NCBI RefSeq assembly: GCF_007970185.1
Contig: NZ_CP042431.1
Coordinates: 558,001-622,000, forward strand
Origin: Pseudobacter ginsenosidimutans
GTDB lineage: Bacteria; Bacteroidota; Bacteroidia; Chitinophagales; Chitinophagaceae
Length of the DNA: 64,000 bases
Direction of reading: 5' to 3'
The position numbers and the translations under genes were made by a program. Position 1 is the first letter of the stretch. Each line of letters begins with the position of its first letter. Below, in pieces: positions 1 through 64,000 of this stretch. Under the pieces are notes generated by a model that saw nothing but the letters and a program-made list of their open reading frames with translations, was not told where the DNA came from and searched no databases.

Positions 1-516
1 GATCTGGTTGTACAGGAAGGCCGGACTGAATTTCAGCTCTTCGCCTTTCACGCCGCTGCGACTGGATTCCAGCACAGTGCGTGCGGCATAGGCGCTGCTC
101 CAGGCCACGCAGCTTCCCTGCTCTCCCTGGTTGCCGACTGCAGGCGCAAAGGAGGTGAGGCTTGCATTATCAGGCAACGGATTTTTTGTGTTGTCGTCTG
201 CGAGCGGCTCATAAATATTGGCCCGCTCAAATTGTTTAGGGTCCAGGAAACCACCTGTGGCAAGCCCTCCGGCGATCTGGCTGAGGTCGCCCATATTGCA
301 GCCACCGCCGCCGCGGCCAAAGAGAAAATAACCAATGCCGCCAATGATCAGCAATACAATGAGGCCCTTGCCTTTGAATAAACCGAGTAATAAGGGAAGC
401 AGGTTAAATAAACCTCCGCCTCCTCCGGGGAATCCTCCCCCACCTCTGCCCCCACCACCACTGTCGCTGTTACTTTCCTGAGGATCCTGCGGATCATCAA
501 CCATACGAATAGGCAT
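1..516 (-). CDS. Papain-like (C1 family) cysteine peptidase, C-terminus cut by window edge
   Basis: Reading from the ATG at 516 gives 172 codons open to the window edge. The N-terminus (about residues 1-40) is charged and then very Gly-rich. A hydrophobic segment follows at about residues 43-76 (LLPLLLGLF, then IVLLIIGGIGYFLFG), probably a membrane anchor. After a linker comes VGNQGEQGSCVAWSSAYAAR at about residues 133-152. This matches the papain-family active-site block: the oxyanion-hole Gln lies upstream of the catalytic Cys in GSCxAWS. Family knowledge says C1 peptidases need a downstream His and Asn; these lie outside the window and cannot be checked. The Gly-rich N-terminus ahead of the membrane segment is unusual for secreted papains. 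Target and role are unknown. Confidence 0.75.
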   Translation of the reverse strand, partial: MPIRMVDDPQDPQESNSDSGGGGRGGGGFPGGGGGLFNLLPLLLGLFKGKGLIVLLIIGGIGYFLFGRGGGGCNMGDLSQIAGGLATGGFLDPKQFERANIYEPLADDNTKNPLPDNASLTSFAPAVGNQGEQGSCVAWSSAYAARTVLESSRSGVKGEELKFSPAFLYNQI

Positions 517-787
517 AACGAATGATTTGGTTATGTATTAAAAGTAACAAGAAATCAGGGAAATATATGTAAACAAAAAGAGCTGCACCAAACCCCGGTG
601 CAGCCCTGGTTGAAAACCCAGTAGTAAAGATGATTTTTAAACCTAAAGCACTTCGATATACGTAAAAACAAAAAGGCCGGATTGGCAATAAGCCATCCGG
701 CGCAATATTTTTTTCAGAAAAAAGTAAATTATTTCTTTTGCAGGTTTGCGTCAGCGCTACGCCAACAGGCAATTTTTAACCATGCAA

Positions 788-2002
788 TTACAGCACTTCT
801 ATCTGATTCCTCAGGAGGTCCTCAAACTGATCGCGCTTGCGTATCAGGTGAGCCTCACCGTTAATCACCATCACTTCCGCAGGTTTGTACCGGGAGTTGA
901 AATTAGAACTCATTTCAAAACCGTAGGCGCCGGCATTATAGAATAAAAGAAGATCGCCTTCACGTACTTCATTCAGGGTACGGTCCCAGGCGAATGTATC
1001 GGTCTCGCAGATATTTCCTACCACAGCATACTTTCTCTCAGCACCATTTGGATTGCTGATGTTAACGATATGATGATAGGAATCATAGAACATCGGGCGG
1101 ATCAGGTGATTGAAACCACTGTTCACACTCACGAACGTAGCTGCATTGGTTTCCTTGATCACATTTACCTGTGTAACAAGGTAGCCGCACTCGCTCACCA
1201 GGAACTTGCCCGGCTCGAACCAAACCTGTAAGGGTTTTCCTCCGGGGATAGCATGACTGGCGAATGCCTCCTGTACTTTCTCTGCCAGCAGATCAATATC
1301 GGTTGAAACATCTCCTTCTTTGTATGGCACTTTGAATCCACCGCCCAGATCGATGAACTCCAGATGTCTGAAATGCGGGATGAGACTGAATAGTACTTCG
1401 ATGCCTTTCACGAACACTTCCACATCCTTGATCTCACTGCCGGTATGGATATGCAGATCGCTGATGCGGAGATCGTACTTGTTCACCACATCCGCTATCA
1501 GGTTGATCTGGTCAACAGGAATACCGAATTTGCTTTTATCATGACCGGTGGAAATCTTGAGATTGCCGCCCGCCATGATATTGGGACGAAGGCGAAGACC
1601 TACAGGATAGGTATTGCCGTATTTAGCACCGAATTTTTCCAGGTTGCTGATGCTGTCGATATTGATGATCACTCCCAGGCTTACTGCCTCTTCGATCTCG
1701 GAGAATGCGATGCCATTGGAGGTATAAAGAATGCGGGTATTGGGGAATCCGGCATGAAGGGCCAGCTTCACTTCATTGATGGAACTGCAGTCAACATTCG
1801 CACCTATGCTACAGATATACTTCAGGATATTGATATTGGTAAGCGCCTTGCAGGCATAGAAGAAAACAGTGTTGCTGTTCTTAAAAGCAGTGGTCAGTTT
1901 CTCGTATTGCTCTTTGATCTTTTCTGCATGATAGACGTAGAGCGGCGTTCCGAAATCAGTAGCCAGTTTAGACAGGTAGTCTGGGGATAGATGCTGTGAC
2001 AT
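788..2002 (-). CDS. lysA: Diaminopimelate decarboxylase
   Basis: PLP enzyme that decarboxylates meso-diaminopimelate to L-lysine, the last step of lysine synthesis, in the cytoplasm. The 404-residue protein is typical in length for the family. It has the PLP-lysine block FYACKA (Lys near residue 52), HIHTGSEI, a GGGF phosphate-binding stretch and, in the C-terminal barrel, the block CETDTFAWDR that corresponds to the family's CESGD motif. The frame stays open upstream to 2158, but the extra 52 residues resemble nothing in the family and would translate a hairpin repeat, so the ATG at 2002 is preferred. A -7-like box (2009-2016) lies only six bases before this ATG. It appears to be a single-gene unit; scpB upstream ends in a terminator. 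Confidence 0.93.
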   Translation of the reverse strand: MSQHLSPDYLSKLATDFGTPLYVYHAEKIKEQYEKLTTAFKNSNTVFFYACKALTNINILKYICSIGANVDCSSINEVKLALHAGFPNTRILYTSNGIAFSEIEEAVSLGVIINIDSISNLEKFGAKYGNTYPVGLRLRPNIMAGGNLKISTGHDKSKFGIPVDQINLIADVVNKYDLRISDLHIHTGSEIKDVEVFVKGIEVLFSLIPHFRHLEFIDLGGGFKVPYKEGDVSTDIDLLAEKVQEAFASHAIPGGKPLQVWFEPGKFLVSECGYLVTQVNVIKETNAATFVSVNSGFNHLIRPMFYDSYHHIVNISNPNGAERKYAVVGNICETDTFAWDRTLNEVREGDLLLFYNAGAYGFEMSSNFNSRYKPAEVMVINGEAHLIRKRDQFEDLLRNQIEVL

Positions 2003-2008
2003 AGTCTG

Positions 2009-2016
2009 CGAATATA
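2009..2016 (-). promoter_or_regulatory. Possible -7 box of lysA
   Basis: Minus-strand TATATTCG, one base from the Bacteroidota TAnnTTTG consensus, ends six bases before the lysA ATG. If used, the transcript would have almost no leader. No clear -33 TTTG is seen at the expected spacing, so this is tentative. Confidence 0.3.
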
Positions 2017-2070
2017 CGAACAAAGCGATGTAACGAATGTTAGCGGAAAGGGGAAAATTAGCTGATCGGA

Positions 2071-2141
2071 GAGCAGTCGCTCGCGTCCCCGCGAGTGAGT
2101 GACTTTTGTTTAGCTGCTTCCGGCGAGTGACTGCTGCACCC
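2071..2141. repeat. REP-like palindromic element, copy 1
   Basis: AGTCGCTCGC at 2075-2084 pairs with GCGAGTGAGTGACT at 2091-2104 around a short C-rich loop. A further partial arm, GGCGAGTGACTGCTGC, follows at about 2123-2138. The same palindrome core, with TCGCTCGC against GCGAGCGA, recurs at 31095-31116. It lies between lysA and scpB. Function is unknown; it looks like a dispersed extragenic palindrome. Confidence 0.5.
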
Positions 2142-2148
2142 TCTGTAG

Positions 2149-2182
2149 GCAAAAACAAAAAGCAGCTCCCTGAGGAACTGCT
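2149..2182 (-). terminator. Intrinsic terminator after scpB
   Basis: On the minus strand a hairpin (AGCAG at 2161-2165 with CTGCT at 2178-2182, plus an inner TCC/GGA with one mismatch) is followed by TTTTGTTTTT. It lies 38 bases beyond the scpB stop. Confidence 0.7.
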
Positions 2183-2219
2183 TTGTATGTTTTAGCAGGC
2201 CTGAACTCCTGCTGAAAAA

Positions 2220-3350
2220 TCAATTTGACTTCTTTTCTTCGTCTTCTTCGTCATCAGATTCGTCTTCATCATCGTTATCTTCTTCTTCGTCTTCATCCTT
2301 ATCATCGTCATCATCATCTTCTTCGTCGTCGTCTTCGCCTTCCTCCTCATCATCGTCACTATCCTCATCGTCTTCATCATTGCCTTCCTCTTCTTCATCA
2401 TCTTCTTCGCCTTCCTCATCCTCCTCTCCATCCTCTTCCTCACCTTCTTCTTCGCCTTCAGTATCTTCTCCGTCCTCTTCTTCTGATTCTTCAGCATCAT
2501 TCTCAGCCGATGCTTCAACTTCAATATTTTCTTCGCTTTCTGCTGTTATTTCATCTTCACCTTCAGGGCCGGGATCCTCTTCGGTTTCGGTGATAAACAC
2601 TTCTTCGATCAATACACCATCTTCATCCACTTTGAAAGTTATATTTTCTTCCGTGGTGATGGTAGTATTTATTTCTTCTGCATTTTCTCCTTCCTGCGCA
2701 ACAGTTCCTTCCTCTTCAACCGGATTAAGCGGTTCGCCATTTTCCATGGCCGCAGCGGCGCTTTCTTCCAGGGCTGCTACTACAGAGGCACTCACCATGC
2801 TATCGTCGAAAACTTCTTTGAGCTTTGGCAGGTCTTCCGCGGTATTGATACCGAAGTAGTCCATGAAGTTCTTGCTGGTCGCATATACGAGGGGGTGACC
2901 AGGCAGTGCTTCATTGCGGCCGGTGATCATCACCAGTTCTTTTTCGAGCAGCTTCTGAATAGCGTAATCACTGCTCACACCGCGGATGGCTTCGATCTCG
3001 GCCTTGGTCACGGGTTGTTTATAAGCGATGATCGACAAGGTTTCCAAAGCTGCGGAAGACAGGCGCTTCAGGAATTTGTCGCCATTCAATTGGGCCACAG
3101 TCTTATGATAATCTTTCTTGGTCAGGAACTGCCATCCGCCGCCGCTCTCGCGCACTTCAAACGGGTAGAATTCGGATCTGTATTTTTCAACGATCCCTTC
3201 CAGGGAGGATTCTACCTGGTCCAGCACGATCTTATCTTCCATGAACCCGAATGCATTATTGATCAATTCGGTGATCTCCAGAGACGTCAGTGGTTTTTCA
3301 CTGGCGAAGATCAGTGATTCGATGTGCGGTATGAGGTTTCCGATTTCCAT
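2220..3350 (-). CDS. scpB: Segregation and condensation protein B with long acidic tail
   Basis: ScpB is a kleisin-associated winged-helix dimer that works with Smc and ScpA in chromosome condensation. Residues 1 to about 175 match the family: IESLIFASEKPLTSLEI near the start, then LSSAALETLSIIAYKQPVTKAEIEAIRGV, the highly conserved winged-helix stretch, and a C-terminal YATSKNFMDYFGI. After about residue 205 the protein becomes almost entirely Glu, Asp, Gly and Ser to residue 376, with poly-acidic runs. Standard ScpB proteins are around 180-220 residues, so the tail nearly doubles the length. The repetitive coding sequence (2222-2540) gives long but spurious open frames on both strands. No scpA is adjacent. 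atpG lies just upstream on the same strand, 35 bases away. Confidence 0.92.
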   Translation of the reverse strand: MEIGNLIPHIESLIFASEKPLTSLEITELINNAFGFMEDKIVLDQVESSLEGIVEKYRSEFYPFEVRESGGGWQFLTKKDYHKTVAQLNGDKFLKRLSSAALETLSIIAYKQPVTKAEIEAIRGVSSDYAIQKLLEKELVMITGRNEALPGHPLVYATSKNFMDYFGINTAEDLPKLKEVFDDSMVSASVVAALEESAAAAMENGEPLNPVEEEGTVAQEGENAEEINTTITTEENITFKVDEDGVLIEEVFITETEEDPGPEGEDEITAESEENIEVEASAENDAEESEEEDGEDTEGEEEGEEEDGEEDEEGEEDDEEEEGNDEDDEDSDDDEEEGEDDDEEDDDDDDKDEDEEEDNDDEDESDDEEDEEKKSN

Positions 3351-3385
3351 GCAATCAATTGGCGGATTTAGATAACCGTTAAGAA

Positions 3386-4267
3386 TTATCCCTGCAGAGC
3401 TGCTGCACCACTTACGATCTCTGTGAGCTCGGTAGTGATTGCGGCCTGACGCGCACGGTTGTAGCTGATCTTGAGTGAACGCAACATTTCGTTGGCATTC
3501 TCAGTGGCTTTATCCATGGCGGTCATACGGGCTCCATGCTCGGAAGCGTGTGCATCCAGAACGGCCTTGAACAGTTGTGTGTTCAGGATCTTGGGCATCA
3601 GTTCTGCGATCAGTTCTTCCTTGGCAGGTTCGAAGATGAAGTCGCTTTTCTTGGCGCCTTCTTTTTTCTCCACTTTAGGGATGGGGAGGAAGCGTTCTAC
3701 CACAAAGCGCTGGGTAGCGGCATTCTTGAATTCACTGTACACGATCTCCACTGCATCGAATTCTTTGGATTCGAAAGCTTTTACTGCAGCCTGCGCGCAT
3801 TGTTGCACGCTTTCGAAGCTGAGGTGGAGGAAAATATCTTTGAAAGTATCGGTAGCGTTGAATTTGTTCTTGGCAAAATGCTCATAGCCTTTTTTACCGA
3901 TGCTCCAGATCTGCACATTGCCTTTGGCAAATTGTGCGGAGTATTTTTCTTTGATGGTATTCTTGGCTGCTTTGATCACGTTCGCATTGTAAGCGCCACA
4001 AAGTCCGCGGTCGCTGGTGATCACGATCAGCAAAACTTTTTCAACAGGTCTTTCCACTGCCAGGTTTCCACCGAGATCCCCTTCAGAGCTGCTCACGATA
4101 TTGCTCAGCACTTCCTGGAGTTTGCGGCTGTATGGACGCATCTGCACGATCGCATCCTGCGCTTTTCTCAGCTTGGCGGCGCTCACCATTTTCATCGCTT
4201 TGGTGATCTGCTGCGTGTTTTGAACCGATTTGATCCTGTTACGAACTTCTTTTAATTGACCTGCCAT
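3386..4267 (-). CDS. atpG: F1Fo ATP synthase gamma subunit
   Basis: Central rotor stalk of F-type ATP synthase, coupling proton flow through Fo to catalysis in the alpha/beta ring. The 293-residue product is of usual length. It shows the N-terminal coiled coil (LKEVRNRIKSVQNTQQITKAMKMVSAAKL), the conserved ITSDRGLCGAYN block at about residues 83-94 and the C-terminal helix signature SYNRARQAAITTELTEIVSG. The N- and C-terminal helices form the rotating shaft. No other atp genes are nearby; atpA would be expected upstream in many bacteria, but a divergent surE lies there instead. A good -7 box, TACCTTTG, sits at 4361-4368 on the minus strand. Confidence 0.96.
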   Translation of the reverse strand: MAGQLKEVRNRIKSVQNTQQITKAMKMVSAAKLRKAQDAIVQMRPYSRKLQEVLSNIVSSSEGDLGGNLAVERPVEKVLLIVITSDRGLCGAYNANVIKAAKNTIKEKYSAQFAKGNVQIWSIGKKGYEHFAKNKFNATDTFKDIFLHLSFESVQQCAQAAVKAFESKEFDAVEIVYSEFKNAATQRFVVERFLPIPKVEKKEGAKKSDFIFEPAKEELIAELMPKILNTQLFKAVLDAHASEHGARMTAMDKATENANEMLRSLKISYNRARQAAITTELTEIVSGAAALQG

Positions 4268-4360
4268 GTTTTGCGTTTAAATATCTAAGGCTCAGAGCGT
4301 AAGTTAAGATCTTCATTTTACCGCGCAAAGCCCCGGACGTGAAACCTTAAAAATCGGCTG

Positions 4361-4368
4361 CAAAGGTA
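4361..4368 (-). promoter_or_regulatory. -7 promoter box of atpG
   Basis: TACCTTTG on the minus strand is an exact match to the Bacteroidota TAnnTTTG -7 element. It implies a start near 4354 and a leader of roughly 87 bases. No convincing -33 element was found. Confidence 0.5.
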
Positions 4369-4495
4369 GGTCAAAGCGATGATTTTTCCATCTGGTGGGG
4401 GAAAATTGTGGTATACCTGTGGATAGCAGGCAACTGGCAGGTTAACCGGGTACGTCCGGCTTGCAGCTCCCTGATATTTCTGGCCTTTTTTGCTT

Positions 4496-4503
4496 TATTT
4501 TTG
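4496..4503 (+). promoter_or_regulatory. Possible -7 box of surE
   Basis: TATTTTTG matches TAnnTTTG exactly, but the stretch is T-rich. It ends six bases before the preferred surE ATG at 4510, which would give a nearly leaderless mRNA. Confidence 0.35.
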
Positions 4504-4509
4504 TTTCGC

Positions 4510-5298
4510 ATGAGTAAGAAGCAAGAACAGGAACAACCGGTGATCCTGATAACAAACGACGATGGAATTACTGCCCCTGGCATCCGCAACCTCGTGGAAG
4601 CCGTGAAAGATCTCGGAAAAATCGTGGTAGTGGCCCCTGATAAGCCCCAGAGCGGAATGGGTCATGCCATCACCATCGGACACCCACTTCGCCTCCACCC
4701 CGTTCAGGTATTCGATGGAGTGGAAGCCTGGCAATGTTCCGGAACACCGGTGGACTGCGTGAAACTGGCCGTAGACAAGATATTGCATCGCAAACCAGAC
4801 CTCTGCCTCAGCGGCGTCAATCACGGAGCCAATCACTCCATCAATGTGATCTACTCCGGAACCATGTCGGCCGCCGTGGAAGCCGCCATCGAAAGTATCC
4901 CATCCGTAGGATTCTCATTGCTGGACTATAGCGTGGAAGCGGATTTCACCGCCGCCCGCCAATATGCGCGCCTCATTGTGGAACAATTACTGGCCACTCC
5001 GCTGGACAGGCATATGATCCTCAATGTGAACATTCCCGCACTCCCGCCGGAACTCATCAAAGGACTCATGGTTTGCAGGCAGGCATATGCGAAATATGAA
5101 GAGGATTTCCTGGAACGCAACGACCCGCATGGAAGAAAATATTACTGGCTGACCGGAGAATTCAAGAACATGGACGAAGGGACCGATACCGATGTGTGGG
5201 CACTCGAAAATAACTATGTAAGTGTAGTTCCGGTACAATTTGACCTGACGAATTACGTTCTTAAGGACAAATTGGAAAAAATGTGGAAACAATCCTGA
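4510..5298 (+). CDS. surE: 5'/3'-nucleotidase SurE
   Basis: Metal-dependent nucleoside monophosphate phosphatase of the SurE family, linked to stationary-phase survival. The 262-residue protein has the metal-binding LITNDDGI at about residues 13-20, APDKPQSGMGHAIT, and VNHGANHSINVIYSGTMSAAVEAAI, the family signature. The frame is open upstream to 4408, but the 34 extra residues are a hydrophobic stretch foreign to the family, so ATG 4510 is chosen. Its stop overlaps the start of the next gene in TGATG (5296-5300), which suggests translational coupling with the small membrane protein and then lpxB. Confidence 0.95.
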   Translation: MSKKQEQEQPVILITNDDGITAPGIRNLVEAVKDLGKIVVVAPDKPQSGMGHAITIGHPLRLHPVQVFDGVEAWQCSGTPVDCVKLAVDKILHRKPDLCLSGVNHGANHSINVIYSGTMSAAVEAAIESIPSVGFSLLDYSVEADFTAARQYARLIVEQLLATPLDRHMILNVNIPALPPELIKGLMVCRQAYAKYEEDFLERNDPHGRKYYWLTGEFKNMDEGTDTDVWALENNYVSVVPVQFDLTNYVLKDKLEKMWKQS

Positions 5299-5591
5299 TG
5301 TTTAAAAAAGATAACCTTCGCCTCGGGCTGGCGCTCGGCTTCATCGCCCCGCTCCTCAGCCTTGTAGTGTACTACCTGATCAAATTCCGACTGTTCTCCG
5401 TGGCCGATTTCCTGGGATACATCGCTGCCAACAAGAAAGTGATCACCGGAATAGTAGTGCCCTGCCTCATTCTCAACATTGCATTGTTCACCCTGTACAT
5501 CAACACCCGTCGCGACAAAACCGCCAAAGGTATTTTTGCCGTTACACTGGTGTATGCCATCGTTGCCCTGCTGCTGAAGTTTTTGTTGTAA
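5298..5591 (+). CDS. Small membrane protein of unknown function
   Basis: A 97-residue protein with three hydrophobic segments: about residues 9-27 (LGLALGFIAPLLSLVVYYLI), a second near 47-66 (VITGIVVPCLILNIALFTLYI) and a third at the C-terminus (IFAVTLVYAIVALLLKFLL). Basic residues (FKKDNLR) precede the first, and TRRDKTAKG lies between the second and third. ATG 5298 overlaps the surE stop; a GTG at 5283 in the same frame is possible but would overlap surE further. It sits between surE and lpxB in what looks like one operon. The lpxB neighbour hints at an envelope role, but nothing in the sequence shows a function. Confidence 0.8.
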   Translation: MFKKDNLRLGLALGFIAPLLSLVVYYLIKFRLFSVADFLGYIAANKKVITGIVVPCLILNIALFTLYINTRRDKTAKGIFAVTLVYAIVALLLKFLL

Positions 5592-5630
5592 AGAATCCCG
5601 CATCTTTGCAACCTAAATCAATCCGTTCGC

Positions 5631-6746
5631 ATGCGATATTATTTCATTGCCGGTGAAGCATCCGGCGACCTGCATGGCAGCAATCTCATCAAGGAACTCA
5701 AAAAGCTCGATCACTCAGCAACCATCCGCTGCTGGGGTGGCGATCTTATGCAGCAGGCCGGCGGCGAACTGGTGAAACATTATCGCGATCTCGCTTTCAT
5801 GGGCTTCATAGAAGTAGTGAAGAACCTCGGCACCATCATGGCCAACCTCCGCTTCTGCAAGGAAGACATCCTTCAATTCAAACCCGATACACTTGTTCTG
5901 ATCGATTACCCCGGCTTCAACCTCCGCATCGCCGAATGGGCAAAAAAACAGGGCATCAAAGTAGTGTACTACATCTCCCCGCAGGTTTGGGCCTGGAAAG
6001 AGAACAGGGTTAAAAAGATGAAGACCACCATCGATGAAATGCTCGTGATCCTCCCCTTCGAAAAAGATTATTATAAGAATAAATGGAACTGGAATGTTGA
6101 CTATGTTGGTCACCCACTCATCGAAGTAGTGGAAAGCTATCAGCAAGGCAACACGCCTCCAGCCATTCCCAATGCCACCAAGCCCATCATCGCTGTACTA
6201 CCCGGCAGCCGAAAACAGGAGATCCTCAAAAAACTGCCCATCATGCTGGAAGTAGCACGCAGCTTTCCCGATCACCTCTTCGTTGTAGCCAAAGCACCCG
6301 GACAGGAAGATAGTTTCTATGAACCACTCCTTGCGCCCTATCCCAATGTGAGCGCAGTACGCGGACAAACCTATGCGCTGCTCATGCAGTCAGTTGCGGC
6401 TATGGTCACCAGCGGCACTGCCACCCTGGAAACAGCGCTCTTCGGCGTTCCCGAAGTAGTTTGCTACAAAGGCAGCAATATCTCCTACCAGATCGCGAAA
6501 AGACTGATCAAGGTAAAATACATCTCCCTCGTAAATCTTATCATGGATAAACTGGTGGTGAAAGAATTGATCCAGCAGGACCTCACCCCCGAAAACCTGG
6601 TGAAAGAATTGAACGAACTATTGCACAATCCCCAACGCAAACAACAACTGGAAGCCGATTACGCCGCCCTCAGAAAATTACTGGGCGAAGGTGGTCATGC
6701 CTCTTCCAAAGCCGCGAAGAAGATCATCCACTTCCTGCATCAATGA
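5631..6746 (+). CDS. lpxB: Lipid-A-disaccharide synthase
   Basis: GT19 glycosyltransferase that joins UDP-2,3-diacylglucosamine and lipid X into the lipid A disaccharide at the inner membrane. The 371-residue protein has the family opening FIAGEASGDLHGSNLI, the block YISPQVWAWKENRVKKMK at about residues 114-131, LPGSRKQEI near residue 191, and TSGTATLETAL with the C-terminal catalytic-domain features. ATG 5631 lies 39 bases after the small membrane gene. A near-consensus -7 box, CATCTTTG, lies at 5601-5608, so a secondary promoter is possible. The 3' end overlaps the convergent small gene by seven bases. Confidence 0.96.
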   Translation: MRYYFIAGEASGDLHGSNLIKELKKLDHSATIRCWGGDLMQQAGGELVKHYRDLAFMGFIEVVKNLGTIMANLRFCKEDILQFKPDTLVLIDYPGFNLRIAEWAKKQGIKVVYYISPQVWAWKENRVKKMKTTIDEMLVILPFEKDYYKNKWNWNVDYVGHPLIEVVESYQQGNTPPAIPNATKPIIAVLPGSRKQEILKKLPIMLEVARSFPDHLFVVAKAPGQEDSFYEPLLAPYPNVSAVRGQTYALLMQSVAAMVTSGTATLETALFGVPEVVCYKGSNISYQIAKRLIKVKYISLVNLIMDKLVVKELIQQDLTPENLVKELNELLHNPQRKQQLEADYAALRKLLGEGGHASSKAAKKIIHFLHQ

Positions 6747-6913
6747 CGCTTCAGTATCACGAGCTTCACAATAATGATGATGATTGCGATCAGGAACATG
6801 ATCAGCGAAAGACGGTTGATCCCGTGCATGTACTTCATCCACTGAGTGCGTGGTGCATTGGGGTCTTTCTTTTTGATATATAAATACTCGGCAAGTTGTC
6901 TCCAGAATCCCAT
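6740..6913 (-). CDS. Small DUF6728-like membrane protein
   Basis: A 57-residue protein from ATG 6913. The opening MGFWRQLAEYLYIKKKDPNA is followed by TQWMKYMHGINRLSLIMFLIAIIIIIVKLVIL, one C-terminal membrane helix with a basic end. The architecture fits the short Bacteroidota family I know as DUF6728; the name is from memory. The open frame extends to 6994 but the extra residues lack family character. An exact -7 box, TACCTTTG, lies at 6936-6943. The gene converges on lpxB and overlaps it by seven bases. Function unknown. Confidence 0.7.
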   Translation of the reverse strand: MGFWRQLAEYLYIKKKDPNAPRTQWMKYMHGINRLSLIMFLIAIIIIIVKLVILKRH

Positions 6914-6935
6914 GGGCTGTGCTTTTCTTCTGCTG

Positions 6936-6943
6936 CAAAGGTA
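6936..6943 (-). promoter_or_regulatory. -7 promoter box of the DUF6728-like gene
   Basis: Minus-strand TACCTTTG, an exact TAnnTTTG, 22 bases before the ATG at 6913. Confidence 0.5.
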
Positions 6944-6979
6944 TGCTATTTGTGGGATGCCGTGAGGAAGAGCCGTGAG

Positions 6980-7113
6980 GGGGTATCGAAACACGGCTGA
7001 TGAAACAAACCGGCGCGGGAGGATTTCTTTGAGCTATTTGTTGGTTGGATTGGACTGTAGTAATGCCATGGATCTACTTCGCTTATGTTTCAAAGGCCGT
7101 GTTTCGATACCCC
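6980..7113 (+). ncRNA. Unnamed stem-loop element, copy A
   Basis: An 18-bp perfect inverted repeat (GGGGTATCGAAACACGGC at 6980-6997 with its complement at 7096-7113) closes a 98-base interior. Just inside, TGAAAC (7001-7006) can pair with GTTTCA (7087-7092). The interior shares blocks with copy B on the opposite strand (7428-7569): AACCnGCGC, GAGGAT, GAGCT, GTTGGTTGG, GACTGT and a 21-base block with one mismatch. The terminal stems of the two copies have unrelated sequences but both pair, which is the pattern of a conserved folded RNA or a folded DNA element. I cannot assign it to a known RNA family. Whether it is transcribed is not shown. Confidence 0.5.
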
Positions 7114-7427
7114 GCTCCCGGCAGGAGAACCTGCATGTGCAGCGTTGTTTAATGAATGTCTGAAGAATTGCGGTACTCCTTAATTCAATGATCCGCAGCA
7201 GTACCTGCCTGAACATCCAGCGTAGGAAAATCATTGTAACGATGCACTAATTAATTTGAACGAATATCAGCTAGGAAAATCTGAATGCAACATAAAGGTG
7301 TAAAAAGAAAATGTACTGAAAGGGAGTGTAAGCGGCAGATGCAGGCCAATCAGTGAAATAGTGAGAAAGGGGGCGCATACTTCTATCAGTATGCTGCATC
7401 ATTCTCCCGCCATAGCATCGTGCTCAG
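7114..7427. other. Gene-free spacer between the two stem-loop copies
   Basis: About 314 bases with no convincing reading frame on either strand. It contains the short shared blocks next to each copy and a small inverted repeat (GCAGG/CCTGC at about 7121-7134). Otherwise I see nothing. Confidence 0.6.
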
Positions 7428-7569
7428 GCAAAGGATTGTGCATAAGGGGCCTTTGAAACGTAAGCGAAAAAGCCCGGCCCTGTTCCACAGTCCCATCAAA
7501 CCAACCAACAGCTCATCCTCTGCACAACTGCGCTGGTTCGTTTCATAGCCACCGTTGCACATCCTTTGC
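7428..7569 (-). ncRNA. Unnamed stem-loop element, copy B
   Basis: Opposite-strand counterpart of copy A. GCAAAGGAT at 7428-7436 pairs with ATCCTTTGC at 7561-7569, and GTGCA at 7438-7442 with TGCAC at 7556-7560. An inner TGAAAC/GTTTCA pair lies at 7454-7459 and 7540-7545. Measured between the GGC/GCC pair closing the core, the interior is 103 bases against 104 in copy A. Positions 7448-7468 are the reverse complement of 7078-7098 with one mismatch. Past the stem both copies keep a GGCrGGAGAA block (7120-7129 in A, 7402-7411 in B). Copy B begins 12 bases after the truncated haemoglobin gene on the same strand, so it could lie in that mRNA's 3' region. Confidence 0.5.
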
Positions 7570-7581
7570 CGAAAACAAAGA

Positions 7582-7962
7582 TTAATGATATCCGGATATC
7601 TTCAACTGCATCACCGTTGCAATCGACACTGCCCGCTGCTCCGCCAGTTCGGCTTTATCGCCTTCAAACAATTCTCGGACAGTTTCCACAAACAACTTCT
7701 TCCATCTTTCAAAATGCACAGGCTGCAACGGAATGCGTGCATTCAGCCGTTTGTGAACGAACATGGGATTACCTTCGTATTCATTTCTGTTCAGCAGGAT
7801 ATCACCCCAGAATTTATACATGGTGGGAAGATGCTCGTCCCAGTGATCGCCAATCACTTCATTGAAGATCGGCCCGATCAGATCATCTTTCCGGGCCTTT
7901 GCATAGAAGGAATCTACCAGCAATACGATGGAGTTATGATCAGTAATTTCTTGCTTTGTCAT
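7582..7962 (-). CDS. Group III truncated haemoglobin
   Basis: A 126-residue 2-on-2 globin. Visible features are FYAKARKDDLIGPIF with the B10-type Tyr at about residue 19, MYKFWGDILL, and the proximal-His region PMFVHKRLNARIPLQPVHFERWKKLF typical of group III truncated globins. These haem proteins bind O2, NO or similar ligands in the cytoplasm; the physiological role of group III members is poorly known. ATG 7962 is preferred over the longer frame reaching 8070, whose extra 36 residues overlap the upstream gene and lack globin similarity. It starts ten bases after the ClC channel stop, so the two genes form an operon. Confidence 0.9.
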   Translation of the reverse strand: MTKQEITDHNSIVLLVDSFYAKARKDDLIGPIFNEVIGDHWDEHLPTMYKFWGDILLNRNEYEGNPMFVHKRLNARIPLQPVHFERWKKLFVETVRELFEGDKAELAEQRAVSIATVMQLKISGYH

Positions 7963-7972
7963 TTTACTAACG

Positions 7973-9394
7973 TTAATGATTATCCGGTTTATTGGTGCTG
8001 GTTGCTGATGAAGGGTTTGCTGGTGGTGTTTCAGGCTGTGGCTGCAATGCTGGTTCCAGTCCTGCTTCATGGATGAAGCGATGCTTCAGATGATCGTAGA
8101 ATGAACGTTTGTCAACCAGCATCGAAACCAGGTAAGCTACCATTCCGGCCAGCATCAGGTGAAAGATCACGTTGTGGCGATCCGTCATTTCCAGCACCAG
8201 GATAGCTGATGTGAATGGCGTTCTGGTAACTCCTGTCAGGAAGGCTACCATGCCTGCCAGTATCAGGATATTGGCATCGGCAGGAGTACAATGCAACCAT
8301 CCGCTCAATACAGAACCCACGCTGGCGCCTGCTGCGAGCGCCGGAGCAAACACGCCACCCGCACCGCCTGTGGTGAAACTCAGCAGGGATCCCAACATGC
8401 GGAGGAAGGGCACATACCATTCCACGTGCTTGTTGTTGGTGAAAAGGGTTTGCGTCATGATCTCCTTACCCGATCCTACCATGGAGCTGCCCCAGACAAA
8501 ACTAATCAGGGCTATCGCCAATGCACAAGCGATAATGTAAATGATTTTTTTGGTGACCTTCCATCGTCCCACGATATTCATCACTCTCAGTATCACACGA
8601 CACAGCGCGCTGCCGCCCAAACCTGCTATCAGCGCCGTGAGCAAAACTCCGGCAAAAATCCAACCCGACAAATGACTTACGTCAGGATATCCTAGATAGA
8701 GGTAAGGTCCCAGCAATGCCTGGGCAGTTAAGCCAGCCAGGATCACGCCAGTGAAAAGGGCTGTTCTGAAATAGCTGATATGCGTACGGGTGAGCTCTTC
8801 CACCGCGAATACCAGTCCACCGAGTGGTGTATTGAAAGCCGCGGCCAGTCCGGCTGCGGCGCCGGTCATGATCATATTCCTCCTGGAGATCTTTGGCCAC
8901 CAGGCTGGCAGCCATTGGTTGATGGTCCTGAAAATGGAACCTGCTATCTGAATGGTAGGCCCTTCCCTTCCTACCACACCGCCACCAAATGCCATCACCA
9001 GGCTGCTGACGATCTTCACCCAGATCACTTTCAGGTTGAGGAGCCTGTTGATCTTCTTTTCATCCTTTGGTGTACTGAGTTCGATGGCTGCAATTACCTG
9101 CGGAATACCGCTGCCTCTCGCGAAAGGCGCATACTTTTTCACCAGCCACCAGGCAAAAAGGAAACAGACAGGAGTGGCAATGAAAAGGCTCCAGCTTGCT
9201 TTGTGCATCATCCATTCAGCGCCTTTCTCTGCGTAGGAGAACATGATCGCGTAAGCTACAGCTACCAGTCCCGTGAGCAAACTCCCGATCCAGAAAGGGA
9301 TCGCCTGGAGCACGTTTTGCTTCATCCTTTCATTCCTGATTCTGTCGAACATCCGTTTAAGCCGCCGGCGAATACCGGTCAGAAGTCTCACCAT
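7973..9394 (-). CDS. ClC-family voltage-gated chloride channel or antiporter
   Basis: Inner-membrane ClC protein of 473 residues with many hydrophobic helices. The three anion-selectivity signatures are present in order: GSGIP (in FARGSGIPQVIAA), GREGPTIQIAG with the gating Glu, and GGVFAPALAAGASVG. There are no C-terminal CBS domains, as in many bacterial ClCs. Whether it is a Cl-/H+ exchanger or a channel cannot be told by eye. ATG 9394 is chosen; the frame is open to 9445 but that would leave almost no room for the divergent rpiA promoter. It is co-directional with the truncated haemoglobin gene, ten bases downstream. Confidence 0.93.
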   Translation of the reverse strand: MVRLLTGIRRRLKRMFDRIRNERMKQNVLQAIPFWIGSLLTGLVAVAYAIMFSYAEKGAEWMMHKASWSLFIATPVCFLFAWWLVKKYAPFARGSGIPQVIAAIELSTPKDEKKINRLLNLKVIWVKIVSSLVMAFGGGVVGREGPTIQIAGSIFRTINQWLPAWWPKISRRNMIMTGAAAGLAAAFNTPLGGLVFAVEELTRTHISYFRTALFTGVILAGLTAQALLGPYLYLGYPDVSHLSGWIFAGVLLTALIAGLGGSALCRVILRVMNIVGRWKVTKKIIYIIACALAIALISFVWGSSMVGSGKEIMTQTLFTNNKHVEWYVPFLRMLGSLLSFTTGGAGGVFAPALAAGASVGSVLSGWLHCTPADANILILAGMVAFLTGVTRTPFTSAILVLEMTDRHNVIFHLMLAGMVAYLVSMLVDKRSFYDHLKHRFIHEAGLEPALQPQPETPPANPSSATSTNKPDNH

Positions 9395-9471
9395 AGTCAC
9401 AGATTTTGGATCGGAGAAAGGCCGGCAAGGTACGCAATCCTGCATAACTGAATATCCGCTAACTTTATGCT

Positions 9472-10164
9472 ATGCTCACAAACGCTGCAATCAAAGAACT
9501 GGTAGGCACACAGGCCGCCGAGCTGGTGCAATCAGGAATGACCATCGGTATCGGCACCGGCACCACCATGGAATGGATGATCAGAGCGCTGGGAAAGAAA
9601 GTCAACAGTGGCCTCGAGATCCGCGCCGTGTCTACCTCACAGGCGAGCAATGAGCTGGCTGCACAATTCAATATTCCGCTCATCGAACTCAATGATGCCG
9701 CAAAGATCCAGCTCGCCATCGATGGAGCTGATGAGATCGATCCGCAACTGCAACTCATCAAAGGCGGGGGTGGCGCCCTCTTCCAGGAAAAAATGGTAGC
9801 CGCAGCAGCTGAAGAATTTGTAGTGATTGCCGATGACACCAAACTGGTGGATCAGCTTGGCGCATACCCCTTACCGGTAGAAGTGATGATCTTCAACTGG
9901 AAACAGGTGGATAAACAACTGGCAAAGCTGATCGGTAAACCACAGCAGTTGAGATTGAAAAAAGATGGATCCCCTTTCATGACAGACCATGGTAATTATA
10001 TTATCGATATCTCCTTTGGTGTGATTGAAAACCCCGATGCACTCAACCAGGCATTGCACGATATTCCCGGCGTAATAGAAACCGGACTCTTCCTCGGCAT
10101 GGCCGGAAAAGCGCTGATCGGGTACCCCGATGGACAAACAGAATGGATCGAAAGAGCCGGCTGA
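9472..10164 (+). CDS. rpiA: Ribose-5-phosphate isomerase A
   Basis: Interconverts ribose 5-phosphate and ribulose 5-phosphate in the pentose phosphate pathway. The 230-residue protein has GIGTGTTMEWMI (about residues 24-35), the active-site IDGADEID (about 83-90) and KGGGGALFQEKMVA (about 96-109), all diagnostic. The ATG follows a weak -7-like box, TAACTTTA (9460-9467), by only four bases. It diverges from the ClC gene. The MocR-type regulator downstream has its own promoter. Confidence 0.96.
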   Translation: MLTNAAIKELVGTQAAELVQSGMTIGIGTGTTMEWMIRALGKKVNSGLEIRAVSTSQASNELAAQFNIPLIELNDAAKIQLAIDGADEIDPQLQLIKGGGGALFQEKMVAAAAEEFVVIADDTKLVDQLGAYPLPVEVMIFNWKQVDKQLAKLIGKPQQLRLKKDGSPFMTDHGNYIIDISFGVIENPDALNQALHDIPGVIETGLFLGMAGKALIGYPDGQTEWIERAG

Positions 10165-10198
10165 GCCCGGCCAGCCTGCATTCTGTCGCAAACTCCCC

Positions 10199-10229
10199 TT
10201 GCTGAATAGTTCCCATTTTGTTAATTTTG
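10199..10229 (+). promoter_or_regulatory. Promoter of the MocR-type regulator
   Basis: TTG at 10199-10201 and TAATTTTG at 10222-10229 (exact TAnnTTTG) are separated by 20 bases, the usual Bacteroidota -33/-7 spacing. This predicts a start about 12 bases before the ATG at 10248. Confidence 0.55.
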
Positions 10230-10247
10230 ACTATATCAGATTTAGTT

Positions 10248-11687
10248 ATGAAGTCAAAATTCCCGGGAGAAGACCACCTCTACCTGCAGGTTGCAGAAGG
10301 GGTTGAAAAGATGATCGGAGATGATATACTCCGCATTGGCGACAAACTTCCTTCAGTGCGTGTGCTCAGCAAGGAACATGGGATCAGTATGGGCACTGCC
10401 TTTCAGGCTTACTATCACCTGGAAGGTAAAGGCCTGATCGAAAGCCGGCCAAAATCCGGATACTATGTCCGCTTCAATCCCCGTCGCTTCGCTGATCTTC
10501 CCAAGAAGATGGACCCCGTTGTGACGCCCGTTGAGAAAGTGACCAACCAGGACATGATCATGCAGATGATCAAGACCATGACAGCGGAAGACATCATGAA
10601 CTTTGCACTGGCATCGCCTTCCGTAAATCTTCTTCCCGCCGCACGTCTCAGCAAGAGCGTTGTGCACGCACTCCGCAATGATCCCCACCAATGTCTTCAA
10701 TACGAACACGCACAGGGCAATCCCGAATTGCGCAAGCAGATCGCCAGGCTCAGTTTCAACTGGGGAGGAAAGGTGAAGCCCGATGAAGTGATCATTACTT
10801 CAGGCTGCATGGAGGCAGTGGTGATGGCATTGCGATCGGTTACACATGCGGGTGATACCATTGCGGTTGAGTGTCCCAGTTATTTCGGCATCTACCAGGT
10901 GATAGAAAGCCTGGGACTAAAACTGATCGAGATCCCGGCAGACCCCGTTACCGGCATCGACCTGGATGGGCTGGAGCGCGCCATCGGCAAACATTCCATC
11001 GCAGCCTGCCTGCTGGTGCCCAATTTCAGTAACCCTTCCGGCAGTTGCATGCCCGATGAACATAAACAGAGACTGGTGCAGATGCTCACCAAACACCAGG
11101 TGCCCCTGATAGAAGATGATATTTACGGAGAAATGTATTTTGGCAGGCAGCGGCCACGCACCTGCAAGTACTTCGACAAGGAAGGGATCGTACTCTATTG
11201 TTCTTCTCTGTCCAAATCACTGGCCCCCGGCTACAGGATCGGATGGATACTGCCCGGCAGGTATATGGACAAGGTGAGCTCCATCAAAATGATGCACAGC
11301 ATCAGTTGCGCCACTATAACGCAACAGGCCCTGGCCCATTTCCTGGGGATCGGACGTTATGAATATCACCTGAAGAATCTGCGAAAGGCATTACATACCC
11401 AGTGCCTGCGTTATACACAGGCCATCATGCAATATTTCCCGGAAGAAACCCGGATCTCCCGCCCGCAGGGAGGTTTTGTACTTTGGGTGGAGCTCAGCAA
11501 ACATATCAACACTTATGAATTGTGGCTCGAAGCGATGAAACATCAGATCTCCATTGCACCCGGAAGTATCTTTTCCAACAGCGCCAATTACTCGCACTAC
11601 ATGCGGATCGGTTATGGCAAGCCATGGGACGACAAGGTAGACAAGGGATTGAAAACCCTGGGCAACCTGGTCAGGAAAATGAGCTGA
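10248..11687 (+). CDS. GntR/MocR-type regulator with aminotransferase-like domain
   Basis: A 479-residue protein with an N-terminal winged-helix GntR domain (about residues 8-85; LPSVRVLSKEHGISMGTAFQ is the HTH, and KSGYYV ends the wing). A fold-type I PLP aminotransferase-like domain follows. Its cofactor blocks are visible: ITSGCMEAVVMAL, NFSNPSG, EDDIYGEMYF, and SSLSKSLAPGYRIGWI with the PLP Lys. MocR proteins such as PdxR and GabR sense PLP or amino-acid adducts and regulate nearby genes, often divergent ones. Here no divergent target exists, so its regulon is unclear. ATG 10248 is preferred to a non-ATG start at 10218, which lies within the promoter. Confidence 0.9.
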   Translation: MKSKFPGEDHLYLQVAEGVEKMIGDDILRIGDKLPSVRVLSKEHGISMGTAFQAYYHLEGKGLIESRPKSGYYVRFNPRRFADLPKKMDPVVTPVEKVTNQDMIMQMIKTMTAEDIMNFALASPSVNLLPAARLSKSVVHALRNDPHQCLQYEHAQGNPELRKQIARLSFNWGGKVKPDEVIITSGCMEAVVMALRSVTHAGDTIAVECPSYFGIYQVIESLGLKLIEIPADPVTGIDLDGLERAIGKHSIAACLLVPNFSNPSGSCMPDEHKQRLVQMLTKHQVPLIEDDIYGEMYFGRQRPRTCKYFDKEGIVLYCSSLSKSLAPGYRIGWILPGRYMDKVSSIKMMHSISCATITQQALAHFLGIGRYEYHLKNLRKALHTQCLRYTQAIMQYFPEETRISRPQGGFVLWVELSKHINTYELWLEAMKHQISIAPGSIFSNSANYSHYMRIGYGKPWDDKVDKGLKTLGNLVRKMS

Positions 11688-11731
11688 AGCGGGATCAATA
11701 AATTATACGGAAGGGTTGGGAAGAGAAATGA

Positions 11732-12013
11732 CTATTCGAAGTCGTACTTCAGAAGATCGGCCGGATGGAGATTCAATCCTTTGGCCAGTTCATAGATCGT
11801 AGAGATCTGAACATTGAAACGTCCATGCTCCATCTTGGAAATATTGCTGTCGTCCAGGTCACAGTTCTGCGCCACCTCGCGCAGGCTAAGCCCTTTATCT
11901 TGCCGGATCTTCTGCAGATGCGCACCAAACTGTTGCTTCAGCTTAGTGTAATCCTTCTTGGTTTTTGTTTTCTTTTTCATAGGCTTGATTGAACTACTTT
12001 GATCGTTTAGCAT
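11732..12013 (-). CDS. XRE-family helix-turn-helix regulator
   Basis: A 93-residue protein: a Lys-rich N-terminus (KPMKKKTKTKKDYTK) and then a single Cro/C1-type HTH at about residues 26-90 (FGAHLQKIRQDKGLSLREVAQNCDLDDSNISKMEHGR and the following helices), ending in LLKYDFE. There is no sensor domain. The frame allows a TTG at 12019, but the ATG at 12013 is more likely. It diverges from the sigma-like gene, with about 210 bases between them. Targets unknown. Confidence 0.85.
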   Translation of the reverse strand: MLNDQSSSIKPMKKKTKTKKDYTKLKQQFGAHLQKIRQDKGLSLREVAQNCDLDDSNISKMEHGRFNVQISTIYELAKGLNLHPADLLKYDFE

Positions 12014-12080
12014 AGACAAGGTGAATGTTTTTTGAAAAATATTTGCGGTAATAAATAACCGTAATCTAAAATTTTATTTA

Positions 12081-12088
12081 TATATTTG
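12081..12088 (+). promoter_or_regulatory. -7 box ahead of the sigma-like gene
   Basis: TATATTTG is an exact TAnnTTTG and predicts a start near 12095. The region is AT-rich, and no -33 partner was clear. Confidence 0.4.
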
Positions 12089-12226
12089 TTCTGATTTCAC
12101 GACTTCCACTTTCCCACATCACAAGGTACAAGGCATCTTTCCTGTTACGATGTAATGTTTATTGACATTGCGGCTTCGTATGCGCAATACTGTCAACCGG
12201 ATTTATTTCACCACAATTTTCCCATA

Positions 12227-12688
12227 ATGGATCAAATCCCTGCCTGGACGGGCTTTCCGTTCCTGCCGGACCCTGCTTTGCTGTTCCGGCGATTCAGGGA
12301 GGGTGATCAGAGAATTTTGAGCATGTTGTTCTATCATTTTTTTCCGCCGCTCTGCTTTTTCGCAAACAGGCTCCTGCACAACGAGGACGCGGCAAAACAG
12401 ATCGCTGAAAAATGCCTCCAACAGTTATGGGGTGAACGCTCAGGGGTGAAAGATTGGGAGGCCATCAAAATTTTTCTGTACATAAATACGTACCGGCGCT
12501 GCACTCAGTTTATCAAAACCCAACAAAAAATTTCAGATACCATGGAAACACCCGGAAACGGTCCGGATATTTCAGAAGAAAAAGTTTTAGCCATGATCGT
12601 TCATGCAGAAATACTGAATAGTCTTGAAGACATAGCAGACGCTCCGGAATGGCTTTCCGGCGGGCTTTCATCCCTGTCTGCAGAATGA
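12227..12688 (+). CDS. Sigma-70 region 2-like protein lacking region 4
   Basis: A 153-residue protein from ATG 12227; an in-frame ATG at 12155 would add 24 residues. Residues about 15-100 read like region 2 of Bacteroidota ECF sigma factors: ALLFRRFREGDQRILSMLFYHFFPPLCFFANRLL, then NEDAAKQIAEKCLQQLW and IKIFLYINTYRRCTQFI. These align by eye with the GDexAFxxLfxxyyxxLxxyA, AEEivQdvFlkLW and yLyxiarNrxldxlR blocks. A sequence resembling the usual linker follows (AEILNSLEDIADAPE), but the protein ends there, and no region 4 HTH is found in any frame before the next gene. It may be a decayed sigma factor or a repurposed core-binding protein. Confidence 0.6.
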   Translation: MDQIPAWTGFPFLPDPALLFRRFREGDQRILSMLFYHFFPPLCFFANRLLHNEDAAKQIAEKCLQQLWGERSGVKDWEAIKIFLYINTYRRCTQFIKTQQKISDTMETPGNGPDISEEKVLAMIVHAEILNSLEDIADAPEWLSGGLSSLSAE

Positions 12689-12731
12689 TCACCCTGCATC
12701 ACCAATATCGAAACAAATGATTCCGTTCCAT

Positions 12732-13010
12732 ATGCATGAAAAAACAAAAGACCCGAATCAGGCCATAAAAAATTTCTGTACCAGCTATCATCGCCATGAA
12801 GTAAAGCAAATGCTCTGGGAATGGCTCGTAACGGCCATTTCACGCAACCATAGCATCTATGATGATGGAAAGGAAAGAAGCAGTTTATTCCTGCTCTATG
12901 AAAACATTATGTTACTGGTAGACGCTGCGTATACAGTACACCAACAAACACCAGCGCCCAACCCTACTGCTCCTGCTAAAAATAAAAAGCCCGGGACCGG
13001 TAAGTCCTGA
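12732..13010 (+). CDS. Small hypothetical protein
   Basis: A 92-residue product from ATG 12732 (MHEKTKDPNQAIKNF...). The body looks helical and soluble (VKQMLWEWLVTAISRNHSIYDD, then SSLFLLYENIMLLVDAAYTVHQQ), followed by a Pro/Ala/Lys-rich tail. It is not recognised. Its position 43 bases after the sigma-like gene, on the same strand and ahead of a terminator, suggests the two are co-transcribed. An in-frame ATG at 12717 is also possible. Confidence 0.6.
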   Translation: MHEKTKDPNQAIKNFCTSYHRHEVKQMLWEWLVTAISRNHSIYDDGKERSSLFLLYENIMLLVDAAYTVHQQTPAPNPTAPAKNKKPGTGKS

Positions 13011-13069
13011 GCTCAATGCTTTCATTAAGGATAAGGTTTAATGTCAGTTAAGTACCTCTGGTTGGTACG

Positions 13070-13100
13070 TTCCCTGTATTCCTGCAGGGAATATTTTTTT
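13070..13100 (+). terminator. Intrinsic terminator of the sigma-like / small-protein unit
   Basis: TTCCCTG (13070-13076) and CAGGGAA (13085-13091) form a 7-bp stem with an 8-base loop, followed by TATTTTTTT. Confidence 0.7.
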
Positions 13101-13116
13101 ACTGAACATTGCCATC

Positions 13117-15939
13117 TTACCCAATTCCCAAACGCTGTCCTTTCTGACCACCGCCTTTGCGACCGCCGAACTGGTTGAAGCCATACATGAAGCTGACCAT
13201 AAAATATCTTCTGAGGATCTGCGTATAGCTGTCAACGATATAGTTGTCGTTCACAGTACGGTCAACATTGCTGTTCTGATTCAGGATATCCACAACGGAT
13301 ACTTTCAGTTCTCCATTCTTCTTTTTGAAAAAAGTCCAGGCCAGGGATGCATCCCAGAGTGGGATCGATTGGTTGAAGCCATCGCTTCTTCCCGAGTTGA
13401 TGGAATAATCGAAATTGGTTTCCAGCCTGAGGTCCTTGAAGAAATTGCAACTGAAGTCCACGCTGTAATTCTGATTGAAGTACCTGTTGCGGGTAGCCTG
13501 CTGCACATTGAAACTGGCATCGTTATATGTAAACCTGCCTGAAGTGCCCAGATCGAAAAGATCGTTCCAGTAATTCAGGGTCAGGCTCTGGGAGGCTGAG
13601 CGGTTATTGTTGAAATTGATGTCGCCATTCAAAAGATTCACATCCCTCGTATAGCTCAGGCGAGAATTGGACTGCAGGCTGAGCGGACTGCTCTTTCCAC
13701 TCACAGTTTTCTTCAAAGGGATGGAAAAGTTGGCGCCCAGGTTAGCCTGGTAACCACCATTGATATTCTCCGGGCGGCTCAACTGCTTGCCGCCTTCCAG
13801 CAATCGGATGCTGTTCACGATCTTGTTGCGGGTGAAACCAGCCGATGCATCGATACTGTAATACATGAAATTGTTAGGATTCATCCTGTTGAAGCTAAGG
13901 TTCAGATCATGACTGAATTCCTGCTTCAGGTTGGGATTACCTTCACGGATATAGAGCAGGTTGCTTTCATCACGCACATCCTGCAGCTGCGAAATATTGG
14001 GTGTTCTTGTATTGCCCCTGTAACCGAAACGCAGTGAGCTCTGACGATCGATCTGATAATTATAGCTGGCATTGGGCGCCAGGTTTACGAACTTCTGTAC
14101 CATGAGGCTGTCTTTTCCAAACAATTCCCGGTGACTCATATTCTCCAGGGTGGTGAATTGAATGGTGCCGCCTATCTGCAAATCGCCTTTGGCCAGCGTA
14201 TAACGCAGGTTGGTACCAAATTTATGATGCTGGTTATTGTTCTCGAAATAGTTGGTCTGGCTCTTGTTCACACTGTCGTAGTCTTTGGAAATATTCCTGT
14301 ACTCCATTACATCCACATCACTGGTATTATGCTCATTGGTATAAGCATAGTTAATTTCCCAGGTGAGCTTTTCAGTAAGCGCTTCCGTGATAGAAGTATT
14401 CAAAGTGTTGTTGAAGTTACGGGTGGTATTGAAGTTCCGCTGACGCTGATGAGTAATCGAAGCAGTATCTCCATTTGGTTTCAGGAAGTAGTAAGGCGTT
14501 TCATTGGCGCCGTTCATGTCTGAATTGTTCATGGAAGATTGCCATCCGATGCTGAGTGTTCTCCCCTTCTTCCTGAAGCGATGACGGAAAGTGACATTGT
14601 TATTGAAGTTCAGTCCATCCGAATTGGACTCACGGGCACTCCTCCGAAAGATGGCATCATAAGCCTCCAACTTGGTTACAGACCTGGTGCGGGATGAGTC
14701 CATGCTATTGGTTCCGGAACTGCGAATACCCACGGAAGACGACATATTGATACTGCTCATGCTATCGATCTTCCAGTCGAGCCGCAGGCTCAGGTTATGA
14801 TTGAGATTATCCGAACTTGAATTGGAGGCAGAATTCTCCACGGAGGAGCTGTCATTGGCGAAGAAAGACTGCTGCTGACGCTGGCTGTTTGTCTTCGATT
14901 GAGAACCATTCACTGCATAGCTTCCCTGGAGCGAGAGTTTCTTTCCCCATTCATTGGAGAAGTTCACACCGGCGCCGAAGATATCGGTATTACCGGCTCC
15001 ACCCCTTCCACCTCCGCGTCCGCCGCTGATGGCCATACCACCTCTGCCACCACCACGGCCGCCACCGCCGCCCATGCCCATATTCATCATGCCCCCCATT
15101 CCCATACGGTTGGTATTGGACGCGTTGCCCACCACAGACACACGGAAATCATTATTGAACCTGTTAAGGAAGAAACTCCCTTCATACAGCCCTTCATTAC
15201 CCAGTCCTGCAGCAGCTCTTCCGAAAGTACCTTTGCGCCTGTCTTTTTTCAGTTTGATATTGATGGTACGCTGGCGGCTTCCATCATCGATCTTATTGAA
15301 TTTGGCCTGCTCACTCATATCATCGTACAGTTGTACACTTTCCACCATATCAGCAGTGAGGTTGCGCGTAGCCATTTTTGGATCGTTACCAAAGAATTCC
15401 TTTCCATCTACATAGATCTTGGGAATGTCTTTTCCCTGTGCAGTTACATTGCCATCACGGTCCACTTCCATTCCGGGAATTCGTTTCAACAGGTCTTCCA
15501 CTGTGGCGTTGGGTCTTGTTTTGATAGCGCTGGCACGGAACTCTGTAGTATCGCCTTTGATCTGGATAGGCGGCACGCGCACAACTACTGCTGCCAGCAT
15601 GGATGTATCTGTTTCCATGAAAAGATCGCCGAGATCGAGGGATGCTTTGTCTGCGGAGAATCGGATGGGCTTGTATAGATCCTTGTACCCGGTGAATGTG
15701 AGATTGAGCAGGTAAACGCCTGCGGGAATATTTTTTATTTCGAATAAGCCTTCCTTGTCGCTGACGGTGAACCCGATCATACTGGAATCGATGGAGTTCA
15801 GGAGTGTGGCCGTTGTAGAGGGCAATACCAGTTTATTCTGTTTATCGAGCACTTTACCTTTGAGGGAGCCCACAGGTTTCTGTGCATAGAGGGTGGATCC
15901 AATACAACAAGCAATCAGGAGCAGTACAATTCGGGTCAT
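13117..15939 (-). CDS. TonB-receptor-like outer-membrane beta-barrel protein
   Basis: A 940-residue protein. A signal peptide (about residues 1-19, ending LYAQ) precedes a CarboxypepD_reg-like domain (about 24-100: GSLKGKVLDKQNKLVLPSTTATLLN... and IPAGVYLLNLTFTGY). A plug-like region follows (about 115-235; ATVEDLLKRIPGMEVDRDG, IYVDGKEFFGNDP, VESVQLYDDMSEQAKFN), then a long barrel ending in VSFMYGFNQFGG. This is the OMP_b-brl_3 type common in Bacteroidota; there is no SusD partner. Odd feature: a Gly/Met/Arg-rich stretch at about residues 270-315 (GMGGMMNMGMGGGGG and several RGG repeats) early in the barrel. The substrate is unknown and it appears monocistronic. Confidence 0.85.
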   Translation of the reverse strand: MTRIVLLLIACCIGSTLYAQKPVGSLKGKVLDKQNKLVLPSTTATLLNSIDSSMIGFTVSDKEGLFEIKNIPAGVYLLNLTFTGYKDLYKPIRFSADKASLDLGDLFMETDTSMLAAVVVRVPPIQIKGDTTEFRASAIKTRPNATVEDLLKRIPGMEVDRDGNVTAQGKDIPKIYVDGKEFFGNDPKMATRNLTADMVESVQLYDDMSEQAKFNKIDDGSRQRTINIKLKKDRRKGTFGRAAAGLGNEGLYEGSFFLNRFNNDFRVSVVGNASNTNRMGMGGMMNMGMGGGGGRGGGRGGMAISGGRGGGRGGAGNTDIFGAGVNFSNEWGKKLSLQGSYAVNGSQSKTNSQRQQQSFFANDSSSVENSASNSSSDNLNHNLSLRLDWKIDSMSSINMSSSVGIRSSGTNSMDSSRTRSVTKLEAYDAIFRRSARESNSDGLNFNNNVTFRHRFRKKGRTLSIGWQSSMNNSDMNGANETPYYFLKPNGDTASITHQRQRNFNTTRNFNNTLNTSITEALTEKLTWEINYAYTNEHNTSDVDVMEYRNISKDYDSVNKSQTNYFENNNQHHKFGTNLRYTLAKGDLQIGGTIQFTTLENMSHRELFGKDSLMVQKFVNLAPNASYNYQIDRQSSLRFGYRGNTRTPNISQLQDVRDESNLLYIREGNPNLKQEFSHDLNLSFNRMNPNNFMYYSIDASAGFTRNKIVNSIRLLEGGKQLSRPENINGGYQANLGANFSIPLKKTVSGKSSPLSLQSNSRLSYTRDVNLLNGDINFNNNRSASQSLTLNYWNDLFDLGTSGRFTYNDASFNVQQATRNRYFNQNYSVDFSCNFFKDLRLETNFDYSINSGRSDGFNQSIPLWDASLAWTFFKKKNGELKVSVVDILNQNSNVDRTVNDNYIVDSYTQILRRYFMVSFMYGFNQFGGRKGGGQKGQRLGIG

Positions 15940-16087
15940 GGCTACGGGATAATTGTTTTGGTTTGTTTGGGATAACGGGCTTTTGACGGCATCCCTTCCG
16001 GAAAACCAGCAATAAAAAAGCGAATTTAGAAATCTATAACAATTAAGCTGACAATGATGCTGTTAAAGTTGAATGAATTCTTATGCG

Positions 16088-16132
16088 AAAAGCGGCGTTG
16101 ACCGGCCATTTCAGCCTTTCAACGCCGCTTTT
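16088..16132. terminator. Strong hairpin, bidirectional terminator-like
   Basis: A 14-bp perfect stem, AAAAGCGGCGTTGA (16088-16101) with its complement (16119-16132), around a 17-base loop. It lies 51 bases beyond the stop of the DUF4440-like gene, so it probably terminates that gene on the minus strand (T4 tail), and may act both ways. Confidence 0.65.
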
Positions 16133-16183
16133 ACTTATCCTGAAACCGGGGTTTCCGGCCATACTAACGCAAATGAATAATCG

Positions 16184-16630
16184 CTATAATTTTGGTGCTG
16201 CCTGCTTCACTGCCTGCCGTGCCAGCATCACCCATTTTCCCCTTTGTTTTTGCCAAACGGTAAGAATCGATAGACTAACGGTTCCAGGCTGCCCATTATC
16301 GTTGGTAGTGGCATCGAGTTTATGGCGAACGATGGCCGTTTCGCCACTCACCGTGATGGTCTGATTGCTGAGGTTGATGGTCACAAAGTCAGACTTGCCG
16401 CTGGTTAGCGTGGTCACAAAAGTTTTCTTGTCCTCCACATTTCCACTTGAATGTCCATAACTCAATTGATCGGCCGCGATGGCTTCTAGCGCCTGCTTAT
16501 CTCCATCGATCATTGCCTTGCGGAGTGTTTCCACGGCAGCCGCCACTGCTTTTTCTTCTTTTGATTGAGCCATGATCACATTTACAAAAATGGTGAGGAT
16601 GAATAAGAATGCGATGAATTTCTTGTACAT
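16184..16630 (-). CDS. Secreted NTF2-like (DUF4440/SnoaL-type) protein
   Basis: A 148-residue protein with a signal peptide (MYKKFIAFLFILTIFVNVIMAQ) and one cone-shaped NTF2-like domain: an N-terminal helix (EEKAVAAAVETLRKAMIDGDKQALEAIAAD), LSYGHSSGNVEDKKTFVTTL, and beta strands ending in LTVWQKQRGKWVMLARQAVKQ. The DUF4440 pattern is clear, but the family has varied or no enzymatic roles and no catalytic residue can be assigned. It is probably periplasmic and stands alone downstream of the metal-efflux operon on the same strand. Confidence 0.85.
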   Translation of the reverse strand: MYKKFIAFLFILTIFVNVIMAQSKEEKAVAAAVETLRKAMIDGDKQALEAIAADQLSYGHSSGNVEDKKTFVTTLTSGKSDFVTINLSNQTITVSGETAIVRHKLDATTNDNGQPGTVSLSILTVWQKQRGKWVMLARQAVKQAAPKL

Positions 16631-16670
16631 ATTGTTGTCGATTCCGGGTGAACGATACTTCTAAAATACA

Positions 16671-18653
16671 TCATTGCTCATAACCAAGCAACCTCAGCGC
16701 ATTGAGCACCACCAGCAAAGTGCTGCCTTCATGGAAGGCCACAGCCGGTCCGATATTGGCCACGCCGGTGATTGCCAGGGGGATCAGGATGGCCACCATA
16801 CCAAGACTGAGAATGAGATTCTGCCTGATGATGCGTTTCCCGGCGCGGCTCAGGCCGATGGCAAATGGCAGATTACTGAGATTATCGGCCATCAATGCGA
16901 TATCCGCAGCTTCCAGCGCCACATCACTGCCGGCTGCGCCCATGGCGATGCCTACCGTGCTGCGCGCCATAGCAGGCGCATCGTTCACACCATCGCCCAC
17001 CATCGCCAGTTTGTTCTCTTCCCTTCGCAACTGTTCGATATTGGCCACTTTTTCCTCCGGCAACAGATCGCCCTTCGCAATATCGATGCCCACTTTGGCA
17101 GCCACAGCATCAGCTACACGCTGGTTATCGCCCGTGAGCATCACCATTTTGCGGATGCCGAGTTTGCGAAGCTCGCTGATCACAACAGGAGCTTCTGCGC
17201 GCGGAAGGTCCATCACTCCGAGAATTCCCGCAAAGCGATCACCTTTGCGGATGATCATACTCGTATTGCCCGCCTGTTGCAATGCCATCACCTGCTGCGC
17301 AATAGCATCAGGCAAAGCAGGCAGTCCGGCAGTTTTGAACAGTTCATCATTTCCGATGAGAATGCTTTCTCCCTCCCAGGTAGCCTGTACACCTTTGCCG
17401 GCAACGGCTTTCATATCTGTGGCTTCAGGAATATTAATGACTCCGAGTTTTTCCATACCTCCATTCACGATAGCAGCTGCGAGCGGATGATCACTCAATT
17501 TTTCAACAGCTACGGACATACGAAGCAATTCGGTTTCGGTTATACCTTCCAGTGGTACGATAGCATTCAGTTTGGGTCTGCCTTCCGTGAGCGTTCCCGT
17601 TTTATCGAATGCGAGTGCCGTAAGCATACCCAGTTCTTCCAGTGGCCTTCCTCCTTTCACCAGTACCCCCTGCCTGGCCGCACGCGCCACACCGCTCAAC
17701 ACTGCACTGGGCGTTGAAATGGCCAATGCACAGGGGCTTGCCGCCACCAGTACGGCCATGGAACGATAAAAACTCTGACTGAAAGTTTCATCTATCACGA
17801 GATAAGCAAACATCAACAACACCACCAGTATCAGCACAGCAGGCACATAATATCTTTCGATCTTTTTGGTGAATTGCTGCGTGGGCGATTGCTGCTGTTC
17901 AGCTTCCTTCACCATCTGCATCACGCGGGCAAGCGTGGAATCCTTCGCTTCCTTCGTTACACGTATTTCCAGTGAACCTGCGCCGTTGATGGTGCCTGCA
18001 AATACTTTGTATTGCGCACCTATCTTTTTATCATCTTCCTTTTGCATTGCAGCAGGCAGAGGCAATTTATCTACGGGAATACTTTCGCCGGTGATGGGAG
18101 CCTGGTTCACGGTGCTGCTGCCCTGCGTTACATAACCATCTGCCGGTATCTTGCTGTTGGGACGGATGATCACGATATCACCTGCTTTGAGACTGCTTAC
18201 CGGCACGTCCTGCATCACTCCCTCTCTTCGAACGGTAGCAGTGGTTGGCGCCAGTCCCGCCAGGGCTTCAATGGATTTGCGGGCTTTGTCCATACTCAAT
18301 GCTTCCAGCGCATGCCCCAGACTGAAGAGGAAAAGCAGCAGCGCACCTTCCGGCCATTTTCCGAGCGAAGCCGCGCCCGCAGCCGCCACCAGCATCAGGA
18401 AATCCACTTCGAACACACCGCGACGGACAGACAGGATCGCTTCCTTCAGCGTGTAGTATCCACCAAAGAAATACACGGCGATGAAACAGGCCAGCGATAA
18501 CCAGGCAGGGCCGGCTTCAAATTTTTCCAACAGGTAGCCGATGCCCAGCAATACGCCACCGGTGAGTGAAAAGATGAGATCGCTGCGTCGGCCGAATATA
18601 CCACCATGCTCATGTGCGTGTTCTTCATGTTGTTCTTTTTTCTCTTCGATCAT
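16671..18653 (-). CDS. P1B-4-type heavy-metal-transporting P-type ATPase
   Basis: A 660-residue inner-membrane pump. A His-rich N-terminus (HEEHAHEHGG) replaces the usual CxxC metal domain. The phosphorylation site DKTGTLTEG, the N-domain SDHPLAAAI and the hinge GDGVNDAPAMA are intact. The membrane metal site reads SPC (AASPCALAISTP), and the last helix contains HEGST. This SPC plus HEG(G/S)T pair is the mark of subgroup P1B-4 (CoaT/CtpD-like), known for Co2+, Fe2+, Zn2+ or related ions, rather than the CPC-type Cu or Zn/Cd pumps. ATG 18653 is used; the frame is open to 18698 but that overlaps the upstream gene. It is the last gene of the efflux operon, 19 bases after the adaptor. The exact ion is unproven. 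Confidence 0.9.
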   Translation of the reverse strand: MIEEKKEQHEEHAHEHGGIFGRRSDLIFSLTGGVLLGIGYLLEKFEAGPAWLSLACFIAVYFFGGYYTLKEAILSVRRGVFEVDFLMLVAAAGAASLGKWPEGALLLFLFSLGHALEALSMDKARKSIEALAGLAPTTATVRREGVMQDVPVSSLKAGDIVIIRPNSKIPADGYVTQGSSTVNQAPITGESIPVDKLPLPAAMQKEDDKKIGAQYKVFAGTINGAGSLEIRVTKEAKDSTLARVMQMVKEAEQQQSPTQQFTKKIERYYVPAVLILVVLLMFAYLVIDETFSQSFYRSMAVLVAASPCALAISTPSAVLSGVARAARQGVLVKGGRPLEELGMLTALAFDKTGTLTEGRPKLNAIVPLEGITETELLRMSVAVEKLSDHPLAAAIVNGGMEKLGVINIPEATDMKAVAGKGVQATWEGESILIGNDELFKTAGLPALPDAIAQQVMALQQAGNTSMIIRKGDRFAGILGVMDLPRAEAPVVISELRKLGIRKMVMLTGDNQRVADAVAAKVGIDIAKGDLLPEEKVANIEQLRREENKLAMVGDGVNDAPAMARSTVGIAMGAAGSDVALEAADIALMADNLSNLPFAIGLSRAGKRIIRQNLILSLGMVAILIPLAITGVANIGPAVAFHEGSTLLVVLNALRLLGYEQ

Positions 18654-18672
18654 GCAACAACGATTTAATGAA

Positions 18673-19920
18673 TTAATGTGCGTGGCCGCCTTCGCCACTG
18701 TTCTTCCATTTGCTCAGCAGGTCATATGCTCCTTTGAATACGATGGGTGTTGTTTTGATATCGATGCCCTGCGGCAACATTACGGCTACATAGCCCAGTT
18801 CGGCTACGCCGGTTTGGATCTCTACGGCTTTAAAATGCTGGTGGGGTGCGCCTCCTTCCTTATCTACATGCTCATCTTCTTCCTTAATAAAGATATAGTT
18901 CTTTCCTTCATAGTTCACAATGGCATTTTCGGGTAAGGATGGCTGAAGCTCATTTTTGGTCTCTACAAAAGCGGTGAGATACATACCCGGCAACAACTCG
19001 CGGTCCTCTTTGTCCAGGTGACAATGAATACGTACAGTACGGTCTGAGCTGATCTCGCGCCCGATCAGGTACACGGTGGCCATTCTTTCCTTCAGTTCAT
19101 TGGCAAGAATGAAACGCACTTTCTGTCCGATCTTCAGTTTGGGAACATCTCTTTCAAACACGGTGAGCTCTGCATGGAGGTGTTCCGTATCAACGATCTC
19201 GAACATCACATCGGTGGGGTTCACGTATTTGCCGAGATTCACATTCACTTCGGTTACATAACCGGAGATGGGCGCATATACATTGATGGTAGGTTGTATC
19301 TGTCCTTTCTCCAATTTTGCGATATCAAGTTTAACAAGTTGCAGTTTGGCTTTGAGACCTGCCAGCCTGGCTTCGGTGCTGCGATAATTAGCCTTTGCCT
19401 GCTCAAATGTTTTCCTGGCGTTGATATTTTCTTTCATCAGTTCTTCCTGTCTTTCATACTCCACTTTCAGGAAATCCAGCTGGCTCACCGTTTCCAGGTA
19501 ATCCTGCTGCAATTGCAGGTAGGCAGGATCTTCGAGGGTGGCTATGAGTTGTCCTTTGGTCACATGCTTGCCCTGCAACATGTCTGAAGAGCGAAGAAAT
19601 CCACCCATGGGAGCCGATACGCTGAGCATTTGTTGCGGTGGTACGTCCAGTGTGCCATTCACTTTGATGGTGCCGCTTAACGTGCGCACACTTACAGTTC
19701 CTGTTTCGATACCAATGCCACGGGCCTGGTCTGGCGTGAGCTCGATCTCTCCGCCTTCCTCATGCCCGTGCTCATGCTCTTCCTTTGTGCTGTCGGATTT
19801 TTCAGCCGCTTCTTTGCCGGCGGTTTTCCCTTTACTATCTCCACAGGCTTCCATGGCCAGCAGCAGCGTAACAAATGACGCGGCTTTGAATAGGTTGATG
19901 ATATTTTTATTGAAAGTCAT
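18673..19920 (-). CDS. Periplasmic adaptor of heavy-metal RND efflux pump (CzcB/CusB-like)
   Basis: A 415-residue membrane fusion protein. The lipoprotein signal ends LLAMEAC, giving a lipidated Cys. A low-complexity HGHEEGGE-type stretch follows (about residues 48-58), possibly metal-binding. The adaptor core comes next: the lipoyl half-motifs around VSAPMGGFLRSSDMLQGKHVTKGQLIATLEDP and VYAPISGYVTEVNVNLGKYV flank a helical hairpin (about residues 130-195). The C-terminal barrel ends in a His-containing tail (HVDKEGGAPHQHF and GEGGHAH). It links the inner-membrane CzcA part to the TolC part, both encoded in the gene eight bases upstream. The His content fits Zn/Co/Ni/Cd efflux. Confidence 0.9.
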   Translation of the reverse strand: MTFNKNIINLFKAASFVTLLLAMEACGDSKGKTAGKEAAEKSDSTKEEHEHGHEEGGEIELTPDQARGIGIETGTVSVRTLSGTIKVNGTLDVPPQQMLSVSAPMGGFLRSSDMLQGKHVTKGQLIATLEDPAYLQLQQDYLETVSQLDFLKVEYERQEELMKENINARKTFEQAKANYRSTEARLAGLKAKLQLVKLDIAKLEKGQIQPTINVYAPISGYVTEVNVNLGKYVNPTDVMFEIVDTEHLHAELTVFERDVPKLKIGQKVRFILANELKERMATVYLIGREISSDRTVRIHCHLDKEDRELLPGMYLTAFVETKNELQPSLPENAIVNYEGKNYIFIKEEDEHVDKEGGAPHQHFKAVEIQTGVAELGYVAVMLPQGIDIKTTPIVFKGAYDLLSKWKNSGEGGHAH

Positions 19921-19928
19921 TGTTCAAA

Positions 19929-22900
19929 TTATTTAGTGGGTTGGAAGTATTCAAGTGTTACGATGGCAATATTGTAATCACGGAGCGCCTGGAGATAGTT
20001 CATGCGGATCTCGCTGGCGGTCTGCAATGCCTGGAGGTATTCCACATAACTGATCTCACCTGCCTGGAAAGCGCGTTGCGCCTGCGTGAGCATCAGCTCA
20101 ACATTTGGCAGGGCGCTGCCTTCATAGTATTGCAGGTTATTCTTTTCCTTCTCATACTGCTGATGGGCTTCGCGAAATTGACCATTGAGATTATTGCGCG
20201 CCAGTTCCAGGTTGCTCTCGGCGATCTGCTGATCTACTTTTGCTGCGCGAACGCGGCTTGCATAAGGCTTGTTGAAGATCGGAAAGCTCACGGAAGCCTG
20301 TACGCCATGAAAGCGTTTGCCGAAATCGTAAAACTTCTCCGTGCCATCAGTATTCTGGAATCCGTAAATCGACTGGTTGAAATATCCCACAGAGAAATCC
20401 GGACCACCTTTCGCTTTTTCCACTTTTATCGTTTGTTCATTCACTTTGATCTCCTGCTGCAGGTAAGCTGTAAGCGGATGATCGTAGGACAGTGTAGCCG
20501 TTGGCGTTATACCAGAACCATCCAGCCTGATGATATTTTCCATTGCAATCCTGATCTCTTCCTTTGCATTGAGCAGCCTTTGCAGATTGGTTTGCGCTAT
20601 CCGGATATCTGCTTCATTGCGCTGCACCTGGTTATTGTTCTCGTTCAGTCTGGTTTGCGCTGTACTTTGTTCCAGCATCCTCGTTTCGCCAGTCCTGTAG
20701 CGCACTTCAGCCGCTTTGAGAAAGTTCCGGTAAAGTGTATCCTGTCTTTGCAGCAGGTATTTCACTGATTGCAGCCAGGCAAGCTGGTACCAGGCAGATT
20801 TCACCTGCAACACCAGTTCCTGTTTGGTCACGGCCAGGTTGAGCTCACTGCTTTTGATGCGTGCATCGGCCAGCTGCTTCTGTTTTCCGAAGAGGCCGGG
20901 ATTGGGAATATCCTGCGATAATGTAAAATGATTGTCCCATTTCACGGTGTTGGCCTGTCCGTATTGCGCACCCAGCGTGGTCTTCCCAAGTTCAGTACTG
21001 GTTCCTCTCAACATCTTTTCCTTATCGATCATCAGTTTGGAGGATTGCATGGAAGGGTGTTGTTTGATGGCAAGGTCCACTGCCTGTTGCAAAGTGAGTG
21101 AAGAAGGTTGTTGCGCCTTCGCATTCATCACCGGGCCAATGATCAGCAGGGCGATCACTGCCGTAACTGTTCCCATCTTTTTACCCGGGCCTCCCATTTT
21201 TTCAAAGAGGATATACAAACAGGGCAATACCAGCAATGTGAGCAGCGTAGCTGTTACCAGTCCACCGATCACCACGGTTGCCAACGGACGTTGCACTTCT
21301 GCACCGCTGCCTCCTGATAATGCCATCGGGATAAATCCCAGGCTGGCCACAAGGGCCGTCATGATCACCGGTCGCAATCGGGTGCGCGTTCCCGTGAGTA
21401 CGATATCTGTAAGGTTTTCCATACCATCTTTTTTTAACCTGTTGAATTCAGCGATCAGCACAATGCCATTCAATACTGCTACACCAAAGAGCGCAATAAA
21501 GCCCACACCCGCCGAAATACTGAAAGGCATACCACGCATCCAGAGTGCGATGATGCCTCCGATAGCGGAGAGGGGAATAGCAGTGAAAATGAGCAATCCA
21601 TATTTCAATGAACCGAAAGCGAAATAGAGCAATACCAATATCAGCAGCAATGCTACAGGCACTGCAATGGCCAGCCTGGCGCGGGCTTCCTGGAGATTTT
21701 CGAAAGTACCTCCATAGGCTGCATAATAGCCGGGTGAGAATTTGATCTCTTTTTCGATGCGTTGCTGAATATCTTTCACAACTGACGCCACGTCCTTTCC
21801 TCTCACGTTGAAACCAACCATTACACGACGGCGGGCATCTTCGCGCTGGATCTGGTTGGGACCTGTGCGGATCTCCACTTCAGCCAGCTGCTCCAGCGGC
21901 ACCTGGTTACCATTGGGAGCCGTAACATAAAGCGTACGCAGGTCTTCCACTGTTTGACGATTGCTTTTTTCCATTCGCACTACGAGGTCAAAGCGACGTT
22001 CATTCTCGAAAACCTGTCCGGCTGCATCACCCGCAAAGCCTGCCCGGATCACCTGGTTCACAGTTTCAATGTCCAGCCCGAACTGCGCGATCTTATCCCG
22101 TTTGAATTTCACGATCACCTGCGGCAGGCCGGTAGCCTGCTCCACATACACATCCACAGCACCTTCGATGGTTCTGGCGATAGCGCCCACCCTGCCTGCA
22201 TAATCGGCCAGCTGTGTAAGGTCTTCTCCGAAAATCTTCACCACCACGTCCTGGCGTGCGCCGGACATCAGCTCATTGAATCGCATCTGGATCGGTTGCT
22301 GGAAACCGTAAGTAACGCCGGGAATATGTTTTTCGAGTTCGGCCTGCATTTTTTCCGCCAGCTCCTCGCGGGAATCGGCAGAGGTCCATTCCTTTTTATC
22401 TTTCAATACGATGATCATATCGCAGAGCTCAACAGGCATGGGGTCTGTAGGGATCTCGCTGGATCCTATCTTTCCCACCACTTCTTTCACTTCAGGGAAT
22501 TTTTTCATCAGCACTTCTGCCGACCTGTTGGTGGCTTCCACTGTTTTGCTGAGGCTGCTGCCGGTGAGCACACGGGTTTCAACGGCAAAGTCGCCCTCGC
22601 CTAATGTGGGGATGAATTCCGAACCCATGGTAGAGAAAATCCAGAGACTGCCGGCCAGCAGAACGATGGATGCGCCGATCACCAGGGCTCTCGCGCGGAG
22701 CGCAGTGCGTAAAACGGGTTCATATATACGCTGCAGCCCGCCAATGATGCGATCTGAAATGGTTCTTTTGTGAGATATCTTTTTGCTGAGGAAGAGCGAG
22801 CTCATCATCGGCACATAGGTGAGCGATAAGATCAGCGCTCCCACAATGGCGAAGCTCACGGTCTGCGCCATGGGGCGGAACATCTTGCCTTCGATACCTG

Positions 22901-24296
22901 TGAGCGATAAGATCGGCAAGTAAACGATAAGGATGATGATCTGTCCGAATGCAGCGGCGTTCATCATTTTTTTGGCGGCGCCCCCCACTTCGATATCCAT
23001 CTCCTGCTGGTTCAGCTGCCTTCGGTTATTCAATCCCAACTGATGGATGGTGGCTTCCACGATGATCACTGCACCATCCACTATCAATCCGAAGTCAATG
23101 GCGCCAAGGCTCATCAGGTTGCCGCTCACACCAAAGAGGTTCATCATGGAAACGGCAAAGAGCATGGCCAGCGGGATCACAGAAGCTACGATCAACCCTC
23201 CCCGTAAGTTCCCGAGCAGGATCACCAATACAAAGATCACGATCAGCGCACCTTCGATCAGATTGGTGGAAACTGTTTTGATGGCGCTGTTCACGAGTTT
23301 GGTTCTGTCCAGGAATGGTTCAATCACCACGCCTTCCGGCAATGTTTTCCCGATCTGCGCCATTCTTTCTTTCACGCGCTTGATCACGGCGGAGGAGTTC
23401 TCACCTTTCAGCATCATCACTATGGCGCCGGTAACTTCTCCTTCATTGTTCCGCGTCATCGCACCATAACGGATAGCCGAACCTATCTGAACGGTCCCCA
23501 CATTGCGGATGAGCACGGGCACATTGCCTGAAGTATTCTTCACAACAATATTTCCAATGTCTTCCATATTGCCGATCAGCCCGATACTGCGCACGAACCA
23601 GGCATTGGGGTTTTTATCGATGTATGCTCCTCCTGTATTCTGGTTGTTCTTTGCGAGCGCATCAAAAACTTCAGCGATGCTGATATTCATGCTGCGCAGT
23701 TTTTCCGGGTTGAGGGCTACTTCATATTGTTTGAGATAACCTCCGAAGCTGGCCACATCGGCCACACCTTCCACACCCAGCATTTGCCTGCGCACGATCC
23801 AGTCCTGGATGGTACGCAGGTCCATGGCGGAGTATTTGTCCCCGTATCCTTTTTTAGTGTGGATCACGTATTGAAAGATCTCACCGAGACCTGTAGTGAG
23901 GGGCGCCAGTTCCGGCATGCCCATGCCTGCGGGGATCTTATCGTTAACACTTGTTAGTCTTTCGTTCACCTGCTGGCGCGCCCAGTAAACGTCTATATCT
24001 TCTTTGAAAACGATGGTGACCACACTCAGTCCGAAGCGGGAGAAAGACCTGATCTCTTCGATGCCGGGAATGGTGGCCATGGTCTGTTCTACGGGAAAAG
24101 TAACGAAGCGCTCAATGTCTTCAGCTCCATTCGATGGCGATACGGTGATCACCTGTACCTGGTTGTTAGTAATGTCCGGTACAGCGTCTATCGGCAGTCT
24201 GGTAAAGGAAAATATCCCCCAGGCCACCAGCATCAATGTAAATAGGGCAACGATCAGCTTATTGCTGATAGAGAACTGTATAATGCGGTTTAGCAT
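19929..24296 (-). CDS. CzcA/CusA-type RND heavy-metal transporter fused to a TolC-like domain
   Basis: A 1455-residue fusion. Residues 1 to about 1035 are a complete HME-RND permease: TM1 (LIVALFTLMLVAWGIFSFTRLPIDAVPDITNNQVQV region), the porter domains, and the TM4 relay block GAIDFGLIVDGAVIIVE with the functional acidic residue. A second signal-like hydrophobic segment (VTAVIALLIIGPVMNAKAQ) follows. The remaining ~400 residues are a TolC/OEP-type outer-membrane factor with repeating helical segments (LTLQQAVDLAIKQHPSM and, near the end, GEISYVEYLQALQTASEIRMNYLQAL). Such fusions recur in Bacteroidota. Cleavage between the parts is likely, since a TolC barrel must reach the outer membrane. 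It is translated from ATG 24296, 101 bases after the Cys/His-rich gene. Confidence 0.93.
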   Translation of the reverse strand: MLNRIIQFSISNKLIVALFTLMLVAWGIFSFTRLPIDAVPDITNNQVQVITVSPSNGAEDIERFVTFPVEQTMATIPGIEEIRSFSRFGLSVVTIVFKEDIDVYWARQQVNERLTSVNDKIPAGMGMPELAPLTTGLGEIFQYVIHTKKGYGDKYSAMDLRTIQDWIVRRQMLGVEGVADVASFGGYLKQYEVALNPEKLRSMNISIAEVFDALAKNNQNTGGAYIDKNPNAWFVRSIGLIGNMEDIGNIVVKNTSGNVPVLIRNVGTVQIGSAIRYGAMTRNNEGEVTGAIVMMLKGENSSAVIKRVKERMAQIGKTLPEGVVIEPFLDRTKLVNSAIKTVSTNLIEGALIVIFVLVILLGNLRGGLIVASVIPLAMLFAVSMMNLFGVSGNLMSLGAIDFGLIVDGAVIIVEATIHQLGLNNRRQLNQQEMDIEVGGAAKKMMNAAAFGQIIILIVYLPILSLTGIEGKMFRPMAQTVSFAIVGALILSLTYVPMMSSLFLSKKISHKRTISDRIIGGLQRIYEPVLRTALRARALVIGASIVLLAGSLWIFSTMGSEFIPTLGEGDFAVETRVLTGSSLSKTVEATNRSAEVLMKKFPEVKEVVGKIGSSEIPTDPMPVELCDMIIVLKDKKEWTSADSREELAEKMQAELEKHIPGVTYGFQQPIQMRFNELMSGARQDVVVKIFGEDLTQLADYAGRVGAIARTIEGAVDVYVEQATGLPQVIVKFKRDKIAQFGLDIETVNQVIRAGFAGDAAGQVFENERRFDLVVRMEKSNRQTVEDLRTLYVTAPNGNQVPLEQLAEVEIRTGPNQIQREDARRRVMVGFNVRGKDVASVVKDIQQRIEKEIKFSPGYYAAYGGTFENLQEARARLAIAVPVALLLILVLLYFAFGSLKYGLLIFTAIPLSAIGGIIALWMRGMPFSISAGVGFIALFGVAVLNGIVLIAEFNRLKKDGMENLTDIVLTGTRTRLRPVIMTALVASLGFIPMALSGGSGAEVQRPLATVVIGGLVTATLLTLLVLPCLYILFEKMGGPGKKMGTVTAVIALLIIGPVMNAKAQQPSSLTLQQAVDLAIKQHPSMQSSKLMIDKEKMLRGTSTELGKTTLGAQYGQANTVKWDNHFTLSQDIPNPGLFGKQKQLADARIKSSELNLAVTKQELVLQVKSAWYQLAWLQSVKYLLQRQDTLYRNFLKAAEVRYRTGETRMLEQSTAQTRLNENNNQVQRNEADIRIAQTNLQRLLNAKEEIRIAMENIIRLDGSGITPTATLSYDHPLTAYLQQEIKVNEQTIKVEKAKGGPDFSVGYFNQSIYGFQNTDGTEKFYDFGKRFHGVQASVSFPIFNKPYASRVRAAKVDQQIAESNLELARNNLNGQFREAHQQYEKEKNNLQYYEGSALPNVELMLTQAQRAFQAGEISYVEYLQALQTASEIRMNYLQALRDYNIAIVTLEYFQPTK

Positions 24297-24397
24297 AATT
24301 TAATTGTCAGTGGATAGAAAGAAAATAAATAATCAGGCGTCCAACATGCCGTAACGATGCTGGCCACATGAAACAATAGCTTGAAAAGAAAACGGGA

Positions 24398-24700
24398 TTA
24401 TGCCAACTGGGGAGGCTGCCATACAGGTATGGAAACTTCCAGCACAGATGCCGTGTAGGGGCTGGCGTTAGGACGGCTGAAAGATTCTACAGCGAGACTG
24501 ATCTCCTGTACCTGGTGTGGAATAGAGATGGTGGTACAGCAGGAACAATGACAGAACGGGGAGCAATACTCTCCGTGCTCATGTTCATCAGACTGCTCTA
24601 CCGCACTTGCCTGGGCCGTGGCAGTATTGACGGTATCCGCGCAGGGAACAAATCCCAGCAGGACCACCAAAACAGCAACGATATATCCGATCAGGCGCAT
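24398..24700 (-). CDS. Small Cys/His-rich secreted protein (DUF6660-like)
   Basis: A 100-residue protein with a signal peptide (MRLIGYIVAVLVVLLGFVPCADT) and a central metal-ligand-like cluster, DEHEHGEYCSPFCHCSCC, at about residues 39-56. This pattern matches the small Bacteroidota family I remember as DUF6660, commonly found next to CusA/CzcA genes; the name is from memory. It is the first gene of the minus-strand efflux operon. A periplasmic metal-binding or sensing role is inferred only from the ligand cluster and position. A -7-like box (24705-24712) lies four bases from the ATG. Confidence 0.75.
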   Translation of the reverse strand: MRLIGYIVAVLVVLLGFVPCADTVNTATAQASAVEQSDEHEHGEYCSPFCHCSCCTTISIPHQVQEISLAVESFSRPNASPYTASVLEVSIPVWQPPQLA

Positions 24701-24704
24701 ATGG

Positions 24705-24712
24705 CAAAAATA
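24705..24712 (-). promoter_or_regulatory. Possible -7 box of the heavy-metal efflux operon
   Basis: Minus-strand TATTTTTG, an exact TAnnTTTG, four bases before the ATG at 24700. Its closeness would make the mRNA leaderless, so a downstream start or another promoter is also possible. Confidence 0.35.
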
Positions 24713-25029
24713 ATTGGAACGGGTGGCATTATCATTACAGCCACTCTACTAAAATATACATGCTGTTGCAAATCCCGAAATTTCTTTGAACAAACGCCGG
24801 GTTTTCCCTGTTTAGCAGGTGATTCAGGTTCACGAACGGGTTAGGGAAGGATAAATTCGCATATGGGTTTACCGGTAATCCAGAAAAAATATGCAAGATG
24901 TTTTGACTTCAATACCTTTGCCGGTATATAACCCCTGATTGACCTGAAGCTACCTGCGAATAATCGCTTATCGGTCCTCCCCACCCGAAGTAGCGATACC
25001 CAATCTTTCATTGTTTACGTAATAGATAA
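24713..25029. other. Divergent intergenic region between two efflux operons
   Basis: It separates the minus-strand metal pump from the plus-strand multidrug pump. It holds the TACCTTTG box at 24913-24920 inside a small inverted repeat (ATACC/GGTAT at 24912-24916 and 24921-24927). No coding frame or clear operator is seen. Confidence 0.5.
24913..24920 (+). promoter_or_regulatory. -7 box of the TolC/AcrAB-type operon
   Basis: TACCTTTG is an exact TAnnTTTG on the plus strand and implies a leader of about 100 bases before ATG 25030. It is flanked by ATACC and GGTAT, a possible regulator half-site pair. Confidence 0.45.
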
Positions 25030-26382
25030 ATGCGCTTTATGAACAAGTTGAATGCCCTGGCTCAACACAAATGGAAAGTTATCATTCTGTCTTTTCTTGT
25101 CTTACCACAATGTCTGCAAGCCCAGGAGACCCTGGACGACAGTACCTTACTGGATGCTACAATCGAAAATGTAGTGCGTTATGCCATTAAGAATCAACCG
25201 GCCGTTCAGAAAGCGCTCATCAATGAGGCTGTAACTGAAACCACTATCAAGGGCAAACTGGCCGACTGGTATCCGCAACTCAATGCTGCCTATAACCTGC
25301 AACATAACTTCAAGGTGCAAACGGCGGTGATCGGCGGCAATCCGGTGAAACTGGGGGTAGACAATGTCTCCGCCATCCAGCTCACTGCTACTCAGAATAT
25401 CTTCAACAGAGACGCGCTCCTGGCCAGCCAGACTGCCGGTGATGTGCGGAGATACGCAAGGCAGAACACAGGCGCCACCAGGATCGATGTAGCAGCCAAT
25501 GTTTCCAAAGCTTTCTACGATGTACTCACTACCAAGCAACAGATCAAAACCACCAGTGAAGATATCAGCCGGCTTGAAAGAAGTCTCAGGGATGCTACCT
25601 ATCAATATCAGGCAGGCATAACCGATAAAACGGATTATAAGCGCGCCACCATCGCCCTCAACAATGCGAAAGCCCTGCTCAAATCCAATGAGGAACTGCT
25701 CAAGGCAAAGATCGAATACCTCAAGGCGCTCATGGGCTATCCAGTGAATGCTCCCCTGGAGATCAAATATGATACCCTCCAGATGGAAAACCAGATTGTG
25801 CTGGACACATTGCAGGCTACCAATTATGCAAGCCGTATCGAGTATCAGTTACTGGAAACACAATACAAACTGCAGCAGGCCAATCTCAAATACAATAAAT
25901 GGAGCTTCATTCCGAATGTATCCGCCAATGGCGCTTACAATTTCAACTACCAGAACGATCAGTTCAGTAAGCTCTACAATACCAACTATCCTCAGTCATT
26001 TGTGAACCTCAGCGTAACTGTGCCGCTCTTCCAGGGAGGAAAAAGGATACAGAATATCCGCAATGCGGAATTACAGCTTGACCTGCTGGAAGCTGATATG
26101 TCTGACCTGAGGAACAATATCAATGCAGAGTATTCACAGGCGCTCGCTTCCTATAAGGCCAACCTTGCGTCCTATCTCGCATTGAAAGAGAACCTGGACC
26201 TGGCGCAGGAAGTATATGATGTGATCAATCTTCAATACAGGAGCGGCGTAAAAACCTACCTGGAAGTGATCACTGCTGAAACCGATCTCAGAACAGCGCG
26301 TATCAACTATTACAATGCATTGTACCAGTTGCTGTCAGCCAAAATTGATGTACAGCGCGCATTGGGACAGATCAATTACTAA
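25030..26382 (+). CDS. TolC-family outer-membrane efflux protein
   Basis: A 450-residue outer-membrane factor. The signal peptide (KVIILSFLVLPQCLQAQ) is followed by the two-fold OEP repeat: ATIENVVRYAIKNQPAVQKALINEA in the first half, and YQAGITDKTDYKRATIALNNAKALL and YRSGVKTYLEVITAETDLRTARINYYNALYQLLSAKIDVQRALGQI in the helical segments. It gives the exit duct for the RND pump encoded by the next two genes, 41 and 72 bases apart. This TolC is separate from the one fused to CzcA. Confidence 0.93.
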   Translation: MRFMNKLNALAQHKWKVIILSFLVLPQCLQAQETLDDSTLLDATIENVVRYAIKNQPAVQKALINEAVTETTIKGKLADWYPQLNAAYNLQHNFKVQTAVIGGNPVKLGVDNVSAIQLTATQNIFNRDALLASQTAGDVRRYARQNTGATRIDVAANVSKAFYDVLTTKQQIKTTSEDISRLERSLRDATYQYQAGITDKTDYKRATIALNNAKALLKSNEELLKAKIEYLKALMGYPVNAPLEIKYDTLQMENQIVLDTLQATNYASRIEYQLLETQYKLQQANLKYNKWSFIPNVSANGAYNFNYQNDQFSKLYNTNYPQSFVNLSVTVPLFQGGKRIQNIRNAELQLDLLEADMSDLRNNINAEYSQALASYKANLASYLALKENLDLAQEVYDVINLQYRSGVKTYLEVITAETDLRTARINYYNALYQLLSAKIDVQRALGQINY

Positions 26383-26423
26383 GACGATACAAACCATACA
26401 AACACAAACACACACTTTTCTAT

Positions 26424-27557
26424 ATGTTGATCCGACAAATTCAGCAATACACAGGAATCGGAGCGCTGGTAATTTTAGCCGCATGTGGCGGTAAGAACCA
26501 GCAACAACAGGGTGGCACGCCACAGGCACAGGCCGTACCTGTAACCACATTCCAGGTAGAAGCTTCCAATGCCAGCTATGCAGACCTTTACCCCGCAACG
26601 GTAACTGCACTGGAGCAATCAGAGATCCGTCCGCAGGTGAACGGCTACGTTACAGGCATCTTCTTCAAGGATGGCGCCCGTGTAAGCAAGGGACAGAAAC
26701 TCTATACCATCGACCAGCAGGCTTATGAAGCAACTTACAACCAGGCACAGGCCAACCTCGCTGTGCAGGAAGCCAACCTGGTGAAAGCAGAGAAAGATGC
26801 AGCACGCTACCGCGAGCTCGACAAGCATGACGCCATCGCAAAGCAACAGGTAGACAATGCAGAAGCTGCGCTTGCTGCTGCACAGAAAACAGTGGAAGCA
26901 GCCCGCGCCAATGTGCGTGCGGTGCAAACCAATGTTAGGTATACCACGCTCACTGCACCCTTCAGCGGTACCATCGGTATCAGCCAGGTGAAAGTGGGAA
27001 CACCGGTGTATGCTGGTCAAACCATCCTCAATACCATCTCTTCCAACGATCCCATTGCCGTTGACATTCCAGTTAACCAGCGTGAGATCTACCAGTTCAC
27101 CAAAATGCAGCAGGCAGGCACCCCGGCAGGTGACTCCACTTTCAAGCTGCAGTTTGGAGAAGATATCTATCCATTCGCAGGAAAGATCAACCTGGTAGAC
27201 CGCGCCGTGGATCCGCAAACAGGATCTATCAAGGTAAGGATCGTTTTCCCCAACGCAAAAGATATGCTGAAGCCCGGTATGAGCGGCACTTTGCGCGTAC
27301 ATCGCACCAGTGCTGAAGCTGTGGTGATCCCCAATAAGGCCATCACCGAGCAGCTCGGCGAATTCTTTGTATACGTAGTGAACGGAGACAAAGTGAGCCA
27401 GACCAAAGTACTCACGGGCCAGCCTATCGGACCCAACATCATTGTGAAAGAAGGCCTGAAACCAGGAGATGTGATCGTTGTTCAGGGCGTGCAGAACCTG
27501 CGCGAAGGCTCTCAGATCCAGGTTCAAAAAGATACCACAGCGCAGAAGAAACCATAA
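26424..27557 (+). CDS. RND efflux periplasmic adaptor (AcrA/MexA-like)
   Basis: A 377-residue lipoprotein; the lipobox LILAAC lies at about residues 17-22. The hairpin/lipoyl arrangement is standard: IRPQVNGYVTGIFFKDGARVSKGQKLYTID as the first lipoyl half, a coiled coil of about residues 95-160 (AQANLAVQEANLVKAEKDAARY...), then TLTAPFSGTIGISQVKVGTPV, the second half. The beta-barrel and membrane-proximal domains end in GDVIVVQGVQNLREGSQIQV. It bridges the HAE1 permease and TolC in the same operon. Confidence 0.94.
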   Translation: MLIRQIQQYTGIGALVILAACGGKNQQQQGGTPQAQAVPVTTFQVEASNASYADLYPATVTALEQSEIRPQVNGYVTGIFFKDGARVSKGQKLYTIDQQAYEATYNQAQANLAVQEANLVKAEKDAARYRELDKHDAIAKQQVDNAEAALAAAQKTVEAARANVRAVQTNVRYTTLTAPFSGTIGISQVKVGTPVYAGQTILNTISSNDPIAVDIPVNQREIYQFTKMQQAGTPAGDSTFKLQFGEDIYPFAGKINLVDRAVDPQTGSIKVRIVFPNAKDMLKPGMSGTLRVHRTSAEAVVIPNKAITEQLGEFFVYVVNGDKVSQTKVLTGQPIGPNIIVKEGLKPGDVIVVQGVQNLREGSQIQVQKDTTAQKKP

Positions 27558-27629
27558 AGAATCGTCAATTGGAAACAAGGGCCATGAATGTGATCAACCT
27601 CTTTATGGTCCCGGAAAAATGAGAAAACA

Positions 27630-30600
27630 ATGATAGCGGATACTTTTATAAAACGGCCAGTTACTGCCATCGTGATCTCGATCGTGATCGTGCTGGTGGG
27701 CCTTATCGCCCTCACCACCTTACCAGTGGCGCAGTACCCCGATATCACGCCCCCGGCCGTGAGCGTATCAGGAACCTTTACCGGGTCGGATGCTGAAACG
27801 GTGGAACAGACCACCACCACCGCCATTGAAACACAGATCAATGGTACACCCGGCATGAGCTATATTTCCAGTAACAGTACCAGCGCCGGACAGGCCAGTG
27901 TGAACGTTACTTTCGATATCGGAACCAATATCGATATCGCCGCCCTCGACGTGCAGAACCGCGTGAGCGTGGCCGAACCTACTCTTCCCGATGTGGTGAA
28001 AAGACTCGGTGTAACAGTAAGGAAGCGTAACCCCAGTATCATGATGGTGATGACCCTGTTCTCACCCAATGGCACACACGACGCTACCTTCCTCGGCAAC
28101 TACGCCAACATTTACGTGAAAGACGCCCTCCTTCGCGTGAAAGGTGTGGGTGATATCACTTCAATTGGTGACGACTTTGCGATGCGGATCTGGCTCAACC
28201 CGGAGAAGCTCGCCAACCTCAAGATCACACCAACAGAAGTGATGGCAGCGCTTTCTGAACAGAATCTGCAGGTGGCCGGCGGTACCATCGGCGGTAACCC
28301 CCAGCCCAGTTCACAGACTTTCGAGTACAGCGTTCTGACCAATAGCCGTCTCAACCGTGTGCCCGACTTCGAGAACATCGTGGTGCGCAGCAATCCTGCA
28401 CAGGGATCTATCGTATACCTGAAAGATCTTGCACGCGTGGAGCTGGCCAAATTCAACTACGGCTTCAACGCCTTCGTGAACGGAAAACGCGCCGCCTTCA
28501 TGCTGATCTACCAGGCGCCCGGCGCCAATGCCCTCGATACCTATGAAGGCATCATGAAAGCCATGGGCGAATTGAAGAAATCATTCCCGAAGGATGTAGA
28601 CTTCATCTCTCCATTCGAAACGGTTTCCGTAGTGAAAGTGAGTATCAATGAGGTGATCCACACACTGGTGGAAGCCTTGCTGCTGGTAACACTGGTAGTA
28701 TTCATCTTCCTCCAGAGCTGGCGTGCAACCCTGATCCCGCTGTTAGCCATCCCCGTTAGTATCATCGGTACATTCATTTTCTTCATACCACTCGACTTCA
28801 CCATCAATACACTGACCCTGTTCGGTTTCGTACTGGCCATCGGTATCGTGGTGGATGACGCCATCGTGGTAGTGGAAGCGGTACAGCATTATATCGATCA
28901 CGAGAACCTGAGCCCGAAAGAAGCGACAATGCAGGCGATGAAAGATATCTCTGCGCCGGTAATCGCCATCGCGCTGATCCTTGCGGCCGTGTTCGTGCCG
29001 GTAGGATTTGTACCGGGTATCGTGGGACGATTGTATCAGCAGTTCGCGATCACGATTGCGGTCTCGGTGTTATTATCAGCCTTCGTGGCCCTCTCACTCA
29101 CACCTGCCTTGTGTATCCTGCTCCTGAAGCCAAGTAAGAAAGAAGGTGAAAAGAAGAATATCCTTGAAAGGTTCTTCGCCGCTTTCAACAAATGGTTCGA
29201 TCGCGTGAGCACCAAATACACCCGTGGCGTAGGCAAGTGGATCAAAGCCACTCCATATGTACTGGTGATGCTGGTGTGTTTGTTCGTTGGACTGTTCTTC
29301 CTCTTCAAAAGCAAGCCATCAGGCTTTATCCCAACGGAAGATGAAGGCCGTTTATTTGTTACCTACGAGATGCCCGAAGCAACCAGTACCACGCGCAGCA
29401 TAGCGATGCTGGACACACTCATGGCGCGCCTGCTGAAAATGCCGCAGGTAAAAGCAGTGGGCGGTATCGCTGGTCTGAACGTGATCAGCTTCTCCAATAA
29501 ATCAAACATGGGTACCATCTTTGTTAGCCTTAAAGACTGGGACCAGCGGAAGAATAAGCAAGACCATGTGCAGGGCGTGATCGGTCAGGTGATGGCCAGC
29601 ACCCGCGACCTGAAAGAAGCGCGTATCCTCGCTATCGCACCGCCGGCTATCCCCGGTCTTGGTCAGACAGCAGGTTTCACTTTTGAATTGCAACAAACTA
29701 CAAGTACAGATAATATCAAACAGTTTGAAGCCGTAGCCCAGAAATTCCTCGGAGCATTGTATCAACGCCCCGAGATCGGAATGGCCTACACATTCTTCAA
29801 CACCAAAACGCCGAGCTACAAAGTGAATGTTGATCGTGAGAAAGCCAAGAAGCTGGGTGTTACAGTGTCTGATGTGTACAGCACCATGAGTACCCTGCTG
29901 GGTAGCTCCTATGTGAATGACTTCAACATTTACGGAAGGAACTTCCGCGTGATGGCGCAGGCAGACAGCAGTTTCCGCGCCACACTGCAAAACCTCAACA
30001 GTTACTATGTGCGCAATAGCCAGGGCAATATGGTGCCTCTCAGTTCACTGGTGACCACACAGGTGGTGGAAGCACCGGCCGTGATCTCGCACTACAATAT
30101 CTACCGTAGTATCGAGATCAACGGTTCACCTAAGCCCGGTTACTCTTCCGGACAGGCTATCAATGCCCTGAGAGAAGTGGCTGCACAGGTACTGCCGGCT
30201 GGTTACGGATACGAGTTCTCCGGCCTCAGCCGTGAGGAGATCAAAGCGGGCGACAGCACCGTTACCATCTTCATGATCTCCATCGTGTTCGTGTTCCTCT
30301 TCCTGGCGGCATTGTATGAGAGCTGGAGTGTTCCGTTCTCCGTACTGTTTGCCGTTCCGATCGGTGCCTTCGGTTCGATCCTCACACTTACCTTCATGCC
30401 TAACCTTACCAATAACGTGTATGCGCAGATCGGTCTGATCACACTGATTGGTCTCTCAGCCAAGAACGCGATCCTGATCGTTGAGTTTGCGAAGGAAAGG
30501 GTTGACAGGGGAATGGATATCCTGCACGCAACACTGCAGGCAGTACAGCTTCGTCTCCGTCCGATCATCATGACCTCTCTCGCCTTCATCCTGGGTGTAC

Positions 30601-30818
30601 TGCCACTGGCATTCTCCAGCGGCGCAGGTTCCGAGGCGCGCAAGACCATTGGCTGGACCGTATTCGGCGGTATGCTTGCCGCAACTACGCTCGCCATCTT
30701 CGTGGTGCCGGTACTGTTTGTACTGATCACGAAGTTATCTTTCGGTAAGAAGCTGAAGAAATTACAACAGGAAAGAGAAATGGAAGCGAAGGTTGACCGC
30801 GATATCCAACAAAGCTGA
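27630..30818 (+). CDS. HAE1-family multidrug RND permease (AcrB/MexB-like)
   Basis: A 1062-residue inner-membrane drug/proton antiporter. It opens with MIADTFIKRPVTAIVISIVIVLVGLIALTTLPVAQYP. The TM4 block LAIGIVVDDAIVVVEAVQ carries the proton-relay Asp pair, and the C-terminal half has QIGLITLIGLSAKNAILIVEFAKE. All this is diagnostic of HAE1 pumps. Substrate range cannot be read by eye. It is the last gene of the tolC-acrA-acrB-like operon; a terminator lies 24 bases after the stop. Confidence 0.95.
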   Translation: MIADTFIKRPVTAIVISIVIVLVGLIALTTLPVAQYPDITPPAVSVSGTFTGSDAETVEQTTTTAIETQINGTPGMSYISSNSTSAGQASVNVTFDIGTNIDIAALDVQNRVSVAEPTLPDVVKRLGVTVRKRNPSIMMVMTLFSPNGTHDATFLGNYANIYVKDALLRVKGVGDITSIGDDFAMRIWLNPEKLANLKITPTEVMAALSEQNLQVAGGTIGGNPQPSSQTFEYSVLTNSRLNRVPDFENIVVRSNPAQGSIVYLKDLARVELAKFNYGFNAFVNGKRAAFMLIYQAPGANALDTYEGIMKAMGELKKSFPKDVDFISPFETVSVVKVSINEVIHTLVEALLLVTLVVFIFLQSWRATLIPLLAIPVSIIGTFIFFIPLDFTINTLTLFGFVLAIGIVVDDAIVVVEAVQHYIDHENLSPKEATMQAMKDISAPVIAIALILAAVFVPVGFVPGIVGRLYQQFAITIAVSVLLSAFVALSLTPALCILLLKPSKKEGEKKNILERFFAAFNKWFDRVSTKYTRGVGKWIKATPYVLVMLVCLFVGLFFLFKSKPSGFIPTEDEGRLFVTYEMPEATSTTRSIAMLDTLMARLLKMPQVKAVGGIAGLNVISFSNKSNMGTIFVSLKDWDQRKNKQDHVQGVIGQVMASTRDLKEARILAIAPPAIPGLGQTAGFTFELQQTTSTDNIKQFEAVAQKFLGALYQRPEIGMAYTFFNTKTPSYKVNVDREKAKKLGVTVSDVYSTMSTLLGSSYVNDFNIYGRNFRVMAQADSSFRATLQNLNSYYVRNSQGNMVPLSSLVTTQVVEAPAVISHYNIYRSIEINGSPKPGYSSGQAINALREVAAQVLPAGYGYEFSGLSREEIKAGDSTVTIFMISIVFVFLFLAALYESWSVPFSVLFAVPIGAFGSILTLTFMPNLTNNVYAQIGLITLIGLSAKNAILIVEFAKERVDRGMDILHATLQAVQLRLRPIIMTSLAFILGVLPLAFSSGAGSEARKTIGWTVFGGMLAATTLAIFVVPVLFVLITKLSFGKKLKKLQQEREMEAKVDRDIQQS

Positions 30819-30841
30819 TAACTGATCCATCAACTATACTC

Positions 30842-30872
30842 AGAGCGCATCGGAAACGGTGCGCTCTTTTTT
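30842..30872 (+). terminator. Intrinsic terminator of the multidrug efflux operon
   Basis: An AGAGCGCA/TGCGCTCT stem (30842-30849 with 30860-30867), 10-base loop, then a T run. Confidence 0.85.
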
Positions 30873-30878
30873 GTGGCC

Positions 30879-30974
30879 TCAACAAAAAAAGAATGCCCGC
30901 AGTGGAAACTGCAGGCATATACCCATAACAACAATTGCTGGCCAGCAGCAATATCTTTCAATATGTTGACGCAT
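30879..30974 (-). CDS. Putative 31-codon leader peptide with Cys codons
   Basis: A small frame from ATG 30974 to TGA at 30881-30879, 31 residues, too short for usual gene callers. It has adjacent Cys codons at positions 9-10 (RYCCWP), Cys at 20 and a final FFFC. Its last third is the terminator hairpin and U tract, so translation and termination are physically linked, as in amino-acid attenuators. It begins 16 bases below a palindromic operator. A second frame through the same stretch from a TTG also encodes tandem Cys, so the frame choice is uncertain. No biosynthetic gene follows on this strand. Confidence 0.35.
   Translation of the reverse strand: MRQHIERYCCWPAIVVMGICLQFPLRAFFFC
30882..30918 (-). 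terminator. Minus-strand intrinsic terminator or attenuator hairpin
   Basis: On the minus strand an 11-bp stem (30908-30918 with 30893-30903) and a TTCC tetraloop are followed by an ATTCTTTTTTT tail. One pair is a G-U wobble on the minus-strand RNA but a C-A mismatch on the plus strand, which indicates the minus orientation is the functional one. Confidence 0.75.
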
Positions 30975-30990
30975 TACAGCGCTTGAATAA

Positions 30991-31013
30991 TAGTCTACTA
31001 ATTTGGTAGACTA
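30991..31013. promoter_or_regulatory. 23-bp palindromic operator
   Basis: TAGTCTAC (30991-30998) and GTAGACTA (31006-31013) form perfect half-sites around TAATTTG, itself mostly symmetric. A TACATTTA box overlaps its edge on the minus strand (31012-31019), and TTTG (31036-31039) lies 16 bases further upstream. This places the site at the start of a minus-strand transcript. The binding protein is unknown. Confidence 0.6.
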
Positions 31014-31019
31014 AATGTA

Positions 31020-31356
31020 TAGGTTTTTATCCGACCAAAGAAATAAAACTGAAAAAATATTTAGTGTATTAGAAAAAGAACGGAGTGTGCGCAATCGCTC
31101 GCCTCCCGGCGAGCGACTGGCCACAACCAAAGTAATAAGTAAAAACCCTTACCGTTATAAATTGATTAATCCCCTACCATTTCAAATAATTTGATTACAT
31201 TTATTAACAGGTATATCAACCGGTTATATCCGGTACGCAACGCTCCTGCTACTTTCGCGAAATACTTCATTTAGCTTTTTGTAGTCCACCTCTCCCAACC
31301 GTATAACTGATTTGGAGCATCCCATCCATTGTATTCATCCATTCAATTATATTCTC
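31020..31356. other. Intergenic region ahead of aspA
   Basis: AT-rich, with the second REP-like palindrome at 31095-31116. The last part has TACTTTCG (31250-31257), a weak -7 candidate for aspA. No coding frame is convincing. Confidence 0.5.
31095..31116. repeat. REP-like palindromic element, copy 2
   Basis: TCGCTCGCC (31095-31103) pairs perfectly with GGCGAGCGA (31108-31116) around a TCCC loop. Its core matches the palindrome between lysA and scpB at 2075-2100. Confidence 0.55.
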
Positions 31357-32778
31357 ATGAGCAAAATGAGTAAAAATTTCAGGAAGGAACATGACTTCCT
31401 CGGAGAAAAAGAAGTGCCAAACAGCGCTTATTACGGCGTTCAAACCTTAAGGGCAAAAGAAAATTTCGACATTACCGGTATCCCCCTCAGCAAAGAACCA
31501 CTCTTCATCAAAGCCTTCGGCTATGTGAAGAAAGCAGCAGCCCTTGCCAATAAAGACTGTGGCGTGCTGGACAAAAAGATTACCGAAGCCATCGTCTTTG
31601 CCTGTGATGAACTGATCGCCGGCAAGTATACAGACCAGTTCATCAGCGATCTCATCCAGGGTGGCGCCGGTACTTCCACCAATATGAACGCGAATGAAGT
31701 GATCGCCAATATCGGCCTGGAATATATGGGCTATGCCAAAGGCGATTATGAGCACCTGCATCCCAACAACCATGTGAACTGCTCGCAATCTACCAATGAT
31801 GCTTATCCCACAGCTTTCCGGCTGGCGCTGTATTTCATCATCGATGATTTTGTAACCTCGCTCGAAAAGCTCCAGGCATCATTTTATAAAAAAGGTAAAT
31901 CATTCAAAGACGTGTTGAAGATGGGCCGTACTCAATTACAGGACGCTGTTCCCATGACGTTAGGACAGGAGTTCAATGCCTTTGCCACTACCATCGGCGA
32001 GGATGTGCAACGCCTCAAAGAAGTACAAAAACTGATCACTGAAGTGAATATGGGCGCCACTGCCATCGGTACCGGCGTGAATGCACCCAAGGGCTATGCT
32101 GAAAAATGTGTGAAGCATCTCGCTAAATTCAGCAAGGTTCCTGTGACGCTGGCCGCCGATCTCATCGAAGCTACCTACGATGCAGGCGCCTACGTGCAAC
32201 TCAGCGGCACCATGAAACGCTGCGCCGTTAAGCTCAGCAAGATCTGTAACGATCTGCGCCTGCTCAGCAGCGGCCCCCGCTGCGGCTTCCAGGAGATCAA
32301 CCTTCCGCCCATGCAGCCAGGTTCCAGCATCATGCCCGGTAAAGTGAATCCCGTGATCCCCGAAGCCGTGAACCAGACCTGCTTCTACGTGATCGGCGCC
32401 GATCTCACTGTTACTATGGCTGCTGAAGCCGGACAATTACAATTGAATGTGATGGAGCCTGTGCTTGCTTTTGCACTCTTCACCTCTTTCGAATACATGA
32501 CCAAGGCCTGTGACATGCTGCGCGAAAAATGTATCGATGGCATCACAGCCAACAAAGAACGCACAAAGGATATGGTGATGAACAGTATCGGCATCGTTAC
32601 ACAGCTCAATCCCATCCTGGGTTACGAGCAATCCGCCGATATCGCCAGGGAAGCGCTCAAAACCGGAAAATCCATTCACGATATCGTAGTGAAAGAGAGA
32701 AAGCTTATCACACAAAAGAAATGGGATGAGATCTACTCCATCGAAAACCTCATCAATCCAAAGTTCATCAACCAGTAA
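31357..32778 (+). CDS. aspA: Aspartate ammonia-lyase
   Basis: Deaminates L-aspartate to fumarate and ammonia. The 473-residue protein opens with RKEHDFLGEKEVPNSAYYGVQTLRAKENF. It shows HVNCSQSTNDAYPTAFRLAL at about residues 137-156 and the superfamily loop GSSIMPGKVNPVIPEAVNQ at about 320-338, with the aspartase-like PVIPEAVNQTCFYVIG rather than fumarase wording. ATG 31357 is used, since the frame extends 45 bases further only with a non-ATG start. The C4-dicarboxylate transporter follows after 18 bases, which supports aspartase and aspartate/fumarate exchange. Confidence 0.93.
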   Translation: MSKMSKNFRKEHDFLGEKEVPNSAYYGVQTLRAKENFDITGIPLSKEPLFIKAFGYVKKAAALANKDCGVLDKKITEAIVFACDELIAGKYTDQFISDLIQGGAGTSTNMNANEVIANIGLEYMGYAKGDYEHLHPNNHVNCSQSTNDAYPTAFRLALYFIIDDFVTSLEKLQASFYKKGKSFKDVLKMGRTQLQDAVPMTLGQEFNAFATTIGEDVQRLKEVQKLITEVNMGATAIGTGVNAPKGYAEKCVKHLAKFSKVPVTLAADLIEATYDAGAYVQLSGTMKRCAVKLSKICNDLRLLSSGPRCGFQEINLPPMQPGSSIMPGKVNPVIPEAVNQTCFYVIGADLTVTMAAEAGQLQLNVMEPVLAFALFTSFEYMTKACDMLREKCIDGITANKERTKDMVMNSIGIVTQLNPILGYEQSADIAREALKTGKSIHDIVVKERKLITQKKWDEIYSIENLINPKFINQ

Positions 32779-32796
32779 TCCTTTATCTGATTGCCT

Positions 32797-34146
32797 ATGA
32801 TCTGGGTACAATTTGCAATTCTGCTGGCAGCCATCCTGATTGGCTCGCGCATGAAGGGGATTGGATTGGGTGTGATGGGCATGGTGGGTATGCTGATCTT
32901 CATTCTCGTTTTCCATATGCAACCAGGTGAACCACCACTGGAAGTGATGCTCATCATCCTTTCAGTAGTGTCGGCCGCAGCCACATTGCAGGCAGCGGGC
33001 GGTATGGATTATCTTGTCAGGCTGGCTGAGACCATCCTCCGCAAGAATCCATCCAAGATCGTTTTCCTGGGGCCGTTAGTAACCTGGGTATTCACACTCT
33101 TTGCAGGTACTGCACATATCAATTATTCCATCCTTCCCATCATTGCTGAAGTCAGCACCAAGAAAAGGATCAGGCCCGAAAGGGCATTGAGCATTTCCGT
33201 AGTGGCATCACACCTGGCTATCATGGCCAGTCCGGTTTCAGCTGCCACTGCTACCATGCTCGGCATTGTGCGGGACTCGGGATTTCAACTGGTAGACATT
33301 CTCAAAGTAAGTATTCCTGCTACGCTCATCGGCGTAATAGTTGGCACACTCTCCGTATTGAGAATGGGCAAGGACCTCGACAAGGATCCGGAGTTCCAGG
33401 CCAAACTGAAAGACCCGGAATTCGTAAAAAAACTGGATGCAAGCTCAGGCAACGCCGGGCCATTGAAGCCTGGCGCCAAACTTTCAGTACTACTGTTTGC
33501 ACTCGGCGTTCTGCTGATCATCGTGTTTGGATCCTTTCCTCAGACCCTGCCCAATTTTGCAGATGTGGAAGGATTCAAACCCAATTTTGCTGTAGGCGCT
33601 GATGGCTCCATCCGCATGGCAGCCATGATCGAGATCGTGATGCTGACCGTGTCGGCAGCCATCATCATCTTCTGCAAAACCAGCACAGGCGAAGTAGTGA
33701 AGGCAAGTCTGTTCAGTTCCGCAGCACAGGCAACGCTGAGTGTATTCGGAGTGGTATGGATGAGCGCTACCTTCATGGACCATAATGTGGCGGCGATAGA
33801 ACAGACACTGGGATCGATGGTGAGAAGCGCGCCCTGGACATTCTCTTTCGCGCTCTTTATCTTCTCGATGCTGAGCTTCAGTCAGGCCGCTACCACAAGA
33901 GCCCTGATGCCATTGGGGCTGAGCCTGGGTATTGCGCCTCAACACCTGATAGCGATGTTCCCCGCAGGCAATGGTGATTTCTTCCTTCCCGGTTACCCCA
34001 CCCTGTTAGCAGCTATCCAGTTCGATAACACAGGCTCCACTCATATCGGCAAATACCTGTTGAATCATAGTTTCATGCGCCCCGGACTGGTGGCCGTATC
34101 CGTCTCCGTGGCGGCCGGTTTCCTGCTCTCCGGCATTTTACTATAG
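32797..34146 (+). CDS. Anaerobic C4-dicarboxylate transporter (DcuA/DcuB family)
   Basis: A 449-residue inner-membrane antiporter with about ten or more hydrophobic helices. Family stretches include GVMGMVGMLIFILVFHMQPGEPP, LAGTAHINYSILPIIAEVS (here FAGTAHINYS), RPERALSISVVASHLAIMASPVSAATA and a C-terminal GDFFLPGYPTLLAAIQFD. Dcu carriers exchange aspartate, fumarate, malate and succinate. Together with aspA it could take up aspartate and export succinate or fumarate. A cytoplasmic loop at about residues 190-225 is charged. Confidence 0.93.
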   Translation: MIWVQFAILLAAILIGSRMKGIGLGVMGMVGMLIFILVFHMQPGEPPLEVMLIILSVVSAAATLQAAGGMDYLVRLAETILRKNPSKIVFLGPLVTWVFTLFAGTAHINYSILPIIAEVSTKKRIRPERALSISVVASHLAIMASPVSAATATMLGIVRDSGFQLVDILKVSIPATLIGVIVGTLSVLRMGKDLDKDPEFQAKLKDPEFVKKLDASSGNAGPLKPGAKLSVLLFALGVLLIIVFGSFPQTLPNFADVEGFKPNFAVGADGSIRMAAMIEIVMLTVSAAIIIFCKTSTGEVVKASLFSSAAQATLSVFGVVWMSATFMDHNVAAIEQTLGSMVRSAPWTFSFALFIFSMLSFSQAATTRALMPLGLSLGIAPQHLIAMFPAGNGDFFLPGYPTLLAAIQFDNTGSTHIGKYLLNHSFMRPGLVAVSVSVAAGFLLSGILL

Positions 34147-34148
34147 CC

Positions 34149-34910
34149 ATGAAATACATCGTAGTTTTTCTTTGCAGTCTGATTACCGGCTTTGCGATTG
34201 GACAATCACCCAGGAAACAGGTGAACGACCAATCGCAGAGCTGGTTTTCTCTCAACTCCACTTTCCGGCTGAACAGCAAATGGGGACTTGTGGGCGATAT
34301 ACATGTGCGCCGCACTAATTTCATGTCTGATCCCAATTTCTATTTTGTACGTGCAGGCGGCGGTTACTGGTTCAGCAACCAGTTGAACTTTGTAGCCGGC
34401 TATGGACATATGTGGCTCGCCGCTACCAAAAAAGGAGAAAGGATTTATCTGGATGAGAACCGGCTGTATGGACAACTCGCGTACAGCAGCCGACTCGGCA
34501 AACTCAGTCTGCTTCATCGTTTCCGCAATGAACATCGATGGAGGGAATCTGTAGTGGCCGACTCTTTGCCCAATACCACCAGTTTCTCTACGCGACTACG
34601 CTATTTGATCAGTCTCACCTATCCAGTATTCAAAAATCCCTCGCTGCCCCAGGCATGCTTCGCCAATGAACTGCTGGTGCAATTCGGGAAACCCATCCTG
34701 AATAATACATTCGATCAATTGAGATTATTTGCCGGCATCCGGCAAACACTCGGCAAAGGATGGAGCTATGATTTTGGATATATGATGCTCTACCAGCAAC
34801 GCGCCAGCGGTTACCAGTATGATCGCAACCATACGCTGCGTTTATTTTTCTATTACACGATGAACAGGAAAACACCGGCAGCTCCTGCGCCGGAGTATGA
34901 AGATGAGTAA
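34149..34910 (+). CDS. DUF2490-type outer-membrane protein
   Basis: A 253-residue product with a signal peptide (MKYIVVFLCSLITGFAIGQ). It is followed by beta-rich amphipathic strands (SWFSLNSTFRLNSKWGLVGDIHVRR, YFVRAGGGYWFSNQLNFVAGYGHMW, LLHRFRNEHRW, LRLFAGIRQTLGKGWSYDFGYMMLYQ), the DUF2490 pattern of a small outer-membrane barrel. It starts two bases after the transporter stop and converges on proA nine bases later. Function unknown; co-transcription with dicarboxylate metabolism is clear from spacing. Confidence 0.85.
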   Translation: MKYIVVFLCSLITGFAIGQSPRKQVNDQSQSWFSLNSTFRLNSKWGLVGDIHVRRTNFMSDPNFYFVRAGGGYWFSNQLNFVAGYGHMWLAATKKGERIYLDENRLYGQLAYSSRLGKLSLLHRFRNEHRWRESVVADSLPNTTSFSTRLRYLISLTYPVFKNPSLPQACFANELLVQFGKPILNNTFDQLRLFAGIRQTLGKGWSYDFGYMMLYQQRASGYQYDRNHTLRLFFYYTMNRKTPAAPAPEYEDE

Positions 34911-34919
34911 ACGATCCGA

Positions 34920-36161
34920 TTACCTGATCTGTCCGTTACCGCGGACCAACCACTTTTCCGTTACTAATTTCTCCAAAGCAAAAGGCCCGCGCGCATGCAG
35001 TTTCTGCGTGGAGATACCGATCTCTGCTCCCAATCCAAATTCCTCACCATCGGTGAATCTTGTACTCGCATTGGTGTACACCGCTGCCGCATCCACTTCT
35101 CTCAGGAATCGCTCACAATTCTTTTTATTTTCAGAAACGATGGCTTCCGAGTGCCGGGTGCTATGCTCACGGATATGCACAAGCGCTTCATTGATATCCT
35201 TCACCACTTTAACGGCGCATTTCAGGCTGAGGAACTCCTTTCCGAAATCTGCCTCCGTGGCGGCTTGCAGATAAGGATAGCCTTTTAGTAGTTTATACGC
35301 CTTAGGCTCAGCAAATATCTCAACGCCATGCTCGGCGAGACGGGGATGTAATTTCTTCAGGAACTCAGGCGCAACTGCTGCATCCACCAGGATGGTATCA
35401 GCAGCATTACAAACTGACGGGCGGCTCACTTTCGCATTCACCACAATGTCCAGGGCTTTCTTCATCCCTGCATCTTTCTCCACGTAAACATGACAAACAC
35501 CGGCACCTGTTTCGATCACCGGCACCTGACTGTTCTTGCGCACGAACTGGATCAGGGAGTCCGATCCGCGGGGGATCAATACATCCACATATTTCGTGGC
35601 TGTGAAAAGTTCCTGCACCACTTGCCTTTCGGATGGCAGGAGGGTTACGCAATCGGGATCGATGCCATTTTCCTTCAAAACCTTTTTGATCAGCGCAATG
35701 GCTGATTTATTGGTATTGTCTGCTTCGCTGCTGCCTTTGAGCACACAACCATTGCGGCTCCTGATACAAAGCGCAGCAATATCGAATGTAACATTGGGAC
35801 GTGATTCATAAATAGCGCCCACTACACCGAGCGGCACAGTTACTTTTTCCAGTAGCAAACCGTTCTTCAGTTTGCGGCTTTCCAGCAGCTTTCCGGATGG
35901 GTCCGGCAATTTGCCGATAGTGCGGATACTGGCCGCAATATTTTTGATGCGCTGCTCATTGAGCAGCAACCTGTCGTTACGCGGATTATCGGGAGATTGT
36001 TTGGCAAGATCTTTTTTATTGGCTCGGATCAGCGCAGCGCTGCCGGCTTCCAGCTCTCTGGCCAATGCATTCAACGCAGCCTTCAGTTGTTTCTCGCTCA
36101 CGTTCTTCAGACTCACAGCAGCGATGCTGGTCTTTATTATCAATGGTGTAATCGACTTCAT
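34920..36161 (-). CDS. proA: Glutamate-5-semialdehyde dehydrogenase
   Basis: NADPH-dependent reduction of gamma-glutamyl phosphate, the second step of proline synthesis. The 413-residue protein shows PLGVVGAIYESRPNVTFDIAALC (about residues 110-132), the substrate/cofactor stretch LLPSERQVVQEL, the catalytic-Cys block VSRPSVCNAADT (about 244-255), and EFGLGAEIGISTQKLHARGPFALEKL near the end. It is 22 bases downstream of proB, forming proBA. Confidence 0.96.
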   Translation of the reverse strand: MKSITPLIIKTSIAAVSLKNVSEKQLKAALNALARELEAGSAALIRANKKDLAKQSPDNPRNDRLLLNEQRIKNIAASIRTIGKLPDPSGKLLESRKLKNGLLLEKVTVPLGVVGAIYESRPNVTFDIAALCIRSRNGCVLKGSSEADNTNKSAIALIKKVLKENGIDPDCVTLLPSERQVVQELFTATKYVDVLIPRGSDSLIQFVRKNSQVPVIETGAGVCHVYVEKDAGMKKALDIVVNAKVSRPSVCNAADTILVDAAVAPEFLKKLHPRLAEHGVEIFAEPKAYKLLKGYPYLQAATEADFGKEFLSLKCAVKVVKDINEALVHIREHSTRHSEAIVSENKKNCERFLREVDAAAVYTNASTRFTDGEEFGLGAEIGISTQKLHARGPFALEKLVTEKWLVRGNGQIR

Positions 36162-36183
36162 TTTTTGGGGTTCTTTCGCAACA

Positions 36184-37218
36184 CTAAAATACTACAATAT
36201 CGTCTGCATGGGCAGCCACCACATTCTTTGCTTTCAGGCTTTCTTTGATGGCAGCAGCGCCCAGCTTCACTTTGGCAACGCCCAGGATCACACCCTCGTC
36301 GTCCATCAACTGCACCACTTCACCCTGCACAAATTTCCCCTGCACCTGCGCAATACCCACAGTAAGCAGGCTGCGTCGCTGTTGCAGGGCTTTGGCCGCT
36401 CCCTTGTCTACAAGGATACTGCCAATAGTAATCGACCCGCTGGCCAGCCATTTCTGCCTGGCTTTGAGATTGCTTTCCTGAGGAAGGAAAGTAGTTCCCT
36501 GCTCACCTGCAAGCGCAGCCGAAAAAGGCGAACTGCCTTTGAGACCAGTGATGATCACTTTGATGCCAAGTGAATTCGCAAGACGGGTGAAAGTAAGCTT
36601 GGAAGTCATGCCCCCCAATCCAAGACTGCTCTTGTCTGTGGTAACATAACCGAGGATATTCCTGTCTACATTCCCTACCAGTGGAATGATCTCTTTCTTA
36701 TCGTTCATGAAACCACCTACAGAAGTACATATGATAAGGGCTGCCGCATCGAATCCGATAGCCATGAGCGTAGCCAGTTCATCATTGTCAGAGAACTTCA
36801 GCTCCACATTACTGATCAGATCGTTTTCATTCACGATCGGAATGATATTGTTCTCCCAGAATGCATCGAAGGTTTCCTTCAGTTGGAGGAATTGTGCGCG
36901 GCGACTGAAATGAACGCGTTCGCACAATGCCTGTGCAACGGGAATATCGTAGGCGGAAAAATGTTTCTGATAAAGTCTGATAAGGATGGGATTGCCGATG
37001 GCTGCTGCAGCCTTGCGTTCCGTGAGTGTTCCCTTGTATTGTTTGATAAAGGATTTACCGCTGCCTACTGCGCCGCTGCTCACCAGCACGATGCGGAAAC
37101 GTTTCGAAAGTAAGGCAATCTCTGCAGCCACTTTCCTGATGATGGCCTGACTGATCACTCCTTTATTGTCTGTGATCACTGCTGTCCCCAGCTTGATCAC
37201 TAATACCGGTCTTTGCAT
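36184..37218 (-). CDS. proB: Glutamate 5-kinase
   Basis: Phosphorylates L-glutamate as the first, usually feedback-controlled step of proline synthesis. The 344-residue protein has the kinase start VIKLGTAVI, LVSSGAVGSGK, IVNENDLI and the nucleotide-site block GGMTSKLTFTRLANSLG. The C-terminal ~90 residues (about 255-344; KGAAKALQQRRSLLTVGIAQVQGKFVQGEVV) fit a PUA domain. ATG 37218 is chosen; the frame is open to 37293 but those residues translate the leader hairpins. Confidence 0.95.
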   Translation of the reverse strand: MQRPVLVIKLGTAVITDNKGVISQAIIRKVAAEIALLSKRFRIVLVSSGAVGSGKSFIKQYKGTLTERKAAAAIGNPILIRLYQKHFSAYDIPVAQALCERVHFSRRAQFLQLKETFDAFWENNIIPIVNENDLISNVELKFSDNDELATLMAIGFDAAALIICTSVGGFMNDKKEIIPLVGNVDRNILGYVTTDKSSLGLGGMTSKLTFTRLANSLGIKVIITGLKGSSPFSAALAGEQGTTFLPQESNLKARQKWLASGSITIGSILVDKGAAKALQQRRSLLTVGIAQVQGKFVQGEVVQLMDDEGVILGVAKVKLGAAAIKESLKAKNVVAAHADDIVVF

Positions 37219-37230
37219 GTTAGTTAGAAT

Positions 37231-37260
37231 AAAAAAAGGGTCCGGATAGAAATCCAACCC
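37231..37260 (-). terminator. Terminator hairpin in the proBA leader
   Basis: On the minus strand GGGTTGGAT, a TTCT loop and ATCCGGACCC form a GC-rich stem with one bulged G (37238-37260), followed by seven T (37231-37237). It sits 12 bases before proB. It either ends the upstream gene or acts as an attenuator. Confidence 0.65.
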
Positions 37261-37320
37261 TCTTTTATAATCCAATATCCTATGAAAAACCATAGTAAAA
37301 ACGGTAAGAGGGTTGGGATT
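37251..37320 (-). promoter_or_regulatory. Putative anti-terminator pairing in the proBA leader
   Basis: AAGAGGGTTGG within 37306-37316 is complementary to CCAACCCTCTT within 37254-37264 over 11 bp, extended by ATT/AAT past one bulge. The downstream arm is the same segment that forms the 5' side of the terminator stem at 37238-37260, so the two structures exclude each other. This is the layout of a transcription attenuator. No aptamer or Pro-rich leader peptide is visible. Confidence 0.45.
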
Positions 37321-37327
37321 ATTGTAT

Positions 37328-37975
37328 CTATTTCAAAATCCCTGAATCAACAACTCTTCTTAAGTATTTTTTATCCTGGATGATCCAGGTTACTTCATAG
37401 CTTCCAATCGATTCCCTGTTAAGCATATAGATGTAGATGGTGCGTTTGTCGCCACCCAGGTATACGCCATTGTAAGTACGCACTGCGCCTTTATCATCGT
37501 TGTAAGTGAATACAGGACTGTAAAGGTCCGCATAGGCTTCTGCGGGGATCTGCACCGTGTCTTTACCGATAGTCATGGTTACGGATGCAATTGTATAAGT
37601 AGGAAGGCTTCCATAATTACCATAGTAGGGTTTGCCGTCGATACGCACCACGTGTTTCTTTTCTCCATAGGTACCGATCTTATGTTTGGAAGCATCGAAG
37701 GTTCCTGCCTTGATGGTTACCGTTATATCATTGCCTTCGAAGGTGATGAAGTTGGCGCCATAGTCAACCGGCGGGATAGCAGGCAGCGGGGATTTATTGA
37801 GCCTGTCTTCCAGTGCAGCCAGTGCAAAGGAAGCTACTTCGCCTTTCAGATCCTTTTCCGCCATCCGGGCATAGCCTTCAGTTTTCTTACGGTAGTCCGG
37901 ATAGGTATTGTCTTCATCCTGTGCCATGATCGACAAACTGGAACACATGAGCAGTAAACACCATACAAACTTCAT
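37328..37975 (-). CDS. Secreted protein of unknown function
   Basis: A 215-residue product with a signal peptide (MKFVWCLLLMCSSLSIMAQ). The mature part has a short charged helix (DYRKKTEGYARMAEKDLKGEVASFALAALEDRL) and then a beta-rich region: ITFEGNDITVTIKAGTFDASKHKIG, KHVVRIDGKPYYGNYGSLPTYTIASVTMTIG, and IYIYMLNRESIGSYEVTWIIQDKKYLRRVVDSG. It is not recognised. It lies just upstream of the proBA leader, so read-through into proBA is possible if the terminator is overridden. Confidence 0.8.
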   Translation of the reverse strand: MKFVWCLLLMCSSLSIMAQDEDNTYPDYRKKTEGYARMAEKDLKGEVASFALAALEDRLNKSPLPAIPPVDYGANFITFEGNDITVTIKAGTFDASKHKIGTYGEKKHVVRIDGKPYYGNYGSLPTYTIASVTMTIGKDTVQIPAEAYADLYSPVFTYNDDKGAVRTYNGVYLGGDKRTIYIYMLNRESIGSYEVTWIIQDKKYLRRVVDSGILK

Positions 37976-37990
37976 AGTAATAATTTGCTG

Positions 37991-39415
37991 CTAAGTTAAG
38001 ACATCTTTCAATGCGCGCTGAGCGGCATGGAAACCACACATGCCGTGCACGCCTCCTCCGGGAGGAGTGGAAGAAGAACAGATATAGATGCCTTTGGCAG
38101 AAGTTCTGTAGGGGCTGGCGCGTAAGGCAGGCCGGGTAAAGAGTTGACCTATATCAAGGATTCCTCCGCTGATATCGCCGCCCACATAATTGGGATTGTA
38201 GCGCTCCATGTCTTCACTGTTCATCACATGCCGGGCAAGAATGCGATCACGGAAACCAGGCGCAAATCTTTCCACCTGTTGCTCGATTATTTCGGTTAGG
38301 TCTTTCCGTGAGCCATTTGGTACATGGCAATAGGCCCAGGCCGTTTGTTTGCCCCCGGGTGCGCGTGAATGATCGAAGAGGCTTTGCTGTGCCAGCAATA
38401 CATAAGGCTTTTCCGGATGAAAGCCGTCCATCACCTGCCTTTCGGACAGGGCGATCTCTTCGAGTGTATTGCCGATATGCACCGTGCCTGCTTCGCGGCA
38501 GGCTGTTGCTTTGAAAGGGATGGGGCCGTCCAGTGCCCAGTCTATTTTGAAAACACCCATGCCATAACGGTATCGGCTGAGCTGCCATTTGTAAATAGAT
38601 GAGAAACGATAACCTGCTATCTGCATCAACTGCCGGGGTGTAACATCCAGTAAGAGGGCTTTCCAGGAAGGCAGCTGGTCAAGCGACCAAACAGGCCTGT
38701 TGGTTTCGATGATCCCGCCGAGCGACTGAAAATATGCTCCGAGCGCATTCGCGATGGATTGAGAGCCGCCTTTGGCGAGAGGCCATCCCTTGTAATGCCC
38801 TGCCGCCATAAGCACCAGTGCAGCAGCGGCAGTGGTGGCATTGGTCAGCGGCATCATGGAGTGAGCAGCCATGCCAGCCCAGAGGCCGCGCGCAGCGCGT
38901 GTTTGAAATCGTTTGGCCACCGTAACGGCAGGCGCCAGCGCCTTCATGCCGAAGGCAACCAGCTTCAATGGATGGCGCGGTATCCCGAAAGGCCCCAGTA
39001 TATCGTTGATAAGATCAGGCCAGTTGTTCACCAAAGGTCGAAGGAGATTCATATAGGCCTGCTCATCTTTTCCCAGCGCAGCAGCAGTCTGCTCCAGCGA
39101 AGGGCTGAGAATGGCTGCAGTGCCGTCATCGAAGGGATGTGCAGCAGCGATAGAAGGATAGATGAATTCAATTCCGAACTGTTCCAATGGCAACCTGGAG
39201 AAGAAAGGTGAACTCACGGCAAGCGGATGGATTGCAGAGCAGATATCGTGATGGAATCCCGGCAGGGTCAGTTCTGCTGTTCGCAAACCACCGCCAATAG
39301 TGGATTTCCCTTCGAGCAGCAGCACTCTTTGTCCCGCCTGTTGAAGGGAGATGGCAGCAGCCAGGCCATTGGGGCCCGCGCCTACCACTACCGCATCGAA
39401 GTCTGTTCTGTTCAC
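37991..39415 (-). CDS. FAD-dependent oxidoreductase (phytoene-desaturase-like)
   Basis: A 474-residue flavoprotein. The N-terminal dinucleotide-binding motif VVVGAGPNGLAAAISLQQAGQRVLLLE is followed by GGGLRTAELTLPGFHHDICSAIHPL, the pattern of the NAD(P)/FAD-dependent amine-oxidase/carotenoid-desaturase superfamily. A C-terminal FAD block reads IYICSSSTPPGGGVHGMCGFHAA. It is probably an oxidase or desaturase/isomerase; the substrate is unknown, and no carotenoid genes lie nearby. The start is a GTG at 39415 (NRTDFDAVVVG follows); no nearby ATG fits the motif. It is 15 bases upstream of the secreted unknown, so possibly co-transcribed. Confidence 0.85.
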   Translation of the reverse strand: MNRTDFDAVVVGAGPNGLAAAISLQQAGQRVLLLEGKSTIGGGLRTAELTLPGFHHDICSAIHPLAVSSPFFSRLPLEQFGIEFIYPSIAAAHPFDDGTAAILSPSLEQTAAALGKDEQAYMNLLRPLVNNWPDLINDILGPFGIPRHPLKLVAFGMKALAPAVTVAKRFQTRAARGLWAGMAAHSMMPLTNATTAAAALVLMAAGHYKGWPLAKGGSQSIANALGAYFQSLGGIIETNRPVWSLDQLPSWKALLLDVTPRQLMQIAGYRFSSIYKWQLSRYRYGMGVFKIDWALDGPIPFKATACREAGTVHIGNTLEEIALSERQVMDGFHPEKPYVLLAQQSLFDHSRAPGGKQTAWAYCHVPNGSRKDLTEIIEQQVERFAPGFRDRILARHVMNSEDMERYNPNYVGGDISGGILDIGQLFTRPALRASPYRTSAKGIYICSSSTPPGGGVHGMCGFHAAQRALKDVLT

Positions 39416-39644
39416 TGAACGAATTTAAGCCCTAACGCTGAGGAAGGAGTCGAAAAATTCCGGATCGCAGTATTCATACTCCGGACAGCCTTGTTAAGAA
39501 GAGGAGTATACTCAACTTTACTATTATTTCTCGTTAAAACGATCCAGAACGCATCTGCAACCACAGTTGCCACAAACATTCCCAGAGTTGCAAGTATTGA
39601 AAAGAGAGCATAAAATTTTCAATGTCCCATACTTACAACTAATC

Positions 39645-39682
39645 TAAAAAAAGAAAGCCGGCTCTGCAACGAGCCGGCTTTC
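39645..39682 (-). terminator. Strong terminator of the NDK-like gene, possibly bidirectional
   Basis: A 12-bp perfect stem GAAAGCCGGCTC (39653-39664) with its complement (39671-39682), a 6-base loop, and a run of seven T on the minus strand (39645-39651). Confidence 0.85.
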
Positions 39683-39703
39683 TTTCTATTCATTGTAATA
39701 ACC

Positions 39704-40738
39704 TTATTTCAGGTTCGTTTTCAGCAGTTCGATTGCTTCTGTAGCGTCTTTCTCTTCTGTAAGATCGAACACGGAAATGGTCTTGCCATTTACAGTGATG
39801 TTCTCATTGTTAACGATCTTATCAATCTGTTCAGGTGTGAAGTTGGCGGCCAGGGCTTTGCCGAAGCTGAAATCGCCGAATGCTTTGATCTTGCTGTTGT
39901 CAGCGAAATCAGAGTTGTAACGGCGCAGCTCAACCAGCGCTTCCACAGGACCTGCAGAAAGGTGAACACCATTCACTCCCTGAGAAACCTCAGCCAGTCC
40001 GAGTCTTGCCTGATTGTTCAGGAACTCGCGACGCAGACTTCCTTCGTTCGCAGTATTGGGATTGGTGGTTCCGATGAAGTTGTTGCGGGCATCGCTCCAG
40101 TTCAGGTCGCCGCTCAGTGTCATTACCACGATGCTTCTTCCTTTCTCAGTGAAATGTTTCAGCTGACGCGGGTGGAAGCCGTTGATCACGTAAACCACTT
40201 CGCTGTCGATCTTGATGTCTTCGGCATAAGTACCACCGGCCAGTTTCTTGTTCTCTTTGTTCATCCAGAGATAATCGAGAGAATAAGCGTTGAAAGCGGG
40301 GTATTGCTCCAGGAACTCAACACCGCCCAGGAGTTTCACTTCACTGGCGGATTTGCCATAGATAGTGCTGAATTTTTCCAGGGCAGCTTCAGAGAGGCTG
40401 TTCTTTGCGTCAGAAGCAATCTTATTGATCACGCCATAGTGTTGCGCGATGATATTGTATTGCTCCAGGTATTTTGCAGAAAGTACTTTTACATTATGGA
40501 TGGTCAAACCGAAATGGTTGATCCTTTCACGCACCAGTTCCAGAACTGCTTCAATGTTAATGGTATCAGAAGCCAGGGTGATCTCAGGCTTGATGAAAAA
40601 TAAGAACTCGTTCTTTCCAACAGGGGCAGTAGGATTTGAATAGATCTCTTCAAAGAAAAGCTTTTCTTCCTGTGCTTTTTTAATACTGCCGATGATGCTG
40701 GCGGAGAGTTGATCGGCTGTAACCGTTGTATTGCTCAT
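39704..40738 (-). CDS. Enlarged nucleoside-diphosphate-kinase-like protein
   Basis: A 344-residue protein carrying NDK landmarks in order: FFIKPE at residues 47-52 (classic IKPD with Lys-12), Tyr-90 before EQYN (classic YxEH region), then, after an insert of about 100 residues, SDARNNFIGTTNPNTANEGSLRREF at 215-239 (classic TR..GATNPxxAxPGTIRxxF), and NGVHLSAGPVEALVELRRY at 256-274 (classic NxxHgSDSxexAxxE), with the histidine that becomes phosphorylated at 259. Canonical NDKs have about 140-150 residues, so this is an expanded homologue with extra N- and C-terminal parts. It may make NTPs or be a divergent NDK-fold protein. An exact -7 box lies at 40758-40765, and it appears monocistronic. 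Confidence 0.75.
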   Translation of the reverse strand: MSNTTVTADQLSASIIGSIKKAQEEKLFFEEIYSNPTAPVGKNEFLFFIKPEITLASDTINIEAVLELVRERINHFGLTIHNVKVLSAKYLEQYNIIAQHYGVINKIASDAKNSLSEAALEKFSTIYGKSASEVKLLGGVEFLEQYPAFNAYSLDYLWMNKENKKLAGGTYAEDIKIDSEVVYVINGFHPRQLKHFTEKGRSIVVMTLSGDLNWSDARNNFIGTTNPNTANEGSLRREFLNNQARLGLAEVSQGVNGVHLSAGPVEALVELRRYNSDFADNSKIKAFGDFSFGKALAANFTPEQIDKIVNNENITVNGKTISVFDLTEEKDATEAIELLKTNLK

Positions 40739-40757
40739 TGTTTTTTAAAAATTTCGG

Positions 40758-40765
40758 CAAAGATA
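40758..40765 (-). promoter_or_regulatory. -7 box of the NDK-like gene
   Basis: Minus-strand TATCTTTG, an exact TAnnTTTG, giving a leader of about 13 bases. Just upstream is a tandem repeat of CCGGTTTTTT (40767-40776 and 40777-40786, plus strand). Confidence 0.55.
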
Positions 40766-40786
40766 TCCGGTTTTTTCCGGTTTTTT

Positions 40787-41081
40787 CTGCCATTTTTTTT
40801 CGTTGGAGATCATACTGATTTCCGGCCAGAATCCTTGCCAGACAAGCACTTCCATTTTCCGGGTAGCGGTTTACCATCCTGAAATAGCCCTTTTTTTGGT
40901 TTGCAGGCCCTCAAATGCCGATGTATGTTTGCATTATCGAAATACGCACCGGCCCAACGGTGAAGCCAAACAAAGCAGTACTGCACTGCCACATGAATTG
41001 ATCGCTTGCCTTCCGCGATTGCCTCCGATGATGACCAGATAATGAGTATTAAGCGATCATTAACTTTTAAAATATACAATT
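40787..41081. other. Intergenic region
   Basis: No convincing reading frame on either strand. The last 50 bases are AT-rich (ATTAACTTTTAAAATA just before ATG 41082) and probably hold the promoter of the secreted protein. Nothing else recognised. Confidence 0.5.
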
Positions 41082-41483
41082 ATGAATAACGCTGTCAAAA
41101 CCTTCCTGTCTTTTGTAACCGTTCTGGTACTTTCTACTGTAGCATACGCTAACGGAGAAAAAGCTCCTAAAAACAATACAAACAGCATCGAAGTAAAACA
41201 TATCGGAAACTACGAGAATCAGCCAATCTTCCAACTGAGCCTTACCGCCGCAGAAGCTGACGAGTTCATCATCACACTCCGCGACAGTGATGGAAACGTT
41301 CTCTACTCCGACAAAGAAAAAGGAACAAGCATCACAAGAAAATTCCTCCTTACCACACAAGAGATCGGAGACAACATTGTTACTATCGAAGTGAAGTCTA
41401 AGAAAAGTCCTAAAGCTGAAGTGTACACGATCAACAGGAAACAGAACCTCATCGAAGAAATGTTCGTAACCAAGATCAAGTAA
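41082..41483 (+). CDS. Small secreted protein of unknown function
   Basis: A 133-residue protein: signal peptide (VKTFLSFVTVLVLSTVAYA), then one predicted beta-sandwich-like domain (IEVKHIGNYENQPIFQLSLT, DEFIITLRDSDGNVLYSDKEKG, DNIVTIEVKSKKSPKAEVYTINRK) ending in MFVTKIK. The strand pattern suggests an Ig-like fold, but there is no family match I can name. It is monocistronic, with a strong terminator 38 bases after the stop. Confidence 0.8.
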   Translation: MNNAVKTFLSFVTVLVLSTVAYANGEKAPKNNTNSIEVKHIGNYENQPIFQLSLTAAEADEFIITLRDSDGNVLYSDKEKGTSITRKFLLTTQEIGDNIVTIEVKSKKSPKAEVYTINRKQNLIEEMFVTKIK

Positions 41484-41521
41484 CAATCGATTAAGTTGTA
41501 GTTAGAAATAAGTGTTTGAAG

Positions 41522-41555
41522 AAACGGCTGCCCGTCCCGGCAGCCGTTTTTATTT
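41522..41555 (+). terminator. Terminator after the small secreted protein
   Basis: AAACGGCTGCC (41522-41532) pairs perfectly with GGCAGCCGTTT (41539-41549), 6-base loop, then TTTTATTT. Confidence 0.85.
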
Positions 41556-41670
41556 GCCCCGCATCCGGTGGGCGGCGTATTATGCATTCGGGCGGCAAAA
41601 AAATGCCATTCGTCCCCTTTGACCTTACCCGGATCAGCCCCAACCCTATCTTTGACCGGGCGTAATTTTC

Positions 41671-42822
41671 ATGGCACACCCACACATGAAACCCCTCCGG
41701 TCTATGGCAACATTGCAGCAAAAAGTGTTCAGAAATGTCACCAGCGGCGAGCTGGTGAGTTGGCTCTTGTATGTACTATTCTGGGGCGCTTTCTTTTATT
41801 TCGTACTCGTCATCTCCTATAAACCGACAGACAAATTCCGGTACATCTATATCAACCTCATAGATGCAGGTATCAAGATCTTCCTGACCCTGCCGCTCTG
41901 GTGGTTATTCATTGTTATTCTCGCCAAAGCATCCCTCCGCAAAAAACTCTTGCTGCACCTGGTGACGTTGCCTGTATTCTGCATTGCCTGGGTGAATATA
42001 TACGGACCTTTGGTAAACGCAACACATCTCAGTGTTTTCGATACCAGCACCAGCATGTGGGATATTTACATCACAGCCCTTTTCTATTGCAGTGAATTTG
42101 CCATCTTCCACGGATACAGTTACTGGCAGCAATCCAAACGCCAGCATGTACGCGAACAGGAACTGATGGAGCTCAATTACCAGAGTGAGATCAAGGCGCT
42201 CAAAGCGCAGATAGAACCGCATTTTCTCTTCAATACACTCAACAGTATCAGCGCCTCCGTGCCCCCTTCGCTGGAAGAAACGCGTGTGCTGATCGCCCAG
42301 CTGGCAGACACTTTCCGCTATGCCCTCAAAGTGAGCGAAAGGCCGGTAGTGGCACTGGAAGAAGAGATGGAATTCGTGCGCACCTGGCTCACGCTGGAAA
42401 AACAAAGGTTCGGAAAAAGACTGGCCATTATTTACGATATAGATAAGGAAACACTTGGAACACCTGTTCCACCGATGATCCTGCAGCCATTGCTGGAAAA
42501 TGCATTGAACCACGGTATCAGTCCACTCGTGAACGGAGGCACCGTAACCATCAGTTGCAAACAGGAAGCCAGTCATGTGCGCATAAGCGTAGCCGATACC
42601 GGCGCCGGTTTCGACGGACCACTGGAATCCATTTTCAATCGTGGACTGGGATTGCAGAATGCTTCGAAGCGATTGGAAAAATTATTCGGAGAACCACTCA
42701 CTATCTGCCGGAACCCGGATGGAATGAGCTTTTCATTCCGTATTCCGCATTCGCGCCAGGTAATTGATGAGCTCAATTACCCCCTTTGGATCCGGGAAAG
42801 ATCATCAGGAGAACTCATCTGA
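41671..42822 (+). CDS. LytS/YehU-type sensor histidine kinase
   Basis: A 383-residue inner-membrane kinase. Four hydrophobic segments (about residues 30-50, 60-88, 97-118 and 130-150) lead into a short coiled coil and the His_kinase box QIEPHFLFNTLNSI, with the phospho-acceptor His near 184. A HATPase_c domain follows, with ENALNHGISPLV (N box), DTGAGFDG and GLGLQNASKRLEKLFG. Such kinases usually pair with a LytTR response regulator in the same operon. None is present here; instead a LuxR-type regulator converges with a gap of zero bases. ATGs at 41686 and 41704 are also possible starts. Confidence 0.92.
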   Translation: MAHPHMKPLRSMATLQQKVFRNVTSGELVSWLLYVLFWGAFFYFVLVISYKPTDKFRYIYINLIDAGIKIFLTLPLWWLFIVILAKASLRKKLLLHLVTLPVFCIAWVNIYGPLVNATHLSVFDTSTSMWDIYITALFYCSEFAIFHGYSYWQQSKRQHVREQELMELNYQSEIKALKAQIEPHFLFNTLNSISASVPPSLEETRVLIAQLADTFRYALKVSERPVVALEEEMEFVRTWLTLEKQRFGKRLAIIYDIDKETLGTPVPPMILQPLLENALNHGISPLVNGGTVTISCKQEASHVRISVADTGAGFDGPLESIFNRGLGLQNASKRLEKLFGEPLTICRNPDGMSFSFRIPHSRQVIDELNYPLWIRERSSGELI

Positions 42823-43464
42823 TCAGGAGTATACATAATTATGAACTTTGTTGATGGCTTGTACTTTATTGTCGACATCCAGTTTAATATACAGATTGGC
42901 GCAATGCTTCCTGACCGTTTCAACACTGATCTTCAATACCCAGGCAATCTGCTTGTAAGAAAGCCCGTCTGCCAGATAAGAAACAATTTCAGCTTCCCTC
43001 ACTGTGAGTCCAAAATGAAGACGAAAGTCTTTTTTCCTTTGAGCCCCGGTTGCCTCGTATAGCAGTGTAGCCGAAACACTGCAAAGGCCGGACTGCCCCG
43101 CCATTACCTGACGGATACAATCCACCAGCTCTTTTTCTTCACCAGCCCGGTAAATAAAGCCGTGAACGCCTTTATTTATCACACTCACAATCACTTTTTC
43201 GTCACATTCTGCGGACCTGAATATGATCTTCACTTTTGGCAACAATAGCTTGATCCTGTTCATCAGTTCGAAATCTTCCATACCAGGACTATACACATCT
43301 ATTACCACTACATCAGGAGCAGCGCCCTTCAATTTCTCCAGCGCATCCTCACCCGAGGAATAGGTACCGCAGTTCACTATATCGGGAACTACATCAAAAA
43401 AGTAGTACCATAAATAGTAAAGGTCAGTCTGTACCAGTGGTATTAGTGCTATTCGTGTTGTCAT
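42823..43464 (-). CDS. LuxR/NarL-type response regulator with an atypical receiver
   Basis: A 213-residue protein with an N-terminal receiver-like domain (about 1-125) and a C-terminal LuxR HTH (about 145-210; LTVREAEIVSYLADGLSYKQIAWVLKISVETVRKHCANLYIKLDV). The central Asp in VVVIDVYSPGMEDFE (Asp-56) is kept. The paired acidic residues expected after the first strand are missing (IALIPLVQTD instead of a VDDH-like end), and the usual Lys of the last strand is Arg (GFIYRAG). It may not switch by classic phosphorylation. ATG 43464 is chosen over the open frame to 43506. It is convergent with the histidine kinase gene. Confidence 0.85.
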   Translation of the reverse strand: MTTRIALIPLVQTDLYYLWYYFFDVVPDIVNCGTYSSGEDALEKLKGAAPDVVVIDVYSPGMEDFELMNRIKLLLPKVKIIFRSAECDEKVIVSVINKGVHGFIYRAGEEKELVDCIRQVMAGQSGLCSVSATLLYEATGAQRKKDFRLHFGLTVREAEIVSYLADGLSYKQIAWVLKISVETVRKHCANLYIKLDVDNKVQAINKVHNYVYS

Positions 43465-43541
43465 AACCCGCAAACTTATGCATTTGCGGAAGGCAATTTC
43501 TACCACTTTGGTGTAATAAGCCTGTAGAATTTTATGTATGA

Positions 43542-44297
43542 TCAGGCAAAGACTTTCTGTCCTTTGAAGAAGGGCGATTGCCGTCCTCCTCTCAACTCCT
43601 GTACATTAATACGCGCTGATTTGCCAAATCGCCACAGGTAACCACCCGCACTGATCGCATTACCACGGGCCACCTGCAGAATGTTGGAAGCATTGCCATC
43701 TGTAGACCTGGCAGCTTCACGCGCACTCGGATAACTCTGGATCTTTTTTCCCCTGAAATTATATTGGGATACCGGACGCATCCGTTTTTCGCGGGCACGC
43801 TGCAAACGATCCAGGATCTGCCTGCGGCTGAGCTTGTGCAAAGGCGATGGAGAACGCCCCAGCTCCTTGATCCTTTTCTGCTTTTCGCTGAGCGTTGCGA
43901 TACGAAGGTTTTGAGGACTGAGGTTGAAGGAATCATTGTCCTTATAAAAGATCACGATACCCTTGTCTTCAAGATCCATCTCTTTTACAAAACAATTGAA
44001 CACGAGGCGGGCAACCGTATAACGGTAACGGGTACCCTCAACTGTCAAAGTAATGCTGAGATAGGTTTTGAAATCGCCCTTGTATTCATTCCTGTGCTTG
44101 TGCACATAAGGCTTCATGATCATCGGACGTTCATGATAGATGATTCCATTGGAGTAAACGGCTTCGTAAGCCATACGTTTAACGCGCCCCTTGTTGGAAA
44201 TTTTGAAGTATCCCTCTAAACCGGGAATGTCTTTCCAGCGCTCTCCTTCAATGTTACTCAAACTGAGATTTAGGTAAGGTTTGTTTTCTCGTCTCAT
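43542..44297 (-). CDS. NUMOD4/NUMOD1 protein with degenerate HNH core
   Basis: A 251-residue protein. Residues about 13-40 read as a NUMOD4 motif (ERWKDIPGLEGYFKISNKGRVKR). The middle (about 90-145) has the layout of the HNH nuclease that usually follows, but the catalytic NHIDGxxxNN core is replaced by IVIFYKDNDSFNLSPQNLRIAT, so the metal and catalytic His are gone. The C-terminal part (about 180-230) holds a NUMOD1-like DNA-binding helix pair (YPSAREAARSTDGNASNILQVARG). NUMOD/HNH modules come from homing endonucleases. This one looks like a nuclease-dead DNA-binding derivative. ATG 44297 is preferred to a start at 44381. Confidence 0.75.
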   Translation of the reverse strand: MRRENKPYLNLSLSNIEGERWKDIPGLEGYFKISNKGRVKRMAYEAVYSNGIIYHERPMIMKPYVHKHRNEYKGDFKTYLSITLTVEGTRYRYTVARLVFNCFVKEMDLEDKGIVIFYKDNDSFNLSPQNLRIATLSEKQKRIKELGRSPSPLHKLSRRQILDRLQRAREKRMRPVSQYNFRGKKIQSYPSAREAARSTDGNASNILQVARGNAISAGGYLWRFGKSARINVQELRGGRQSPFFKGQKVFA

Positions 44298-44428
44298 TGG
44301 CAAGGTTAATGGAGGATATAACGGAATGCAATATCCGGGAATAAAAATACTATTTCTATTCACTACAAAATTTACCAGCAACGGAAAAAATTATGAAATA
44401 GGTTATTTCACCTATTTATTTGACATAT

Positions 44429-45601
44429 TCATTGCTCCAACATCCATCTATAAACGCCAAGTTCCAATCCTCTCAACTCTGCCAAACCTTTCAATCTGCC
44501 AATAGCCGAGTAGCCGGGATATGTTTTCTTATCGAGATCATCGAGCATCTGATGACCGTGGTCAGGCCGCATTGGGAGCCGCTTTCCACGTTTCTTTTGT
44601 ATCTGCAGGATTTCTTTTACCACCAGGAACATATCTGTATCACCACCTAAATGAGTGGCTTCATAGAAATTCCCGTAAGCATCCTTTGCGGTATTCCGCA
44701 AGTGAAGGAAGTGAATATGCTCACTGAATCTCCGCAGGATGGAGAGCAGGTTGTTATCAGGTCTTACACCCAATGAACCTGTACAATAACATAAACCATT
44801 ATTGGCAGCAGGCGCTGCAGCAATGATCGCAGCAATATCCTCTTCCGTGCTCACGATGCGTGGAAGCCCCAGTACGGGATAGGGAGGATCGTCAGGATGG
44901 ATGGCCATTTGAATGTCCAGTTCCTGCGCAACAGGGATCACCTGTTGAAGAAAGAAGAAAAGATGCTGACGCAAACGGTCAGCATCGATATGTTTATAAG
45001 TTTGCAATGCTTTCAATACCTGTTGAGGAGTAAAAGCTTCGTCGCTGCCTGGCAGTCCCAGCAAGGCATTGGCGAAAAGCGTCTGCTTCTCCGTTTCTCT
45101 CATTTGTTCAAAGCGTTCTTTCGCCTGACGGACCTCTTCCCTGGTATAATCTTTCTCTGCTCCCGGTCTTTGCAGGAGGAAAAGATCAAAAGCGATGAAG
45201 GCCAGCTTTTCAAAATATAATGCACGTGCGCCATCCGGCAGTTTCCAGCTCACATCAGTTCTTATCCAGTCCAGCACCGGCATGAAATTGTACGTGACCA
45301 CTTTGATGCCGCAGGCCGCCAGGTTACGAAGGCTCTGACAATAGTTCTGTATATGCCACTGGTAGTCGCCGGTCTGTGTTTTGATGGCTTCGCTCACAGG
45401 AAGGCTTTCCACCACCGTCCAGCTCATGCCCTCCGATTCGATGATAAATTTGCGGATATTGATCTCCGTTACAGACCAGACATGGCCAGGCGGGATATGG
45501 TGCAGGGCAGTTACCACACCATCACAACCCGCCTGACGGATATCAGACAGTTTAACAGGGTCATTCGGCCCAAACCATCGCATTGTCTGGTGCATCAACA
45601 T
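44429..45601 (-). CDS. uxuA: Mannonate dehydratase
   Basis: Dehydrates D-mannonate to 2-keto-3-deoxygluconate in glucuronate breakdown. The 390-residue protein shows the UxuA pattern: MRWFGPNDPVKLSDIRQAGCDGVVTALHHIPPG at the start, VESLPVSEAIK, MAIHPDDPPYPVLGLPRIVS (metal ligands), CTGSLGVRPDN, HLRN and MRPDHGHQ. It is the last gene of the xylBA-transporter operon, 12 bases after the symporter. Its presence with xylose genes suggests (methyl)glucuronic acid side chains of xylan are used too; uxaC and uxuB are not in the window. Confidence 0.94.
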   Translation of the reverse strand: MLMHQTMRWFGPNDPVKLSDIRQAGCDGVVTALHHIPPGHVWSVTEINIRKFIIESEGMSWTVVESLPVSEAIKTQTGDYQWHIQNYCQSLRNLAACGIKVVTYNFMPVLDWIRTDVSWKLPDGARALYFEKLAFIAFDLFLLQRPGAEKDYTREEVRQAKERFEQMRETEKQTLFANALLGLPGSDEAFTPQQVLKALQTYKHIDADRLRQHLFFFLQQVIPVAQELDIQMAIHPDDPPYPVLGLPRIVSTEEDIAAIIAAAPAANNGLCYCTGSLGVRPDNNLLSILRRFSEHIHFLHLRNTAKDAYGNFYEATHLGGDTDMFLVVKEILQIQKKRGKRLPMRPDHGHQMLDDLDKKTYPGYSAIGRLKGLAELRGLELGVYRWMLEQ

Positions 45602-45613
45602 AATCTCTCTTCT

Positions 45614-47245
45614 TTATTTTGCTATACCTAACGGTGAGAAGTAAACGAATATTCCAACAATGATCACCACTACTATCAGACTCAGTATCACATCCCATTT
45701 GTTCCAGCTGGCGCGGCTGGCAGCTTTGTCTTCCGCCACGGTAGTGGCAAAAGTAAGTCCGCGGATATGCGCTTCATCGGGTTTGGGTGTGAGCAGGCTC
45801 ACCACTACCATCACCGCAATGCTGAACAGGAAAAGATAGATACAGAAATAAAGGAAATTGATAGTGGCGAAGCTATGCAGCAAACCTCCGGGAGTGAGCT
45901 CTGTCTGGAACATCTGCAGCGTGAGCTTGGCAAGACCAATTATGAAACCTACCACCATGGCGGTATATGCGCCTTTTGCATTTAAGCGTTTGAAGAACAC
46001 GCCCAGCAGAAATACTGCTGCAATTGGCGGAGCCAGGTAAGATTGAACACTTTGCAGGTAATCATACAAGCCGCTGGAGATCCTGCCCATCAGCGGGATC
46101 CAGAGCATACCCAGGATCACTACTACACCTGTAGCAATGCGGCCCACTTTCACCAGTTGCTTCTCGGAAGCTTCGGGGTGCTGCTTCTGATAAATATCCA
46201 TGGTGTACAAGGTGGAACAGGCATTGTAAACAGATGCAAGCGAGCTCATCAGCGCCGCCAGCAGACCACCGGCCAGCAATCCTCTCAATCCAACCGGCAT
46301 GATATGTTTCACCATTGCGGGAAAGGCGGCATTGGTATCATCCAGTTGCAGCTTGCCCTGCGAATGCAATACATAAGCGATCAGGCCGGGAATGAGGAAG
46401 ATGAAGAAAGGCATCAGCTTCAGATAAGCCGCAAAGATGGTACCCCTTCTCGCCTGCTGTTCATTGCGCGCAGCAAGGCATCGTTGTACGATATGCTGAT
46501 CTGTACACCAATACCAGAGGCCTACTATGGGCGAGGCTATCAAGATACCCAGCCAGGGATATTCAGGATCATTCATTGGCGGGAACATATTCAGTTTCTC
46601 TTTCGGTAACGCAGCTATCATGGCATCCCATCCTCCCACTTCTCTCAATCCAAAGATCATGAGCACCAGTGAACCGATGAGCAACACGATGGCCTGAATG
46701 GCTTCTGTATACATCACTGCATGCAAGCCACCGAAGATGGTATACACACCGGTTACCACTACAAGGATGATGGCGCCTGTCCAGAAATCCACGCCCAGGA
46801 ACTGGTTGAACACCAGCGCACCGGCAAAGATGGTCACAGAGGCTTTGGTGATAACATAGCTGAGCAGTTGAATGATACTGAGCAATCGTCTGGATTGTGG
46901 GTTGAACCTTCGTTCCAGGAACTCGGGCATAGTGTATACCATGCTGCGCATGTAAAAAGGAACGAATACCCAGCCGAGGATGAGCACGATATAACTGTGC
47001 AATTCATAGTGCCCCAGCACTGTTCCGGATTTGGCAGCGGAACCGGCAAGGCCTACAATATGCTCGGAGCCTACGTTTGAAGCCAGGATACTGGCGCCGA
47101 TCACGAACCAGCCGAGATTACGGTTGGCGAGAAAATAATCGGAAGCAGACTCCTTGCTCTTACGGATACTCCAGATAGAAATACCCGCAATCACCAGCAG
47201 GTAGATGATCACAAAGATCCAATCGACGAATCCTAAAAATTCCAT
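45614..47245 (-). CDS. Sodium/sugar symporter (SSS family, SGLT-like)
   Basis: A 543-residue membrane protein with about 13-14 hydrophobic segments. It opens VDWIFVIIYLLVIAGISIWSIRKSKESASDYFLANRNLGWFVIGASILASNVGSEHIVGLAGSAA, the SGLT-type start with conserved N-terminal Na+ and sugar site residues. GLRGLLAGGLLAALMSSLASVYNACSTL near the middle is the second SSS signature. It probably imports xylose, given xylA and xylB directly upstream; the sugar itself is inferred. It is 42 bases after xylA. Confidence 0.92.
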   Translation of the reverse strand: MEFLGFVDWIFVIIYLLVIAGISIWSIRKSKESASDYFLANRNLGWFVIGASILASNVGSEHIVGLAGSAAKSGTVLGHYELHSYIVLILGWVFVPFYMRSMVYTMPEFLERRFNPQSRRLLSIIQLLSYVITKASVTIFAGALVFNQFLGVDFWTGAIILVVVTGVYTIFGGLHAVMYTEAIQAIVLLIGSLVLMIFGLREVGGWDAMIAALPKEKLNMFPPMNDPEYPWLGILIASPIVGLWYWCTDQHIVQRCLAARNEQQARRGTIFAAYLKLMPFFIFLIPGLIAYVLHSQGKLQLDDTNAAFPAMVKHIMPVGLRGLLAGGLLAALMSSLASVYNACSTLYTMDIYQKQHPEASEKQLVKVGRIATGVVVILGMLWIPLMGRISSGLYDYLQSVQSYLAPPIAAVFLLGVFFKRLNAKGAYTAMVVGFIIGLAKLTLQMFQTELTPGGLLHSFATINFLYFCIYLFLFSIAVMVVVSLLTPKPDEAHIRGLTFATTVAEDKAASRASWNKWDVILSLIVVVIIVGIFVYFSPLGIAK

Positions 47246-47287
47246 ATAGCAGTGTTTTGTGGAAAGGGTTTATGTTGATTGTTACTG

Positions 47288-48616
47288 TCAGATGAATCTG
47301 TTGATCAGGTTTTCGAGGTACTCCTGCTTTCCGCTTGTTACGGCAGGCTCACCGTTTGCTGCAGCAAAATTGCGCAGGTCTTCCAGTGTAAGCTTTCCCT
47401 CTTCAAATGCTTTACCCTTTCCGGCATCGAAAGATGCATAACGGCTGGCACGGATCTTTTTGTAATCTGATTTTGTGAGTACCGCTTCGGCAATCAGCAA
47501 TGCGCGCGCGAATGTGTCCATTCCACCGATATGTGCATGGAACAGGTCCTCCGGATCTGTGCTGTTACGACGGATCTTCGCATCGAAATTGATACCTCCT
47601 CCGCCAAATCCGTTGGCCTCCACAATCACCAGCATGGATTCCGCCAGCTCATTGAGGTTATTGGGGAACTGGTCTGTATCCCATCCGTTCTGATAATCAC
47701 CGCGGTTGGCATCGATGGATCCCAGCAAGCCCGCGTCCGCAGCCACTTGCAGCTCATGCTGGAAAGTATGTCCGGCGAGAGTGGCGTGGTTCACCTCGAT
47801 ATTCAATTTGAAATCGTTCATGAGATCGTACTGACGGAGAAAACCGATCACAGTTTCACTGTCATAATCGTACTGATGTTTGCTCGGCTCACATGGTTTG
47901 GGCTCGATGAAGAAAGTTCCTTTGAAACCATTCTTTCTCGCATAGTCTTTGGCGGTATGCAGGAACCTGGCCAGGTGCTCCTTCTCACGTTTCATATCGG
48001 TATTGAGGAGGCTCATATATCCTTCCCTACCGCCCCAGAAAACATAGTTTTGACCACCCAGTTCGATGGTGGCATCCAGCGCAGCTTTCACTTGTGCGCC
48101 ACCGTGAGCCAGCACATGAAAATCCGGATTGGTAGCTGCACCGTTCATATATCTTCTGTTGGAAAAAAGATTGGCTGTACCCCAGAGCAATTGAATGCCG
48201 CTGGCTGCCTGCTTTTCTTTCAGGCAGGCTGTGAGTTTTTGTAATCTTTTTTCATTATCGGCCACATCATTGGTGTAGTCCACTACATCCACATCATGAA
48301 AGCAATAGAAAGGAAGGCCGAGTTTGGTCATGAACTCAAAGGCAGCGTCTGCCTTTTCTTTTGCTTTGGCGATGGGATCAGGGTTGCTGTCCCACGGAAA
48401 GATATGCGTAGGTTCACCAAAGGGGTCGGCGCCGCTGCCGCAGAAGCTGTGCCAGTAGGCGCAGGCAAAGCGCAGCCATTCTTTCATTTTTTTTCCGGCA
48501 ACCGTTTTGTTTTCATCATACCACCGGAATGCCAGTGGGTTATCGGTTTCTGCACCTTCATAACGGATGGTTCCTATTCCGCTGAAATATTCTTTCTTTC
48601 CTTTCACAATATCCAT
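47288..48616 (-). CDS. xylA: Xylose isomerase
   Basis: Converts D-xylose to D-xylulose in the cytoplasm. The 442-residue class II-type enzyme has the catalytic [10 protein letters not shown] (His near 107), [32 protein letters not shown] (metal Glu), [15 protein letters not shown] and [17 protein letters not shown] (metal Asp). It is second in the operon, 30 bases after xylB. Confidence 0.97.
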
Positions 48617-48646
48617 AGTAATTGATGTTTTAGAATCTGTATATTT

Positions 48647-50155
48647 TTATTGATCGAGTTTTTCCTGTAGTGCTGCTTTCCATCGCTGGTACAATGGTTC
48701 GTAGTGGCTAAGGCCTGATGGACTTGTAATGCTGATGGGCCGGCGTTTTCCGGAAGCGCTTGCGAGATCAGGATAGATACCTGCGCCAATGCCTGCACCA
48801 ATGGCTGCTCCGAAGCTGCCATCGCCTTCATAGAATTCCATTTCAACCTGGTTGGTTTCAACAAATGCATCGGTGAACACTTCACTTAAGAAGAGATTGC
48901 TTTTTCCTGCACGCACCACCGTGGGATGGATGCCATTCTCGCGCATGATGTCCAAACCGTAACGGAAAGCGAATGCGATCCCTTCCTGCACAGCGCGGAT
49001 CGTATGCGCGGCTGTATGTTGATTGAAATCGAGATTGAGCAGATGACCGCCGATAGTGCGGTTGTTGAGCATTCGTTCGGCTCCATTACCGAATGGCAAT
49101 GCGATCAATCCTTCTGCTCCTTCGGGAACGCCTGCCGCTGCATCGTTGAGGGCTGCATAGCTGAGATTGCTACCTGCAATATTCCTGATCCATTTGTTGA
49201 AGATGCCAACGCCGTTGATGCAAAGAAGGATGCCCGTGCGATTGGTATGCACTCCTTCACCGCCCATCTGCTCAGGCAGGTGATGGTTCACATGCGCGAA
49301 AGTGTTGATGCGGCTGGCTTTATCATACGCAAGCTGATCACTCACGCCATAGATCACACCGGAAGTACCTGCAGTAGCAGCCACTTCACCGGGATGCAGC
49401 ACATTCAGCGATAAAGCATTGTTGGGTTGATCGCCGGATTTGTAAGCAACGGGAATGCCTGACCGAAGTCCAAGCCTGTCCGCCACTGCAGCCTTCAGAT
49501 AGCCATGCGGTGCAAATACGGGATGGATCTCCGGGAAAAGACTTTTATCGAAACCAAAATAATTCAGTACTTCTTCAGATAAGGAGTTGGTCTTGAAATC
49601 CCAGAAGATGCCTTCCGAAAGCGCTTCAACTGTAGTATTGATCTCTCCTGTGAGCTTCATGCTCACAAAATCTCCGGGCAGCATCACGTAACGGATCCTG
49701 CTGTAAAGTTCCGGCTCGTGTTGCTTTACCCAGGCGAGTTTGGCGGCAGTGAAATTGCCGGGCGAATTGAGCAGATGTGATAAACAATGTTCTTCTCCGA
49801 TGGCCTGGAAAGCGGCTTCACCAGTTTCGACAGCGCGACTATCGCACCAGATGATGGCATTGCGCAGCACATGCTGATTGGCGTCTACCAGCACCAGTCC
49901 ATGCATTTGGTAAGCGATGCCGATGGCGGCAATATCTTTCGGTTCATAGAGACCGGTAGCATGGCATTTCAGGATGGCCTGTTTGATATTTTCCCACCAT
50001 TGGTCTGGGCTTTGTTCGGCCCAGCCGGGTTGAAGGGAGATGATATCCGCTTCCGTTTCGGGATACTGGGCGGTGGCCAGCAGCCTTTGAGTTACAGCAT
50101 CCACTACAGAAACTTTGATGGAGGAGGTACCGGTATCTATTCCAAGGAGGAGCAT
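48647..50155 (-). CDS. xylB: Xylulokinase
   Basis: FGGY-family kinase that phosphorylates D-xylulose to xylulose 5-phosphate. The 502-residue protein opens with LLGIDTGTSSIKVSVVD and shows the substrate-site block GIAYQMHGLV, VMLPGDFVSMKLTGEINTT and the second-domain ATP stretch ATAGTSGVIYG. ATG 50155 is used; the frame is open to 50263 but those residues lie in the leader. It is the first gene of xylB-xylA-symporter-uxuA. A LacI-type operator and promoter lie about 210-245 bases upstream. Confidence 0.94.
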   Translation of the reverse strand: MLLLGIDTGTSSIKVSVVDAVTQRLLATAQYPETEADIISLQPGWAEQSPDQWWENIKQAILKCHATGLYEPKDIAAIGIAYQMHGLVLVDANQHVLRNAIIWCDSRAVETGEAAFQAIGEEHCLSHLLNSPGNFTAAKLAWVKQHEPELYSRIRYVMLPGDFVSMKLTGEINTTVEALSEGIFWDFKTNSLSEEVLNYFGFDKSLFPEIHPVFAPHGYLKAAVADRLGLRSGIPVAYKSGDQPNNALSLNVLHPGEVAATAGTSGVIYGVSDQLAYDKASRINTFAHVNHHLPEQMGGEGVHTNRTGILLCINGVGIFNKWIRNIAGSNLSYAALNDAAAGVPEGAEGLIALPFGNGAERMLNNRTIGGHLLNLDFNQHTAAHTIRAVQEGIAFAFRYGLDIMRENGIHPTVVRAGKSNLFLSEVFTDAFVETNQVEMEFYEGDGSFGAAIGAGIGAGIYPDLASASGKRRPISITSPSGLSHYEPLYQRWKAALQEKLDQ

Positions 50156-50450
50156 GTTCTTATTGAGTGATTTTAATGGTTCGTAACAGCAAGAGAGCGG
50201 ATAAGCGCGAATGAGGGATGGAACAGATGAAAGGAAGAGCCTGGAACCGGATCCATTCAGCAACAGGTAATATAAAGGAGTTGATCTTCTTCATATAGCA
50301 GCTGGTAGCAAAAGCAGGTTTCCTGGTTTATCTGCAATCGTTCATTTTATGCACCGGAAACGAATATACTATCCTTTTTGATATCGTGCAACCGATTGCA
50401 ATTTTTTTTACAAAAAAACCTTCATTTCTTTGTAAACAGAAAGTCAATTC
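50156..50450. other. xylB / lacI-1 divergent regulatory region
   Basis: It holds one full operator (50387-50400) and a partial half-site (TGCAATCG at 50333-50340). On the minus strand TTG inside the operator and TATATTCG (50361-50368) are 20 bases apart and form a plausible xylB promoter, implying a leader of about 200 bases. No reading frame is convincing. Confidence 0.55.
50387..50400. promoter_or_regulatory. LacI-type operator, copy 1
   Basis: TGCAACCGATTGCA, a near-palindrome with a central CG, typical for LacI-family regulators. It lies 50 bases before lacI-1 and overlaps the -33 position of the inferred xylB promoter on the other strand. Confidence 0.75.
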
Positions 50451-51491
50451 ATGCCGGATCAGAAAGAGGTTACCATATACGACATTGCCAGATACCTGAA
50501 TTTGTCAGCCACCACGGTCAGCAGAGGACTTAAAGATCATCCCACCATCAATAAGCAAACCCGCAAAAAGATCGCAGAAGCTGCGCAGCTATTGGGTTAT
50601 AGGTCAAACACCTTTGCCAGCAGCCTTCGCAGCAAACGCAGCAATACCATCGGCGTGATTGTACCCAGGCTGAATTCCCAGTTCATGAGCGGTGTATTGG
50701 CTGCCATGGAAGACACGGCCAGCAGGGAGGGCTACAACCTCCTGATCACCCAGAGCCTTGAAAAAGAGGATAAAGAGAAAATGAATGCCAATACCATGTT
50801 CAACAAGCGCGTGGACGGGCTCCTGATCTCACTGGCCTACGACACCAAAAGCATCGGTCACCTGCAACCCTTTCTCGACAAGAAGATCCCCGTGGTTTTC
50901 TTCGATCGTACCTGGGACCAGTCTCAATGCACCAGTGTGATGATCGACAATTACAAGGCCGCCTACGAAGCCACCAAACACTTGCTGGATCAGGGTCGCA
51001 GGCGGATCCTGCACCTGGGTGGCAGCAAAGAGCGGAACGTATATGCCGATCGTCTCCGTGGTTACAGGCACGCTCTGAGGGACTCAGGAATAGCGTACGA
51101 CGAAAAGCTGGTACGCATCAGTCAGCTCCTGGAAAGTTCCGGTACCGAGGCCGCGGCCTGGATCCTGAAACAGAAACCCGCACAGCGCCCCGATGCCGTT
51201 TTCGGCGCCAGTGATACCGTGGCGGCCCATTGCATGCTGGCTTTGCTGGAAGCAGGAATCCGCATTCCGGACGATATCGCCATTGCAGGATTCAACAATG
51301 ATCCCATCAGCCGCATCGTTTCCCCTGCCCTCACAACGGTGGACTATCCCGGCTATCACCTCGGAGATACAGCCATGAAGAGCCTTCTGGAACAACTGAA
51401 CGGCCTTCCGGGCGCAGGCAATACCAATTCCATTATTCTGAAATCTGAACTCATCATTCGCGCTTCTTCACAAAAAAAGACATCTTTGTAA
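50451..51491 (+). CDS. LacI-family transcriptional regulator 1
   Basis: A 346-residue repressor. The N-terminal HTH (VTIYDIARYLNLSATTVSRGLKDHPTINKQTRKKI, about 6-40) has the hinge region LRSKRSNTIGVIVP at about 60-74. A sugar-binding periplasmic-protein-like domain follows (LNSQFMSGVLAAMEDTASREGYNLLI, VDGLLISLAY, IAIAGFNNDPISRIVSPALTTVDYPGYHLG). It is a paralogue of the next gene, 41 bases away, with a nearly identical HTH. It probably senses a xylan-derived sugar and binds the TGCAA-type operators. Confidence 0.93.
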   Translation: MPDQKEVTIYDIARYLNLSATTVSRGLKDHPTINKQTRKKIAEAAQLLGYRSNTFASSLRSKRSNTIGVIVPRLNSQFMSGVLAAMEDTASREGYNLLITQSLEKEDKEKMNANTMFNKRVDGLLISLAYDTKSIGHLQPFLDKKIPVVFFDRTWDQSQCTSVMIDNYKAAYEATKHLLDQGRRRILHLGGSKERNVYADRLRGYRHALRDSGIAYDEKLVRISQLLESSGTEAAAWILKQKPAQRPDAVFGASDTVAAHCMLALLEAGIRIPDDIAIAGFNNDPISRIVSPALTTVDYPGYHLGDTAMKSLLEQLNGLPGAGNTNSIILKSELIIRASSQKKTSL

Positions 51492-51516
51492 CCTGTATTT
51501 TTTTGATTCAATTGAA

Positions 51517-51530
51517 TGCAACCGATTGCA
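51517..51530. promoter_or_regulatory. LacI-type operator, copy 2
   Basis: TGCAACCGATTGCA, identical to copy 1, ends two bases before the ATG of lacI-2. A protein bound here would block initiation or elongation, consistent with autoregulation. A T-rich -7-like stretch lies upstream at about 51497-51504. Confidence 0.75.
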
Positions 51531-51532
51531 AT

Positions 51533-52561
51533 ATGAAAGAGAAAAAGGACGTCACAATCTATGATATAGCCCAGAAACTGGACCTTTCATCCGCCACTGT
51601 CAGCCGCGCGCTGAAGGACCATCCCGCTATCAACAAGAATACCCGGAAGAAGATCCAGCAGACAGCCCGTGAAATGGGTTATCGCGCCAATACTTTCGCC
51701 AGCAACCTGCGTAAGCAAAAGACCAACACCATCGGCGTAATGGTGCATGAGCTTAATTCAAACTTCATCACTTCCGTACTCGCAGGCATCGAACAGGTGA
51801 CCACAGAAGCCGGATACGATCTGCTCATTGCCCACTCATCCGAAAGCTTCGCCAAAGAAGCAGCCAACGCCATGAACTTCTTCCACAAACGCGTGGACGG
51901 ACTTATCGCTTCACTTTCCTTCGACACCGAAGGATTGGACCACTTCAAACCTTTTGAAGAAAAGAATATTCCGGTCGTCTTTTTCGACCGCGTGGAAGAG
52001 AACAGTGAAAGCACAAAAGTGATCATCGACAATTACAAATGCGGATACCAGGCCACTGAGCACCTTATCTCACAGGGTTGTAAAAATATCGTGATGGTAA
52101 CCGCTAATCTCAAAAGGAACGTGTATGCACAGCGGCATAAAGGATATGCAGATGCCCTTAAGGATAATGGCATCACTTATAAAAAAGAACATGTGCTGAT
52201 CAAGGACCTCAGTGAACAGTGTGGTGTGGAAGCAGCTTTACAGATACTCAAGATGAAACCCAGGCCGGACGGAGTTTTCATCACCAATGATTTTTCCGCC
52301 GCCGTCTGCATGCAAACGCTGAAAGAAAATGGCGTACGCATCCCGCAGGACATTGCCATCGTAGGATTCAACAATGACGCAATCAGCAAGATCGTTGAGC
52401 CCAGGCTCACCACCATCCATTATCCCGGCATCGATATGGGAGAGATCGCTGCACGCAATCTCATCAATCACCTGGAAGGATTATCGGATATCAGGCATAC
52501 ACAAACGATTGTGGTGAGATCGGAACTGATCATACGCCAATCATCCCTGCGGAAATCATGA
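51533..52561 (+). CDS. LacI-family transcriptional regulator 2
   Basis: A 342-residue paralogue of the upstream gene. The HTH reads VTIYDIAQKLDLSSATVSRALKDHPAINKNTRKKI, then LRKQKTNTIGVMVH, and an effector domain with VDGLIASLSFDTEGLDHFKPFEEKNIPVVFFDRV and IAIVGFNNDAISKIVEPRLTTIHYPGIDMG. ATG 51533 is used; the frame extends upstream only with a non-ATG start inside the operator. The recognition helix is close to that of lacI-1, so both may bind the same operators, perhaps with different ligands. Confidence 0.93.
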   Translation: MKEKKDVTIYDIAQKLDLSSATVSRALKDHPAINKNTRKKIQQTAREMGYRANTFASNLRKQKTNTIGVMVHELNSNFITSVLAGIEQVTTEAGYDLLIAHSSESFAKEAANAMNFFHKRVDGLIASLSFDTEGLDHFKPFEEKNIPVVFFDRVEENSESTKVIIDNYKCGYQATEHLISQGCKNIVMVTANLKRNVYAQRHKGYADALKDNGITYKKEHVLIKDLSEQCGVEAALQILKMKPRPDGVFITNDFSAAVCMQTLKENGVRIPQDIAIVGFNNDAISKIVEPRLTTIHYPGIDMGEIAARNLINHLEGLSDIRHTQTIVVRSELIIRQSSLRKS

Positions 52562-52666
52562 TGCGAAACGGCGCCCATTCCAACGCAGCTCATTCCTGAT
52601 TCTCTAACAGCATTATCTATCCGAAAAACGCACAAACACAGCAGTATTTATTCAACAGGAGAAAAA

Positions 52667-53416
52667 TTATCTTAACAGGTCCCTCGATGGCATCAGGCTG
52701 ATAAATGCTTTTACATTGGCCCTGTACTTGCGTTTATTCAATTTGTAATAGAACGATCCTTTTTTGGATGTTCCCGTTTCTTTTTCTTTTTGTCTGATCA
52801 GCAGTCCAGTATCATTCAGCTTCCTTACAAAATTCCTTTTGTCCAGCTCCTTGCCATATACCCCCTGGTATAAATTGAACAACTCCCGGATGGTAAACTT
52901 TTCGCGCAGCAGTTCAAAAAGGATGGGGTGCAAGGCCGCTTTGTACCGCAAACGCTCGAGAGCCGTCTGTATCATTTTTCCATGATCGAAGATCAGCCCG
53001 GGCAGCTGGTCGAGCGAAAACCATTCCGGCCGGTAATCCTCACTCAATTGCTTTTTATATTTTTCGATATCGATCAAAGAGAAGTAGACAACGGAAATGG
53101 TTCTTTCCAGCGGATCACGATCAGGCTCACCGAACACCTGCACCTGTTCCATGTATACGCCTTCGAGGCCGGTGAGCTGTTTCAGTATCCTGGTGGCGGC
53201 ATCATCAAGGCTTTCCTTTTCCTGTACAAAACCACCCATCAGGCTCCATTTATTTTTCTCTGGTTTGAAGCCGCGATGAATGAGCAACAGACGGATCTCT
53301 TCTCCGTCAAAACCAAAAACGACAGAATCAATGGCAACTGCCATGCGTTGTGCAGATGAATATCCGGAGGGCATATACAAATATAAGTCATCAGGGATAT
53401 TGTAATCATTGCTCAA
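52667..53416 (-). CDS. Nudix-domain transcriptional regulator (NrtR/AraR-like) with inactive Nudix box
   Basis: A 249-residue protein with an N-terminal Nudix fold (about 24-150; VAIDSVVFGFDGEEIRLLLIHRG and GGFVQEKESLDDAATRILKQLTGL) and a C-terminal winged helix (about 165-235; FTIRELFNLYQGVYGKELDKRNFVRKLNDTGLL). In the Nudix box GX5EX7REUXEEXGU the first Gly and Glu remain, but RE is RI and EE is QL, so hydrolysis is unlikely and the domain probably binds a ligand. Bacteroidota members of this class regulate pentose (arabinose) use. The start is a TTG three bases after the GH2 stop; an ATG at 53374 is the alternative. It is the last gene of the susCD-GH2 operon. Confidence 0.85.
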   Translation of the reverse strand: MSNDYNIPDDLYLYMPSGYSSAQRMAVAIDSVVFGFDGEEIRLLLIHRGFKPEKNKWSLMGGFVQEKESLDDAATRILKQLTGLEGVYMEQVQVFGEPDRDPLERTISVVYFSLIDIEKYKKQLSEDYRPEWFSLDQLPGLIFDHGKMIQTALERLRYKAALHPILFELLREKFTIRELFNLYQGVYGKELDKRNFVRKLNDTGLLIRQKEKETGTSKKGSFYYKLNKRKYRANVKAFISLMPSRDLLR

Positions 53417-53419
53417 CGA

Positions 53420-56140
53420 TTATTCGGATTGTATCACCAGATTTGCCGGCTTTAATTCCGGCGAAGCAGCTTTGAGGACCAGCGTACCGGTTTTTCCTGT
53501 TTTCGCTTTAACGATCACCAATAGCAGGCCGGCATACAGTTTTTTGGGGCTGGAAATGAAAGGACTAAGATCGGCGGGATCACCATTATCCATGGCAATG
53601 ATCTCTCCGGGACCTTCGATCTCCAGGTTGATTTCGTTCAATGCATCCGGAACGGCAAGTCCATTTTCATCATTGACAGAAACTGTAATAAAAGAAAGAT
53701 CATTTCCATCGGCTGCTATTTTGCTTCTGTCGGCTTTCAATTGCAGCGCCACCGGTTTGCCGGTAGTGCGGATCGTTTCTTCCGCCCATTTCGCTCCGTT
53801 TTTATAGGCAATCACTTTCAGCTCGCCGGGCTGGTATACGATATCATCCCAACGCAGCCTGTATTCGTATTTTCCTTTTTTCTTTTTTCCCAATGATCGT
53901 CCATTCAGGAATAGTTCCGCTTCATCACCGGAAGTAAATACATGTACGGGGGTGATCTGTCCCCTACGTTCCGGCCAGTTCCAATGCGGGAGGATATGCA
54001 CCATCGGGTGTTCAGGTTTCCATCTCGACTGGTACAGGTAATATCTGTCTTTCGGAAATCCCGCCAGATCGATGATCCCTGAATAAGAACTGCGTGCAGA
54101 ATAATAGGGAGTGGGCTCTCCCAGGTAATCCCACCCTGACCATACGAATTCACCGGCTACATAAGGATGCTGGTCCTGTGAGGCAAACACCTTATCCGGT
54201 GAGGCGCCAAACGCAGCGGTGTACAATTCATAGGCGCTTACCTGTTGCAGTTTTCCATTACCTCCCACTCCTTCGCTCACGGGTGCGCTGTTACCTTCCA
54301 CTACCGGGAACAGGTAAGTGCCGCGCGAACTGAGCGCTGAAGCAGTTTCACTGCTCAGTATCAATTTACCAGGGAATTTCTCATGGAAAGCAGGATACAG
54401 CGGAGATGTTTTGATCCCTTTCAGGTGTGCATAAGCGGGAGCATCCCTGATTCCTTCGCCCTGGTAATTGAGACTGATGATGTCCATATTCCCAGAGAAA
54501 GGCATGTCTGGTTTTGCAAAATTCATGGAAGCCGTGGTGGGTCGTGCAGGGTCTTCTTCTTTTACGATGTCCTGCAATTTTTTAGCCCAGGCCGCACCTG
54601 CCTGGTCTGTATATTGCTCACCCACTTCATTGCCGAAGCTCCAGGAAATAATTGAAGGATGATTTCTGTCTCTCCGCACAAATGAACGTGTATCTGCTTC
54701 ATACCAGTCCGGGAAGATCAGGTGAAAGTCGAGTGGCGTTTTTCCTTTTTCCCAGCAATCGTGTACTTCATCGATCACGAGAAAACCCATTCTGTCTGTC
54801 AGGTCAAGCAGTTCGGGTGCTGGTGGATTATGCGCGAGGCGGATGGCATTGCAACCCAGCTCCTGAAGTATCCCGAGTTGTCTTTCTGCCGCACGCAGAT
54901 TGAATGCAGCACCCAGTGCGCCGAGATCATGGTGCTGGTTCACACCCTGAATGCGCATAGGCATGCCATTTACTATTACTCCTTTTTCCGGATCGAATTG
55001 CACATCACGGATCCCAAAAGGAGTTTCATACCGGTCTATCAGTTTTCCATTTTTGTAGAGACTGGTAACGGCCAGGTAAAGGTTGGGTTTTTGAGCGGGC
55101 GGAGGCCCCCACAGTTTTGGATCCTTCACAGTAAGGCTGGCCTCCGCTTTGCTCTTTGTATTCGCGTTTATTGTCAGGACTGAAATTCCGGTTGATGCGA
55201 TCTTTTTCCCATTTTTTACCGATGAGAATATATCTGTATTGACTTCGATCTTCTCATGTGCGCCTGTTCTGTTTTCTATTTGTACAGCAATATCAATTGT
55301 GGCAGCAGCGCTGCTGATCTGCTTCGTTGCAATAAAGGTTCCCCATTGTGCAACATGCACCGGATTCGTTTTTACCAGCCAGACATTCCTGTACAATCCT
55401 GCACCGGGATACCAGCGTGCAGAATTTGTGGGATTGTCTATTCTTATGGCCAGTTGGTTGGCTGCTCCATATTTGATATAGGGAGTAAGATCGAGGCGAA
55501 ACGAATTGTATCCGTAGGGCCAGCCACCAACAAGATTACCATTCAACCAGACCATTGCATAAGACATGGCGCCGTCTATATCCAGGAAGATCCTTCTTCC
55601 TTTATCGGAAGAAGGTATACTGATCTTTTTCCTGTACCATGCTACTCCCTGAACAGGCAATCTTCCCATACCACCACCGACGATCGCATTTTCTTCTGAA
55701 TAAAAAGGGCCTGCAATGGCCCAGTCGTGCGGCAGGTTTATCTTTTTCCATTTTGCATCATCAAAACCCGCTTGTACAAAGGGGAAATTGCTTCCCGGAT
55801 TTCCGGGTGGCCGCTGGTGGTGCCTGGAAGGGTCGCTGATAAAATCATTGGCTGAAGGCAGTATCCATTTTTTCAATGCCCTGCCGGATGAGGTCACAGT
55901 TCTCTCTTCTGTTGCTCTGGTATCGGCTACCTTGTTATCGTTACGATCAAATATTTGAGGCCTTTCATCATAGATCAATGAATCGGCTTCGCCTTCATAA
56001 CGCATGAACTGCCAGCCTTCATTGATATTGATCCTTTCGCGGTTCTTCTGCTGTGCCTTTAATCCCTCTAACAGGAAAAAACACGAAAGAATCAATACCA
56101 TCCGGGAATAATTCAACCTGAGCACAGATAATTTCATCAT
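53420..56140 (-). CDS. Glycoside hydrolase family 2 enzyme
   Basis: A 906-residue secreted enzyme. A signal peptide (MVLILSCFFLLEGLKAQ) precedes the jelly-roll sugar-binding domain (INLPHDWAIAGPFY... and WYPGAGLYRNVWL at about 245-257), a beta-sandwich, and the TIM barrel. The barrel has RIQGVNQHHDLGALG, IRLAHNPPAPELLDLTDRMGFLVIDEVHDCW, the acid/base ISWSFGNEVGEQ (Glu) and the nucleophile region LILSSETASALSSRGTY. Extra C-terminal Ig-like domains follow (DUF4982-like, about 690-900). GH2 members include beta-galactosidases and others; the locus suggests a side-chain sugar of xylan. It lies 29 bases after susD. Confidence 0.9.
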   Translation of the reverse strand: MMKLSVLRLNYSRMVLILSCFFLLEGLKAQQKNRERININEGWQFMRYEGEADSLIYDERPQIFDRNDNKVADTRATEERTVTSSGRALKKWILPSANDFISDPSRHHQRPPGNPGSNFPFVQAGFDDAKWKKINLPHDWAIAGPFYSEENAIVGGGMGRLPVQGVAWYRKKISIPSSDKGRRIFLDIDGAMSYAMVWLNGNLVGGWPYGYNSFRLDLTPYIKYGAANQLAIRIDNPTNSARWYPGAGLYRNVWLVKTNPVHVAQWGTFIATKQISSAAATIDIAVQIENRTGAHEKIEVNTDIFSSVKNGKKIASTGISVLTINANTKSKAEASLTVKDPKLWGPPPAQKPNLYLAVTSLYKNGKLIDRYETPFGIRDVQFDPEKGVIVNGMPMRIQGVNQHHDLGALGAAFNLRAAERQLGILQELGCNAIRLAHNPPAPELLDLTDRMGFLVIDEVHDCWEKGKTPLDFHLIFPDWYEADTRSFVRRDRNHPSIISWSFGNEVGEQYTDQAGAAWAKKLQDIVKEEDPARPTTASMNFAKPDMPFSGNMDIISLNYQGEGIRDAPAYAHLKGIKTSPLYPAFHEKFPGKLILSSETASALSSRGTYLFPVVEGNSAPVSEGVGGNGKLQQVSAYELYTAAFGASPDKVFASQDQHPYVAGEFVWSGWDYLGEPTPYYSARSSYSGIIDLAGFPKDRYYLYQSRWKPEHPMVHILPHWNWPERRGQITPVHVFTSGDEAELFLNGRSLGKKKKGKYEYRLRWDDIVYQPGELKVIAYKNGAKWAEETIRTTGKPVALQLKADRSKIAADGNDLSFITVSVNDENGLAVPDALNEINLEIEGPGEIIAMDNGDPADLSPFISSPKKLYAGLLLVIVKAKTGKTGTLVLKAASPELKPANLVIQSE

Positions 56141-56169
56141 GGTCCTTTTACAAGCTTCTCTATAACTAA

Positions 56170-57918
56170 CTATTGCGGGTAACCGGGATTCTGGTTCAGC
56201 TTATTCATATTATTCCTTTCGATCTCTCCTGCCGGAATAGGCCACAGGTTGTAATGGTCCTGCACCTGTGCAGCATAGAATGGATTGCATTTACGCATCC
56301 TGTCGGCCCATTTTCCCAAACGCATCAGGGTGAGCATTCGTTTTTCTTCCACACCTAGTTCTCGCAGTCTTTCATCGAGGATGTAATCGATATTCACATC
56401 TGCCGCATCAACAGAGCCGGCATTGGACCTGGACCTCACCACATTGATATCGTTAGCGGCAAGATCAGGCCGGTTCAATCCTAATTGTGCTTCGGCTCTC
56501 AGCAGGTAAGTTTCTGCCAAACGGAACATGTATTGGTCCAGGTAAGTTCCACCAGCACCTCCCTTGAGCACTAATTTGCCAACAACGTCAGAGCTGGCCG
56601 GGTTATTCAGCAAACTCGCAGGGTGCGCAAATGGTGTGGTAGCTTTTGACTGGTAAGGATACAATGCTCTTTCGGCTACTCCTGGCTTCAGTACAGCATT
56701 ATTGAAGCCGGTGGCCCCGGGAGGCAGATTCTTTGTAGAGAAGACCTGTCCATATAAAGGACTTGCGGGGTTTGTACCGATAAATTCTCTTACAAAATTG
56801 TGGTTGGCATTTCTCATATCTGCTCCTGAATTTTTCCAAACTGTATCGGCAAACCATGGATCCGGTGCCATGAATCCAACACCACGGCCTCCGGTAAAAT
56901 CACTGACTGGCCACTGGAATACAGAAACGCCATTTACTTTAATATCTCTCATCAAAGGAGTGTGAACGCGTTCGAGTGCATAGAAAGCCTCGCCTTCAAA
57001 AATGCTTTTGGTAGTGCTATTGCCACCACCCGGAATATCTGTTTCGAATTGGATCACCCATAATGCCTCCTTGTTACCACCTGTCTTCCTGTTTTGATTG
57101 CGTGGCTGGAAAAGATCCCAGTATACATCACCTGCAATAGCCGGATAGATCCCGTTAGCGGGTATACCATCTTTCCTGGATCCGAACCTTGCTGTCATCA
57201 ATGCCATATTCGGATCAGAGATAACAGCGGTTGCTGCATTTTTTGCTTTCTCATACTGTTTGGCCGAGTTGCAGACTTCCGCCAGTAAATGATAAGCTAC
57301 CAGGTTTGAAATTTCACCATCGTTCACTTTATCGATTGTGGGCAGGTTGGCAGCAGCAAATTCGAGATCAAGAATGATCTGTTCATACACCTGCTCCCTG
57401 GTTGACTGAGTGAAATCAGTTTTGGGGCTTTGGATCTCTTCCAACACCAGCGGAACATTTGCATAGAGATAAGCCAGGGCCCGGTACCCGAAAGCCCTGA
57501 AGAACCTGGCCCTTGCTTCAAACAATAGTTTCTGCTCATCAGTAAGAGTAGATGCCGGCAATCGACCAATAATGGTGTTTGCTTCTGAGATGAACTTATA
57601 ATGCGCTCCCCAGGCAAAAGTAACTTCACCCGCTGTAGGAGCGATCTGACCTGGCAGATTAGGTGCACTGGATTGAACATCCAGGTATGCATCCGTACGA
57701 TACATGTACCAGAAAGGCATGTAGTCGTTCACTGTATAATAATGCGCCCTTATTCTTCCATACATGTTCGATATGGATGCCTTGAAATCGGCTTCCGTTT
57801 TGAATGCATTGGAAGTGCTCAGAAAGTCTACTGCCGTTTCGTCCAGGAATGTTTTTTTACAAGACACTGTACTGGTGGCCAATAAGCCGAGCAACAGTAA
57901 TATTTTGATCGTTTTCAT
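56170..57918 (-). CDS. SusD/RagB-family glycan-binding lipoprotein
   Basis: A 582-residue outer-membrane lipoprotein. The lipobox LATSTVSCKK gives the lipidated Cys near residue 20, followed by FLDETAVDFLSTSNAFKTEADF, the usual SusD opening. The helical TPR-like core has AFRAFGYRALAYLYANVPLVLEEI (compare FLRAxyYfxLv...) and the C-terminus has YMFRLAETYLLRAEAQL, LNVVRSRSNAG-like (INVVRSRSNAG) and DERLRELGVEEKRMLTLMRLGKW, diagnostic for SusD/RagB. It caps the SusC channel and binds oligosaccharide at the cell surface. ATG 57918 is used over the longer frame to 57942. Confidence 0.95.
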   Translation of the reverse strand: MKTIKILLLLGLLATSTVSCKKTFLDETAVDFLSTSNAFKTEADFKASISNMYGRIRAHYYTVNDYMPFWYMYRTDAYLDVQSSAPNLPGQIAPTAGEVTFAWGAHYKFISEANTIIGRLPASTLTDEQKLLFEARARFFRAFGYRALAYLYANVPLVLEEIQSPKTDFTQSTREQVYEQIILDLEFAAANLPTIDKVNDGEISNLVAYHLLAEVCNSAKQYEKAKNAATAVISDPNMALMTARFGSRKDGIPANGIYPAIAGDVYWDLFQPRNQNRKTGGNKEALWVIQFETDIPGGGNSTTKSIFEGEAFYALERVHTPLMRDIKVNGVSVFQWPVSDFTGGRGVGFMAPDPWFADTVWKNSGADMRNANHNFVREFIGTNPASPLYGQVFSTKNLPPGATGFNNAVLKPGVAERALYPYQSKATTPFAHPASLLNNPASSDVVGKLVLKGGAGGTYLDQYMFRLAETYLLRAEAQLGLNRPDLAANDINVVRSRSNAGSVDAADVNIDYILDERLRELGVEEKRMLTLMRLGKWADRMRKCNPFYAAQVQDHYNLWPIPAGEIERNNMNKLNQNPGYPQ

Positions 57919-57967
57919 GAAAACAGTATAAATCGTTAGCAATTGTTTCGTACTCAGAAAGCAACAT

Positions 57968-60900
57968 TTAATAAGTGATGTTCACGCCGATGGTGAAAGC
58001 CCTCATTACAGGCCTGCCATCCACTGTCAATCCCTGCACCACTGTGCGCGTGACATTATTATTGTCGGTCACTGCCAATTCGGTTTCCGGGTCCCAGCCA
58101 TTCCAGTCTGTCCAGGTGATCAGGTTTTTGCCACTTACATATACATTGAGCGCCTGGAAGGGGATCTTTTTGATCAGTCTGCCCAGATTGTACGACAATG
58201 AAATATCCTGCAGCCTGATAAAACTTCTGTTTTCCCACATTCCATATTGATTGGTGGCAGGATTATTTACGTTTACCCCTGCCGTTATTTTAGGTTGAGT
58301 TCCTGAAATGATGCGGGGATATTTTCCACCCGGATTTGCAGGTGACCAATAACTGACCTGCACCAGATCGTTATTGCGGATGGCATTGTCGTCACGGAAG
58401 TAGCTGCGATTATTATTACCGAGATAGCCGTCCTTACCCCCCTGGATAGCGTTGATGAACACCATCAGTGAGAATCCTTTGTAGCTAACTGTATTCATCC
58501 AGCTGAAACGGTAACGGGGGTTTCTGTCGCCCTGGAACATACGATCATTTTCAGGAGTGATCTGGTTGTCTCCATCACGGTCAAGCAGACTCATGGATCC
58601 AACAAAGAAACCGGGAAGCGGTGTGGACCCAATTTGATAGATGCCGGTCGTTTTATAATCGTACACTGTATTCAATGGTCTGCCGATATAAAGGTTACTG
58701 GAGATGAGATCGTCTTCCACTCCATCCTTGTTGGCATCAATACCAGTGAGTGAAACGATCTTATTGGTATTCTTCCAGAAATTGAAGGAGGTGGTCCAGT
58801 TGAAATCACGCTGATCGATCACACGATAGGAAACAGACGCCTCAAATCCCTTGTTGCGCAGCTGTCCGAGATTGGTAAGAATGCTGGGGAATCCTGTAAT
58901 TTCGGGTAGCGCTACCGGATAGAGAAGGTCATGTGTATTATTGATATAATACTCCAGGTTACCAGACAACCTGTTGTTGAATAAACTGAAGTCCATTCCA
59001 AGGTTCACTCCCTTTGTTCTCTCCCATTTCAGATTTGGGTTGCCCAAAGCCGTCACTTGTTGTCCGAATGCTGTTGTGCCGCCATCGCCATATACATATG
59101 CGGCTCCGGTGATCACTTTCGCTATTGAACTGTACCTGGAGGTCATGTTGCCGCTTTCACCATAACCAGCACGCAGTTTTAGTGTGTTCAGGAACGTTAG
59201 ATTCTTCATGAACGATTCACTGGAAATCACCCAGCCCAATGCCAATGTGGGGAACAATGCATACTTATGATTGGCAGCGAAGCCGGAATAACCGTCCCTG
59301 CGAACAGTAGCTGTGAGCAGATATTTATTATCGAAACTGTAATTGATCCTGCCCATTTGATAATTCAATGCTTCTTTCCATCCACTGGAACCGGCAAACT
59401 GAATGGCGCCAAGCGTCAGGTTGTTATAGCTCAGGTTCAGGCGATCGAACCCTGTGGCCCTTGCCCCGGTGGAATCATACCTCCGCTCGATAGCACCATA
59501 CACCGCTGTTGCAGTGATGCTGTGATCGCCGAAACTCTTTGTGTAAGTAAGGATATTATCCAGTGTATAGTCGTAGTAATGGGTGTTGCGCTTATATGCT
59601 TCACCTGTGCGGTTGGCGCCATAAATGCTGGAGCCATACTGACGAAGTCCTGTATAATTGTTGCCAAAGTTCAAACGATAGGTCAATCCTTTCAGGAAAG
59701 GGAAGTTCATTTCAGTATATACATTGGCGAACAGATAAGTGCTTCTGTCGAAATTATCTACATAGAAAGTATTGAATGGATTGGGCATTACCGTATTGGT
59801 GGGAAAAGGAATGAGCTCCCCTTTGTCATCGAAAGGCTTTTGGAGCGGCGACATGAAGATAAGGCCACTAATGCCGGGCTCCGCCCCATCCTGGTTGACG
59901 AAGGAACCATTCGATACCAGTCCTATCTTCCACCAGTCCAGCGCCTTTATTTCCAGGTTGGCCCTTACAGATCTTCTTTTGAAGATATCGTTCATGATAA
60001 AACCTTTCTGATCAACATAGCCTCCGGAAAGCAGATAGTTGAACTTATCTGTCCCCCCCGAAATGCTGAGATTGCCTTCATAGATAAGGCCTGTTTTTGT
60101 GCCTTCATCCCACCAGTTGAAATTATTGGGCAGGAGTCCTTCACTGTTGCGCATAGTGGCATCCACGAAATTGGTTACATCAAAGCTTTCATTAGGTTTC
60201 GTGTATTCGGGGCCGGTATATGACTGGTTATAGTAAGCTTCCCTGATATCATTCAGGTATTCATCCCGGGTTCTCGGCCTCAGATCAACATTAGGTTTCT
60301 GTGAAGTGTAAGCGCTGGAGAAAGCTACACGTGGCCGCTGGTTGTTGCGGCCTCTGCGGGAAGTGATGAGGATAACCCCGTTGGCTGCCTGCGCTCCGTA
60401 GACTGCCGTGGAGCTGGCGTCCTTCAATACGTCGATGCTGGCAATATCATCGGGATTGATGGAAGACAATGATCCCGTGAACTGGATTCCATCCAGGATG
60501 ATCAGTACACTCGTGTTACCACCGATGGTGTTGATACCACGGATGGAGATGGGAGGCGTTCCACCGGCATAGGTGGAAAGCCCTACATTCAAACCGGGAA
60601 CGGTACCCTGCAGCATTTGACCGATATTGGTGTTGGGCGCTTCTTTCAGCGCTTCCAGGTTTACACTGGCAACAGCGCCGGTTACATCTTTCTTCCTTTG
60701 GGTACCATAACCTACAACCACAACCTCACTCATATCCTGCGCCACTGTGAGCAATTCCACTTTTATAGTATTTTCATTCCCGACAATGATCTCATTATTG
60801 ACATATCCCACATTTGAAATAACTAGCACGGCTCCCCGGGATGCAGTAATGGTGAAGTCACCGTTGTCATTGGTGGAGGTTCCTGTATTGGTGCCTTTTA

Positions 60901-61093
60901 CCTGTACCGATGCTCCTGATACAGGCGCACCCGTTTTGGTAGTAACCCGGCCTTGAATCTTTTTGTCCTGGGCAGACGCGGGCAATACCCAGAGCAGGCA
61001 AACAGTCAGCAGAGATACGAACAGTAACCTGCCCGGGGATAAGCAGGTTGGATTGGTCGCATTTCCTCGTTTCGCAGTTGTTTCGTTACGCAT
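57968..61093 (-). CDS. SusC/RagA-family TonB-linked outer-membrane transporter
   Basis: A 1041-residue channel. The signal peptide (LLFVSLLTVCLLWVLPASAQ) is followed by CarboxypepD_reg (KIQGRVTTKTGAPVSGASVQVKGTNTGTSTNDNGDF), a TonB box (SEVVVVGYG), and the plug (VASVNLEALKEAPNTNIGQMLQGTVPGL and IDVLKDASSTAVYGAQAANGVILITS, the SusC signature). The long barrel ends ...RAFTIGVNITY with a terminal aromatic residue. It imports oligosaccharides captured by the SusD partner, 49 bases downstream. It is first in the susC-susD-GH2-Nudix operon. Confidence 0.96.
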   Translation of the reverse strand: MRNETTAKRGNATNPTCLSPGRLLFVSLLTVCLLWVLPASAQDKKIQGRVTTKTGAPVSGASVQVKGTNTGTSTNDNGDFTITASRGAVLVISNVGYVNNEIIVGNENTIKVELLTVAQDMSEVVVVGYGTQRKKDVTGAVASVNLEALKEAPNTNIGQMLQGTVPGLNVGLSTYAGGTPPISIRGINTIGGNTSVLIILDGIQFTGSLSSINPDDIASIDVLKDASSTAVYGAQAANGVILITSRRGRNNQRPRVAFSSAYTSQKPNVDLRPRTRDEYLNDIREAYYNQSYTGPEYTKPNESFDVTNFVDATMRNSEGLLPNNFNWWDEGTKTGLIYEGNLSISGGTDKFNYLLSGGYVDQKGFIMNDIFKRRSVRANLEIKALDWWKIGLVSNGSFVNQDGAEPGISGLIFMSPLQKPFDDKGELIPFPTNTVMPNPFNTFYVDNFDRSTYLFANVYTEMNFPFLKGLTYRLNFGNNYTGLRQYGSSIYGANRTGEAYKRNTHYYDYTLDNILTYTKSFGDHSITATAVYGAIERRYDSTGARATGFDRLNLSYNNLTLGAIQFAGSSGWKEALNYQMGRINYSFDNKYLLTATVRRDGYSGFAANHKYALFPTLALGWVISSESFMKNLTFLNTLKLRAGYGESGNMTSRYSSIAKVITGAAYVYGDGGTTAFGQQVTALGNPNLKWERTKGVNLGMDFSLFNNRLSGNLEYYINNTHDLLYPVALPEITGFPSILTNLGQLRNKGFEASVSYRVIDQRDFNWTTSFNFWKNTNKIVSLTGIDANKDGVEDDLISSNLYIGRPLNTVYDYKTTGIYQIGSTPLPGFFVGSMSLLDRDGDNQITPENDRMFQGDRNPRYRFSWMNTVSYKGFSLMVFINAIQGGKDGYLGNNNRSYFRDDNAIRNNDLVQVSYWSPANPGGKYPRIISGTQPKITAGVNVNNPATNQYGMWENRSFIRLQDISLSYNLGRLIKKIPFQALNVYVSGKNLITWTDWNGWDPETELAVTDNNNVTRTVVQGLTVDGRPVMRAFTIGVNITY

Positions 61094-61328
61094 TTTTTTG
61101 GCAGTTTAAGCAATGTAGAAATATAGTGATAGGGAGTGAGCTGCCGGGTATGACACCTGGAACAGCGAATAAAATTTGTAAGGGAGTATATGAGACAGCG
61201 AAGAGAGATCCGGAACATTACACATTCCCCTCTCCATGTAAGCATACGCAAAGGAGAAGGAAAACAAAGCAGCAGGGGAAAAGACGGCATGAGCTGTTTC
61301 ATATAGCAGTTGGCTTGACCGTTTCAAT

Positions 61329-61364
61329 CGTTATAACAAGCATTTCTCAACACTTGCTATAACG
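61329..61364 (-). ncRNA. Hairpin in the susC leader
   Basis: A 12-bp stem, 61329-61340 with 61353-61364, around a 12-base loop. One pair is G-U on the minus-strand RNA but an A-C mismatch on the plus strand, which suggests it is an RNA structure near the 5' end of the susC transcript, or part of the promoter. Confidence 0.4.
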
Positions 61365-61387
61365 AATATAGTGAAATTTCCCAAAAT

Positions 61388-61401
61388 TACAACCGATTGC
61401 A
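61388..61401. promoter_or_regulatory. LacI-type operator, copy 3 (susC)
   Basis: TACAACCGATTGCA, one base different from copies 1 and 2. It overlaps the inferred -33/-7 region of the susC promoter. Confidence 0.7.
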
Positions 61402-61764
61402 ATTTTTTTGATAAAAAAGCATTCTTGACAGGCTCAGACAGAATTGACTGATGTACAGCAGGTTCTATTACATCAGTTGATCGCTGCCCTGATACAGGTC
61501 TGATTTATTCTTTATACTAACAAGCAAGTCAGCTCTGCACCCCGGCTCATACATATATATAATACGTATCAAGAACAGCTAAGAATAGCTTCCATCCTGC
61601 CTTCCATGCAAACTCAAATAAAATGCGGCAGAGAAATGTATCTAAAACACAGGTTGTTTAGAAAGAAGAACAGCGGCGACAACGGAGACCTGCAATTCCA
61701 TGCTCATTAAATTGATCAATTGCCGAAAAAAGCATTCTCTATTCTAATTTTTTCCCGATATTTA

Positions 61765-61778
61765 AGCAACCGATTGCA
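61765..61778. promoter_or_regulatory. LacI-type operator, copy 4 (esterase unit)
   Basis: AGCAACCGATTGCA, one base from copies 1 and 2, about 175 bases before the esterase ATG. No strong -7 box is visible downstream. Confidence 0.7.
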
Positions 61779-61953
61779 AAAGAAAAATGATTATTACTGG
61801 TTTAAGGCCCGAAAAATGAAGACTATACGGATCTTTCCAGCCAGGCGAAGCGGAGAAGCCGCCCAACCAAAATAATAATAAAAGGCCGGCCTCCTTTTTG
61901 TCTTCGGCATAGCAACCAGCCGCCAACTAACGAATGCGAAACTTTATTGAGAA

Positions 61954-63870
61954 ATGAGAACCTTAACGATTGCCTTCACCCTGCTCCTCTTCCAATTCCC
62001 CTGCATTGCACAGGTAAAACTGCCTTCCCTCATCAGGGACAGCATGATCCTGCAAAGGAACAGCCAGGTTCCGGTCTGGGGATGGTCATCACCAAAAGAG
62101 AATATAACGGTGAGGCTTAGAGGAAAAACTTATCGCACCACAGCAGATACAAAAGGCAACTGGAAAGTAATTCTCCCACCTGCAGAAGCCGGAGGTCCAT
62201 ACATCATAGAGATCAGCGGCAAGAATAAAATTGTACTGAAAGATGTTCTTTTCGGTGATGTTTGGTTCTGCTCCGGCCAGTCGAACATGGTGCACCAGAT
62301 GAATATTCATGATATCAGCTACGCAGCAGATATTGCAAATGCCAACTACCCGAAAATCAGGCAATGCTGGATACCAACACTCACCAGCCTGCAGGGCCCC
62401 AAAGAAGATCTGCCTCCAGTTCATTGGAGACCTGCCTTAGGCGATGAGGTCAGGCCCTTTTCGGCAGTAGCTTATTTTTTTGCAAGAAAAATCCATGAAC
62501 ATTACAAGATCCCTATCGGCATCATCAATGCAAGTGTGGGAGGAACGCCCATCGAAGCATGGATAAGCGAAGAAGGACTGAAAGACCTTACTACGCTTTA
62601 CAATACCATTCAAAAGAACAAAGACACTGCCTGGATCAACAGCCTCAACCGAAAAACACCATTATCTTCCAACCCGCCACAAGAGCCGGCAGACCGAGGT
62701 TTGGCCGGTCCGCTAAAATGGTTCGAGCCGGCTTTTACTCCCAAAGGATGGCGCACGATCAATATTCCGGGATATTGGGAAGACCAGGGCGTGAAAGACC
62801 TGAACGGAATCGTCTGGTATCGTCGTGAGATGGAAATTCCTGCCAGCATGATCGCTCAGCCTGCCAAAGTTTTTCTCGGAAGGATCGTAGATGCAGATGA
62901 GCTCTACATCAACGGTCAAAAAATTGGCAATACCACTTACATGTATCCGCAAAGAAGATACTCTGTCAAACCTGGCATCCTGAAAGAAGGCAAAAATGTT
63001 TTTGTTGTGCGCGTTACCAATAATTCCGGGAAAGGCGGATTTGTTCCGGATAAACCTTATTGCATTTTTTCAGGTAAGGACACAATTGATCTCAAAGGGA
63101 CCTGGCTCTATAAACCAGGATTGGTGAACAGTCCATTCAGCAGTGGACCTTCCGGAGGCATCTCACCGCAAAGCCAGCCAGGCGCCCTTTTTAATGCAAT
63201 GGTAGCCCCGGTTATCAATTACGCAATCAAAGGATTTTGCTGGTACCAGGGCGAAGCCAATGCCGGACAGCCACAAAACTACCTCTCATTGATGCAGGCG
63301 CTGATCCGCAACTGGCGGGCATTATGGAAGCAGGAAGATCTTCCGTTCCTGTATGTGCAACTGCCCGGATTCATGGATTATAATTACCTGCCGTCCGAAA
63401 GCAACTGGGCACTGATCAGGGAAGCGCAGTTGAAAACATTGTCAGTTCCCCGTACAGGCATGGCCGTTGCCATCGATCTGGGAGAATGGAATGATATTCA
63501 TCCCGACAATAAAAAAGATGTGGGCGAAAGACTTGCCCTTCAAGCCCTCCATCTCGCCTATGGCGAAAACATCACCTGCTCCGGCCCGGTCCTTCAATCC
63601 TGCAGAACAGAAGGCAACAAGATCACTATCCGTTTCAGCCAGGAATTGTCCACCACCGATGGTGAGCCTCCCGCTGAATTCGCCATTGCCGGCGCTGATA
63701 AAAAATTCCTTTGGGCAAAAACAAAAATAGAAGGCAATAACCTCATCGTATGGAGTGATGAAATTAACCAAGCCAGATTCGTTCGCTACGCCTGGTCCGA
63801 CAATCCGGTCAATCCCAACCTGATCAATAAAGAGGGATTACCTGCATCACCATTCAGAACCGATAATTGA
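61954..63870 (+). CDS. CE20-like carbohydrate acetylesterase (SASA/GDSL family)
   Basis: A 638-residue secreted esterase. The signal peptide (LTIAFTLLLFQFPCIAQ) is followed by the SASA fold: FGDVWFCSGQSNMVHQM with the catalytic Ser (about 112), INASVGGTPIEAW, GFCWYQGEANAG and DLGEWNDIHPDNKKDVGERLA with the Asp/His pair. An inserted jelly-roll domain (about residues 250-390; LKWFEPAFTPKGWRTINIPGYWED, IVWYRREMEIP, VFLGRIVDADELYINGQKIGNT) resembles a GH2 sugar-binding domain, an arrangement typical of CE20-type enzymes. It probably removes acetyl groups from xylan or xyloglucan oligosaccharides in the periplasm. It leads the plus-strand operon of the xylan locus. Confidence 0.85.
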   Translation: MRTLTIAFTLLLFQFPCIAQVKLPSLIRDSMILQRNSQVPVWGWSSPKENITVRLRGKTYRTTADTKGNWKVILPPAEAGGPYIIEISGKNKIVLKDVLFGDVWFCSGQSNMVHQMNIHDISYAADIANANYPKIRQCWIPTLTSLQGPKEDLPPVHWRPALGDEVRPFSAVAYFFARKIHEHYKIPIGIINASVGGTPIEAWISEEGLKDLTTLYNTIQKNKDTAWINSLNRKTPLSSNPPQEPADRGLAGPLKWFEPAFTPKGWRTINIPGYWEDQGVKDLNGIVWYRREMEIPASMIAQPAKVFLGRIVDADELYINGQKIGNTTYMYPQRRYSVKPGILKEGKNVFVVRVTNNSGKGGFVPDKPYCIFSGKDTIDLKGTWLYKPGLVNSPFSSGPSGGISPQSQPGALFNAMVAPVINYAIKGFCWYQGEANAGQPQNYLSLMQALIRNWRALWKQEDLPFLYVQLPGFMDYNYLPSESNWALIREAQLKTLSVPRTGMAVAIDLGEWNDIHPDNKKDVGERLALQALHLAYGENITCSGPVLQSCRTEGNKITIRFSQELSTTDGEPPAEFAIAGADKKFLWAKTKIEGNNLIVWSDEINQARFVRYAWSDNPVNPNLINKEGLPASPFRTDN

Positions 63871-63882
63871 AAAAAGAAAAAT

Positions 63883-64000
63883 ATGAAAAAGATACTCGCC
63901 ATTGCAACTGCCACAACGATGTTTGCCGGTGTTTCCTTTTCGCAAAACAGGATCACACTCGATATTGCGAAAGCCAGGGACACGATCAACAAGAATATCT
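63883..64000 (+). CDS. Probable GH51 alpha-L-arabinofuranosidase, 3' end cut by window edge
   Basis: Only 39 codons are visible: signal peptide (KKILAIATATTMFAGVSFSQ), then NRITLDIAKARDTINKNI. The latter resembles the opening of secreted GH51 arabinofuranosidases, where the next residues are usually YGHFAEHLG. The assignment depends on this short similarity and on the locus (xylan with arabinose side chains). It is 12 bases after the esterase stop, so co-transcribed. Confidence 0.5.
   Translation, partial: MKKILAIATATTMFAGVSFSQNRITLDIAKARDTINKNI

Follow-up and report, generated by a model that had tools for sequence, protein, structure and literature searches.

Inward-facing pairs of hairpin repeats in Pseudobacter ginsenosidimutans: a REPIN-like family whose halves may act as folded DNA

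We analysed a stretch of 64,000 nucleotides from the genome of Pseudobacter ginsenosidimutans (hereafter the window) and found that two segments in it belong to a large family of paired hairpin repeats. In our reading, to which we give a probability of about one half, this pair represents a REPIN-like, non-autonomous inverted-pair repeat acting as folded DNA. The members appear to be undescribed DNA repeats that spread in the past and have since persisted at their sites, for the most part intact. We found no account of the family in the literature of open-licence PMC papers.

An earlier note on this DNA had described two segments in opposite orientation with a common interior, A (6980-7113, plus strand) and B (7428-7569, minus strand), and both aligned as it claimed. 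The terminal stem of A indeed pairs over all of its 18 bp (Table 1). For B, paired arms were likewise recovered, although the stem measures 10 plus 5 bp around a bulged A rather than the 9 plus 5 bp given before. A GGCrGGAGAA block, which was said to follow both segments, lies near the 3' end of each, but it is local, occurring in these two alone of 116 copies, and is no family feature. In comparison with 200 shuffles, A folded with a z of -6.98 and B with a z of -3.99, each better than 200 of 200. The view that this was an unnamed structured element matching no known family held, as Rfam 15 gave no match at the gathering threshold across the 64 kb; a lax Rfam search of four element loci returned seven sub-threshold matches, none overlapping an element. 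A tRNA or tmRNA identity was also considered, and none was found. The 304 bases between the two profile matches of the pair contain no ORF of 70 aa. The left neighbour of the pair is a DUF6728 gene (6740-6913, minus strand), beyond which lies lpxB (5631-6746, plus strand). The right neighbour is a minus-strand ORF without a Pfam match (7582-8070), whose stop codon lies 11 bases past the outer arm of B. Elsewhere in the window, positions 2220-3350 (minus strand) encode a ScpB homologue (Pfam SMC_ScpB over residues 9-177 of 376) with a long Glu/Asp-rich C-terminal tail, and a single element copy of 93 bits lies 3.5 kb to the left of the window (G000:554342-554478, plus strand, where G000 is the source genome).

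Table 1. Parts of the hairpin pair in the window (positions count from the first base of the window).
Feature	Position	Strand	Basis or remark
Half A, 5' outer arm GGGGTATCGAAACACGGC	6980-6997	+	full pairing with 7096-7113; may reach out to 6972
Half A, inner stem, 5' side (TGAAACA)	7001-7007	+	inner helix, covarying across the family
Half A, G/T-rich conserved loop with two RRRCT boxes	7008-7085	+	conserved blocks; without an internal covarying helix
Half A, inner stem, 3' side (TGTTTCA)	7086-7092	+	covariation
Half A, 3' outer arm	7096-7113	+	pairing with 6980-6997
Half A, tail motif GTGCAGC	7137-7143	+	at a fixed position in 40 of 108 copies
Spacer separating the halves, without an ORF of 70 aa	7144-7391		in G004 the orthologous pair has one about 220 bp shorter
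Half B, displaced tail-like motif TGCAGCA	7392-7398	-	direct reading
Half B, 3' outer arm, bulged A at 7437	7427-7442	-	folding
Half B, inner stem, 3' side (CGTTTCA)	7454-7460	-	covariation, direct reading
Half B, G/T-rich conserved loop	7461-7538	-	alignment to A, conserved blocks
Half B, inner stem, 5' side (TGAAACG)	7539-7545	-	covariation, direct reading
Half B, 5' outer arm GGCAAAGGATGTGCA	7556-7570	-	folding, direct reading
Half B, T-rich stretch directly 5' of the arm	7571-7579	-	peak of T-tracts in the family; half A has none there

A search for homologous copies, which the earlier note had proposed, revealed many of them in the source genome, a single contig of 7.8 Mb in which genes were called by ORF length only. 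Blastn with A gave at least 42 matches (the best 40 of 85 candidates were scored, and two matches were A's own arms against each other), and blastn with B gave another set that partly overlapped the matches of A. A covariance model was then built from 62 of 68 copies, the 6 excluded ones being truncated; it gave at least 119 matches, at least 112 of them at 49 bits or more, among the best 150 of 2014 candidates scored. Finally, nhmmer over 328 kb fetched around the matches identified 116 copies, which comprise 39 pairs (78 copies) and 38 singles. All 39 adjacencies within 2 kb have a plus copy first and then a minus copy, so that the two face inward, and no other arrangement was observed; this strict inward pairing is a feature absent from the earlier note. 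The spacers range from 102 to about 870 bases, except in one doubtful pair (7514815/7516795), whose copies lie 1936 bases apart and which rests on a weak partial hit. The paired copies are in a better state than the single ones, both in bit score (100.6 vs 87.3, p 0.001) and in arm pairing (-40.7 vs -33.0, p 0.008), which suggests that the pair is the unit.

The spacers of 28 pairs were mostly without coding content, and those at different loci share short stretches only. These spacers are otherwise unrelated, and the common stretches, of 20-124 bases and in either orientation, are perhaps remnants of an ancestral spacer. One spacer holds a RibD_C gene (pair 7133552/7134578 of the source genome), and the same stretch lies between the halves in a congener, G004, which makes it a pair with cargo. 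At two other copies, 984738 (plus) and 5454626 (minus), a tandem duplication of the beginning of the 5' arm, for example CTCGCAACGGGATAT twice, lies immediately upstream of the element; slippage at a hairpin might leave such a trace.

A typical half is a hairpin of about 185 bp. Its arms, which could be cut from 108 of the 116 copies, are about 24 bp of free sequence (the 5' arm has a median of 24 Watson-Crick pairs) and enclose an inner stem of the form GAAACR/YGTTTC and a loop of about 78 nt. This loop is G/T-rich and strand-asymmetric (36% G, 31% T, 16% C, 17% A). Over 62 copies, 14 columns are invariant and 25 nearly invariant, and the mean ungapped identity of 5' arms between copies is 0.40; thus the ends vary and the interior is conserved. 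RRRCT boxes occur 2.02 times per core against 0.69 in shuffled sequences, mostly 18-21 nt apart in the loop, and three or more are present in 31 of 108 copies. No helix inside the loop was supported by covariation, and mutual information recovered the pairs of the arms and inner stem alone. Four GG runs were found in 58 of 108 loops, compared with 19.8 in mononucleotide shuffles, but runs of the G-quadruplex kind are not kept in all copies. Past the inner stem, at 40-45 nt, a tail motif around TGCANCAG stands at one position in 40 of 108 copies. A T-rich stretch lies 5' of the arm and peaks between -50 and -40 relative to the inner stem, alike at sense and antisense sites.

Outside the source genome, the family was detected in three congeners (G001, G002 and G004), one of them named Pseudoflavitalea rhizosphaerae, and in a draft genome of another genus of the Chitinophagaceae. 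Among 39 genomes including its own, matches were present in the source genome, in G001 (41, and 46 in a closer search) and in G002 and G004 (at least 84 each); the congeners G003 and G005 had no element matches in this search, and a marginal match in G038 (E 0.0085) was taken as chance. Two larger draws of genomes from the Chitinophagaceae gave matches in 5 of 195 and 5 of 394 genomes, figures obtained with stricter filters and the best 16 and best 9 candidates per genome, under which weak families may be missed. Among these matches, the draft genome of another genus (G171) contained three copies, and a weak match in G084 from the draw of 195 genomes was not recovered in the draw of 394. A pattern scan of GTDB genomes matched P. 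rhizosphaerae KACC 18655 and the metagenome-assembled genome BIN25. Searches of viral contigs by exact pattern, and of plasmids and phages by blastn with A, gave no element. In G001, where the copies are more divergent, most of the 15 that were folded have the same kind of long arms, and all 13 adjacencies within 1.5 kb (26 of the 46 matches) again have the plus copy first and the minus copy second.

The earlier note had compared the terminal stems of two copies only, and across the family the covariation of the arms proved very strong. In a structural alignment of 147 copies from the source genome and G001, an approach that leans to its model, 91.3% of cells were paired and all 19 pairs showed two-sided changes. 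These two-sided changes amounted to 847 cells, compared with 260 in shuffled alignments, and neither the paired percentage nor the covariation score was reached by any of 500 shuffles. The covariation score was 0.689, against 0.177 when shuffled and at most 0.10 in slid versions, which collapse. One-sided (wobble) changes numbered 29 cells. Independently of any alignment, a copy's own arms pair at -38.2 kcal/mol, whereas arms of different copies pair at -19.4 kcal/mol, and the own partner was the best of 108 arms in 73 of 108 copies. Matching was also followed between species. A count of compensation against G002 gave 109 compensated and 40 uncompensated double changes and 211 one-sided breaks; because misalignment blurs this count, we replaced it by hybrid stems formed between orthologues, taking 44 of 50 orthologues in G004, 26 of 30 in G002 and 4 of 13 in G001. 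Hybrid stems between the source genome and G002 paired worse than the species' own stems in 24 of 26 cases (p 1.8e-5). With G004 the difference was small (13 of 44 hybrids paired worse and 27 equally well, p 0.011), and with G001 the hybrids were worse in 3 of 4 cases (p 0.25).

Such changes could point to an RNA. The strongest rival explanation, which we regard as possible though rather unlikely, is that the halves are structured RNA at the 3' ends of transcripts, where a hairpin formed on read-through would stop or protect the end of the mRNA or yield a small RNA. Where the neighbours of a pair converge, its halves are in most cases in sense orientation and a short way beyond the stop codons. 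Relative to the gene on their 5' side, 80 of the 116 copies are in sense, 35 in antisense and 1 is unresolved, a bias to the 3' sides of genes, and the strand-asymmetric base composition of the loop is also in keeping with this explanation. Wobble pairs gave divided testimony. In the inner helix, G-T pairs outnumber A-C pairs by 28 to 14 (p 0.044), and in a count over longer arms they do so by 79 to 39 (p 2.9e-4), an excess consistent with a single sense strand, such as RNA, and one that counts against folded DNA; the arms of the structural alignment showed no G-T preference (31 G-T vs 41 A-C). The two arm counts disagree, and our conclusion rests on neither. Against the RNA explanation, antisense copies were not detectably worse kept than sense copies (82 copies, with one antisense copy counted as sense, vs 34; p 0.64 and 0.23), one-sided states are hardly present in the arms, and no Bacteroidetes-type promoter motif (TANNTTTG) was found near the 5' ends. 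Furthermore, a crude test found a hairpin ahead of the T-tract in 26 of 113 copies, as a terminator lying before the element would give. We prefer folded DNA over RNA of 3' untranslated regions because unread copies are in an equal state, one-sided states are few and pairs are better kept than singles. Thus, where the earlier note saw selection on a folded RNA or a folded single-stranded DNA, the change of sequence with pairing kept stands, but selection on RNA is not established. Beside selection, hairpin-templated correction of DNA could contribute to the matched arms.

Comparison of orthologous sites revealed how the pairs came and stayed. At the site in the window, G004 carries an orthologous pair with near-identical arms and a changed core, and only a short intergenic region stands there in G001, G003 and G005. 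Pair sites at which both flanks were found, both halves were absent and the gap was shorter numbered 5 in G001, 5 in G003 and 4 in G005, the window site in G005 being additional to these. This joint absence of both halves makes gain of the pair as one unit probable. Of ten flanks of the source genome, G004 and G002 each had 9, with an element at 8 of them; the figures were 2 of 8 fetched in G001 (9 found), 0 of 6 in G003 and 0 of 6 fetched in G005 (7 found). The one exception among the sites found again in G004 and G002, 6011272, lies at a rearranged border. Many pairs were therefore probably gained before the split of the source genome, G002 and G004 but after the split of G001, and then stayed. 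In the orthologue set, 40 of 166 matches in other genomes (23 in G001, 15 in G002 and 2 in G004) had no orthologue match, and this set overstates sharing because it drew on loci fetched for holding elements.

The cores have changed far less than the spacers. Core identity was 0.816 (44 copies) against 0.558 for spacers (21) in G004 orthologues, and 0.687 (26) against 0.344 (9) in those of G002. No young copies were found, as identity between cores of different loci does not exceed 0.88. Within pairs, cores are more alike than otherwise (0.688 in 34 of 39 pairs vs 0.611; reached in 0 of 300 permutations), and 5' arms slightly so (0.535 vs 0.463 overall). At pair 3446077, the two cores of one species are more alike (0.88 and 0.86 in the source genome and G002) than orthologous cores are (0.71 and 0.65), as conversion between the halves would produce. 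However, this concerted pattern is not general: in a comparison of 16 pairs with G004, orthologous cores (0.82, 0.80) were more alike than partners (0.71, 0.70), and in 7 pairs compared with G002 the four core means were 0.66, 0.66, 0.72 and 0.65. The reverse of what several other pairs show was observed at 7655673/7656162, whose halves have identical 5' arms and different cores.

Persistence in place with pairing kept might also be expected of a host DNA site, that is, a chromosomal landmark such as an insulator or a putative site for a nucleoid or topology protein between convergent genes, a role that has been proposed for BIMEs. Among the 38 pairs with both neighbours resolved, 21 lie between convergent genes by ORF-based calls, and the RRRCT boxes of the loop, with their spacing of 18-21 nt, agree with such a site. 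However, the remaining pairs are 15 tandem and 2 divergent ones, and no element was found in two congeners whose gene order is conserved at the sites compared, and for us this explanation is considerably less likely than an RNA. That the family is a decayed relic, namely terminal repeats of a dead transposon without present function whose arms are matched only by a mutational process such as template switching in hairpins, is very improbable: its narrow distribution, intergenic location and lack of young copies would suit a relic, and templated correction can produce matched hairpin arms, but the loop is far better kept than the spacers of the same pairs and its invariant and nearly invariant columns speak against decay.

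Under our preferred reading of the pair as folded DNA, two inward-facing halves would have entered an intergenic site together, and the relatives' empty sites would reflect gain here rather than loss there. The folded form would be DNA, either a hairpin of one strand or a cruciform, and a protein supplied in trans may recognise the constant G/T-rich loop that caps a well-paired stem. Such recognition would require the stem to be Watson-Crick paired and would allow it any sequence. The arms would be kept matched by selection for folding and probably also by hairpin-templated correction, and the two loops of a pair may at times be made alike by conversion between inverted copies. The family would have spread in ancestors of the clade and would now be mostly inherited vertically, so that folded DNA and protein may originally have served spreading and perhaps now serve a host task. 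A bolder version, which we consider doubtful, is that the arms serve as a locus-specific 'address': the same protein-binding loop would sit on a matched stem with its own sequence at each locus, and the inward pair would form one DNA-level device, e.g., a bridge between two hairpins, at gene borders. We know of no counterpart of such an address-type chromosomal element.

A mobiliser was sought through PF01797 and PF00078 only, and none was identified. One Y1_Tnp gene is present in each of the 6 genomes of the genus that were searched, but a Y1 transposase is not co-distributed with the element, since it also occurs in G003 and G005, and we rejected it. The sole Y1 transposase-like gene found in the source genome (L165:1435-1863, minus strand, at about 7.347 Mb, 142 aa) has its nearest element copies about 10 and 18 kb away. 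It sits tightly between ORFs that by eye resemble DAHP synthase/chorismate mutase and 3-dehydroquinate synthase, and it is perhaps a domesticated RAYT-like gene. A reverse transcriptase (RVT_1, PF00078) was absent from the source genome and occurred once each in G002, G003 and G004. Direct repeats at the outer ends of the 39 pairs showed no excess (5.69 vs 5.75 permuted) with the ends of the element placed approximately.

With respect to known systems, attC sites of integrons have constant ends around a variable apex, whereas our hairpins have variable ends and a constant apex. The nearest known kind is the REPIN, a high-copy, intergenic, inverted doublet of REP sequences (PMC3116915, in part). 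According to that part of the source, the inverted doublet is the prevailing unit, doublets are better kept than singlets, changes are compensatory and the spacer is less conserved, and all of this applies to our family. The present elements differ from REPINs as described there in that each half is about 185 bp long and folds on itself instead of pairing with the other half into one hairpin, the arms of the two halves are mostly unrelated, the GTAG/CGTC tag and an adjacent RAYT gene are absent, the spacers have the lengths given above and copies persist at orthologous sites. The REP and BIME palindromes of the GTAG and CGTC classes are 20-40 bp long and have a terminal tetranucleotide (PMC3733652, in part). 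Like them, our elements are intergenic palindromes mostly between convergent or tandem genes; in our 5' arms, GTAG occurred in 5 of 108, against 18.6 expected by shuffling, and CGTC in 3, against 8.2. MITEs such as Correia, ERIC, RUP and the Yersinia palindrome are non-autonomous, have inverted repeats and can fold as RNA (PMC2229807, in part), and the same holds here. Unlike the MITEs treated in that text, our elements are most variable, not most conserved, in their outermost parts, and no target duplication was seen around the approximate ends. Long perfect inverted repeats are also described in mitochondrial genes of Nematomorpha (PMC6649704, in part), but those lie inside protein genes and, in the section concerned, form no dispersed family. 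The REPIN is thus the closest relative in kind, yet our element lacks defining marks of REP, REPIN and MITE.

These 116 copies in one genome, many of them common to other species, constitute a large natural data set in which stems keep their pairing as their sequence turns over, with few one-sided intermediates. They make it testable whether covariation stems from selection on a folded strand or from templated correction at the DNA level. For pipelines that seek new RNAs they are a warning, as strong covariation can mark DNA palindromes. Finally, they add a class of inverted-pair repeats that fails the marks of the REP/RAYT system.
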